Shown here: positions 1 through 34,653 of the stretch, piece by piece
How positions within the stretch are numbered: the first letter of the stretch is position 1
Layout of the letters: each line of letters opens with the position of its first letter
IMG/VR virus record: IMGVR_UViG_3300027759_000243
Span: 1 to 34,653 of that record
Reading direction: 5' to 3' (one strand)
Length of the DNA: 34,653 nucleotides
Source: a virus
Notes under the pieces: model-generated
Databases searched by the model: none
Told to the model about the DNA's origin: nothing
What the model saw: the letters and a program-made list of their open reading frames with translations, nothing else
Made by a program: the position numbers and the translations under genes

Positions 1-159
1 ACAAATTGGATTGCTACAAACGGAGCAACTTTCTACATTACTGGTGTTCAACTAGAAGTAGGAAGCAATGCTACTGGATTTGAGTATCGTCAATACACTA
101 CCGAATTGCAATTATGCCAAAGGTATTTTCAAAATGGGATAACAAGTCAATCTGAATCT
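1..159. repeat. Terminal direct repeat, left copy (contig closure)
   Basis: This block is repeated at 34495-34653 over 159 bases with three mismatches, all within a five-base stretch (ACTTTCTAC here, ACACTTTAC there; Thr-Phe-Tyr versus Thr-Leu-Tyr). It lies inside a tail-fibre frame that is continuous across the join. The simplest reading is an assembly-end overlap of a circular or permuted genome, with the mismatches reflecting strain variation. Confidence 0.9.
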
Positions 160-441
160 ATTATTGGTGGCATAAGAACTGGCGGTCAAGTGCAATTTAG
201 TTATCCATTTAAAGTTACCATGCGTTCAACTCCTAGTGTTACTTTAAATTCATTTACTGCACAAGATTTATCAAATGGCAGTAACTATACTGTTACAGGG
301 CTATCAATGCAAAATGGACAAACTGCTACAAACAATATTAATTTAGTAGGAACTTGGTCATCAGGTGGAACTGCTGGTGCAGCTTCAAATATATTTGGTC
401 CATCAAATGCAACAGGATTTACATTTAGTGCGGAACTATAA
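1..441 (+). CDS. Tail fibre / receptor-binding protein, C-terminal part (gene starts at 33832)
   Basis: The frame is open from base 1 and ends in TAA at 439-441. It is the 3' end of the fibre gene that begins at 33832; joining 34494 to base 1 keeps the frame and gives a 367-aa protein. The first in-window ATG (106) lies inside the domain and is not a real start. The residues are Thr/Asn/Gly/Ser-rich beta-type sequence, including VQLEVGSNATGFEYR, a motif common in phage fibre carbohydrate-binding-like domains, then a short C-terminal head region. It is followed 2 bases later by a 50-aa ORF. The role in host recognition is inferred from composition and position. Confidence 0.8.
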   Translation, partial: TNWIATNGATFYITGVQLEVGSNATGFEYRQYTTELQLCQRYFQNGITSQSESIIGGIRTGGQVQFSYPFKVTMRSTPSVTLNSFTAQDLSNGSNYTVTGLSMQNGQTATNNINLVGTWSSGGTAGAASNIFGPSNATGFTFSAEL

Positions 442-443
442 TT

Positions 444-596
444 ATGTATAAATTACACAATAATTCTGAAAATCAGCCTATTGGAGTATTTTTAGGAAAA
501 ACTTATATTCCATTCGACCCTGACAACACAGACTACCAAGCCTACCTAAAATGGGTAGCTGAGGGAAACACTCCTGAACCTGCGGAGAACACATAA
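444..596 (+). CDS. Small fibre-associated protein (50 aa)
   Basis: This 50-aa ORF starts at ATG 444, two bases after the fibre stop, and ends in TAATG, so it shares one base with the next start. The sequence includes GKTYIPFDPDNTDYQAYLKW and ends in PEPAENT. The pattern of aromatic-rich 'YQAYLKWVAEGN' followed by Pro/Glu residues resembles short proteins encoded after phage tail-fibre genes that are thought to help fibre assembly. The function is unproven. Tight coupling on both sides supports it being a real gene. Confidence 0.7.
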   Translation: MYKLHNNSENQPIGVFLGKTYIPFDPDNTDYQAYLKWVAEGNTPEPAENT

Positions 597-1006
597 TGTC
601 AATGATTATTGATGGGACTAATGGTCTAACATTTAACAACGCTAGTACGCAAAGTGTAGCTGGTTTAACTGGTTCTACAAGTCAATTATGTAAAGCATGG
701 GTAAACTTTACTGGTTCAAGCGGTGCAATTAATGGTTCATACAATGTAAGTAGTGTTACAAGATATACAACTGGTCGATATGGAATTTCTTTTACTACTG
801 CAATGCCTAACGCAAACTACGCAATTTCTTTAGGATTAAGCGGAGAAAGTAGTTCATCAGGTAATGGAAGATGCGTTGTAAATACAAATACTGGTGCTAA
901 TGGAGGAACTCCAACAGTATCAATTTTTTACATTCAATCTACTAACTCAGCAGATTCAGCATTACAAGACCAGCAATTTGTTTATGCTTCTGTATTTAGT
1001 TCATAA
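596..1006 (+). CDS. Short tail-fibre / receptor-binding protein, AWVNF-type module
   Basis: This 136-aa protein has a short N-terminal part (MSMIIDGTNGLTFNNASTQS, typical of fibre attachment segments) followed by a module with CKAWVNFTG, NVSSVT, FTTAMPNANYAISL. The same module forms the C-terminal half of the protein at 32896-33402 (CRAWVNFNG, NVSSIT, FTTAMPDANYSANV), so the two are diverged paralogues. The gene overlaps the upstream stop as TAATG. A receptor-binding fibre tip is inferred. Each copy is followed by a similar small 'NGGVS' gene. Confidence 0.75.
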   Translation: MSMIIDGTNGLTFNNASTQSVAGLTGSTSQLCKAWVNFTGSSGAINGSYNVSSVTRYTTGRYGISFTTAMPNANYAISLGLSGESSSSGNGRCVVNTNTGANGGTPTVSIFYIQSTNSADSALQDQQFVYASVFSS

Positions 1007-1015
1007 GGATAAAGC

Positions 1016-1333
1016 ATGGCACAAGTAATTATTTACACAAATTCTAATGGTGGAGTATCAGTAACTTACCCAACAGGCGAATTACCGATTGAACAAGTAT
1101 TGGTTAAAGATTGTCCTGCTGGTGCAATGATTATTGATGATGGCAAACTTCCTACAGACAACGCTTATTTTGATGCTTGGGAATTAGTAGGGGGCAAAGT
1201 CGTAGTTAATGAAACTAAAAAACAAGCCATTATTGATGCAATTCAAGTTCCAATAACTGCAAAGGCTTCTGCACTAGCTAAACTAGCAGCATTAGGCCTT
1301 ACCCAAGATGAAGTAAAGGCTTTGGTAGGCTAA
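1016..1333 (+). CDS. Putative tail-fibre assembly protein (105 aa)
   Basis: The N-terminus (VIIYTNSNGGVSVTYPTGEL) contains the 'Y-N-x-NGGVS-x-x-x-P' motif seen in small proteins encoded beside phage fibres. Residues 30-65 are acidic with a PTD...F.DAWE motif. The last 25 residues form a helical tail (AKLAALGLTQDEVKALVG). The paralogue at 33414-33611 covers only the first two thirds and is followed by a separate gene encoding a similar Leu/Ala tail. The stop overlaps the next ATG by one base. A chaperone or assembly role is inferred from position. Confidence 0.6.
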   Translation: MAQVIIYTNSNGGVSVTYPTGELPIEQVLVKDCPAGAMIIDDGKLPTDNAYFDAWELVGGKVVVNETKKQAIIDAIQVPITAKASALAKLAALGLTQDEVKALVG

Positions 1334-1818
1334 TGTTTCAAACAGCTTTCCAAGCTAATGCGTTTCAAAATAACGCATTTCAGGTCTATGTAGCCCCCAC
1401 CCCTACTAATAATCTTGCTGGGGGTGATGATGCTTCTTGGACAGCTGACGATTTAAAGAGATTACGCAAGCTATCCGCAAAGATAGCAGAAAGACAGCGT
1501 AAGCTAGAACAATCCGTCAAAGACGCAAATGCAGATCGTAAGAAAGCGTTTAAGGAACAGATTGATCCAACGCCTGTTGCAAAAGTTAAGCAATCTAAAG
1601 TAAAATCAATTCAAGAGGTTAAAGCTGATATACCGTCAGTCGATACACAAGAATTACAGCGGTCTATAAGCTACCTTGAAAGACAACGGAATAACATCCT
1701 TGAAGCGGTAGCGATCAGACACCAACAGGCTCTTATGCAAGAGCAATTGAGGGTAATGGAAGCCAAACGCCTAGAGGAACTAGACGATGAGGTTGCACTA
1801 TTACTACTACTGCACTAG
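1333..1818 (+). CDS. FQ-repeat, coiled-coil virion-associated protein
   Basis: This 161-aa protein opens with a phenylalanine-glutamine repeat (FQTAFQANAFQNNAFQVY), a signature seen at the N-terminus of small phage structural proteins. A charged, coiled-coil-like region follows (about 35-150) with many Lys/Arg/Glu and no membrane segment. It starts at ATG 1333, sharing a base with the previous TAA. The end is odd: Leu-rich (VALLLLLH), with a last 19 nt that overlap the next gene in the -1 frame. The function is unknown. Confidence 0.6.
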   Translation: MFQTAFQANAFQNNAFQVYVAPTPTNNLAGGDDASWTADDLKRLRKLSAKIAERQRKLEQSVKDANADRKKAFKEQIDPTPVAKVKQSKVKSIQEVKADIPSVDTQELQRSISYLERQRNNILEAVAIRHQQALMQEQLRVMEAKRLEELDDEVALLLLLH

Positions 1819-2708
1819 ACGCTGATAGCCAATATAAATTAGCTTACGAACACCTACACGCTGGCAGATATGAAGCTGGCTTTAGAGGATTTGAATACCG
1901 CTGGCATCCTGACATTATTGCCAAACAAGCCCAGCCATACGCCCCTGCGTTAAAAATGCCTGTATGGAGAGGTGAACCCCTTATGGGTAAATCCATTACC
2001 GTACAGATGGAGCAAGGTTTTGGGGACATTATTATGTTTGCCCGTTTCCTACCTGCTTTAAAGGCTTTAGGAGCGTCTAGGGTCGTTGTTTTGCAAGAAA
2101 GCACATTACACCACCTTTTAGGTCAAATTCACGCTGTAGATGTGTTTAGCAACGATTTAAGTGAGGGTATGGCTACCCAATCTGATTACTGGATTGGCTC
2201 AATGTCATTGCCTTATTACATTAGCTTGATGCACCCTATTGTTAAGTCTATGTTTCCTGTAACACGGAACAAGATTGTGGGTTCAGAAGGCTATTTACAC
2301 GCTATTCCTAGCAATATTCCACCCAAAATTGGGGTAAATTGGGAAGCATCCAAGCAAACTCTGTATTACATCAAATCTATAGACCATCGGCACATGGCTG
2401 AATTGGTCGGGGATGACGCTTATAGTCTAAATCCTAACTCTGATGGCCTATTTCACCCACTTCCTAACGATGGATGGAAGAAAAACTGGGTGCAAACTGC
2501 ATCACACATGAAGGCTATGAAGGGAATTGTGACTGTTGACACGGGAACAGCCCACCTTGCTGGTGCTTTGGGGATAAAAACCGTAGTTTTACTGCCAAAA
2601 GAAGAATTTGTATGCTGGCGGTGGAAAAATGCCCGTTGGTATGACAGCATTTGCCTACTTAGACCTAGTGAATACGACCAATTACCCGACATCATAAGGA
2701 GAATGTAA
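1800..2708 (+). CDS. Glycosyltransferase/TPR-like protein, probable ATT start
   Basis: The frame is open from 1791 to 2708. The first ATG (1956) lies inside the conserved part; the region before it still encodes sensible protein (YKLAYEHLHAGRYEAGFRGF, a TPR-like helix pair, then EYRW). No ATG, GTG or TTG exists in frame between the TGA at 1788 and 1956. An ATT at 1800 sits seven bases after GAGG (1789-1792), an ideal ribosome-site spacing, so I place the start there (302 aa). Residues after 1956 show W-R-G-E-x-L-x-G-K, EQGFGDIIMFARFLPAL and a C-terminal VTVDTGTAHLAGALG motif, typical of glycosyltransferase-9-like domains that follow TPRs. A -1 frameshift from the upstream gene is the alternative. 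The substrate is unknown. Confidence 0.65.
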   Translation: MTTTALDADSQYKLAYEHLHAGRYEAGFRGFEYRWHPDIIAKQAQPYAPALKMPVWRGEPLMGKSITVQMEQGFGDIIMFARFLPALKALGASRVVVLQESTLHHLLGQIHAVDVFSNDLSEGMATQSDYWIGSMSLPYYISLMHPIVKSMFPVTRNKIVGSEGYLHAIPSNIPPKIGVNWEASKQTLYYIKSIDHRHMAELVGDDAYSLNPNSDGLFHPLPNDGWKKNWVQTASHMKAMKGIVTVDTGTAHLAGALGIKTVVLLPKEEFVCWRWKNARWYDSICLLRPSEYDQLPDIIRRM

Positions 2709-3085
2709 TGCTGTGCCCAAAATGCGGATATTCCGAAGGAAATCACATAGAAACCAAGAAAACTGATGAGGAATTTTTCCTTGAATGGTGGACACCGACT
2801 ATTGGTGAAGAAGCTGCCAAAGCATCTTGGCAAGACAAAGTAGCTATGAAATCTAGGGTAGCCCCTGTGGTTATTCCTGACATTGAGGGTCACATCAGCA
2901 TGGCAGACGGCACTTGGGTTTCTAGTCGTTCTAAGCACCGTGAGAACCTTAAGCGTAATAACTGCATTGAAATTGGCAATGATGTGCCATTAGAGCAAAA
3001 AAAGGTTGAATTTAGCCGCAAAGAACAAGAAGCCCGTAAGCGTCAAATTGCGGAAATTACCTACTCCAAACTTAATTACAGATAA
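2708..3085 (+). CDS. Hypothetical protein with N-terminal CxxC
   Basis: This 125-aa protein starts MLCPKCGYSEGNH, giving one CxxC knuckle that could bind zinc only with other ligands (the nearby His, or by dimerising). The rest is charged and predicted helical at the C-terminus (KKVEFSRKEQEARKRQIAEI). It overlaps the previous stop as TAATG and lies nine bases before the scaffold-like gene, so it belongs to the head-assembly transcription unit. I do not recognise a family function. Confidence 0.6.
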   Translation: MLCPKCGYSEGNHIETKKTDEEFFLEWWTPTIGEEAAKASWQDKVAMKSRVAPVVIPDIEGHISMADGTWVSSRSKHRENLKRNNCIEIGNDVPLEQKKVEFSRKEQEARKRQIAEITYSKLNYR

Positions 3086-3093
3086 GGAACACC

Positions 3094-4191
3094 ATGTCAG
3101 ATGACCGCAGAGAATTGCTAGAAGCCGCATTAGACCAAGCCGAAGAAGGCACTTTAGAAGCACCAATCGAAAAGGAGATAGAGGTAAATGAAGATCCAAT
3201 CCAAGCCGAAGTTGAAGAAAGCAACGACAGTAGCGAAGAAGGCAACAACCGTGACGAAAAGGGTCGTTTCAAAAGCAATGCCGAAGAAGCCAGTAGCACA
3301 GACGATACCGTTGAAGAACCCGAATTGGCTAATGAAGCTAGTGATGCTAATGAAGAACAAATAAAACGCCCTACTACTTGGAAAAAGGAATACAGGGATG
3401 TTTGGGACAAAATGCAAGAAGGTAAACCGCTAGATAAAGCGGAATTTGCTAAATTTGCTGAATATGCCAATCAGCGTGAAGCAGAGTACAAAAAAGGTGT
3501 ATCTGCCTACAAAGCTGAAGCTGACAATGCTAGAGAATTGACACAAGCGATTGGCCCGTTTATTCCTGAGCTTCAAAAGCATGGTATTCATCCTGCCGCA
3601 TGGATCAATAACTTAGGTCGAGCACATTACACTTTAGCCAACGGAACTCAAGAGCAAAAGTTAAATGCGTTTAATAGACTTGCACAAGATTATGGAATAC
3701 AATTAAACCAAGATGCACTTCAGATGCCTGAACAGGCGTATGTTGACCCGTATCAGCAACAGTTAATGCAGCAACTTCAAGCTACCCAGCAACAAGTTGC
3801 TCAACTGTCACAGATTCGGGAGCAAGAGGAAAATGCTCGATTAAGTAATGAAATTAATCGGGTAAGTAGTAACAAAGAGCGGTTTCCGCACTTTGATATG
3901 GTAAGGGAGGATATGGCTCAATTACTTGAGCGAGGTTTAGCCCAAGACCTAGAATCGGCTTATGCCAAAGCGGTGCGTATGAATGACGAAGCGTACAAGC
4001 TAGAGCAGGATAAACTCCTGAAATCAGCTAATACCCAAGCGTCTAAGGCACAGCAAGTAGCAAAAGCTAAAGCAACTGCTGTTAGTCCACGATCCGTTAC
4101 TCCTAGCGGTCAAGTGTCTAAGACAGATGCAAAGGATAGACGATCCTTATTATTGGCTTCTTTAGCCGATGCCGAGGGTGGTCGGGTTTAA
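3094..4191 (+). CDS. Putative scaffolding protein
   Basis: This 365-aa, highly charged protein starts after AAGGA. Residues 1-90 are very acidic and low in complexity. Residues 90-150 carry PTTWKKEYRDVWDKM. Residues 200-300 are Gln-rich coiled coil (YQQQLMQQLQATQQQVAQL). The C-terminus is basic (SPRSVTPSGQ...KDRRSLLLASLAD). This composition and its place directly before the capsid gene match phage scaffold proteins, which template procapsid assembly and are absent from the mature head. No protease motif was seen. The assignment is by context and composition. Confidence 0.75.
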   Translation: MSDDRRELLEAALDQAEEGTLEAPIEKEIEVNEDPIQAEVEESNDSSEEGNNRDEKGRFKSNAEEASSTDDTVEEPELANEASDANEEQIKRPTTWKKEYRDVWDKMQEGKPLDKAEFAKFAEYANQREAEYKKGVSAYKAEADNARELTQAIGPFIPELQKHGIHPAAWINNLGRAHYTLANGTQEQKLNAFNRLAQDYGIQLNQDALQMPEQAYVDPYQQQLMQQLQATQQQVAQLSQIREQEENARLSNEINRVSSNKERFPHFDMVREDMAQLLERGLAQDLESAYAKAVRMNDEAYKLEQDKLLKSANTQASKAQQVAKAKATAVSPRSVTPSGQVSKTDAKDRRSLLLASLADAEGGRV

Positions 4192-4214
4192 CTTAATTTA
4201 ATAAAGGAAATATC

Positions 4215-4372
4215 ATGGCATTTGCTAACTCAGCAATCACCGATATTATCGCTACCACCATTCAAAGTCGTAGCGGAGTATTGGCTGATAACTTGACACA
4301 AAACAATGCAATTTTGCAAAGACTTAACTCGAAGGGTAATGTCCGTCCATTTAGTGGCGGAAATGTAATCCT
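4215..4372 (+). CDS. Major capsid protein, exon 1
   Basis: ATG 4215 follows AAAGGA by eight bases. Exon 1 encodes residues 1-52 plus two bases of codon 53, with ITDIIATTIQSRSGVLADNL and SGGNVIL. Reading on without splicing hits TGA at 4377 after 54 codons, far too short for a capsid protein. The exon ends in CCT, whose last U can pair with G in P1 of the intron. Joined to 4615-5440 it gives 984 nt, 327 aa, with the junction reading GNVIL-EEIMYNDP, a natural continuation. It lies directly downstream of the scaffold gene. Confidence 0.88.
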
Positions 4373-4614
4373 TAATTGATGGGGTCACTCTGCCGTTGAA
4401 CGCAGATGTGAGAATTCTCTCTAATTGACTTGGAACTCCCGAAGGGGACAACAGGGCGGAAGGCGAAAGCCACCGTGAACGACTAAACGAGAGAACACCA
4501 AGAACTGGTGGAGCGATAGTCTGACCTTAGATATAACTTGATGTAATTTAAGTCTAAGAGTGTAGCGGAACAGAAACGACTACACCAAGCTGGGATCGGC
4601 TTGTAACAACCGAG
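4373..4614 (+). ncRNA. Group I intron in the capsid gene (242 nt, no ORF)
   Basis: The canonical core can be drawn by eye. P1: exon bases 4368-4372 (AUCCU) pair with 4381-4385 (GGGGU), ending in the diagnostic U-G wobble. P3: 4415-4421 with 4489-4495 (UUCUCUC/GAGAGAA). P5: around CUCCC-GAA-GGGG. P6/P6a: GG 4458-4459 with CC 4473-4474, then GGC-GAAA-GCC at 4462-4471. P7: GACUA 4481-4485 with UAGUC 4517-4521, a bulged C at 4480, and A4479-U4522, the guanosine-binding layout. P8: CACCA 4496-4500 with UGGUG 4506-4510. P9-type hairpins follow at 4526-4558, 4560-4585 and 4586-4603. The last base is G4614. No homing endonuclease ORF is present. Confidence 0.93.
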
Positions 4615-5440
4615 CGAGGAAATTATGTACAACGATCCAAATACTAATAACGCTAATTCATATAGCGGTTACGAAGTATTGGATATTACTCCTGATAGCC
4701 CTATCTCTGCGGCTCAGTTCAGCATTACTCAGTATGCTGATTCTGTAACAATGAGTGGTCTAGAAATGTTGCAAAACAGTTCCAAAGAAGCAATCATTGA
4801 CCTTTTAGATGGTCGTATGCAAGTTTCTGAAGCCCGTTTATTAAACCGTATTTCAGGTGACATTTATGGCGATGGTACTGGTAATGGCGGAAAAAACATA
4901 ACTGGATTGGCCGCTATGGTTCCCGTTTCAAATACGACTGGCACGTACGGTGGCATTAACCGTGCAAACTGGGCGTTTTGGCAGAACCAATCTTCTACTG
5001 GTGCGGATTCTTCTTCATTGATTCAAGCCGCTATGACTTCTGCCGCTATCAAATCTGTTCGTGGCACAGACAAAGTGGATTTAATTGTTTCAGGTAACAC
5101 TCTGTATCAACGCTATGTTGCTTCTTTGCAAGCTATTCAGCGTATTGCTGGTGTTGAAGAAGGTGCGGCTGGCTTTGCATCATTGAAGTTCTACGGTGGC
5201 GGTATGTCTGCTGATGTGGTATTAGGTGGCGGTATTGGTGCTCAAGAGAACGCATTGTATATGTATCTTTTGAACACTAACTATATGTTCCTACGCCCAC
5301 ATAAAGAGCGTAATTTCGTTCCTATTGGTGGCGAGCGTCAATCTATCAATCAAGATGCAATCGTGAAGCTGTATGGTTGGGCAGGTAATTTAACTTGCTC
5401 TAATGCTTCATTGCAAGGTATCTTGACTGGTACGGCTTAA
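4615..5440 (+). CDS. Major capsid protein, exon 2
   Basis: Exon 2 completes codon 53 (CT+C, Leu) and encodes residues 54-327. It begins EEIMYNDPNTNNANSYSGYE and continues with ISAAQFSITQYADSVTMSG, GRMQVSEARLLNRISGDIYG and C-terminal GERQSINQDAIVKLYGWAGN. Length and layout fit an HK97-fold coat protein of small podovirus-like phages, based on remembered similarity to phage capsid proteins and on position between scaffold and head-tail genes. The ATG at 4625 is an internal methionine, not a start; an ORF starting there lacks the N-terminal arm. Confidence 0.88.
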
Positions 5441-5467
5441 TCATATCCATAGAAAAGGAAAATTATC

Positions 5468-5764
5468 ATGGCATATACCGTTCTCCCCATCGCTGGCGTA
5501 GATTTGAATAATGTGGCTAACACAAATACAAACTCTGCTGGCACAGCAATCTCAACCTTTGGCCCACTCGGTGCTGAAACATTTGGAAACACAGGTTTTC
5601 GTTATGTTTTTGCACAAGCTGGTGTAGCAATTGCAACTTCTTCTGCAACTTGCATCATTAATGCTTCAACATTCCAAGTAACTTTGGGTGCGACAGGCAC
5701 ATATTTGTCAGGTGCTTCAATGGCTTCAGGCGATTATGGTTGGTTTAGCAAGGCTTCTGTTTGA
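5468..5764 (+). CDS. Putative capsid decoration/head protein (98 aa)
   Basis: This small Ala/Gly/Ser/Thr-rich beta-type protein begins MAYTVLPIAGVDLNNVANTN after a good AAGGAAA site. It has no charged or helical domain and no membrane segment. It follows the capsid gene by 27 bases and is closed by a strong terminator, a slot often used for highly expressed head decoration proteins. Sequence alone does not prove the function. Confidence 0.6.
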   Translation: MAYTVLPIAGVDLNNVANTNTNSAGTAISTFGPLGAETFGNTGFRYVFAQAGVAIATSSATCIINASTFQVTLGATGTYLSGASMASGDYGWFSKASV

Positions 5765-5797
5765 TTAGCTTAAAACGCTAAAATGTAGTAAAAACGA

Positions 5798-5828
5798 GGG
5801 GTTAGCTCACAAGGCTGACCCCTTTTTT
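5798..5828 (+). terminator. Rho-independent terminator after capsid genes
   Basis: GGGGTTAGC (5798-5806), a seven-base loop, then GCTGACCCC (5814-5822) and six T. The stem is nine base pairs with one G-U (or U-G) step. It probably sets high capsid transcript levels relative to the downstream tail genes. Confidence 0.9.
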
Positions 5829-5867
5829 CTTTAACCTTTTACCTTAATACCTTGAGGAGATTTAAAA

Positions 5868-6515
5868 ATGGCTTTACCTTCAGATCAAAACAATGCGGAT
5901 TCCCGATTACAAGTACGCTTTTACAAGCGATCAGTACATCAAGAACAAGAATCAATGGATGCTGGCAGACCAATCTTTAAAGACTTTGATTTTGTCCAAA
6001 TTTGCGTAGCTGGTGATTCTTTAACCGAAATTGACACTTATGCCCTAGCTAGTCATAAAACCCGTTTTCCTATTCAATGGGCTAATTACATGAATAGACA
6101 GGGTGCAAACGATGAGGAAGTGGTTGGAACACCTGTAGCAGAATGGCCTTTAGTATCAAAAAGCCAAGCTGAAGAACTGCGAGCAATGAAGTTTCACACT
6201 ATTGAATCTATTGCAAATGCTTCAGATCAGCAATTACAGCGTATGGGTATGGCGGCAGGAATGTCACCTTATGCGTTCCGTGATAAGGCAAAGGCATTTT
6301 TAAATCTAGCCACCAATGCGGCAGAAACAGACAAGCGTGAAAGTGAAATTAACGCTTTGAAAGAAGAACTTGCCAAAAAAGACAAAGAAACTGCTAAAAT
6401 AAAGGCAGAAACAGATGCAAAGCTGGCTCAAATGCAAGATCAAATGGCCGCTATACTTGCCGCTGTTGGTGAAAAGAAACCCCGTAAGAAAGCGGTAGCC
6501 ACAGAGGAAGCCTAA
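5868..6515 (+). CDS. Conserved phage structural-region protein (215 aa)
   Basis: Strong GAGGAG site and ATG start. Residues 1-90 form a compact domain (RLQVRFYKRSVHQEQESMDA, PIFKDFDFVQICVAGDSLTE). Residues 100-145 have a short helix-hairpin-helix-like stretch (TIESIANASDQQLQRMGM). From about 150 there is a long Lys/Glu/Ala coiled coil ending in basic KKPRKKAVATEEA. It sits between the capsid and head-tail adaptor genes. I know of similar uncharacterised proteins in this position in podovirus genomes but cannot assign a function. Confidence 0.65.
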   Translation: MALPSDQNNADSRLQVRFYKRSVHQEQESMDAGRPIFKDFDFVQICVAGDSLTEIDTYALASHKTRFPIQWANYMNRQGANDEEVVGTPVAEWPLVSKSQAEELRAMKFHTIESIANASDQQLQRMGMAAGMSPYAFRDKAKAFLNLATNAAETDKRESEINALKEELAKKDKETAKIKAETDAKLAQMQDQMAAILAAVGEKKPRKKAVATEEA

Positions 6516-6516
6516 T

Positions 6517-7422
6517 ATGTCATCAACAATGCTTGAATTAGTCCAGCAAGTTACCGCTGAACTTAACTTAGCCGTACCTACTTATGTAGCAGGAAACACT
6601 AACCAAGATGTGCAGCAAATTCTTGCGTTAATGAATCGTGCTGGGTATGACTTAATTAAGGAACACGATTGGCAAGCATTGGAGTTGGAATATCGGTTTT
6701 ATACAAATGCAATAACCACGACCTGCAACACTACGAATGGGACTTATTTACTTAACAACATTCCTAGTACCGCAGGTCTTGATAACACCTATTCCATTGT
6801 GGGGACATCAATTCCCCAAGATACCTATGTTGATCAAGTTCTTACTTCAGCTAGTTTAACAACTACTCAATTAGCGTCAGCAACATCCATAGCTGGTTCT
6901 GTTACTTTTAGCAAGACCATCTATCCGTTGCCGTCTGATTACGAAACCATCACAGACAATACTCATTGGGATAAGACGAAACATTGGCAAATGCTTGGCC
7001 CAGTCGATGCACAGCAATGGCAATGGCTTAAATCAGGCTATATCTCAACAGGCCCACGGGTTCGTTGGCGTATTCTTGGCAACAAGTTTGAAATATGGCC
7101 ACCATATAACACCCAAGAGTATTTAGGGTTTGAGTATCGCTCTAAAGGTTGGGTAAGAAGTGCGGCTGATGCTGTAAAGAATAGCTTTACTGTTGATACA
7201 GATACATCGGTATTAGATGACGCAATCATTGTATTGCTGACTAAACTCAAATACTTCCAAATCAAGTCCTTTGATACTACTGCGTTGCAACAAGATTACC
7301 AGCGTTATTTGAACATAGCTAAAGCTAACGATAAAGGATCAGCAACCCTATCATTTGCACCTGCTCCAAGTGCCGTGCTTATTGGTTGGGCTAATATTCC
7401 TGATACTGGCTACGGGTCTTAA
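6517..7422 (+). CDS. Head-tail adaptor / tail tubular A-like protein
   Basis: This 301-aa protein begins MSSTMLELVQQVTAELNLAV. The N-terminal helix pair (LMNRAGYDLIKEHDWQAL) and later IYPLPSDYETITDNTHW match head-to-tail connector proteins of podoviruses (T7 gp11/P22 gp4-type region). A beta-rich insert lies at about 60-130, and the C-terminal half has KYFQIKSF and YQRYLNIAKAND helices. It is one base after the upstream stop and three bases before the tail nozzle-like gene. Assignment rests on motif pattern and synteny. Confidence 0.65.
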   Translation: MSSTMLELVQQVTAELNLAVPTYVAGNTNQDVQQILALMNRAGYDLIKEHDWQALELEYRFYTNAITTTCNTTNGTYLLNNIPSTAGLDNTYSIVGTSIPQDTYVDQVLTSASLTTTQLASATSIAGSVTFSKTIYPLPSDYETITDNTHWDKTKHWQMLGPVDAQQWQWLKSGYISTGPRVRWRILGNKFEIWPPYNTQEYLGFEYRSKGWVRSAADAVKNSFTVDTDTSVLDDAIIVLLTKLKYFQIKSFDTTALQQDYQRYLNIAKANDKGSATLSFAPAPSAVLIGWANIPDTGYGS

Positions 7423-7424
7423 TA

Positions 7425-9197
7425 ATGGCTGTTTCTAAGAAGTTTACAGCCACAACTACTTCTCTAGCTTCCCCAATTGGGGGCTGGAACGCTAGGGATT
7501 CGTTAGCTGAAATGAACCCTTTAGATGCGGTTCAGTTAGTTAATTTTTTCCCTACGCCTACCGATGTAACCCTCAGAAAAGGTTATACAAAGACTTCTAT
7601 TGGGATCACAGGGGAAGTTCAAACCCTGATGAATTACGCTAATTACAACGGCACAAACACGCTATTTGCTATTGCAAACGGGGTTATTTATAACGCATCA
7701 ACTTCTACAGCTACTTCTGTATTAACAGGTTTAACTAACAGCAAATTTCAACATTGCATGATTAGTACCGATGGTGGCAACTTTTTAATAGCTGTAAACG
7801 GCACAGACCCAGCTATTATTTATGATGGTACACGCTGGTACAGAATGGCTACTACCACCACCGCACAGACTATTTCAACCATTACAAGGGGCGGAACAGG
7901 TAATCTTACCGCTACTGTAACTACAGCTTCTCCGCACGGTTTGGCATCTACTAACCGTGTAACCATTTCAGGTGCTACCGAAGCCAATTACAACGGAACT
8001 TACTCTATTACCGTAACAGGTGCTTCAACCTTTACCTACACAATGGCTACCGCACCTGCGGCTAATGCCACCGTAGTTGGAAGTTATACCGTTCTAGGCA
8101 TCACAGGCGTAAACAGCAACACGCTAATTAATATCAATATGTGCCAAAACAGATTGTTTTTTGTGCAAAAGAACAGCATGACTTTTTGGTATTTGCCTGT
8201 TGAATCCATCGGTGGTGCGGCATTAGATTTTCCATTAGGTGCTATTGCTCGTTCAGGCGGTTACCTGCAAGCAATGGGTACTTGGACATTAGACGCTGGT
8301 TATGGAGTAGATGACTTATCCGCTTTTGTTACCAGCATGGGCGAAGTTATTGTTTACAAGGGTACAAACCCTAGCGATCCTAATGCTTGGTCTGAAGTTG
8401 GTGTATGGCAGATGGGTCAAACCTTTGCTAGACGCTGTTTCTTTAAGTTTGGCGGTGATTTATTGCTACTAACCCAAGATGGTTTAGTGCCAATGTCTGC
8501 GGCTCTGCAATCTTCACGCTTAGACCCTCGTATTAACCTAACCGACAAGATTTTTTATGCTGTAAGCCAAGCGGCTACCAATTTTTACGCTGAATTTGGC
8601 TGGCAAATCAATTATTTTGCTAGTGAAAATATGCTCATTTTGAATATTCCTGTAGGCACAGGATATGAGCAATATGTAATGCACACCATTACAAAGTCTT
8701 GGGCTAGATTTACTGGGGTAAACGCTATATGTTGGGAAGTAGCGGCAGACAACAAGATTTATTTTGGCGGTAACGGGTTTGTTGCCCAATTTTATTCCGA
8801 CACTTCTGATGCTGGATCAAACATTGTTGCAAACGCACAGCAAGCCTACAGCTATTTTAACAGCAGGGGACAGCTTAAACGCTTTACCCTAGTTCGCCCT
8901 ATACTACAGACAAATTATGGCTTACCGACCGTTTTATGCGGTATTAGCACGGATTTTGACACAGTACCGCTTACCAATCAGATAGCCTTTAATCCATCTA
9001 CATTGGATGCAGGTATTTGGGACACGGCATTATGGGATAACGCTAACTGGGGCGGTAATCTTGTGGTCACTAGATTGTGGCAAGGGGTCAACGGACTTGG
9101 ATTTAGCGGTTCTATCAACTTGAATGTGGCATCGCAAGGTATTGAGTTTCATTGGGCATCAACCGATTATGTAATGGAAAAAGGTGGAGTGCTGTAG
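7425..9197 (+). CDS. Tail nozzle / stabilisation-type tail protein
   Basis: This 590-aa beta-rich protein has N-terminal SPIGGWNARDSLAEMNPLDA, a pattern shared by large tail proteins next to head-tail adaptors in many podovirus-like phages. Residues 150-220 form an inserted Ig-like beta module (ASPHGLASTNRVTISG...NGTYSITVTG). The rest resembles propeller-like repeats with many Trp/Tyr. It is likely part of the short tail, like P22 gp10 or T7 gp12 in role. It ends TAGTG, overlapping the next GTG start by one base. Confidence 0.65.
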   Translation: MAVSKKFTATTTSLASPIGGWNARDSLAEMNPLDAVQLVNFFPTPTDVTLRKGYTKTSIGITGEVQTLMNYANYNGTNTLFAIANGVIYNASTSTATSVLTGLTNSKFQHCMISTDGGNFLIAVNGTDPAIIYDGTRWYRMATTTTAQTISTITRGGTGNLTATVTTASPHGLASTNRVTISGATEANYNGTYSITVTGASTFTYTMATAPAANATVVGSYTVLGITGVNSNTLININMCQNRLFFVQKNSMTFWYLPVESIGGAALDFPLGAIARSGGYLQAMGTWTLDAGYGVDDLSAFVTSMGEVIVYKGTNPSDPNAWSEVGVWQMGQTFARRCFFKFGGDLLLLTQDGLVPMSAALQSSRLDPRINLTDKIFYAVSQAATNFYAEFGWQINYFASENMLILNIPVGTGYEQYVMHTITKSWARFTGVNAICWEVAADNKIYFGGNGFVAQFYSDTSDAGSNIVANAQQAYSYFNSRGQLKRFTLVRPILQTNYGLPTVLCGISTDFDTVPLTNQIAFNPSTLDAGIWDTALWDNANWGGNLVVTRLWQGVNGLGFSGSINLNVASQGIEFHWASTDYVMEKGGVL

Positions 9198-9610
9198 TGC
9201 TATGTTTTGAAAAAGATTTATTAGGGCCATTTATTGCCCAAAAGTTAAACATGGTATGGACACCCGAAAATTCCACAACAATTGGTTGGGTTAAAGATGA
9301 AATAGAAGCAGTAGTTTGGTATGAGGATTTTAATAAAAAGTCGGTAACTTGCCATATTTACCTTGAAAAAGGGTTAAATAAGCAATATTTAGCTACCATT
9401 TTTGACTATCCTTTTATACAATTAGGGGTAGATAAGATTGTTGCCCCAGTAGTAAGCAGTAACGACAAGTCGGTAGAGTTTGTCAAGAAATTGGGGTTTG
9501 AGGAACAAGCACGATTACTTGATGTTTTTCCTACTGGAGATTTGTTGTTTTTTGTAATGTCAAAAGACAAATGTAGATTTTTAGGAGAAAGATATGGGAA
9601 AGTCAGCTAG
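9197..9610 (+). CDS. GNAT-like N-acetyltransferase
   Basis: An upstream ATG exists (9152), but the AAGGTGGAG site favours GTG 9197, which gives 137 aa and a one-base overlap with the tail gene. The C-terminal half has the GNAT pattern: a beta-strand with IVAPVVSSNDKSVEFVKKLG followed by FEEQARLLDVF (motif A/B-like 'N-x-x-S-x-x-F-x-K-x-G-F'). The classical Q/RxxGxG/A loop is poorly conserved. Such genes are common within phage structural operons; the target is unknown. Its 3' end overlaps the next gene by 17 nt. Confidence 0.65.
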   Translation: MLCFEKDLLGPFIAQKLNMVWTPENSTTIGWVKDEIEAVVWYEDFNKKSVTCHIYLEKGLNKQYLATIFDYPFIQLGVDKIVAPVVSSNDKSVEFVKKLGFEEQARLLDVFPTGDLLFFVMSKDKCRFLGERYGKVS

Positions 9611-10625
9611 TGCTCCCCCAGCACCCGACTACGCAAGTGCGGCAAAGGAAACAGCAGCAGGTAATTTAGATGCGGCAAGAGCCGCTACTGCTGCCAATCG
9701 TGTAAATCAAGTTACCCCTTACGGTAATTTAAACTACACCATTAGCGGTCAAGACCCTTATGGCAATCCTACTTGGACAGCTACACAATCCCTTGCTCCT
9801 GCACAACAACAGCTTTTAGATTACCAAAATCAAACCAGTTTAGGTCTTGGTGAACTTACTGGTAAAGGCTTGGGTTATGTCAACACCATGCTTGATAAGC
9901 CTTTTGATACAAGCCAATTGCCAACCACAGGGTTTAATCCTAGCCAAAGCTACCAAGATGCGTATATGCAAAGACTTGCACCCCAAATACAACAGGGTCG
10001 TGAAGCATTAAGCGTTGATTTGGCTAATAGGGGTATACCCGTAGGTTCAGAAGCATACAAACGAGCAATGATGACACAGGGTCAAAAAGAAAATGATCTG
10101 TTAGCCGCTGCAACTACTCAAGGCTTTGGCGTTGGTCAACAAGCCCGTCAATCTGCCTTGCAAGAACAAGCCTATTTGCGTAACGAACCACTCAATACAT
10201 TAAGTGCTGTAAGAACTGGAGCACAAGTGCAAGGCCCTAGCTTTGTAAACTCTGCACAACAAGCTACAACGGCTGGCCCTGATATTTTGGGTGCAACACA
10301 GATGGGTTATAACGCCCAATTAGGTGCGGCTAATGCTCAAAATGCGGCTAATAACGCAATGACAAGCGGTTTATTTAGTCTTGGCGGTGCTGGATTGATT
10401 GGTATGTCGGATATTCGCACAAAAGAAAACATTGAAATCATTGGCGTAGCTAATAACGGTTTGACTGTTTACAAATACGAATACAAACCTGAGTTTAAAG
10501 ACCACGAATTAGCTGGTCATGGAACTCATTACGGCTACATGGCTCAAGAAGTAGAGCAGGTCTATCCTTATGCAGTTAAAACCTTAAATGACGGCTATAA
10601 AGTCGTAGATTACGGACTACTATGA
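9594..10625 (+). CDS. Virion protein with C-terminal S74 chaperone domain
   Basis: This 343-aa protein follows AGGAGAAAGAT. The N-terminus is SAPPAPDYASAAKETAAGN, then a long Ala/Gln helical region. Near residue 272 begins an intramolecular chaperone (peptidase S74) domain: SDIRTKENIEIIG, YKYEYKPEF, HYGYMAQEVEQVYPYAV and VDYGLL. The Ser at the junction and the nearby Lys form the usual self-cleavage dyad. The domain is normally at the end of fibres and tailspikes; here it is fused to an internal-type protein. It overlaps the next gene as ATGA. Confidence 0.75.
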   Translation: MGKSASAPPAPDYASAAKETAAGNLDAARAATAANRVNQVTPYGNLNYTISGQDPYGNPTWTATQSLAPAQQQLLDYQNQTSLGLGELTGKGLGYVNTMLDKPFDTSQLPTTGFNPSQSYQDAYMQRLAPQIQQGREALSVDLANRGIPVGSEAYKRAMMTQGQKENDLLAAATTQGFGVGQQARQSALQEQAYLRNEPLNTLSAVRTGAQVQGPSFVNSAQQATTAGPDILGATQMGYNAQLGAANAQNAANNAMTSGLFSLGGAGLIGMSDIRTKENIEIIGVANNGLTVYKYEYKPEFKDHELAGHGTHYGYMAQEVEQVYPYAVKTLNDGYKVVDYGLL

Positions 10626-10924
10626 ATCCCTATATCCTAATGCCACAACCAATGCAAGATGTTAGCGGTTTGCAGCCTGTATTTCAAAACTTTGGTCAAC
10701 AACAAGCTAACCAGCAAGCGGCACTTGCACAGCAAGGTCAATTGGCACAGCAAGCTGGGCAATCGCAAGGCGGTGGTATGAATCCTTTGGCTATGGCGGC
10801 ATTATTGCGTAAAAAAGACCCAACTAAACCTGAAATGATGGGTGGCAGAGAAACGCCAAATTGGTCAAATCCATACGCTAATTATGATAGCGGTGCAACT
10901 TTAGGTTCTTCAGGAATTGAATAA
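10622..10924 (+). CDS. Gln-rich hypothetical protein
   Basis: 100-aa, low-complexity protein with a central run of Gln/Ala (FQNFGQQQANQQAALAQQG) followed by a Gly-rich hinge and a short MAALLRKKDPTKPEMMG segment. It starts inside the previous stop (ATGA) and ends two bases before the next gene. It probably belongs to the internal virion set by context. No domain recognised. Confidence 0.6.
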   Translation: MNPYILMPQPMQDVSGLQPVFQNFGQQQANQQAALAQQGQLAQQAGQSQGGGMNPLAMAALLRKKDPTKPEMMGGRETPNWSNPYANYDSGATLGSSGIE

Positions 10925-10926
10925 TT

Positions 10927-12042
10927 ATGCCAACTGATATTGGAACATTAACTCCCGAACAGATGTTGCAACAGCAACAGATTTTACGCCAACAAAAAAT
11001 GGCTGAAATGCTTATGCAAAAAGGCATGGAGCAACCACAAGGTCAGATGATTAGTGGGCATTATGTCGCCCCCTCCATTACACAAAATCTTGCTGGTTTA
11101 GCCAATGTTTATTTTGGTCAAAGAGGTGTAGAAAAAGGTGAGCAAGCCCAATTAGATTTAGCTAAAGCTATCCGTGAACAAAAAATGGGTGTATTGGAAA
11201 ATATTAACCAAGCATTAGACGCAGGTGACTTGAAAAAAGCACGGGCTATTGCTACTGCTAATCCTGAATATGCTGGTCAATTTGCCGCACCTTTGATTGC
11301 TAATGCAATTCCTAAAACCCCTGATGCTGTTGCAAAATTCAAGTTTGCACAAACTCCTGAAGGTGGAAATTTTAAAGGCACATTAGCTGATTTTGAAAAT
11401 CAAATGACGCCTTATCAAAAGCAATCATTAGCTTTACAAGCGGCTAGTCAAAACAAGCCACAACTTGTCGAAACAGCTAACGGTTATGTGGCTGTAAACC
11501 CTAACAACCCAAATCAAGCTACACCTGTTATGTTTAATGGTCAGCAATTAATGGGTAATAAAGGCAATTTGCCTGAAGGTGCTACAAAACAAGTAACTGG
11601 TGCTACAAACCTCAAAGATGCCATTGTTAATTACAAAGACACCTTAACAAGCTTTAACACATTAGACATGGTAAATCCTGATGCAAGAGCAAAAATGGGT
11701 AACGCCTACAACAATATGATGTTGCAAGCCAAAGAAGCATACAACTTAGGTGTTTTGAACGGCCCTGACTATGCTATTTTGCAATCAGTAGTCAAAGACC
11801 CAACAAAATTGGGTGCTTTATTGACAAGTAAAGATGCTTTGCAATCACAAGCAAGCGATCTTTCTAAGCAAGCAGACAAAATTATTGAGAATGTGTACAA
11901 AACACACAATAGAACCGTTCCTGCTAACTTGTTAAAACCAACGCCACCTGCTCCATCTGCTAAAAAAGACGGAATCCCTGCTGGAATAACGCCAGCGGAA
12001 TGGAACGCTATGTCCCCTGCTGACCGTAAATTATTCGATTAG
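10927..12042 (+). CDS. Putative internal virion / ejection protein (371 aa)
   Basis: Alpha-helical, Gln/Ala/Lys-rich protein starting MPTDIGTLTPEQMLQQQQIL. A helical region at about 60-140 contains KKARAIATANPEYAGQFAAP, and the C-terminus ends PAEWNAMSPADRKLFD, a short tail motif often seen at the end of phage internal or lysozyme-associated proteins. It has no signal or membrane segment. Between an S74 protein and another long helical protein, it probably enters the cell with DNA or lines the tail. The function is inferred. Confidence 0.55.
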   Translation: MPTDIGTLTPEQMLQQQQILRQQKMAEMLMQKGMEQPQGQMISGHYVAPSITQNLAGLANVYFGQRGVEKGEQAQLDLAKAIREQKMGVLENINQALDAGDLKKARAIATANPEYAGQFAAPLIANAIPKTPDAVAKFKFAQTPEGGNFKGTLADFENQMTPYQKQSLALQAASQNKPQLVETANGYVAVNPNNPNQATPVMFNGQQLMGNKGNLPEGATKQVTGATNLKDAIVNYKDTLTSFNTLDMVNPDARAKMGNAYNNMMLQAKEAYNLGVLNGPDYAILQSVVKDPTKLGALLTSKDALQSQASDLSKQADKIIENVYKTHNRTVPANLLKPTPPAPSAKKDGIPAGITPAEWNAMSPADRKLFD

Positions 12043-12049
12043 GCAAATA

Positions 12050-13801
12050 ATGGCTGAATTTACAATAGAACAACAAAGAGCATTAGCATTAGCTAGGGCT
12101 AGAGCCAGCCTTAATGCAACGCCTGAACAAGGCAATATGTATACTCAGGGTGCTGAAAATATACAGTATTCGCCTGAAGGAACACCGCTAACTACATCTT
12201 CTTATGGCTCTGCTCCTACTGGTGGCACAGAATATGCTAGACAAGCATTAACAACTGCGGCAGCTTTGCCTATAAATGTGGCAACTGGTGTAGCTAAAAA
12301 TGCTGGTGGTCTTGCTCAAACAGTAAACCGTTACTTTGGTGGTGAATCTCAACAAGGAAATCTTTCAAAGCCTGAAGAATTTTTAAACGCTATCAATCAA
12401 ATTGAAACAGGCACACAACAACAATCAGGATCACCAAATTTGCTTAAAGGTGCAAGCATGGTTGGTCAAGCCGCTCCTTATTTAGCTACTGGTGGAAAAA
12501 TTGGGGTTATCCCTAGTTTTGCAAATACTGCAAAAAATGTTGGTCAAGGTGCATTAATTGGTGGTGCTTCTGCATTGGCAACTCCTGAAGAAGTTGGTCT
12601 TACGCCTGAACAATTTAGAGAAGCTAAAAACAAAAATATTGGTATTCAAACAGCATTAGGCGGTGCTTTTCCTATTGCTGGAGAATTAGCATCAAAAACG
12701 GTTAATGTTTTGCGTGGCACAAAATTATCGCCACAAATGCAAACGGCTGTTGCTGAAGCAAGGCAAGCTGGCTATACCGTTCCACCTACGCAAGCTGGTG
12801 GTGGTATTACAAATCGGTTATTAGAAGGTTTAGCTGGCAAATTATCAACTTTGCAAGAAGCTAGTATTAGAAATCAAGATGTTACAAACAAATTAGCCGC
12901 TAAATCATTAGGATTGGCTGATGATGCTGTAATGACACCTGAATTGCTTAAATCGGTTAGAGATAAAGCTGGTCAAGTTTATGACAACATTAGCAATGCA
13001 GGGATTATTGTCCCTAATAAAGGTTTCCACGATGCTTTAGACAAAGCTGGAGAAGCCGCAGTTAAAGCTGAAATGAATTTTCCTAATGCTACTTCTAAAC
13101 AAATATTAGAAACTATTGGTTCTGTTAGAAAAGACGCATTTGATGCTGGTTCTGCAATATCTCGAATTAAACAACTTAGAACTGAAGCAGACATTGCTTA
13201 TCGTGCTGGCAATACCGATCTAGGTAAAGCTACAAAAGAAGCCGCTACAGCTTTAGAAAACGCCATTGAAAATCATTTAAAAAATATTGGTCAACCTGAC
13301 GCTTTAAATAAGTTTAAAGATGCTAGACAACTGATTGCTAAAACTTACACTATTGAAAAAGCACTTAATCCTAAAACGGGTTCTGTAGATGCTAAAGCGT
13401 TAGCAGCCCGTTTAAAGTCTGGCAAACCTATGAGTGGTGAACTTAAAGATATTGGTGAATTTGGTTTAGCATTTCCTAAAGCGTCACAAATGCCTGAAAA
13501 AATTGGTGGAACTATTGGGATTAGCCCATTAGATTACACCGTAGCTGGTCTTACAGGTGGTGCATCAATGCTTGGTGGTGAAAATAAAGAAACAAGTGCT
13601 TTAAATGCTGCTATTGCTTTAGGACTTCGCCCTGCCGCTAGAAAAGCTGTTTTATCAGATTTCATGCAAAACAGACTAATTCAACAGCAAGCCGCACCTA
13701 CTAGTGCAATTAGACAAGCGTTGCCATCATCAGAAGAAGCACAGCAATTGGCTAAAATGTTAATAATGCAACGATCAGGCAATACGGAGAATAGACAATG
13801 A
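12050..13801 (+). CDS. Putative internal virion / ejection protein (583 aa)
   Basis: Long Ala/Gly-rich helical protein. Residues about 60-180 contain hydrophobic Gly/Ala stretches (AAALPINVATGVAKNAGG, GKIGVIPSFANTAKNVGQGA) that could insert in membranes. Residues 230-420 are amphipathic helix with AREAGY-like repeats. The C-terminus is Gln-rich. The layout resembles podovirus ejection proteins, which form a trans-envelope channel; no transglycosylase motif was seen. It overlaps the collar fibre gene by four bases (ATGA). Confidence 0.55.
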   Translation: MAEFTIEQQRALALARARASLNATPEQGNMYTQGAENIQYSPEGTPLTTSSYGSAPTGGTEYARQALTTAAALPINVATGVAKNAGGLAQTVNRYFGGESQQGNLSKPEEFLNAINQIETGTQQQSGSPNLLKGASMVGQAAPYLATGGKIGVIPSFANTAKNVGQGALIGGASALATPEEVGLTPEQFREAKNKNIGIQTALGGAFPIAGELASKTVNVLRGTKLSPQMQTAVAEARQAGYTVPPTQAGGGITNRLLEGLAGKLSTLQEASIRNQDVTNKLAAKSLGLADDAVMTPELLKSVRDKAGQVYDNISNAGIIVPNKGFHDALDKAGEAAVKAEMNFPNATSKQILETIGSVRKDAFDAGSAISRIKQLRTEADIAYRAGNTDLGKATKEAATALENAIENHLKNIGQPDALNKFKDARQLIAKTYTIEKALNPKTGSVDAKALAARLKSGKPMSGELKDIGEFGLAFPKASQMPEKIGGTIGISPLDYTVAGLTGGASMLGGENKETSALNAAIALGLRPAARKAVLSDFMQNRLIQQQAAPTSAIRQALPSSEEAQQLAKMLIMQRSGNTENRQ

Positions 13802-14613
13802 GTAGAAACGGATCGGGTACATATACCCTACCTGCTGGTAATCCAGTAGTAACTAACACAGTAATTAGTTCAACATGGGCTAATAGCACCCTTACTGACC
13901 TTGCCACCGCAATGACAGGTAGCGTAGCGTCTGATGGTCAAACACCTATGACGGGCAACCTTAATTTAGGTAATAACAAGATTATCAATCTTACCGACCC
14001 TACTTCTGCACAAGAAGCCGCTACTAAAGCCTATGTAGATTCTGTTGGTTTTGCTGTAGCACCTAGTACCGCTGGTAATGTTTTAACTTCTAATGGAACT
14101 GTTTGGACTTCTGCACCTATTTCTAAGGTTCTTACTGGTTCTATGCAAATGTGGCCTACCGCTTCCGCACCAACAGGGTATTTATTATGTGCAGGTGCAG
14201 CAGTTTCAAGAGTAACTTACGCTGATTTGTATGCTTTAATTGGCACAACTTATGGTGTAGGCGATGGTTCTACTACCTTTAATCTGCCTGATTTGCGTGG
14301 TCGTTCACCATTTGGTGTAAGCGGTTCTTATGCTTTGGCAAGCACAGGCGGTAGTGCTGATGCGGTTGTAGTAAGCCATACCCATACAGCTACTTCTGTT
14401 GTTACTGATTCAGGTCATAGTCATACAATTCCTTTTGGTGCAAGAATAGGCACAGGCAGCAATACATCTGATAGTCAAGGCGGAAGCACTATTAGCACAA
14501 ACTCTGCAACTACAGGAATTACAGTAGCTACAACTAACGCTTCTGCTGGTGTAAGTGGCACAGGGGCTAATTTATCACCATACCTTGCAATTAACTTCAT
14601 TATTAAAACTTAA
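13798..14613 (+). CDS. Tail fibre with phage tail collar domain
   Basis: 271 aa. The N-terminal part has NTVISSTWANSTLTDLATAM and MTGNLNLGNNKIINL...DPTSAQEAATKAYVD, the repeat-linker motif of phage fibres. Residues about 115-180 form a collar domain (MQMWPTASAPTGYLLCAGAA, YADLYALIGTTYGVGDGSTTFNLPD-type, then LRGRSPFGV). The C-terminus is His-rich (SHTHTATSVV, SGHSHTIPFG) and ends LSPYLAINFIIKT, as in trimeric fibres that bind iron in their tip. It is probably a host-contacting fibre separate from the cluster at 30713-1333. Confidence 0.85.
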   Translation: MSRNGSGTYTLPAGNPVVTNTVISSTWANSTLTDLATAMTGSVASDGQTPMTGNLNLGNNKIINLTDPTSAQEAATKAYVDSVGFAVAPSTAGNVLTSNGTVWTSAPISKVLTGSMQMWPTASAPTGYLLCAGAAVSRVTYADLYALIGTTYGVGDGSTTFNLPDLRGRSPFGVSGSYALASTGGSADAVVVSHTHTATSVVTDSGHSHTIPFGARIGTGSNTSDSQGGSTISTNSATTGITVATTNASAGVSGTGANLSPYLAINFIIKT

Positions 14614-14615
14614 TT

Positions 14616-14783
14616 ATGTCTATTATTGATAAAAACGAAGCCGCTTTGTCTGCACACGAACAAGTTTGTGCTTTTCGTTATGAAACAATCAATGCTCGCT
14701 TAAAAAGACTTGAGCAAATATTAATTGGTTCTGCTGGCTTTATTATTGCCGCACTTGTTTCTATAGCTTTCAAATTAAATTAA
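14616..14783 (+). CDS. Small membrane protein, coiled coil plus TM (55 aa)
   Basis: A 55-aa ORF begins at ATG 14616, two bases after the fibre stop. A polar helix (NARLKRLEQILIG) leads into a C-terminal hydrophobic segment (about 38-52, SAGFIIAALVSIAFKLN). The layout is similar to XhlA-type lysis proteins: cytoplasmic coiled coil, one TM and a few terminal residues. The position before a second coiled-coil/TM protein and a holin supports a role in lysis timing. No experimental analogue can be named. Confidence 0.6.
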   Translation: MSIIDKNEAALSAHEQVCAFRYETINARLKRLEQILIGSAGFIIAALVSIAFKLN

Positions 14784-14787
14784 TGAT

Positions 14788-15237
14788 GTGCCTGATCCAT
14801 TCGGAATATCAGAAGGCGTTAAAGGGCTTTCTAATAGCCTAGATTCAAGCAGAGAAGCTGCTAAAGGCTTATCTAAGAGCATTGAGGGCGTTCAGCAAGA
14901 CGCTACCGATGTAGCCCAGCAAAAAGCCCAAGAAAGACGCAGAGCATTACGAGAAGCAGAGTTTAAGAAACAAACAGCATTAATTAAAGCATTAGAAGAT
15001 TGGCAAAAAAAGAAACAAATTAGCGACCAAGAAGCCAAGCTAAAAATTGATTTTGTTAAGAAATATGGTGCTAAAGAGTGGGATGCAGTATTAAGAATTA
15101 AGCTAGATATTGAGAATATGGAACGCAAAGCAAACGAGGAATTTCAGCACGATTTAAAAGAAGTGCGTAGGGTGCAGTTTTATTGTTTTGCTCTAGCTGC
15201 TTTAATAGCGTGGTATTTAACTTGGGGAATTAAATAA
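14788..15237 (+). CDS. Coiled-coil protein with C-terminal TM (lysis region)
   Basis: GTG start at 14788; nearby ATGs at 14783 and 14786 are in other frames. The protein (149 aa) begins MPDPFGISEGVKGLSNSLDS, then has a long charged coiled coil (about 20-125) and one C-terminal TM (FYCFALAALIAWYLTWGI). The long helix plus C-terminal anchor recalls i-spanin-like or chaperone-like lysis proteins, but spanins anchor at the N-terminus, so the orientation is unusual. It overlaps the holin start (TAATGG) by one base. Confidence 0.6.
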   Translation: MPDPFGISEGVKGLSNSLDSSREAAKGLSKSIEGVQQDATDVAQQKAQERRRALREAEFKKQTALIKALEDWQKKKQISDQEAKLKIDFVKKYGAKEWDAVLRIKLDIENMERKANEEFQHDLKEVRRVQFYCFALAALIAWYLTWGIK

Positions 15238-15731
15238 TGGATTGGTTAGCAAAATTAGCACCTACAATTGCTACTTGTTTGGGTGGCCCTTTAGCTGGTC
15301 TTGCCGTAACTGCGGTGTCTAAAGCTTTAGGAGTAGACGAAGATAAAGTTCAAGATGTCATTGATAGCGGTAAATTAAACGCTGATCAGATTGCCAGCTT
15401 AAAACAAGCTGAAATTGAACTGCAAAAACAGGAACAAGAATTAGGTCTTAATTTTGAACAATTAGCAGTTCAAGATCGTGCTTCTGCCCGTGATTTACAA
15501 AAAGAAACTAAATCAATTATTCCCCCTGTATTGTCTATTCTTGTAACTATTGGATTCTTTGGCATTTTAGGCGGTTTAATGTCAGGTAAAATTATGACTT
15601 CTGATGCCCTAATGCTAATGCTAGGTTCTTTAGGAACTGCTTGGACAGGTATTATTGCGTTTTACTTTGGTTCTTCAGCCAGCAGTCAAGCTAAAGACAA
15701 TATGATTCATAACTCTACCCCAATAAAATGA
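15237..15731 (+). CDS. Holin, GTA 3TM type
   Basis: 164 aa. The N-terminus (about 8-32) is hydrophobic (IATCLGGPLAGLAVTAVSKA), followed by a soluble stretch with LGVDEDKVQDVIDSG, KQAEIELQKQEQEL and QDRASARDLQKETKS, then two C-terminal TMs (SIIPPVLSILVTIGFFGILGG-type and LGSLGTAWTGIIAFYFGSSA). This is the pattern of the three-TM holin family found in gene transfer agents and proteobacterial phages. It would form the hole that frees the endolysin encoded immediately downstream (ATGA overlap). Confidence 0.85.
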   Translation: MDWLAKLAPTIATCLGGPLAGLAVTAVSKALGVDEDKVQDVIDSGKLNADQIASLKQAEIELQKQEQELGLNFEQLAVQDRASARDLQKETKSIIPPVLSILVTIGFFGILGGLMSGKIMTSDALMLMLGSLGTAWTGIIAFYFGSSASSQAKDNMIHNSTPIK

Positions 15732-16147
15732 TAAACAGCCGAAACCTTGATGACCTGATAGCCCCTGCAAAAGAGCGTGTAGAGCGTTTTATTGCCTTGT
15801 GCAAGGATAACGGCATAGACCTGTTAGTTACATCTACATACCGTGATAATGAATCACAACAGGCTTTATATGAACAAGGTAGGACTACAGCTGGAAAGGT
15901 GGTTACTAATGCTAAAGCAGGTGATTCTTGGCATAACTGGCGTTGTGCTGTTGATGTCGTACCTATGGTCAACGGCAAACCTGACTGGGATGGTTCTCAC
16001 CCTGTATGGGCTAAAGTAGGACAACTAGGAAAAGAAGCTGGTTTAGAATGGGCTGGAGAATGGCGTACATTCAAAGAATTAGCCCATTTTCAATACACAG
16101 GTGGTCTTACCCTTACCGACCTTAAAAACGGGCGTCAAATCGCTTAA
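15728..16147 (+). CDS. Endolysin, M15 L,D-/D-peptidase family
   Basis: 139-aa peptidase of the VanY/M15 type. Motifs: TSTYRDNESQQALYEQG (Arg39 of the substrate loop), SWHNWRCAVDVVP (His69 and Asp76 as zinc ligands), and AHFQYTGG (His120, third ligand). Such phage enzymes cut the peptide bridge of murein. There is no signal peptide, so export depends on the holin. It ends the rightward late cluster and overlaps the convergent leftward gene by four bases. Confidence 0.88.
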   Translation: MINSRNLDDLIAPAKERVERFIALCKDNGIDLLVTSTYRDNESQQALYEQGRTTAGKVVTNAKAGDSWHNWRCAVDVVPMVNGKPDWDGSHPVWAKVGQLGKEAGLEWAGEWRTFKELAHFQYTGGLTLTDLKNGRQIA

Positions 16148-16599
16148 AACATTTGTAGGTCAGATTGCGGTATAAAAAAAGCTGAACGGTCACGACCTTT
16201 AACTTCTCTTTTTTGCCAGTATTTTTGCTGTTTACCGTTCTTGCCTAGAATAAAACCCCGTATTTTATAATGCCCGTTTTTACCCGTTAAAAGCCAGTAA
16301 TTCTTATTGTCTTTATCACGGTGGTGAAGTATTAAGTGCCCGTCATCGTACTCTGTAGCCCTAACATCTTCTTTTCCTACATCGTCAGCGTCAGGGTATC
16401 CAACACCTTCCCAATAAACACCCAAATGCTTTGCTAAAGCGTATTCTGATAAAGCACCTTCTATTTGAAGTTTCCAATCAGTATTAACATCAAGACCGTA
16501 CATTGGCCTAGCGTTACGCTTTAAAAATTGTAGATGCCGCAATACGCCAACTTGGGCGGCCATCATTATTTGGGTGTTGGATAAAACTACTTCAATCAT
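16144..16599 (-). CDS. Hypothetical protein, possible nuclease-like fold
   Basis: 151 aa. Conserved-looking blocks are LKIEGALSEYALAKHLGVYW-like (here LQIEGALSEYALAKHLGVYW), YPDADDVGKEDVRATEYDDG, HLILHHRDKDNKNYWLLTG and YKIRGFILGKNGKQQKYW. The E..E.....D....DVRAT spacing recalls the E/D-x-K core of PD-(D/E)XK nucleases, but Lys is replaced by Arg, so the call is tentative. It is the last gene of the leftward module and has no terminator before meeting the endolysin. Confidence 0.6.
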   Translation of the reverse strand: MIEVVLSNTQIMMAAQVGVLRHLQFLKRNARPMYGLDVNTDWKLQIEGALSEYALAKHLGVYWEGVGYPDADDVGKEDVRATEYDDGHLILHHRDKDNKNYWLLTGKNGHYKIRGFILGKNGKQQKYWQKREVKGRDRSAFFIPQSDLQMF

Positions 16600-16688
16600 A
16601 TTGCGTTACCGTGCATTAAATAATTAGTGCCAAACACAATAATTGCAATAAACAATCCCATCAATGCACCTAAAATAAGGTCTTTCAT
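16596..16688 (-). CDS. Small membrane peptide (30 aa)
   Basis: 30-codon ORF (MKDLILGALMGLFIAIIVFG then TNYLMHGNAI). It has a single TM and follows a good AGGAGAT ribosome site; its stop overlaps the ATG of the downstream gene (ATATGA). The coupling and ribosome site support translation. Function unknown. Confidence 0.6.
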   Translation of the reverse strand: MKDLILGALMGLFIAIIVFGTNYLMHGNAI

Positions 16689-16697
16689 GCTGATCTC

Positions 16698-16949
16698 CTA
16701 GTGAAAAATCTTGTAGCGTGGGTTGCAGGTAACTTCTACTGGAACATCTGTGGTAACACCGTTAATCTTACGCTTTGCCGTAATAACAATAGGTCTTGTG
16801 CCAGCATCTTCACACTCATTGATGCCAAGTATCACTTGGGCACGGGTCATGTGAAAGGCTTGTTTATCGGTTTCTAGCGTGACATTGGGTGGCTCAAAAG
16901 AACTGCAACCAACTAGGGCTAATGGTGCTAATAGGTATAAATATTTCAT
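16698..16949 (-). CDS. Small lipoprotein (83 aa)
   Basis: An in-frame upstream start exists (16985), but MKYLYLLAPLALVGCSS at 16949 follows AAGGAAT and forms a lipoprotein signal peptide with lipobox LVGC (cleavage before the Cys at residue 14). The mature part is 70 aa (SSFEPPNVTLETDKQAFHM, INECEDAGTRPIVITAKRK, VPVEVTCNPRYKIFH) with two further Cys residues that may pair. It could be an outer-membrane or periplasmic protein affecting superinfection. Not long or Pro-rich enough to call an Rz1. Confidence 0.7.
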   Translation of the reverse strand: MKYLYLLAPLALVGCSSFEPPNVTLETDKQAFHMTRAQVILGINECEDAGTRPIVITAKRKINGVTTDVPVEVTCNPRYKIFH

Positions 16950-17119
16950 GATAATTCCTTTGTTTTGTTTTCGATTTGTTCCCAAAGGTCTAGTTCATAA
17001 ACCATTTCGGTAATGTCGTTGTCACCAATGTAGGCGTAAGAGATTTCGTTGTTGTAACCACGCAGTTCAATCTGAGTGTTGCCGTAAGTTACTGAATCTA
17101 TGTAATGACCGTCTTTCAT
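16946..17119 (-). CDS. Hypothetical acidic protein (57 aa)
   Basis: Starts MKDGHYIDSVTYGNTQIELR and ends LWEQIENKTKELS. Reads through 57 codons with a stop overlapping the lipoprotein ATG (ATGA). The ribosome site is weak (GTGAGAT). Acidic, Tyr-rich, no TM or recognised domain. Confidence 0.6.
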   Translation of the reverse strand: MKDGHYIDSVTYGNTQIELRGYNNEISYAYIGDNDITEMVYELDLWEQIENKTKELS

Positions 17120-17145
17120 TTTCTATCTCACTTTTCTTAAAGTAT

Positions 17146-17161
17146 GCCCCCCGTAGGGGGC
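17146..17161 (-). terminator. Symmetric GC hairpin between leftward genes
   Basis: Perfect six-pair stem GCCCCC/GGGGGC with a CGTA loop, just downstream of the leftward gene ending at 17169. It lacks a clear T-run on either strand, so it may attenuate transcription or protect RNA ends rather than fully terminate. Confidence 0.6.
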
Positions 17162-17168
17162 TATTTCA

Positions 17169-17423
17169 TTAACAGGTTACTGCGTACCATTTAGTGCCGT
17201 TGCTATCTTCATAGTCAAAAGCGTCTGACCTACCGCAAGGCATACCATCAAACCAACCACCGTTGTAACGGCAATCTTGTTTTACAACTTGTTTAGCAAT
17301 TTTGTTGGCTTCTGATTCTTGTTCAAAATACAAGACACTTAAAGAAATGCGGCCATCGTAAGACCAACGCCCTTTTACTTTGCCAAATGTAAGAACTTGA
17401 CCGCCTGTTTTAATTTCGTTCAT
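17169..17423 (-). CDS. Hypothetical early protein (84 aa)
   Basis: Begins MNEIKTGGQVLTFGKVKGRW after AAGGAGAAGTAA, a strong site. Contains a Trp/Gly-rich middle (DCRYNGGWFDGMPCGRSD) and ends NGTKWYAVTC. Three Cys. No family recognised. It is the first gene behind the strongest promoter in the window (17466-17494), so it is likely an abundant early host-interaction protein; that is inference. Confidence 0.65.
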   Translation of the reverse strand: MNEIKTGGQVLTFGKVKGRWSYDGRISLSVLYFEQESEANKIAKQVVKQDCRYNGGWFDGMPCGRSDAFDYEDSNGTKWYAVTC

Positions 17424-17465
17424 TTACTTCTCCTTTTCTATCTCACTCCCCAATGGAGTAATACC

Positions 17466-17494
17466 AGTATATTAAGTTAGCTTAACTTTGTCAA
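17466..17494 (-). promoter_or_regulatory. Leftward sigma70 promoter with embedded operator
   Basis: On the minus strand, TTGACA (17489-17494), a 17-bp spacer and TATACT (17466-17471): perfect -35, five of six for -10. It drives the gene starting at 17423, about 36 bases after the predicted start site. The operator palindrome occupies the spacer exactly. Confidence 0.85.
17472..17485. promoter_or_regulatory. Operator O1, TTAAG-TTAG-CTTAA
   Basis: Perfect 5-bp inverted repeat with a 4-bp spacer, lying entirely between the -35 and -10 boxes. The same palindrome recurs at 19505-19518 and 20255-20268. Repression by steric exclusion is the expected effect of a dimeric helix-turn-helix protein here; the partner is inferred to be the regulator at 19574. 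Confidence 0.75.
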
Positions 17495-17667
17495 TACTTT
17501 TTTATAGGGACTTACCCTTAGTTTTGCAAAAATACAACAGGGCAGTATTTGGCAGTTGTTATCAATGGGTGAGAAAGCCGCAAAATAACCCAATTACTGC
17601 ATCCTACTTTGGCGGCTTAACGCCCTAATAAGGTGGGGTACTCGCTCCGTGATGCTTTCCCCCATGA
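17495..17667. other. Gene-free stretch downstream of the exonuclease gene
   Basis: No ORF of useful length with a ribosome site on either strand. On the minus strand it can form local stems (GGGG at 17642-17645 region with CCCC; GGCG/CGCC around the TTAAGC loop; GGGTT/AACCC around 17560-17590). It may be an untranslated RNA or the transcript end of the leftward exonuclease unit. No known RNA family recognised. Confidence 0.4.
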
Positions 17668-18429
17668 TTACAAGTTGTTCTTGATTTGATAGACCCGTAA
17701 CAAGTGCTGAAAACACTCCCAACTCTTTTGAAGCTGGGGTTCTTCTATTTCTATTAATTTTACTTGGTTTAAAGTTCCGTTGACAAAGACGATGGCACAG
17801 CGAGCAGAGGGCAAGTTTAGTCCTTCACGGTAGGCCGCTAACTGCATTTCATGTTCAAAATATACATCAACTTTGTCCAAATCGGTGTCTTTTGTCTTGA
17901 AATCAACGATGTAACCTGTGCCCTGCCCGTTGATGGGTTTAGCCATTAAATCGCACTTGCCACCAAACCCTAGATGATGTCCAAAAGACTTCTCTGCAAG
18001 CCACGGTTGTTCTCCAAAAGCACTTTTAAGAGCACTATCAATAGCATCAAGATAGGCTGGTTTTTCAGGCATATACACCTGCTCAAAATACCCTTCGATA
18101 ATGGCGTGAATTGCAGTTCCCCGTTCTGCGGCTTCCCGACCAGTAGCACGGCTATCTTGCATAACACGCTTTAGCCATTCCTGTTCGGGTTCGTTTATTT
18201 CTCTAGGTAGAGTTAGGGCAGCTAAGAGGACTTGTTGCTGTTTCCATGTATCAAGACCTGCTTTTGATAACATTCCGTTAATTGTTGTAACACTTGGCAA
18301 AAGTCCTTCTTTTCGTGCATCCCGAAGCGTGGTTGGCCGTTCCCCAGTTTTGCCGATGGTTGTATAGGCTGGAGTGCCGTCTTTTGTATACCAATGACCA
18401 TTATTTTCTACCTTATCTTTAACTATCAT
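17668..18429 (-). CDS. PD-(D/E)XK exonuclease (RecB/Cas4-like)
   Basis: 253 aa. RGTAIH (103-108) matches the GTxxH helper motif. GGKCDL (156-161, Asp160) and VDFKTK (175-180, Asp176 and Lys178) form the catalytic D...DxK core. Followed by HEMQLAAYREGL, the usual Q/YxxQ helix motif. Such phage nucleases act with a single-strand binding or annealing protein in recombination and replication. It lies two bases after an SSB-like gene in the same leftward unit, consistent with that pairing. Confidence 0.85.
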   Translation of the reverse strand: MIVKDKVENNGHWYTKDGTPAYTTIGKTGERPTTLRDARKEGLLPSVTTINGMLSKAGLDTWKQQQVLLAALTLPREINEPEQEWLKRVMQDSRATGREAAERGTAIHAIIEGYFEQVYMPEKPAYLDAIDSALKSAFGEQPWLAEKSFGHHLGFGGKCDLMAKPINGQGTGYIVDFKTKDTDLDKVDVYFEHEMQLAAYREGLNLPSARCAIVFVNGTLNQVKLIEIEEPQLQKSWECFQHLLRVYQIKNNL

Positions 18430-18431
18430 AA

Positions 18432-19046
18432 TCAGAACGGAATATCGTTTAGGTTGTCATCTTCAATCTTTGGGGCATTTGCTTCTCTAGCCTTTTGACC
18501 ACGCCATTCAGATGATTCGGCAATCTTTTCTTTGTAATACTTTGGCAACGCATCGTATTTAGCTTGGTCAAACTCAGCTAACCAAAAATGAACTGGTGCG
18601 TTAATACCGTCAGGCTGGGCATTACGCAACGCTGTCGGAACAGGGCTGATGCCTGAAATATTAGCGTAACGGCCATCCTCTGAATGGGTAATATTGACCA
18701 TACAGAATTTCCCTAATAGATTTTTTAGGTCAAAGTTCTTTCTATCTTCTGCGGTCATCTTCTTGTTAGACCACGCTTCTAGGTCTTGACGCAACCGTGC
18801 CTGATCTCCAAGACTGACGGTATAGCGTTTAGACACGATTAACGGTTTGCCATCGTCTGTCTTTAATGGAGCACCGCTATCGTCATCACCATGCAGTTCC
18901 CAAGTCAATACAACTTTGTGCATAATTTTGGTTTCGCCAGCCCATTCAACTGATTGATGGCCAAGGTCGATGCATTGGTATAATCTTGCCATATGGTTGC
19001 CAGCTGGGGCAATTTTAAATTCTTTACTGTTGTCTGAAATAATCAT
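18432..19046 (-). CDS. Putative single-stranded DNA-binding protein
   Basis: 204 aa. Beta-rich core (HMARLYQCIDLGHQSVEW, HKVVLTWELHG, KYTVSLGDQARLRQDL-like stretch, FCMVNITHSEDGRYANISGI) and an acidic tail ending EDDNLNDIPF. The D-[DE]-x-I-P-F tip is the hallmark by which SSBs contact partner proteins. Adjacent exonuclease gene supports a DNA-recombination role. The OB fold is inferred from the pattern, not shown. Confidence 0.7.
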   Translation of the reverse strand: MIISDNSKEFKIAPAGNHMARLYQCIDLGHQSVEWAGETKIMHKVVLTWELHGDDDSGAPLKTDDGKPLIVSKRYTVSLGDQARLRQDLEAWSNKKMTAEDRKNFDLKNLLGKFCMVNITHSEDGRYANISGISPVPTALRNAQPDGINAPVHFWLAEFDQAKYDALPKYYKEKIAESSEWRGQKAREANAPKIEDDNLNDIPF

Positions 19047-19252
19047 TTTTCTTCCTTTTCAAAATCATTAGTGTCTATATATCGTTCATAAAACTTTGGG
19101 GCGTAATAAGTAACTTCATCATCATCGGGCATATAACAACCTTCGTCATAGCGTTCTTTTGCTATTTCAATGGCTTTTTTTAAAGATTTAGCTTCAATTA
19201 CATCTTGTATTTCGTAAGTAGAAACAATGCCAATCTTGTAAAATCTCAACAT
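19043..19252 (-). CDS. Hypothetical early protein (69 aa)
   Basis: MLRFYKIGIVSTYEIQDVIE then AKSLKKAIEIAKERY, acidic C-terminus. A beta-alpha pattern typical of small phage proteins of unknown role. Starts in the TAATG of the previous gene and overlaps the next start by four bases; translationally coupled to the SSB-like gene. Confidence 0.6.
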   Translation of the reverse strand: MLRFYKIGIVSTYEIQDVIEAKSLKKAIEIAKERYDEGCYMPDDDEVTYYAPKFYERYIDTNDFEKEEK

Positions 19253-19461
19253 TATTTGCTCCTAAAGATGTTGCCAAAGTCGTTAATAACATCACGCAAA
19301 ACAGGGTTTACTTGAGTGTTTCGTACAGGCGAGGGTAGTCCACACGCATAGCGTAAGTCACCAATTTCGTCTGCGGTTAAGAAAACCCCATCATCGAGGT
19401 CTTTAAAGATGCGTTCCAAATGTTGTTGGAAGCTGTGAAAGTCTTGATCTTGCTCACTCAT
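19252..19461 (-). CDS. Hypothetical early protein (69 aa)
   Basis: A longer frame reaches 19533, but it would run through the promoter; MSEQDQDFHSF at 19461 follows AGGAGAACTCGT, so I use that start. Mostly helical (QHLERIFKDLDDGVFLTADE, IGDLRYACGLPSPVRN). No domain recognised. First gene of the leftward SSB-exonuclease unit, about 34 bases after the predicted transcription start. Confidence 0.65.
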   Translation of the reverse strand: MSEQDQDFHSFQQHLERIFKDLDDGVFLTADEIGDLRYACGLPSPVRNTQVNPVLRDVINDFGNIFRSK

Positions 19462-19501
19462 ACGAGTTCTCCTAAATTTACACGGCACATACCGTAAGAC
19501 T

Positions 19502-19530
19502 ATATTAAGCCAGCTTAAATACAATGTCAA
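19502..19530 (-). promoter_or_regulatory. Leftward early promoter with operator O2
   Basis: Minus strand TTGACA (19525-19530), 17-bp spacer, TAATAT (19502-19507). The palindrome TTAAG-CCAG-CTTAA (19505-19518) overlaps the -10 box and spacer. Drives the 19461-17668 unit. A TATAGT at 20-bp spacing is a poorer alternative -10. Confidence 0.75.
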
Positions 19531-19538
19531 CACTTTAT

Positions 19539-19574
19539 TTGTAAATTTGTTGTTTATTTGTTAAGATAGCTGAA
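19539..19574 (+). promoter_or_regulatory. Rightward regulator promoter, operator O3, leaderless start
   Basis: TTGTAA (19539-19544), 17-bp spacer and TAAGAT (19562-19567). The start site would fall at or next to the ATG at 19574, and no ribosome site precedes it, so the transcript looks leaderless. The operator variant TTAAG-ATAG-CTGAA (19561-19574) covers the -10 and start, fitting autoregulation. Confidence 0.6.
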
Positions 19575-19804
19575 TGGATAAAACTTCTACAAGAGCAATG
19601 ATCGCCCTATTGGGTGGGCCTACAAAGGTGGCAAACCTAGTAGGAGTAAGCGTTCCAGCGGTGTCTATGTGGCAAAACGGGGTAATCCCCTATGACAAGC
19701 TGGTAATCCTAGCCGCCACGCTAGAAAAAGAAAGTCACGGTTTATGGTCAAGAAAAAGCCTTTTTCCGCTTTCTTACAAAATGATATGGCCTGAATTAGA
19801 TTAG
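19574..19804 (+). CDS. Cro/YdaS-like helix-turn-helix regulator
   Basis: 76 aa. Residues about 9-40 form an HTH (LLGGPTKVANLVGVSVPAVS then MWQNGVIP), as in Cro/YdaS proteins; the last part is CLEK-like aliphatic (KLVILAATLEKES...). The ATG at 19574 overlaps the last base of an operator-like palindrome. Divergent from the leftward SSB unit, it sits where lambda-type Cro sits. No second repressor gene is visible, so this may be the only sequence-specific early regulator. The target is inferred to be TTAAG-N4-CTTAA. Confidence 0.85.
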   Translation: MDKTSTRAMIALLGGPTKVANLVGVSVPAVSMWQNGVIPYDKLVILAATLEKESHGLWSRKSLFPLSYKMIWPELD

Positions 19805-19814
19805 TGTATACTTG

Positions 19815-20215
19815 TTTTCATTGAGGACTTGAACACTCAGAATAGGGTTTTATAGGTGGTTTTAGGGTTTAGGAAAGTTTCGTGAGGTAATTTTCCCAAG
19901 CCGTTCAAGCTAAAGCTACCTATAAAGCCCTTTTTGTTTCCCACAATCTAGCCCGCACTCAATCGTGTTGCTGCGGTAAAGGCTGTAAATACCCCTAGAA
20001 ACTACTAGGTGCTTATGCACCCTTCCCTATCCGTTATTGCTTGGATAGTCAGAAGAACCGTCCTGTATGGATAGACCGATGATGTGATAACGACAGACCT
20101 AGGCACGACAAAGACATCGAAGCAATAATTTGAGCCAAGAACTCAGCAAGACTGACAAGCTATTCCTCATAGTAGGGATAGCTATGTCCTGAATCTTGCA
20201 ATCCTGACAAAAAAA
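19815..20215 (+). ncRNA. Unidentified large structured RNA candidate
   Basis: The region from 19805 to 20282 holds no gene but many complementary segments. A 16-bp long-range helix joins 19845-19860 (GGGTTTTATAGGTGGT) to 19915-19930, followed by TTTTT. A loop CTTGAAC (19828-19834), closed by TGAG/CTCA, matches GTTCAAG at 19903-19909. CTATCC/GGATAG (20027-20032/20043-20048) closes a loop whose TTATTGCTT (20034-20042) matches AAGCAATAA at 20120-20128, next to CGATG/CATCG (20087-20091/20115-20119). GCTATTCC/GGGATAGC pairs 20159-20166 with 20175-20182. TATACT at 19807-19812 could be its -10. I recognise no known family; it could also include a replication origin. Confidence 0.6.
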
Positions 20216-20254
20216 CAACACATAGGGAAAACACCTATAAATAATTAGATATTA

Positions 20255-20276
20255 TTAAGCCCACTTAACATATACT
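20255..20276 (+). promoter_or_regulatory. Rightward early promoter with operator O4
   Basis: TTAAG-CCCA-CTTAA (20255-20268) followed two bases later by TATACT (20271-20276). The -35 is weak (GATATT at 17 bp). Predicted start falls about at ATG 20283, with no ribosome site, so this transcript may also be leaderless. Confidence 0.6.
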
Positions 20277-20282
20277 TTCAGC

Positions 20283-20381
20283 ATGGAAAACTTAATGTTA
20301 ATTTTCTCTGTTGGAATCTTTGCCATACTTGGTGCGGTAATGTTCCTTTTGTTTATCATTCTTTATTGGGTAAAAACATGA
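20283..20381 (+). CDS. Small single-TM protein (32 aa)
   Basis: MENLMLIFSVGIFAILGAVM followed by FLLFIILYWVKT: one long hydrophobic helix with almost no soluble part. Its stop overlaps the next ATG (ACATGA). No ribosome site; TATACT ends seven bases before the ATG, suggesting leaderless expression. Probably an early membrane peptide; function unknown. Confidence 0.55.
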   Translation: MENLMLIFSVGIFAILGAVMFLLFIILYWVKT

Positions 20382-20614
20382 CTTGGAACTTACGCTTAGT
20401 AAATATGAGTAGCCCCTATGAGGATTACTTTGAAATCCGTGAAGTTTATTACGACAACATGGGTAAACCGATTGCACACAGCAAAGCTGCTATTGGTGGG
20501 GAAGATAGATTAGAAGTTGATAGATACATTGAACTGGCTAAACTGGCACTTGATAAACCTATTTTAAAGTTTGCAAACCATGAAGATACAAGTAAAGATA
20601 CTGAAGGAGAATGA
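20378..20614 (+). CDS. Conserved phage protein (78 aa)
   Basis: MTWNLRLVNMSSPYEDYFEI then REVYYDNMGKPIAHSKAAI, with helix DRYIELAKLALDKPIL. A TTG start 12 bases upstream is possible, but the ATGA overlap with the previous stop favours 20378. I recall similar small proteins (MTWNLR..., EIREVYY) in many phages and prophages, function unknown. Confidence 0.7.
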   Translation: MTWNLRLVNMSSPYEDYFEIREVYYDNMGKPIAHSKAAIGGEDRLEVDRYIELAKLALDKPILKFANHEDTSKDTEGE

Positions 20615-20783
20615 GGATGGTTCAGCCAACGCTGAAGTTATCTTTGACAAAAAAGGACTTGAAGTCCTTGTCCAATGGGGGCTTGTTGCTATGCTTACCA
20701 AAGCAATTGATGAATACAAAGTTAGACCTGATAAAAGTAAAAGACCTGCTATCGCCAAGCCTAAAGTTCGGGCAAAAAAATGA
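20580..20783 (+). CDS. Hypothetical protein (67 aa)
   Basis: MKIQVKILKENEDGSANAEV then an amphipathic helix (LVQWGLVAMLTKAIDEYK) and a basic tail (KPKVRAKK). A TTG nine bases earlier is less likely. Overlaps the previous gene by 35 nt in another frame and the next by four bases (ATGA), typical of this compact cluster. Function unknown. Confidence 0.6.
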   Translation: MKIQVKILKENEDGSANAEVIFDKKGLEVLVQWGLVAMLTKAIDEYKVRPDKSKRPAIAKPKVRAKK

Positions 20784-20935
20784 TTGAAACTTTAGTTAAA
20801 CCACAGCCGCTAGATAACGACATTGCTGTAATGAAGATATTGCAGTTAATGGGTCAGCTATCTTTAAACGACATTGAATACATTACCAAGATAACTTCTC
20901 AAGTGAGCAGTTTAATAAGCGAGAAATCACAATGA
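20780..20935 (+). CDS. Small hypothetical protein (51 aa)
   Basis: ATG 20780 sits in the stop of the preceding gene and the TGA overlaps the next ATG. MIETLVKPQPLDNDIAVMKI then helical LSLNDIEYITKITSQVSSLI. Overlaps on both sides support translation. No known family. Confidence 0.55.
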   Translation: MIETLVKPQPLDNDIAVMKILQLMGQLSLNDIEYITKITSQVSSLISEKSQ

Positions 20936-21309
20936 CCTTTGCTCTTTTCTATGGTTTGTATCCCCGTAAAATGGCTCGTAAAGACGCTGAAAAGGCTTGG
21001 AAGTCTATGACTGCCGATGAGCAAGAAAAAGCCATAGAAGCCCTGCCAAGCCATCTTAAATACTGGAAGATAAAAGAAACCGCTAAAGACTACATACCAT
21101 ATCCTGCCAGCTGGTTACGGGCTGGGCGGTATGAAGATGAACTTGACATTGAACCCTTAAAGAAACCTGAATTACCGTTTTACGCTACAGAAGAACTAAC
21201 ACTTAAAAAAGCACAAGAAGTAGGGGTAACTCCCTATGCTGGTGAAGGCTGGCAGCAATTACGGGCAAGAATTAGTCAGAAAATAAAGCAGCTTGAAGAA
21301 CAACTCTGA
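20932..21309 (+). CDS. Replication-protein-like (phage O C-terminal type)
   Basis: 125 aa. FALFYGLYPRKMARKDAEKA, KAIEALPSHLKYWK and YIPYPASWLRAGRYEDEL form the pattern F..YPRK..K..A..AW.....W...YIP.P.TWL, found in the C-terminal part of phage replication-initiation proteins. The usual N-terminal winged-helix is absent, so this is a short version. It is the only recognisable replication candidate in a genome lacking polymerase, primase and helicase. Confidence 0.6.
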   Translation: MTFALFYGLYPRKMARKDAEKAWKSMTADEQEKAIEALPSHLKYWKIKETAKDYIPYPASWLRAGRYEDELDIEPLKKPELPFYATEELTLKKAQEVGVTPYAGEGWQQLRARISQKIKQLEEQL

Positions 21310-21442
21310 TAATTATTTGGTTGAGTGGTACATCGCAGTAGCAAAACGCAGGGGATGGCCCGAAGTCGTTAGATTGTTGGCTCAATACCCTGAAAAAGAA
21401 GAACGCATGAAGATGCTGATAAAGAAAAGACTAGGAAAATGA
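21293..21442 (+). CDS. Small basic protein (49 aa), TTG start
   Basis: A TTG at 21293 within the end of the previous gene opens a 49-aa frame (KNNSDNYLVEWYIAVAKRRG then WPEVVRLLAQYPEKEERMKM). The stop overlaps the next ATG (ATGA). Without it, 21310-21438 would be a gap in an otherwise gapless cluster. Sequence is helical and basic; possible DNA binding is speculation. Confidence 0.5.
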   Translation: MKNNSDNYLVEWYIAVAKRRGWPEVVRLLAQYPEKEERMKMLIKKRLGK

Positions 21443-21768
21443 GAGAGATAGACCCCAATAAATGTATAGACTTTATCCTTGAAAACGCAGGTAAGTACGC
21501 ACAAGCTAAAGGTGAATTAGCCCAACTAGAAACTTTTAAGAGTTCATTAAAATCGATTATGATGAAAAAGTCAGGCGAACAGACCATAGGAGCACAGGAG
21601 CGTGAAGCCTACGCCAGCCAAGAATACCAAGATTTATGCAATTCTATTGGCACAGCTACCGAAAACGCAGAAAAATTAAAGTGGGAACTAGAAGCAGCTA
21701 GACTTAGACATTCCACATGGCAAACCTTAGAAGTATCTAACCGTAATCAAGATCGCATACTTAAATGA
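21439..21768 (+). CDS. Conserved phage helical protein (109 aa)
   Basis: MREIDPNKCIDFILENAGKY, AQAKGELAQLETFKSSLKSI, then YQDLCNSIGTATENAEKLKW and ARLRHSTWQTLEVSNR. Two long amphipathic helices with a conserved 'L-x-W-x-x-x-A-A-R-x-R-x-x-x-W-Q' pattern. I have seen this pattern in phages of proteobacteria, where it is uncharacterised and near replication genes. Overlaps its neighbours by four bases on each side. Confidence 0.65.
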   Translation: MREIDPNKCIDFILENAGKYAQAKGELAQLETFKSSLKSIMMKKSGEQTIGAQEREAYASQEYQDLCNSIGTATENAEKLKWELEAARLRHSTWQTLEVSNRNQDRILK

Positions 21769-21950
21769 AAAAAAAAGGGTCTAAAAACAATTATCCTGAC
21801 CAAAGAAATGGCGATTACATGGATGTTGTTGATATTGCAAAAGAATTGAATATTTCTAAAACTGAAGTTCAATCATCATTAAAAGCAATATTTCGTAAGT
21901 TTAGAAAACATATGAAAAACAACAATTTAAACAAAGAACATTTTTTATGA
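21765..21950 (+). CDS. Small HTH protein (61 aa)
   Basis: VVDIAKELNISKTEVQSSLK is a sigma region 4-like helix-turn-helix; the C-terminus is basic (FRKFRKHMKNNNLNK). A transcription role (activator or antisigma-type DNA binder) is inferred. Overlaps both neighbours by four bases and precedes the DpdA-like gene. Ribosome site absent; coupled translation likely. Confidence 0.6.
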   Translation: MKKKGSKNNYPDQRNGDYMDVVDIAKELNISKTEVQSSLKAIFRKFRKHMKNNNLNKEHFL

Positions 21951-22684
21951 TTCATTATCATGGACTTCCTATAACCCCAGCTACAGTAGCTAACTATGCT
22001 GTGCAAGCTGGTCATGCGTTTGTGTCTTATGCCCATCCTGATCAAATTGGAACTGCTATTGAGGTGTGCCAATCTTTTGCCATAGATAATGGTGCTTTTA
22101 GTGCTTGGAAAAGCGGAAAACCTATAACTGATTGGGATGCTTATTATGATTGGGCATTAAATCTTAAAAAAGTGCCATCTTGTGATTTTGCTGTCATTCC
22201 TGATGTAATTGACGGCACGGAAGCTGACAATGACGCTTTGCTTGAAGATTGCCCATTGCCTAAATGGTTTGGTGCTCCTGTTTGGCATATGCACGAATCA
22301 TTAGAAAGGCTAGAACAATTAGCAAATTACTATGTTCGAGTTTGTATTGGTAGTTCAGGCGAATACGGAGTAGTAGGTACAACCGCTTGGTGGTCAAGAA
22401 TTGGACAAGCTATGCGTATCATTTGTGATGATATGGGTAAGCCAATATGCAAACTTCATGGCTTGCGTATGTTAGACCCCTCAATATTCACTAAATTGCC
22501 TTTTGCATCAACTGATAGCACCAATATTGGTAGAAATGTAGGAATTGATAAAAATTGGAAAAACGGCAATTATCCACCGCCAACTAAAGAAGCTAGAGCA
22601 CAAGTAATGCGATCTAGAATTGAAGCCCACAATGCTCCAGCAGTATGGAATTTTATGCAAGTTGAACAGGATAATTTATTTTGA
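21947..22684 (+). CDS. dpdA-like: TGT/DpdA-like DNA base-exchange enzyme
   Basis: 245 aa with the order of tRNA-guanine transglycosylase motifs: FAIDNGAFSAW (Asp47, like TGT SDSGGFQ), VIPDVIDG (85-87 PDV), APVWHMHE, CIGSSGEYG (134-141, like the TGT GG loop), KLHGLRML (169-176) and FASTDSTNIGRN (187-197; Asp190 aligns with the nucleophile, like TGT's FDCVLPTRNAR). TGT-like phage enzymes of the DpdA family put 7-deazaguanine into DNA, which blocks host restriction. A PTPS-family gene overlaps its end. The zinc-binding Cys/His of TGT is not obvious, typical of short DpdA forms. Confidence 0.65.
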   Translation: MIHYHGLPITPATVANYAVQAGHAFVSYAHPDQIGTAIEVCQSFAIDNGAFSAWKSGKPITDWDAYYDWALNLKKVPSCDFAVIPDVIDGTEADNDALLEDCPLPKWFGAPVWHMHESLERLEQLANYYVRVCIGSSGEYGVVGTTAWWSRIGQAMRIICDDMGKPICKLHGLRMLDPSIFTKLPFASTDSTNIGRNVGIDKNWKNGNYPPPTKEARAQVMRSRIEAHNAPAVWNFMQVEQDNLF

Positions 22685-23046
22685 AACTAACCCAAACATT
22701 TATATTTGAAGCCGCACACACTTTAAAAGCTAGGTATATTGATGTTCATACCAAAATGCAATCTGAAAACATACATGGGCATACTTATACCGCCAGCATA
22801 TCGGTTAAGGGTGAACCTGATGAAAACGGCATGGTAAAAGATTTTGGACATTTTAAATGGGCTATTGATGCTGTTAAATTACAACTTGACCACAAGTTTT
22901 TAGATAATGTTGAAGGTTTGGGCAGACCAACTATGGAAAATTTATGTTTATTTATAGCCAATTACCTTAAAAGCGTAGAAGGTTTATGTGAAGTAACCGT
23001 TGAAAGAATCGCATCAGGCGATAAATGCACATTGGAGATTGAATAA
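22681..23046 (+). CDS. 6-pyruvoyl-tetrahydropterin synthase family protein (PTPS-III-like motif)
   Basis: 121 aa, TTG start within the previous TGA. FEAAHTL (His13) and IHGHTY (His32, His34) are the zinc ligands; LDHKFLDN (Asp70-His71) is the catalytic pair; GDKCTLEIE ends the protein. QueD and PTPS-I enzymes carry a catalytic Cys shortly before HGH; here the sequence is SENIHGH, with Glu29 in the ExxHGH arrangement of PTPS-III enzymes of folate synthesis. The neighbour suggests 7-deazaguanine synthesis, the motif suggests pterin/folate chemistry, so the exact reaction is open. Confidence 0.75.
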   Translation: MKLTQTFIFEAAHTLKARYIDVHTKMQSENIHGHTYTASISVKGEPDENGMVKDFGHFKWAIDAVKLQLDHKFLDNVEGLGRPTMENLCLFIANYLKSVEGLCEVTVERIASGDKCTLEIE

Positions 23047-23213
23047 TGTTAAAACTCACCGAAGAATTTTTAATTCTTAAATTACTTTGCAAGATGTATG
23101 ACGATGCCCTGAACCGCAAAGACTATACCCAAATGCTAGAGATCAGCGTAGACATTGCAGAATCAAGCGATAAGCTAGAACAAATGACCGTAGATCACAT
23201 CAATGGCCACTAA
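23046..23213 (+). CDS. Small hypothetical protein (55 aa)
   Basis: MLKLTEEFLILKLLCKMYDD then NRKDYTQMLEISVDIAESSD and LEQMTVDHINGH. Helical and acidic. Starts in the TAATG of the PTPS gene and overlaps the HNH gene by 11 nt. No recognised domain. Confidence 0.55.
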   Translation: MLKLTEEFLILKLLCKMYDDALNRKDYTQMLEISVDIAESSDKLEQMTVDHINGH

Positions 23214-23475
23214 GCATGAAAAAGAAAAATACCGAAAAATTGCTGAACTGGGATGCTCATTATGTAGGCATCAAGGCAATGAAGGAACGCCAGCAGAACT
23301 GCATCACATTAGACGAGGTGGCATACGAAGCCGCAGTCCAGTTATACCGCTCTGTACCTTTCACCATAGAGGGTCAAATACCAGTATTCACGGAATGGGT
23401 CGCAAACGCTTCGAGCAAGAATACGGAATCACGGAAGAACAGCTTTTGGAGAAAACGGAAAGTCTTATTAAGTGA
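23203..23475 (+). CDS. Ref-like HNH nuclease
   Basis: 90 aa. CSLCR (Cys18, Cys21), LHHIRRGG (His34-His35), PLCTFHHRG (Cys51, His54-55) and IHGMGRKRFEQEYGITEEQL match the phage recombination-enhancement (Ref)/HNH nuclease family, in which a zinc-bound ββα fold cuts DNA, often in RecA-made joints. The length is usual for the small phage form. An overlapping frame at 23216 is a shadow. It could aid recombination together with the leftward exonuclease and SSB-like protein. Confidence 0.8.
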   Translation: MATKHEKEKYRKIAELGCSLCRHQGNEGTPAELHHIRRGGIRSRSPVIPLCTFHHRGSNTSIHGMGRKRFEQEYGITEEQLLEKTESLIK

Positions 23476-23615
23476 GTAGCTGGCTAATCATTCTTACTGG
23501 TCTTATTTACCTATACATCGGGTTAGAACAAGGATTTAAAGGCAATATGCCTATGGCAGTTGTATATACAGGTTACGCATTTTCTAATGTCGGTCTTTAC
23601 ATCATGGCTAAATAA
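23472..23615 (+). CDS. Small two-TM membrane protein (47 aa), GTG start
   Basis: GTG at 23472 overlaps the HNH stop (GTGA). SSWLIILTGLIYLYIGLEQG, a short hydrophilic turn, and AVVYTGYAFSNVGLYIMAK give two hydrophobic segments. The overlap supports translation. Function unknown. Confidence 0.55.
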   Translation: MSSWLIILTGLIYLYIGLEQGFKGNMPMAVVYTGYAFSNVGLYIMAK

Positions 23616-23623
23616 TGTAAAAT
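23596..23623 (+). promoter_or_regulatory. Promoter before phasin-like gene
   Basis: TTTACA (23596-23601), 16-bp spacer, TAAAAT (23618-23623): five of six at each box. It lies in the 3' end of the preceding gene, 32 bases before ATG 23655, which has its own AGGAG site. No operator palindrome here. Confidence 0.5.
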
Positions 23624-23654
23624 GGTGCAATGCAACATTTAATAGGAGATTGCT

Positions 23655-23780
23655 ATGTTTACATTTGATGAGCAGATTAAAAAGTATGAAGAATTGGCAG
23701 ACCGCACCAAGCAGATGTATGAGTTTTGGTATAACTGCGTGTTGTCTACTATGAAAGACTTTTACAAGTTTGGTAAGTAA
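23655..23780 (+). CDS. Phasin-like peptide (41 aa)
   Basis: MFTFDEQIKKYEELADRTKQ followed by MYEFWYNCVLSTMKDFYKFG: one amphipathic helix with the 'F-x-E-x-x-K-x-x-E' and 'x-Y-x-x-W' spacing of phasin family proteins, which coat polyhydroxyalkanoate granules. Strong AGGAG site and its own promoter. Only a fragment of the usual ~100-170 aa phasin. It ends one base before the convergent leftward gene. Confidence 0.55.
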   Translation: MFTFDEQIKKYEELADRTKQMYEFWYNCVLSTMKDFYKFGK

Positions 23781-24128
23781 TTAGAGTTCGTGACCGTCAA
23801 ACCCTAGTTCTTGGCCCACAAGCATCTTTCTACGCTTAAATGTAGCATCGTGCAGATTCCATTTACCTGATTTATGTCGGGAACAATGGATCATTTCGTG
23901 AGCCATAGACCTAGTGACGGTATCGTAATGACCGCATTTTGCTTTAGATATACAAAAGATATGTGGTCTTGCTAAAGATTCATCGTATTCGTAGGTTGCC
24001 ATAACGGTATGGTCATCTACAACTAAAAAACGACATAATTCGCTAGGCGGCAAATCCCATTTTGTAAACGGATAGCACTTAGCAAGCGTTAAGTAAATAC
24101 CTTCAAGATTTTTTGGCGAAATCTTCAT
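23781..24128 (-). CDS. SprT-like zinc metallopeptidase
   Basis: 115 aa. HEMIH at 77-81 is the HExxH zinc motif; His85 could assist as a further ligand. Preceding CISKAKCGHYDTVTRSMA and following HKSGKWNLHDATFKRRKML fit the SprT-like layout seen in phage proteins. The target is unknown; cellular SprT-family proteases act on DNA-protein adducts. Overlaps the phosphoesterase gene by four bases, so the two are co-expressed leftward. Confidence 0.75.
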   Translation of the reverse strand: MKISPKNLEGIYLTLAKCYPFTKWDLPPSELCRFLVVDDHTVMATYEYDESLARPHIFCISKAKCGHYDTVTRSMAHEMIHCSRHKSGKWNLHDATFKRRKMLVGQELGFDGHEL

Positions 24129-25084
24129 ACAGCGTGTATTTTCCCACGAAACTCGATTTCATCCTCTCCCCAAACCCTAATCATTTCAGGTTGTAAAAGA
24201 CGGCTTCTTTCAAAGGAAAGCATCACAAATCCGCTATTCCAATCCTTTGGGGTATCTTCTGTGTAAGCAAATTGTTGACCATTACAATCAGCTAATGTAC
24301 CAGTCTGCACACCCCAGCGTGTGCCGTTGTAATCTGATACTGGCATTACGCTTAAATGATGTGTGTGACCGCTTATAAAATTCACTCCGCTATTCAGGGA
24401 ATTAGCTCTTGCCGCCCCAAATCCACCTTTCCACCGATGCTTGATGCAGGTATCTTCATTAACCCAAAATGACCAGCAAGGAAGCCACGCAGGGAAGTAT
24501 TCTTTAAGAGTTGTACCCCTCACACCCTCAAACGCTGGAAGGTTCTCTATGATCCGCATTTCAAGCCTAGCATCGTGATTGCCCAACGGCCAAAACAACT
24601 TAGCACCTTTAGCTACGGCTTCAATTTCACCTAAAAAGTATTGACAGGCTTCAAGTTCTTCCTTAACGGTTGGTATTTTGTCCCAATCACCTCTAGGAAA
24701 GCGGCTAATTGAAGCCCCATCTAATGCGTCACCGTTACATACAATGGCAGTCGGTTTGTATTCCTTAATCATTTCTAACAACGCTTTAAACGCTGTTGTC
24801 GTTTGGTCAGGCCAAAAGTGAGCGTCAGAAAAGACAATAACTCGACCTTTTTCTAAATCCATACCCCTACGGGTATTCCCTACTGTTTGTTCTGTTTTCT
24901 TGTAATCGTTTACTCGTTGATCTTTAAAGCTAGGAAGGGGTATTTGAAGTCTTGTTTCTATTGACCGTCTGCGGTTATATACTGCTCTTTCTGACATTGC
25001 ATGGATTTTGGCAAAAGATAATGGAGAGCCTATTTTGTTCCATTCATCTATAAATTGTTCATCCGTAAGATAATAGCCACCCAT
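24125..25084 (-). CDS. Calcineurin-like metallophosphoesterase with N-terminal HTH
   Basis: 319 aa. Residues 7-45 form a helix-turn-helix (LTDEQFIDEWNKIGSPLSFA, MSERAVYNRRRSIE). The phosphoesterase follows: SDAH (86-89), NGDALDG (117-123), GNHD (168-171) and GHTH (239-242), the usual two-metal set. Phages of many proteobacteria carry this fusion; the substrate may be DNA ends or nucleotides, unproven. Oddly, it points against both neighbouring blocks. Confidence 0.85.
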   Translation of the reverse strand: MGGYYLTDEQFIDEWNKIGSPLSFAKIHAMSERAVYNRRRSIETRLQIPLPSFKDQRVNDYKKTEQTVGNTRRGMDLEKGRVIVFSDAHFWPDQTTTAFKALLEMIKEYKPTAIVCNGDALDGASISRFPRGDWDKIPTVKEELEACQYFLGEIEAVAKGAKLFWPLGNHDARLEMRIIENLPAFEGVRGTTLKEYFPAWLPCWSFWVNEDTCIKHRWKGGFGAARANSLNSGVNFISGHTHHLSVMPVSDYNGTRWGVQTGTLADCNGQQFAYTEDTPKDWNSGFVMLSFERSRLLQPEMIRVWGEDEIEFRGKIHAV

Positions 25085-25102
25085 TTATAACCTTTATAAT
25101 GG

Positions 25103-25120
25103 TAAAGTTAGCTGATACTA
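25103..25120 (-). promoter_or_regulatory. Possible leftward promoter with degenerate operator
   Basis: Minus strand TAGTAT (25115-25120), 16 bp after a TTGATT (25137-25142), overlapped by TAAAG-TTAG-CTGAT (25103-25116), two changes from the operator consensus in the outer arms. The TATAAT on the plus strand (25095-25100) has no -35. Weak evidence. Confidence 0.3.
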
Positions 25121-25141
25121 ATCTATTTTAATTGAAAATCA

Positions 25142-25426
25142 ATGACATACGCAAGAATAGACACAAATCATAAAGAAATAGTTAAGGCATTGCGTGATGC
25201 TGGTGCTACTGTAGTGTCACTTGCCGCAATGAAACACGGATGCCCTGATTTACTTGTTGGTTATGCAAATGAAACACTTTTGATGGAAATCAAAAAAGAT
25301 TCAAAAGCCAAGTTCACACCTGACCAATTAGATTTTATGGGCAAGTGGAAAGGCGGTGCAATCAGCCGTGTAGATAGTGTTGATGCCGCAATAAGAGCGT
25401 TAGGAATAATCAAAAAAGTGTTATAA
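25142..25426 (+). CDS. VRR-NUC domain nuclease
   Basis: 94 aa. HGCPDLLVGY (Asp36) and TLLMEIKKDSKAKFTPDQLD (Glu49, Lys51) form the PD...ExK core of the VRR-NUC family, the PD-(D/E)XK subgroup used in phage Holliday-junction-resolving and repair nucleases. Single-domain, as usual for phages. It starts 58 bases from the divergent phosphoesterase, no clear ribosome site. Confidence 0.8.
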   Translation: MTYARIDTNHKEIVKALRDAGATVVSLAAMKHGCPDLLVGYANETLLMEIKKDSKAKFTPDQLDFMGKWKGGAISRVDSVDAAIRALGIIKKVL

Positions 25427-25448
25427 AATACACTAAAAGGAGCGTTTC

Positions 25449-25808
25449 ATGGAAAAATCAATGGCATTATTTCTAGCAACTATGCTACATTCGGGCACAA
25501 ACACCCACTTTTTCCATTGGGCTACTAAGTCCTACGCTAAACACAAGACGCTTGGCAAGTTTTATAAAAATATTATCGATCTGACCGATCAGCTTGCCGA
25601 AGCGTATTTTGGCATTTACGGGCAAATTACCCAATTTCCTAGCACATACCACCAGCCAAAAGAACCGCTGGCATATCTACAATCCTTACAAGCGTTTGTA
25701 AAAGATGCTCGCCAAGACTTGCCGCAAGATTCAGAGATTGTGCAACTCATTGACAATATTGCCCAAGAAATTGACACAACCATCTACTTACTTAAATTTA
25801 AGGCTTAA
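25449..25808 (+). CDS. Ferritin/Dps-like protein (119 aa)
   Basis: HSGTNTHFFHWATKSYAKHK then LGKFYKNIIDLTDQLAEAYF: a four-helix-bundle pattern with H-x-x-H-W-x-x-x-S-Y-x-x-H near the N-terminus, as in phage Dps-like proteins and the DUF5856 group. The histidines could bind metal. The role is unknown; iron storage, DNA protection or a structural use are possible. Starts 8 bases after AGGAG. Confidence 0.65.
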   Translation: MEKSMALFLATMLHSGTNTHFFHWATKSYAKHKTLGKFYKNIIDLTDQLAEAYFGIYGQITQFPSTYHQPKEPLAYLQSLQAFVKDARQDLPQDSEIVQLIDNIAQEIDTTIYLLKFKA

Positions 25809-25810
25809 TC

Positions 25811-26191
25811 ATGGATTTTTTAAATCCTAAAACTTTTAATTTGCCCGAAGGTGAAGGAAGTGAAGGTTTAAAACTTGCAGATTTATTGCGTAAAGTTAAT
25901 GTTGGCGGCAATGTAATTCCAATGGGCCAAGCTGGAACAATGATCAAGGGTCGTGCTGGTTATCAATTTGACCCTAATGAAGCTGGAAACAATTTAGGCG
26001 TTGGGATTGCAGGTCAAGGTGTTGTAAACAATAAATACAATATTCCTGCCGTGATTCAAGGCGTAGACCTTTCTTATGGTGGCCCAAATCAAAGCATATC
26101 TGCTGGTTATTACCCAAATAAAACAGAATTTATGGGTAACCCAATGGGTAAAGGCGGATTTAGTTTGACATACAACAAAACATTTGATTAA
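25811..26191 (+). CDS. Gly/Asn-rich hypothetical protein (126 aa)
   Basis: Starts MDFLNPKTFNLPEGEGSEGL. The rest is beta-type: GGNVIPMGQAGTMIKGRAGY, NNLGVGIAGQGVVNNKYNIP, SISAGYYPNKTEF. Alternating polar/hydrophobic residues resemble a small beta-barrel or an outer-membrane-like repeat, but no signal peptide is present. Unknown function; similar proteins are met in phages near terminase. Confidence 0.55.
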   Translation: MDFLNPKTFNLPEGEGSEGLKLADLLRKVNVGGNVIPMGQAGTMIKGRAGYQFDPNEAGNNLGVGIAGQGVVNNKYNIPAVIQGVDLSYGGPNQSISAGYYPNKTEFMGNPMGKGGFSLTYNKTFD

Positions 26192-26200
26192 GGAATAGTC

Positions 26201-26386
26201 ATGCCATTAGACAAATCAGGTTCAGCCAAATCAGTCGGCAAAAACATTAAAGCAGAAGTCAAAGCTGGTAAGCCTAAAAAACAGGCACTTGCTATTGCCT
26301 TAAATGTTGAGCGTGAAAACGCCAAAGGTGAACGCAAAGCCAAGCTAGAAAATGCTTACGCTAAGTATGTGGAAGAAAAAGCGTGA
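26201..26386 (+). CDS. Small basic protein (61 aa), DUF6496-like
   Basis: MPLDKSGSAKSVGKNIKAEV then AGKPKKQALAIALNVERENA: Ser/Lys/Gly-rich start and an Ala-rich helix, as in small phage proteins found beside terminase genes. Probably a nucleic acid- or head-associated protein. The stop overlaps the next GTG (GTGA). Confidence 0.65.
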   Translation: MPLDKSGSAKSVGKNIKAEVKAGKPKKQALAIALNVERENAKGERKAKLENAYAKYVEEKA

Positions 26387-26562
26387 AAAACGGACTTTAT
26401 GCCAATATTCACGCTAAACAAGAGCGGATCAAGCATGGTTCGGGCGAAAAAATAAACAAGGTTGGCAGCAAAAACGCTCCAACTGCTAAAGACTTTAAAG
26501 AATCTGCCAAGACTGCAAAGCCACGCAGACAAGTTATTTCTGACGCAATGAAGGATATGTAA
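26383..26562 (+). CDS. Small basic protein (59 aa), GTG start
   Basis: GTG 26383, overlap with the previous stop. MKNGLYANIHAKQERIKHGS, then KINKVGSKNAPTAKDFKESA and KTAKPRRQVISDAMKDM. 'GLYANIHAKRxRIKxGSGEKM' is a familiar phage motif of unknown function, usually next to terS. TAATG overlap into the next gene. Confidence 0.7.
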   Translation: MKNGLYANIHAKQERIKHGSGEKINKVGSKNAPTAKDFKESAKTAKPRRQVISDAMKDM

Positions 26563-26729
26563 TGGTAAAGATGATCCCAACTACCCCAATGAGCCGCAAA
26601 TACAAAAAAGAAGATGCAATGCTACGGCCGCATACTGAATCTACGCTAGAAAAACAACAGCGTGAGCGTTTAGAGCGTAGAGCAGCATTAGCTAATAAAC
26701 TTAAAGACTTGGATAAAGAAGTCAAGTAA
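26562..26729 (+). CDS. Small charged helical protein (55 aa)
   Basis: MVKMIPTTPMSRKYKKEDAM followed by ESTLEKQQRERLERRAALAN: a basic N-terminus and one long coiled coil. Starts in TAATG of the preceding gene and ends one base before the late promoter. It may be part of packaging, but this is only positional. Confidence 0.55.
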   Translation: MVKMIPTTPMSRKYKKEDAMLRPHTESTLEKQQRERLERRAALANKLKDLDKEVK

Positions 26730-26730
26730 G

Positions 26731-26772
26731 TTGCAGTAAAGCAACAAAGGCGGTAGAATTAACTTATCTTAA
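26731..26772 (+). promoter_or_regulatory. Late-operon promoter with operator-like site O5
   Basis: TTGCAG (26731-26736), 17-bp spacer, TAGAAT (26754-26759). The palindrome variant TTAAC-TTAT-CTTAA (26759-26772) overlaps the end of the -10 and the start site. terS begins at 26792 after GGATAAGG. The position suggests that the early regulator also controls structural genes, at least in part. Confidence 0.55.
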
Positions 26773-26791
26773 TCAACCACTTGGATAAGGT

Positions 26792-27088
26792 ATGGATTCT
26801 AAAGTAGAACAAACTAGAAAAAAGACAGGCGGTCGCTCTGTAGGTACGCCTAATAAGTCCACAGCACTCGCTAGAGAAGCGATCGCTAAGTTCGTGGATG
26901 GTAACGCAGACAAACTACAACAATGGCTTGACGAGATCGCTATGAACGAAAAGTTAGGGCCAAAGGTAGCTTTTGATTGCTTCATGCAAGTCGCTGAATA
27001 CCATGTGCCTAAACTAGCTAGGACAGAACACACTAGCCCTGAAGATGAGCCAGTTAAGATAATTCACGAACATAAGTTCCTAGATTGA
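26792..27088 (+). CDS. terS: Terminase small subunit
   Basis: 98 aa. MDSKVEQTRKKTGGRSVGTP-type start: the basic 'KTGGRxxGTPNK' motif, then helical ALAREAIAKFVDGNADKLQQ and WLDEIAMNEKLGPKVAFDCF. These fit small DNA-recognition subunits (AT-hook-like start, oligomerising helices) that mark the genome for packaging. Overlaps the large subunit by four bases. Confidence 0.85.
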   Translation: MDSKVEQTRKKTGGRSVGTPNKSTALAREAIAKFVDGNADKLQQWLDEIAMNEKLGPKVAFDCFMQVAEYHVPKLARTEHTSPEDEPVKIIHEHKFLD

Positions 27089-28434
27089 AAGAATTAGTAA
27101 AGAAGTATGAATATCCCTATAAGGCTAGGGATGCTTTCCTTGACTTTCACAGACGGGATCAACGCTGGGCAGTCCTAGTCTGTCACCGCAGGGCAGGTAA
27201 GACAGTAGCTACGATTGCGGACACAATCCGTAGGGCTATCATGGAAAAGAAAGAAAATGCCCGATACGCTTATATTGCACCGTATTACGCACAGGCAAAG
27301 AACATTGCTTGGGATTATCTTTTAAAGTTTGCAGAACCAGCCATTGTTAAGGCTAATCAATCAGAATTGTGGGTAGAACTTGTCAACGGAGCAAAAATTA
27401 GACTGTTTGGTGCTGATAACCCTGACGCTTTGCGTGGTCTTTATCTTGATGGCGTGGTATTAGACGAATACGCAGATATGAAACCCCGTCTATGGGGTGA
27501 GATTGTGCGGCCATTACTGACTGATAGACAAGGCTGGGCTACCTTTATTGGCACTCCTAAAGGACATAATGCGTTCTATGACATCTATAACGATGCCCAA
27601 AAGAACCCTAATTGGTATGTTAAGACGCTAAGAGCCGATGTATCAGGGTTATTGCCTGACGCTGAATTGGCTGATGCCCAAGCTACCATGTCAGCCAACC
27701 AATACGAACAAGAGTTCTTATGCTCATTTGAAGCTGCCATTCTTGGTGCTTACTATGGTCAGGAAATGCGTAGAATCACGGACTTAGAGCGTATTACGAC
27801 TGTTGACTATGACCCTATGTTTCCTTGCCATACGGCTTGGGACTTGGGATTCAATGACAGCACTAGCATTTGGTGGTTTCAGGTGGTATACGGGGAAATA
27901 CGGGTGCTAGATCACCATTCATCTAACGGTCAAGCTGTGCCGTATTACACAGGTTTGCTGCAACAAAAAGAAGATGAGTTTGGTTACAAATATGGCTTCC
28001 ATTACCTGCCCCATGACGCTAGAGCAAAAACTATGGCATCAGGCGGTAAGAGCATAATCGAACAATTTTCTGCAAAAATCGACATAAAACATCTAAAAAT
28101 CGTTCCAAATCTGTCAATTCAAGACGGAATACAAGCAACACGACTTGCATTAACTCGCTGTTGGTTTGATAATAGATGCGAAGAAGGCATTGAATGTTTA
28201 CGACAATATCAAAGGGAATGGGATGATGATAAAAAATGTTTTAGGGATCGCCCGAAACACGATTTCACAAGCCACTCTGCCGATGCGTTCCGCTATCTCA
28301 GCCTTGTTTGGAAAGACGAGGACAGTCCTATCCTCAAAGATTCAAGAATTAAAGGACTTCATGTCGGGCAAACGGATGTCACGCTAAACGAGATGTGGAA
28401 AGAAACCCCTAAAATTACCCACCGCAGGATATAA
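27085..28434 (+). CDS. terL: Terminase large subunit (ATPase-nuclease)
   Basis: 449 aa, TTG start in TTGA overlapping the terS stop; later Met codons would cut off the Walker A. CHRRAGKT (33-40) is Walker A, VVLDEYA (124-130) is Walker B with catalytic Glu128, and FIGTPKG (154-160) is the coupling motif. The RNase H-like nuclease begins with AWDLGFNDSTSIWW (Asp253) and ends with TSHSADAFRYLSLVW. The order matches headful or cohesive-end phage terminases that drive and cut concatemeric DNA. The gene appears intact. Confidence 0.95.
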   Translation: MKELVKKYEYPYKARDAFLDFHRRDQRWAVLVCHRRAGKTVATIADTIRRAIMEKKENARYAYIAPYYAQAKNIAWDYLLKFAEPAIVKANQSELWVELVNGAKIRLFGADNPDALRGLYLDGVVLDEYADMKPRLWGEIVRPLLTDRQGWATFIGTPKGHNAFYDIYNDAQKNPNWYVKTLRADVSGLLPDAELADAQATMSANQYEQEFLCSFEAAILGAYYGQEMRRITDLERITTVDYDPMFPCHTAWDLGFNDSTSIWWFQVVYGEIRVLDHHSSNGQAVPYYTGLLQQKEDEFGYKYGFHYLPHDARAKTMASGGKSIIEQFSAKIDIKHLKIVPNLSIQDGIQATRLALTRCWFDNRCEEGIECLRQYQREWDDDKKCFRDRPKHDFTSHSADAFRYLSLVWKDEDSPILKDSRIKGLHVGQTDVTLNEMWKETPKITHRRI

Positions 28435-28436
28435 AA

Positions 28437-30713
28437 ATGGAACACACATACCAAGATTGGTACAACTGCATTGCCAGCTACGAGCGTACATTCAAGGAAT
28501 GGGAAGGTCGAGCCGACAAGATTGTTAAGCGTTATCGTGATGACCAACGCAGTCGCAACAATCCCAATGCCAAGTTCAATATCCTTTGGTCTAATGTCCA
28601 AACCATCACCCCAGCGGTATTCGCTAGACTTCCTAGACCTGATGTAAGCCGCAGATTCCGTGACAATGACCCTATTGGTCGTGTAGCGTCAATGATGCTA
28701 GAACGGGCATTAGAGTATGAAATTGAGCATTATGGTGACTACGCTAGTGCTATGAAGCAGACAGTCCAAGACCGTTTACTTGGTGGTCGTGGAACAGCTT
28801 GGGTTCGTTATGAGCCACATATTGTTGGTGAAATGGGCGGTGAAGCCGATGGTATGCCTGATGATGGCTTACAAGTAACTGAAGATATTGACGAAGCTGA
28901 AACCGAAGGCGGCATCCACCGTGAGAATCAAGAGCGTATCGAATACGAATGTGCTCCAGTAGATTATGTCCATTGGCGTGACTTTGGCTTAACCGTTGCC
29001 CGTACATGGGAAGAAGTTACAGCGGTATGGCGTAAGGTTTACATGGGTAGACCTGCTCTTGTTGAACGCTTTGGTGAGGAACTAGGCGGCAAGATTCCGC
29101 TAGATACTAAGCCTGATACATCCAAGACATTTAACGAAAAGATGGGCGAAGGTGCATCTGAAGCCGTTGTCTATGAGATTTGGGATAAGACCACAGGTCA
29201 AGTTATTTGGCTAAACAAGTCAATGGGTAAAATTCTTGATACCCGTGCTGATCCGCTACAACTTGAAAACTTTTGGCCATGTCCAAAGCCAATGTTCTCT
29301 ACCCTAACTACTGACAGCTTGATTCCTGTTCCTGACTTTGTTCTATATCAAGACCAAGCAAGACAGCTAGACACGCTAGCAGACCGTATTGATGGATTCA
29401 TCCAAGCACTTAAGGTTCGGGGTGTCTATGACGCTTCTGAGCCATCCCTTGCCCGTTTATTCTCTGAAGGTGAGAACAACGCATTGCTACCAGTTAAGAA
29501 CTACGGTGCATTTAGCGAAAAGGGTGGACTTGTAGGGGCTATTAACCTTGTAGACATCAAGCCAATTGCCGAAGGTCTAAACATGGCTTATCAGGCTATG
29601 GAGCAAGTCAAAGGTCAAATCTACGAAATCATGGGTATTGCTGATATTCAGCGTGGACAGACAGACCCTAACGAAACTCTTGGTGCTCAGATTATTAAGT
29701 CAAACAACGCTTCAGGGCGTTTAAAGACTATGCAACACGATGTAGTGAACTTTGCTACAGCCCTATTGCAGATCAAAGCACAGATTATTTGCCAGCACTT
29801 TACCGATGACACCATCGTTAAGATTAGCGGTGCAATGCAATTATCCCCACAAGATCAAGCACTTATACCGCAAGCATTACAACTTCTAAAAGACGAACCT
29901 GCTAAGAACTTCCGTATTGAAGTAACTTCAGATTCCATGATTTATCAGGATGAGCAGCAAGAAAAGCAAGACCGCATGGAGTTCTTACAGGCTATGGGTG
30001 GATTCTTAAGCCAAGCCTTACCTGCGGCAAATGCTACTCCTGAACTAACACCAATGCTGGTTGAAATGCTCAAATTTGGCGTAACAGCGTTCAAGGCTGG
30101 TAAAGGTCTTGAAGGTCTAATTGATGAAACTGCTGATAAATTCCGTCAACAGATGAAAGCGGCAGAGGGTCAACCCAAGCCACCATCACCTGAAATGCAG
30201 AAGTTACAGATGGAACAACAGATGGAACAAGCCAAGATGCAGATGCAACAGCAAATTGAGCAAGCCAAGATTGAGGGTCAGATACAGCTTGAAAAGGCTA
30301 AACAAGAATATCAAGCCCAAGAGAATCAGCTTAAGTTCCAATTGGAAGATCAGCGTAACCGTGAAGAAAAGCAGATGGAACTCCAGCTTGAACAAGTTAA
30401 ACTGGATACCACCAATAACAAGGAATTGTTGCTGGCATACTTGAATAATGCGGCTAAGATTGAAACAACCCGTATATCTTCAGGCTTAGATACTGGTGAA
30501 ACTGCTTATGCTGACAATGTTCACATGGCTAATATTTTGCAAGACCAATTAGGATATTCCGACATGAAAAACCACCCATTGCAACCTGCAATTGAGAATA
30601 TGCACTTAAGCAATCAACAACTACAACAAATGTTGGCGGCATTGCTAGATAAACTTAGCCAGCCTAAGACTGTAATTCGTGGCCCTGACGGTAAAATCGC
30701 TGGAGTTCAATAA
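28437..30713 (+). CDS. Portal protein
   Basis: 758 aa, two bases after terL. The N-terminal half has YQDWYNCIASYERTFKEWEG, FNILWSNVQTITPAVFARLP, the clip/wing-like core and later LYQDQARQLDTLADRIDGFI. Residues about 570-680 form a long Gln/Glu/Lys coiled coil (KLQMEQQMEQAKMQMQQQIE), like P22-type portals with a C-terminal barrel. It forms the twelve-subunit DNA channel. The size is in the range of podovirus portals. Confidence 0.9.
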   Translation: MEHTYQDWYNCIASYERTFKEWEGRADKIVKRYRDDQRSRNNPNAKFNILWSNVQTITPAVFARLPRPDVSRRFRDNDPIGRVASMMLERALEYEIEHYGDYASAMKQTVQDRLLGGRGTAWVRYEPHIVGEMGGEADGMPDDGLQVTEDIDEAETEGGIHRENQERIEYECAPVDYVHWRDFGLTVARTWEEVTAVWRKVYMGRPALVERFGEELGGKIPLDTKPDTSKTFNEKMGEGASEAVVYEIWDKTTGQVIWLNKSMGKILDTRADPLQLENFWPCPKPMFSTLTTDSLIPVPDFVLYQDQARQLDTLADRIDGFIQALKVRGVYDASEPSLARLFSEGENNALLPVKNYGAFSEKGGLVGAINLVDIKPIAEGLNMAYQAMEQVKGQIYEIMGIADIQRGQTDPNETLGAQIIKSNNASGRLKTMQHDVVNFATALLQIKAQIICQHFTDDTIVKISGAMQLSPQDQALIPQALQLLKDEPAKNFRIEVTSDSMIYQDEQQEKQDRMEFLQAMGGFLSQALPAANATPELTPMLVEMLKFGVTAFKAGKGLEGLIDETADKFRQQMKAAEGQPKPPSPEMQKLQMEQQMEQAKMQMQQQIEQAKIEGQIQLEKAKQEYQAQENQLKFQLEDQRNREEKQMELQLEQVKLDTTNNKELLLAYLNNAAKIETTRISSGLDTGETAYADNVHMANILQDQLGYSDMKNHPLQPAIENMHLSNQQLQQMLAALLDKLSQPKTVIRGPDGKIAGVQ

Positions 30714-32899
30714 TGGCTATTACAGTCAAGCATAAGTTTGTAAGTGCCATTCCTGATGCTGGCGATCCTACGATTGTCCAGCCGTCTAATTGGAACGATA
30801 ACCACGATTTAGTAGGAACTGTCCCAGTAGCCAATGGTGGCACAGGTGCGGCAACTCTTACTGGTTATGTCAAGGGTAATGGCACAGCCGCCATGACTGC
30901 GGCATCAACCATACCAAGCACAGATGTAACTGGTCTTGGCACAATGTCCACCCAAAACAGTAATAACATATCTGTTACTGGTGGTTCAATGTCAGGCGTT
31001 ACTATTAGCGATTATGTTGCAACTGCAACAAAAGGCGTAGCTAATGGCGTTGCAAGCCTAGATGGTAGCGGAACTGTCCCTGTAAGTCAGCTTCCTGCCG
31101 CAGTATTGGGAGCGTTAAGTTATCAAGGAACTTGGAATGCAAGCACTAATACACCTACTCTCACCAGTTCTGTGGGTACTAAGGGTTATTACTATGTTGT
31201 CAATGTTGCTGGTTCTACTAACCTTAATGGGATTACTGATTGGCTCGTTGGCGATTGGGCAGTATTTAATGGGTCTGTTTGGCAAAAGGTGGACAACACC
31301 GATGCGGTAACTTCTGTTAACGGATTAACTGGCACAGTCGTTTTAACTCAATCAAACATTACTGGTACTGTAGCTATTGCTAACGGTGGTACGGGGCAAA
31401 CTACGGCAACTGCTGGATTTAATGCTTTAGCACCTAGTCAAACTGGAAATACAGGTAAATACCTGACAACTGACGGAACAAACACTAGCTGGGCTACTAA
31501 CTCAGGCGGTGATGTAACAGGCCCATCAAGTGCTACAGACAATGCTATAGCTAGATATGACGGTACTACAGGCAAATTAATTAAAAACTCAGGCGTTACT
31601 GTTGATAACAATAATAATGTTACTTTAAACGCTTCATTTAATGGATTTACTTCTGTTGCCGCATCAGGAACGCAAATTGTATTAACTGCCGCATCTACTC
31701 CTGTTTATTTAATATCAGGCTCAGGTGGTCAAACTATTAAACTTCCTGATGCTACAACTTTGCCAAATGGCGTTATATTTTCATTCAATAACAATCAATC
31801 TAGCGGTGCAATTACCGTTAATAACAACTCTAATACTTTAATAGTTTCTGTGCCATCAGGCGGCTATACCACCGTAGTATTGTTGTCTAATGCAACTGCG
31901 GCTGGTTCTTGGGATAGACACGACCAAACCCCTGCCAATGTAAGTTGGTCTACCAATACTCTTGATTACGCTGGTTCTATTACCAATGCTACTTGGAACG
32001 GTAATACTGTTGCTTACAATCGTGGTGGTACAGGTCAATCTTCAGCATTTACGGCTGGTGGAATAGTTTATGGTTCTACTACTTCAGCATTAGCAGTTAC
32101 CCCTATTGGAACAACTGGTCAAGTATTAACTTCTGCTGGTGCAGGAACGCCAACTTGGACAACTCCAACTACAGGAACAGTCACAAGCGTAACTGGTACA
32201 AGTCCTGTAGTTTCTAGCGGTGGAAATACTCCTGCTATATCCATGCCAGCGGCTACCACTTCTGTAAGCGGTTATTTGACTTCTACAGATTGGAACACCT
32301 TTAACAATAAAGGTAGCGGAACAGTCACATCGGTTACAGGCACAGCCCCAGTAGTATCTTCAGGTGGTGCAACCCCAGCAATTAGTATGGCTGCCGCAAC
32401 TGGTAGCGTAAACGGCTATCTGACTAGCACCGATTGGACTACATTTAATAACAAGGGATCGGGAACGGTTACATCGGTAGCGGCATTAACTTTAGGCACA
32501 ACGGGTACTGACCTATCATCTACGGTAGCCACAGGCACTACAACACCTGTAATTACGCTTCAAGTTCCAACAGCTTCAGCTACTAACCGTGGTGCTTTAA
32601 GTTCCGCAGATTGGACTACATTTAACGCTAAAGCATCACCGTTTACCTATACTTCAGGTTATATTCCTTATGGTCAAGGAACAACAACCCCAAACCAATC
32701 TTCTAGCTTAACTTTTGCAAGTTCTACGCTAACTGCCCCAATCGTTAATGCAAGCAATGGCTTGGTGGTAAACTCTGCAACTGTTTCAGCTAGTTATTCA
32801 TTGCCAAGCGGTTCTAATGCAATGTCAGTAGGCCCTATAACAGTAGCAAGTGGTCAATCAGTAACAGTAAGTTCAGGACAAAGGTGGGTGGTTCTATGA
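30713..32899 (+). CDS. Large tail fibre protein
   Basis: 728 aa. N-terminal MAITVKHKFVSAIPDAGDPT and PSNWNDNHDLVGTVPVANGG, a common attachment domain. Then fibre repeats: ANGGTGAATL, ANGGTGQTTA, RGGTGQSSAF (GGTG units), a central collagen-free beta domain (QIVLTAASTPVYLISGSGG), and two 48-residue repeats (32177-32464). The C-terminus has SASYSLPSGSNAMSVGPITV. Probably carries the other fibre genes downstream. Starts in TAATGG of the portal stop. Confidence 0.85.
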   Translation: MAITVKHKFVSAIPDAGDPTIVQPSNWNDNHDLVGTVPVANGGTGAATLTGYVKGNGTAAMTAASTIPSTDVTGLGTMSTQNSNNISVTGGSMSGVTISDYVATATKGVANGVASLDGSGTVPVSQLPAAVLGALSYQGTWNASTNTPTLTSSVGTKGYYYVVNVAGSTNLNGITDWLVGDWAVFNGSVWQKVDNTDAVTSVNGLTGTVVLTQSNITGTVAIANGGTGQTTATAGFNALAPSQTGNTGKYLTTDGTNTSWATNSGGDVTGPSSATDNAIARYDGTTGKLIKNSGVTVDNNNNVTLNASFNGFTSVAASGTQIVLTAASTPVYLISGSGGQTIKLPDATTLPNGVIFSFNNNQSSGAITVNNNSNTLIVSVPSGGYTTVVLLSNATAAGSWDRHDQTPANVSWSTNTLDYAGSITNATWNGNTVAYNRGGTGQSSAFTAGGIVYGSTTSALAVTPIGTTGQVLTSAGAGTPTWTTPTTGTVTSVTGTSPVVSSGGNTPAISMPAATTSVSGYLTSTDWNTFNNKGSGTVTSVTGTAPVVSSGGATPAISMAAATGSVNGYLTSTDWTTFNNKGSGTVTSVAALTLGTTGTDLSSTVATGTTTPVITLQVPTASATNRGALSSADWTTFNAKASPFTYTSGYIPYGQGTTTPNQSSSLTFASSTLTAPIVNASNGLVVNSATVSASYSLPSGSNAMSVGPITVASGQSVTVSSGQRWVVL
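32177..32464 (+). repeat. Two tandem 144-bp repeats in the tail fibre
   Basis: Units start at 32177 and 32321, with a partial third at 32465. Each encodes GTVTSVTGT-x-PVVSSGG-x-TPAIS and SGYLTSTDW-x-TFNNKGS. The DNA copies are diverged at third positions, so the duplication is old and maintained as protein repeats in the shaft. Confidence 0.85.
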
Positions 32900-33402
32900 G
32901 TTCAGTAGTCATTTCAGGCGATACAAGCGGTGCTATTACTTTAGCTGCTCCTAGCGTTGCAGGCACTAATACTATTACTTTGCCAGCAAGCACAGGCACT
33001 ATTGCCGTTGCTGATGGCTCAGGCAACTTATCTGTAACAGGTAATCTACAATTCAATTCAGGTTACGGCTCAGTAGGGACTGCATATGGATGTAGAGCAT
33101 GGGTAAACTTTAATGGTACTGGAACTGTAGCCATTCGTGCTAGTGGCAATGTAAGTTCTATTACTGACAATGGTACTGGTGCATACGCTATTAACTTTAC
33201 AACTGCAATGCCTGATGCAAACTATAGTGCTAATGTAAGTGTTAGTAGCGTTCCTAGTACATCAGATGCAAACTTTATTGTTACTGATGCCAATAATACG
33301 GCACTTGCTTCACCAACAACTACTGCATTTTCAATGACTGTTTTTAGATTTCAAGGCTCACCAATAGATACTAGTTTTGTTAGAGTTTCTGTATTTAGAT
33401 AA
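32896..33402 (+). CDS. Short tail fibre / receptor-binding protein, AWVNF-type module
   Basis: A GTG 12 bases earlier is possible, but AAGGTGG is correctly spaced for ATG 32896, which overlaps the upstream TGA (ATGA). 168 aa: MSSVVISGDTSGAITLAAPS and NTITLPASTGTIAVADGSGN (common fibre linker), then the module CRAWVNFNG, NVSSIT, YAINFTTAMPDANYSANV, shared with 596-1006. Ends in the FVRVSVFR strand, as the other copy ends in FVYASVFSS. Confidence 0.75.
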   Translation: MSSVVISGDTSGAITLAAPSVAGTNTITLPASTGTIAVADGSGNLSVTGNLQFNSGYGSVGTAYGCRAWVNFNGTGTVAIRASGNVSSITDNGTGAYAINFTTAMPDANYSANVSVSSVPSTSDANFIVTDANNTALASPTTTAFSMTVFRFQGSPIDTSFVRVSVFR

Positions 33403-33413
33403 TTGGACAAAAA

Positions 33414-33611
33414 ATGAACAAACGAGTTATTTACCCTAACGATAATGGCGGTGTATCTATTTTGATACCAACACCTGAGTATCTTAAAACACATACTATT
33501 GAAGAACTTGCCGCCAAAGATGTACCAACTGGTAAACCATTTAAGATTATTGATGTTTCAGATATTCCAACAGACCGCACATTCCGTAACGCTTGGGAGT
33601 ATCAAGAATGA
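33414..33611 (+). CDS. Putative fibre assembly protein, short form (65 aa)
   Basis: MNKRVIYPNDNGGVSILIPT, then ELAAKDVPTGKPFKIIDVSD and IPTDRTFRNAWEYQE. Aligns with the first two thirds of the 105-aa protein at 1016 (YTNSNGGVSV, LVKDCPAG, LPTDNAYFDAWE). The C-terminal helix is encoded separately by the next gene. ATGA overlap. Confidence 0.6.
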   Translation: MNKRVIYPNDNGGVSILIPTPEYLKTHTIEELAAKDVPTGKPFKIIDVSDIPTDRTFRNAWEYQE

Positions 33612-33832
33612 TTACTATTAACTTTGACAAAGCTAAAGAAATTACCAAAGATAGACTGCGTTTAGAGCGTAAACCTTTATTAGTTGCTCAAGATGTAGCT
33701 TTTCAAAGAGCATTAGAATCAAATGCAGACACTACTGCCATTGTTGCTGAAAAACAAAGGTTGAGAGATATTACTGCCTTAGCTGATGCTGCTACAACAC
33801 TAGAAGAATTAAAAGAATTAGGAGTAGCATAA
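33608..33832 (+). CDS. Small protein, probable fibre assembly partner (74 aa)
   Basis: ATG 33608 overlaps the previous stop; a TTG 15 bases upstream is unlikely. MITINFDKAKEITKDRLRLE, then ERKPLLVAQDVAFQRALE and ITALADAATTLEELKELGVA. The middle matches the 'R..RK.LL..LDVAF.RALE....' tail-fibre-linked family that I recognise only generally. The C-terminal LEELKELGVA resembles the tail of the fused paralogue at 1016. TAATG overlap downstream. Confidence 0.65.
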   Translation: MITINFDKAKEITKDRLRLERKPLLVAQDVAFQRALESNADTTAIVAEKQRLRDITALADAATTLEELKELGVA

Positions 33833-34653
33833 TGCCATACGGAACAGTAAACGCTGATGTAATTCAGACTTCTACTAGCGGTGGAATACTAGGTGCTGGT
33901 GATGCTTCATCTATGAAGAATCGCATTATCAATGGTGCAATGGTTATTGACCAAAGAAATGCTGGTGCTAGTGTTAGTGTTTCTACAAGTGGTGTTTATG
34001 TGCTTGATAGATGGAAAAATAGAGCGTTTGGTGGTGGAGTGTTTAGTGTTCAACAATCTTCTACTGCACCAGCGGGATTTACAAACTCTACGCTTTATAC
34101 AGTAACAACTGCTGATTCTTCTATTGCGGCTGGCGATAACTATTGGATTATTCAAGAAATTGAAGGTTATAACGTAGCGGATTTAAACTGGGGTACGGCT
34201 AACGCAAAGACAATAACAATATCTTTTTGGGTTCGCTCAAGTGTTACTGGAACATTTAATGTTGCGTTGTGTAATGGAACTGCTTATGACCGCTCTTACG
34301 TAACAACGTACACAATCAATTCTGCCAATACTTACGAATATAAAACAGTAACAATTGCTGGCGATACAACAGGCACATGGGGTACAACTAATGGCGGTGG
34401 TATAACTTTAATATTTAATCTTGGTTCAGGAACTGATTATCAAGCAACTGCAAATACATGGGTAGCTGGGTTTAAACAGGCCACAGCGGGTTCAACAAAT
34501 TGGATTGCTACAAACGGAGCAACACTTTACATTACTGGTGTTCAACTAGAAGTAGGAAGCAATGCTACTGGATTTGAGTATCGTCAATACACTACCGAAT
34601 TGCAATTATGCCAAAGGTATTTTCAAAATGGGATAACAAGTCAATCTGAATCT
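33832..34653 (+). CDS. Tail fibre / receptor-binding protein, N-terminal part (runs off the end)
   Basis: ATG 33832 overlaps the previous TAA. MPYGTVNADVIQTSTSGGIL, then NRIINGAMVIDQRNAGASVS and VLDRWKNRAFGGGVFSVQQS. NGAMVIDQRN and VLDRW form a domain common in phage fibres of environmental genomes, followed by a carbohydrate-binding-like beta domain (SFWVRSSVTGTFNVALCNG). The frame is open to the end and continues at bases 1-441 after circularisation. Confidence 0.8.
   Translation, partial: MPYGTVNADVIQTSTSGGILGAGDASSMKNRIINGAMVIDQRNAGASVSVSTSGVYVLDRWKNRAFGGGVFSVQQSSTAPAGFTNSTLYTVTTADSSIAAGDNYWIIQEIEGYNVADLNWGTANAKTITISFWVRSSVTGTFNVALCNGTAYDRSYVTTYTINSANTYEYKTVTIAGDTTGTWGTTNGGGITLIFNLGSGTDYQATANTWVAGFKQATAGSTNWIATNGATLYITGVQLEVGSNATGFEYRQYTTELQLCQRYFQNGITSQSES
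34495..34653. repeat. Terminal direct repeat, right copy
   Basis: Right copy of the 159-base block at 1-159, with three mismatches. A circularised unit of 34494 bases keeps the fibre reading frame intact. Confidence 0.9.

What the first reader, a model, noticed from the sequence alone, without database searches (positions are those of the whole stretch)
4373..4614. Endonuclease-free group I intron splitting the capsid gene
Reading the capsid gene straight through gives a 54-codon peptide, and the downstream ORF lacks an N-terminus. Independent lines agree on the junctions. A U-G closed P1 fixes the 5' site after 4372. A terminal G fixes the 3' site at 4614. The joined frame is open. The P3, P7 (bulged C, GACUA/UAGUC) and P8 pairings are complete. 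At 242 nt it is near minimal for a self-splicing intron. A gene finder that does not know this would report a truncated capsid. Intron insertion in a capsid gene without any homing ORF also poses the question of how it spread.
Basis: partly seen in the sequence, partly recalled or inferred. Interest (0 to 1): 0.9.

Follow-up and report, generated by a model that had tools for sequence, protein, structure and literature searches.

The report
Mobile mini-intron inside phage capsid gene
A 242-base RNA sequence of the self-splicing (group I) type interrupts the main shell-protein gene of this phage, and it belongs to a large family, missed by the standard RNA database, that carries no DNA-cutting enzyme of its own yet has clearly moved between the capsid genes of different phages.

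Summary
Window 4373-4614 interrupts a phrog_9953 major head protein gene. Removing it gives an open 327-residue protein that matches the family end to end. 74 of 79 close relatives have the two exons contiguous at exactly this point.

It is a group I intron. The P3-P8 core has compensatory changes in 21 of 29 pairs over 45 distinct relatives, against 10.3 in shuffles (0/500). The guide sequence changes with the target at other insertion sites in the same gene. Rfam's model fails to call it (13.2 bits against a cut-off of 50).

The larger result is the family: at least 147 small introns on 116 contigs, 88 of which have them in major capsid genes of three PHROG families, then tape-measure genes. 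That contrasts with the DNA-metabolism bias stated for phage introns.

Mobility without an endonuclease gene is shown by pattern. Identical introns sit in capsid genes 83% alike. Introns group by site while their host genes do not. The window's intron lies in a 72-nt exon patch whose six nearest alleles are the six other intron carriers compared. Splicing itself was not tested.

The parts
4215..4372 (+). exon 1 of the major head protein (codons 1-53, last codon split CT|C)
   Evidence: contiguous with exon 2 in 74 of 79 relatives; matches phrog_9953 positions 4-54
4373..4614 (+). 242-nt ORF-less group I intron, ends in G
4615..5440 (+). exon 2 of the major head protein (incl. stop)
   Evidence: phrog_9953, E 5e-77
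4368..4372 (+). P1 5' strand AUCCU (5' exon end, U at the splice site)
   Evidence: pairs with the internal guide; guide and target change together between sites A, B, C
4381..4385 (+). internal guide sequence GGGGU (P1 3' strand)
4385..4411 (+). P2 hairpin (UCAC-UCUGC / GCAGA-U-GUGA)
   Evidence: sequence; strands change together in L020/L076 by eye
4415..4421 (+). P3 5' strand UUCUCUC (pairs 4489-4495)
   Evidence: all 7 pairs with compensatory changes over 45 sequences
4429..4455 (+). P4 (CUUG 4429-4432 / CAGG 4452-4455) and P5 (UCCC 4437-4440 / GGGA 4445-4448)
4456..4476 (+). P6 (GCGG/CCGU) with GAAA-capped P6a 4462-4471
4481..4485 (+). P7 5' strand GACUA (guanosine-binding helix)
   Evidence: pairs with 4517-4521 UAGUC
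4489..4495 (+). P3 3' strand GAGAGAA
4496..4510 (+). P8 hairpin CACCA AGAAC UGGUG
   Evidence: all 5 pairs with compensatory changes
4517..4521 (+). P7 3' strand UAGUC
4526..4602 (+). P9-type peripheral hairpins (4526-4558, 4560-4585, 4587-4602)
   Evidence: fold, coordinates; not tested by covariation
4311..4372 (+). 5' part of the imported exon patch (about -62 to the junction) that came with the intron; on the 3' side it reaches at least 4624
   Evidence: differs from sister L001, nearest alleles are the other intron carriers

Best explanation
Positions 4373-4614 are a small, endonuclease-free group I intron at site A of a phage major capsid gene. The RNA folds into the standard group I core. 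P1 presents the 5' exon end (AUCCU) on the guide GGGGU, a guanosine bound in P7 attacks after U4372, and the exon's 3'-OH then attacks after G4614, joining codon 53 as CTC and restoring a 327-residue capsid protein. These chemical steps are inferred from the anatomy; splicing was not observed. The intron is a recent arrival in this lineage. It was copied in from another intron-bearing phage by recombination or gene conversion that also carried a short stretch of donor exon (about 62 nt upstream and at least 9 nt downstream). It belongs to a family of such introns that lack their own homing enzyme and occupy mainly virion structural genes. What starts the conversion (a trans-acting endonuclease, or ordinary phage recombination after co-infection) is unknown.
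For: Empty sites: 74 of 79 relatives contiguous. Full-length family match only after joining. Covariation: 9 of 29 pairs in 6 sequences and 21 of 29 pairs, 182 doubly changed cells against 41 in shuffles, 0/500, in 45 distinct sequences. Guide-target match at each site: AUCCU/GGGGU, CCGU/GCGG, CCAU/GUGG, AGACGCU/GG(C or U)GUCU; mean own-site score 4.6 against 1.3 cross-site. Horizontal movement: L076 and L083 introns identical over 245 nt while their capsid exons are 83% identical (third positions 67%). Introns group by site (A 1, C 1, B 2 changes on the intron tree), yet the same labels need 7, 3 and 6 changes on the capsid tree, and the window's sister L001 is intron-less. Imported patch: window and L001 differ at about 30% of positions from -62 to +9 but about 5% outside; in the patch the six nearest alleles are the six intron-A carriers compared, and most intron-less outgroups side with L001. 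No ORF of note in the intron; no HNH_3, HNH, GIY-YIG or RVT_1 match in the window record.
Against: No RNA data: splicing is not shown. Rfam's Intron_gpI scores only 13.2 bits. The peripheral P9 region is tested only by single-sequence folding. Gain in the window rather than loss in L001 rests on outgroups matching L001 in the patch (clear for L047, 19 against 1, and L007, 17 against 1; weaker for L005, 10 against 6). Records are fragments, so an endonuclease elsewhere in the phage or its host cannot be excluded, and the Endonuclease VII test was uninformative.
Confidence: 0.93

Rival explanations
1. The intron spreads by collaborative homing: a free-standing endonuclease, encoded elsewhere or by a co-infecting phage, cuts intron-less capsid genes near the insertion site, and repair copies in the intron with nearby donor exon. 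(This specifies the trigger that the best explanation leaves open.)
For: Identity around shared introns is one-sided: site-A carriers are identical from -5 to +25 but at or below background further upstream, and site-B carriers are alike for about 45 nt downstream of their site only, which fits a cut 25-45 nt downstream. The window's own patch shows DNA-level conversion. A 160-residue HNH_3 gene lies about 5 kb upstream in the L104/L115 virus. Collaborative homing is discussed in PMC3984707.
Against: No such gene found in the window or in 23 of the other 25 intron-bearing records by three Pfam models; the records are partial and other endonuclease classes were not tested. The window's patch extends upstream, not only downstream.
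Confidence: 0.4
2. The intron jumps to new sites by reverse splicing into RNA followed by reverse transcription and recombination.
For: At least four insertion sites in one capsid family and several more genes, each with a matching short guide where examined; L084 carries at site B an intron closer to site-A introns of its own capsid clade (82-84%) than to the other site-B introns (73-76%), with a guide of the A type (GGGG) facing UCCU.
Against: Transfers at one site carry donor exon, which reverse splicing into recipient RNA would not; no reverse transcriptase (RVT_1) in any of 26 records. May explain rare jumps to new sites, not the spread at site A.
Confidence: 0.15
3. Not an intron: an insertion bypassed by the ribosome, or a broken capsid gene or assembly error.
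For: Rfam does not call it; no RNA evidence.
Against: Same element at the same base in independent contigs and at other sites with changed guides; covariation of the group I pseudoknot; both exons intact and conserved.
Confidence: 0.02

Closest known systems
Group I introns, Rfam RF00028 Intron_gpI
   Same: P3-P8/P4-P6 core, P7 pair GACUA/UAGUC, U.G at the 5' site, terminal G; weak alignment over the whole model
   Different: Scores far below the gathering cut-off (13.2 against 50); other members not found by it, two of them not even in the permissive mode
Mycobacteriophage Cluster J introns: LittleE capsid intron and BAKA minor tail intron (PMC3706429)
   Same: Group I-like introns in a capsid and a tail gene; BAKA's 265-bp intron has no endonuclease gene; splicing shown there by RT-PCR
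   Different: LittleE's capsid intron is about 820 bp with a homing endonuclease ORF; sequence relation to the present family was not tested
Small group I introns of Jug huge phages (PMC12363816)
   Same: Short (about 206 nt on average), numerous, splitting essential phage genes; splicing supported by metatranscriptomes
   Different: Found with subtype models of another database; reported in terL and nrdD genes among others; relation to this family not tested
Bastillevirinae phage introns (PMC11878797) and T4-type phage introns (PMC2988022)
   Same: Phage group I introns in protein genes
   Different: Described as lying in nucleotide and DNA metabolism genes, many with homing endonucleases

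Membership tests
Group I intron | Core pseudoknot of P3, P7 and P8 with P4-P6 | tested here: met
   98.7% of cells paired, 21 of 29 pairs compensatory, 0/500 shuffles; slid controls 37-56% paired
Group I intron | U at the 5' exon end paired with G of an internal guide (P1) | tested here: met
   present at sites A-D; guide changes with target (CCGU/GCGG against CCAU/GUGG)
Group I intron | Intron ends in G (omega G) | tested here: met
   all 27 bounded introns place a G there by exon alignment; the search pattern required the G, but the exon alignments that fixed it did not
Group I intron | Restores the host reading frame; intron-less alleles exist | tested here: met
Group I intron | Passes the curated Rfam Intron_gpI cut-off | tested here: not met
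   13.2 bits against 50. A detection threshold, not a structural definition
Group I intron | Guanosine-initiated self-splicing | not testable with these tools
   needs an RNA experiment
Group IA introns (the IA2 subtype makes up over half of known viral ones, PMC11835236) | P7.1/P7.2 extension between P7 and P3 | tested here: not met
   only 3 nt (AAC) separate P7 and P3 in the window; the defining feature is recalled from general knowledge
Mobile (homing) group I intron | Intron-encoded homing endonuclease | tested here: not met
   only short open stretches in the intron; bounded site-A/B/C introns are 224-254 nt
Mobile (homing) group I intron | Spread into intron-less alleles with exon co-conversion | tested here: met

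The most novel reading that the evidence does not exclude
A previously unrecognised lineage of endonuclease-free group I introns specialises in virion structural genes of phages (major capsid genes of three PHROG families, tape measure, portal). It spreads efficiently by a trans-acting or recombination-driven homing that leaves short exon tracts, and sometimes moves to new sites by re-targeting its guide.
Probability: 0.5. Interest if true: 0.75.

Novelty: new variant of a known kind. Interest (0 to 1): 0.62.

Why it matters
Published work states that phage group I introns favour DNA and nucleotide metabolism genes and treats the reason as open (PMC11878797, PMC12350094). This family favours capsid and tape-measure genes instead, so the bias may partly reflect which introns the current models can see. 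Capsid genes are standard markers in viral genomics, and split ones are called truncated or missed; MW202674 is annotated as two 'P22 coat protein' pieces. The family also offers clean natural data on how introns without an endonuclease move, with measurable conversion tracts and a cultured relative (Roseobacter phage CRP-118) for tests.

Tried and rejected
Rfam searches with the gathering threshold missed every member tested, and permissive searches of two members gave only chance hits on the other strand (MEG8_3). A first core pattern with a wrong gap length found nothing and was replaced. Host-gene clusters were rebuilt after noticing that translated intron ends could link unrelated proteins; the clusters stood. 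The first splice-site script had a faulty pattern for site A (redone). The Endonuclease VII search rang in no control genome, so it says nothing. The P1 complementarity of the window alone was examined and found not discriminating. Ribosomal bypass and pseudogene readings were rejected on covariation and conservation. 'Site E' turned out to be site C. Plasmids hold no relative at the sensitivity used. Structure prediction of the capsid was not run because it bears little on the question.

Full report
WHAT WAS CHECKED. The window is a 34,653-base virus record classed in IMG/VR. The major head protein gene starts at 4215 and stops at 4379 after 54 codons; the next ORF, 4625-5440, has no N-terminus. 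Joining 4215-4372 to 4615-5440 gives an open frame of 327 residues. That joined protein matches phrog_9953, major head protein, over profile positions 4-328 of 329 (E 1.4e-92). The downstream ORF alone matches 61-328 and the upstream ORF alone 4-54. Of 79 IMG/VR relatives in which exon 1 is covered, 74 have the two parts directly joined at this point. The reported coordinates are exact.

IS IT A GROUP I INTRON? Rfam's Intron_gpI gives 13.2 bits against a cut-off of 50, so by the database alone it would be missed. The alignment it draws nevertheless places P3 and P7 where the comparative evidence puts them. I located relatives and tested the structure directly. With six sequences, all 29 core pairs hold in every sequence and 9 show compensatory changes. 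With 45 distinct sequences, 98.7% of cells pair, 21 of 29 pairs have compensatory changes and 182 cells are changed on both sides, against 41 in shuffles (0/500); sliding the partners by 1-3 columns drops pairing to 37-56%. That alignment was fitted to the model's structure, so pair counts lean towards it, but MAFFT alone gave the same picture on the six. P7, which was not in the model, is 98.6% paired and mostly invariant.

THE GUIDE FOLLOWS THE TARGET. The same capsid family carries relatives of this intron at four sites: A (this one), B (25 nt downstream), C (near residue 308 as aligned, just before IVKLYGW) and D (near residue 277). At each, the exon end pairs with the guide: AUCCU/GGGGU at A; CCGU/GCGG or, in L101 and L131, CCAU/GUGG at B; AGACGCU/GGCGUCU or GGUGUCU at C. 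The mean pairing score is 4.6 for own sites and 1.3 across sites. P1 of the window taken alone proves little, since 48 of 298 U-ended positions in the gene would score as well.

THE FAMILY. A covariance model of the core supported 147 members on 116 contigs after setting duplicates aside; the weakest of these score only 25-40 bits. Contigs were pre-selected by core patterns and the window is in the model's seed, so E-values there are not independent evidence. Host genes were assigned by clustering flanking exons with intron ends trimmed off and naming clusters with PHROGs. 108 of 147 introns, on 88 of 116 contigs, lie in major capsid genes of three families (phrog_283 of P22 type, phrog_1357, phrog_9953). 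At least 12 more lie in tape-measure genes, and single cases in portal, prohead protease and ribonucleotide reductase genes. The phrog_1357 cluster was joined by single linkage; L107, L085 and L198 match that family clearly, L160 only weakly (E 0.0025). The scan was blind to the host gene but began from a capsid intron, so the proportions are not an unbiased census. GenBank MW202674 has the same kind of intron between two pieces annotated 'P22 coat protein', and cultured Roseobacter phage CRP-118 has one in its ribonucleotide reductase gene. The literature held here describes phage introns as favouring DNA and nucleotide metabolism genes (PMC11878797, PMC12350094), with capsid and tail introns known in a few phages (PMC3706429).

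IT MOVES. L076 and L083, in different viruses, have identical 245-nt site-A introns, while their capsid exons are 83% identical and third codon positions 67%. Site-B introns are 91-98% identical where exons are 75-87% (L084 aside). On the intron tree site A and site C are each one group and site B nearly so; on the capsid tree the same labels need 7, 3 and 6 changes and carriers sit beside intron-less sisters. The window's nearest relative, L001 (92%), has no intron.

HOW IT ARRIVED HERE. Comparing window and L001, mismatches crowd into -62 to +9 around the insertion point (about 30% different, against about 5% outside). Inside that patch the six alleles nearest to the window, of about 80, are exactly the six other intron-A carriers compared, whereas outside it L001 is nearest. 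Most outgroups agree with L001 inside the patch (L047 19 against 1, L007 17 against 1). The simplest reading is that this lineage gained the intron together with a short donor exon tract by gene conversion. Across carriers, shared identity is one-sided: site-A carriers are identical from -5 to +25, and site-B carriers are alike for about 45 nt downstream, with nothing above background further upstream. This fits a break downstream of the site, but carriers are few and not independent.

WHO STARTS IT? The bounded introns at sites A-C are 224-254 nt and encode nothing recognisable. HNH_3, HNH and GIY-YIG models find nothing in the window record and, in the other carriers, only one free-standing HNH_3 gene about 5 kb upstream of the capsid gene, in the virus represented by L104 and L115. 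No reverse transcriptase was found. Records are partial. I lean towards DNA-level conversion, perhaps helped by a nuclease in trans, with reverse splicing as a possible route to new sites; L084, an A-like intron at site B, is the best hint of such a jump.

VERDICT. A single capsid intron without an endonuclease would be a new member of a known kind. The Rfam-invisible family, its concentration in virion genes and its clear horizontal spread make it a new variant of a known kind. Splicing remains to be shown.

Noticed in passing
L237 3582-6382: A phage-like contig binned as a Parachlamydia MAG has several weak core hits in about 3 kb; one exon between them matches the phrog_1357 capsid family, suggesting a capsid gene cut into several exons.
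   Followed up: partly
L088 5997-7646; also L133 and L139: Three introns of the family on one contig; in L088 and L133 they lie in or beside one P22-type coat gene, in L139 the host gene is unidentified. L112 has two introns in the phrog_9953 capsid gene (sites A and C).
   Followed up: partly
window 22681-23046 and 21947-22684: A 6-pyruvoyl-tetrahydropterin synthase (QueD-type) gene next to a 245-aa ORF with no Pfam match; possibly a DNA-modification pathway.
   Followed up: no
window 596-1333 and 32884-33611: Two similar pairs of short ORFs lie near opposite ends of the record (FTTAMPNANYAIS / FTTAMPDANYSAN), as if a tail-tip module were duplicated.
   Followed up: no
window 23203-23475: RecA-dependent nuclease (Ref family), an HNH-like protein that should not be mistaken for a homing endonuclease.
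   Followed up: yes
L164 2941-3558 and L187 9224-9880: Two core-model hits sit beside homing-endonuclease or endonuclease VII genes, so some more distant members may carry or neighbour an endonuclease.
   Followed up: no
L128 401-1582 (minus strand) and L139: A host gene of about 390 residues with up to three introns matches no PHROG family; possibly another structural protein type.
   Followed up: no
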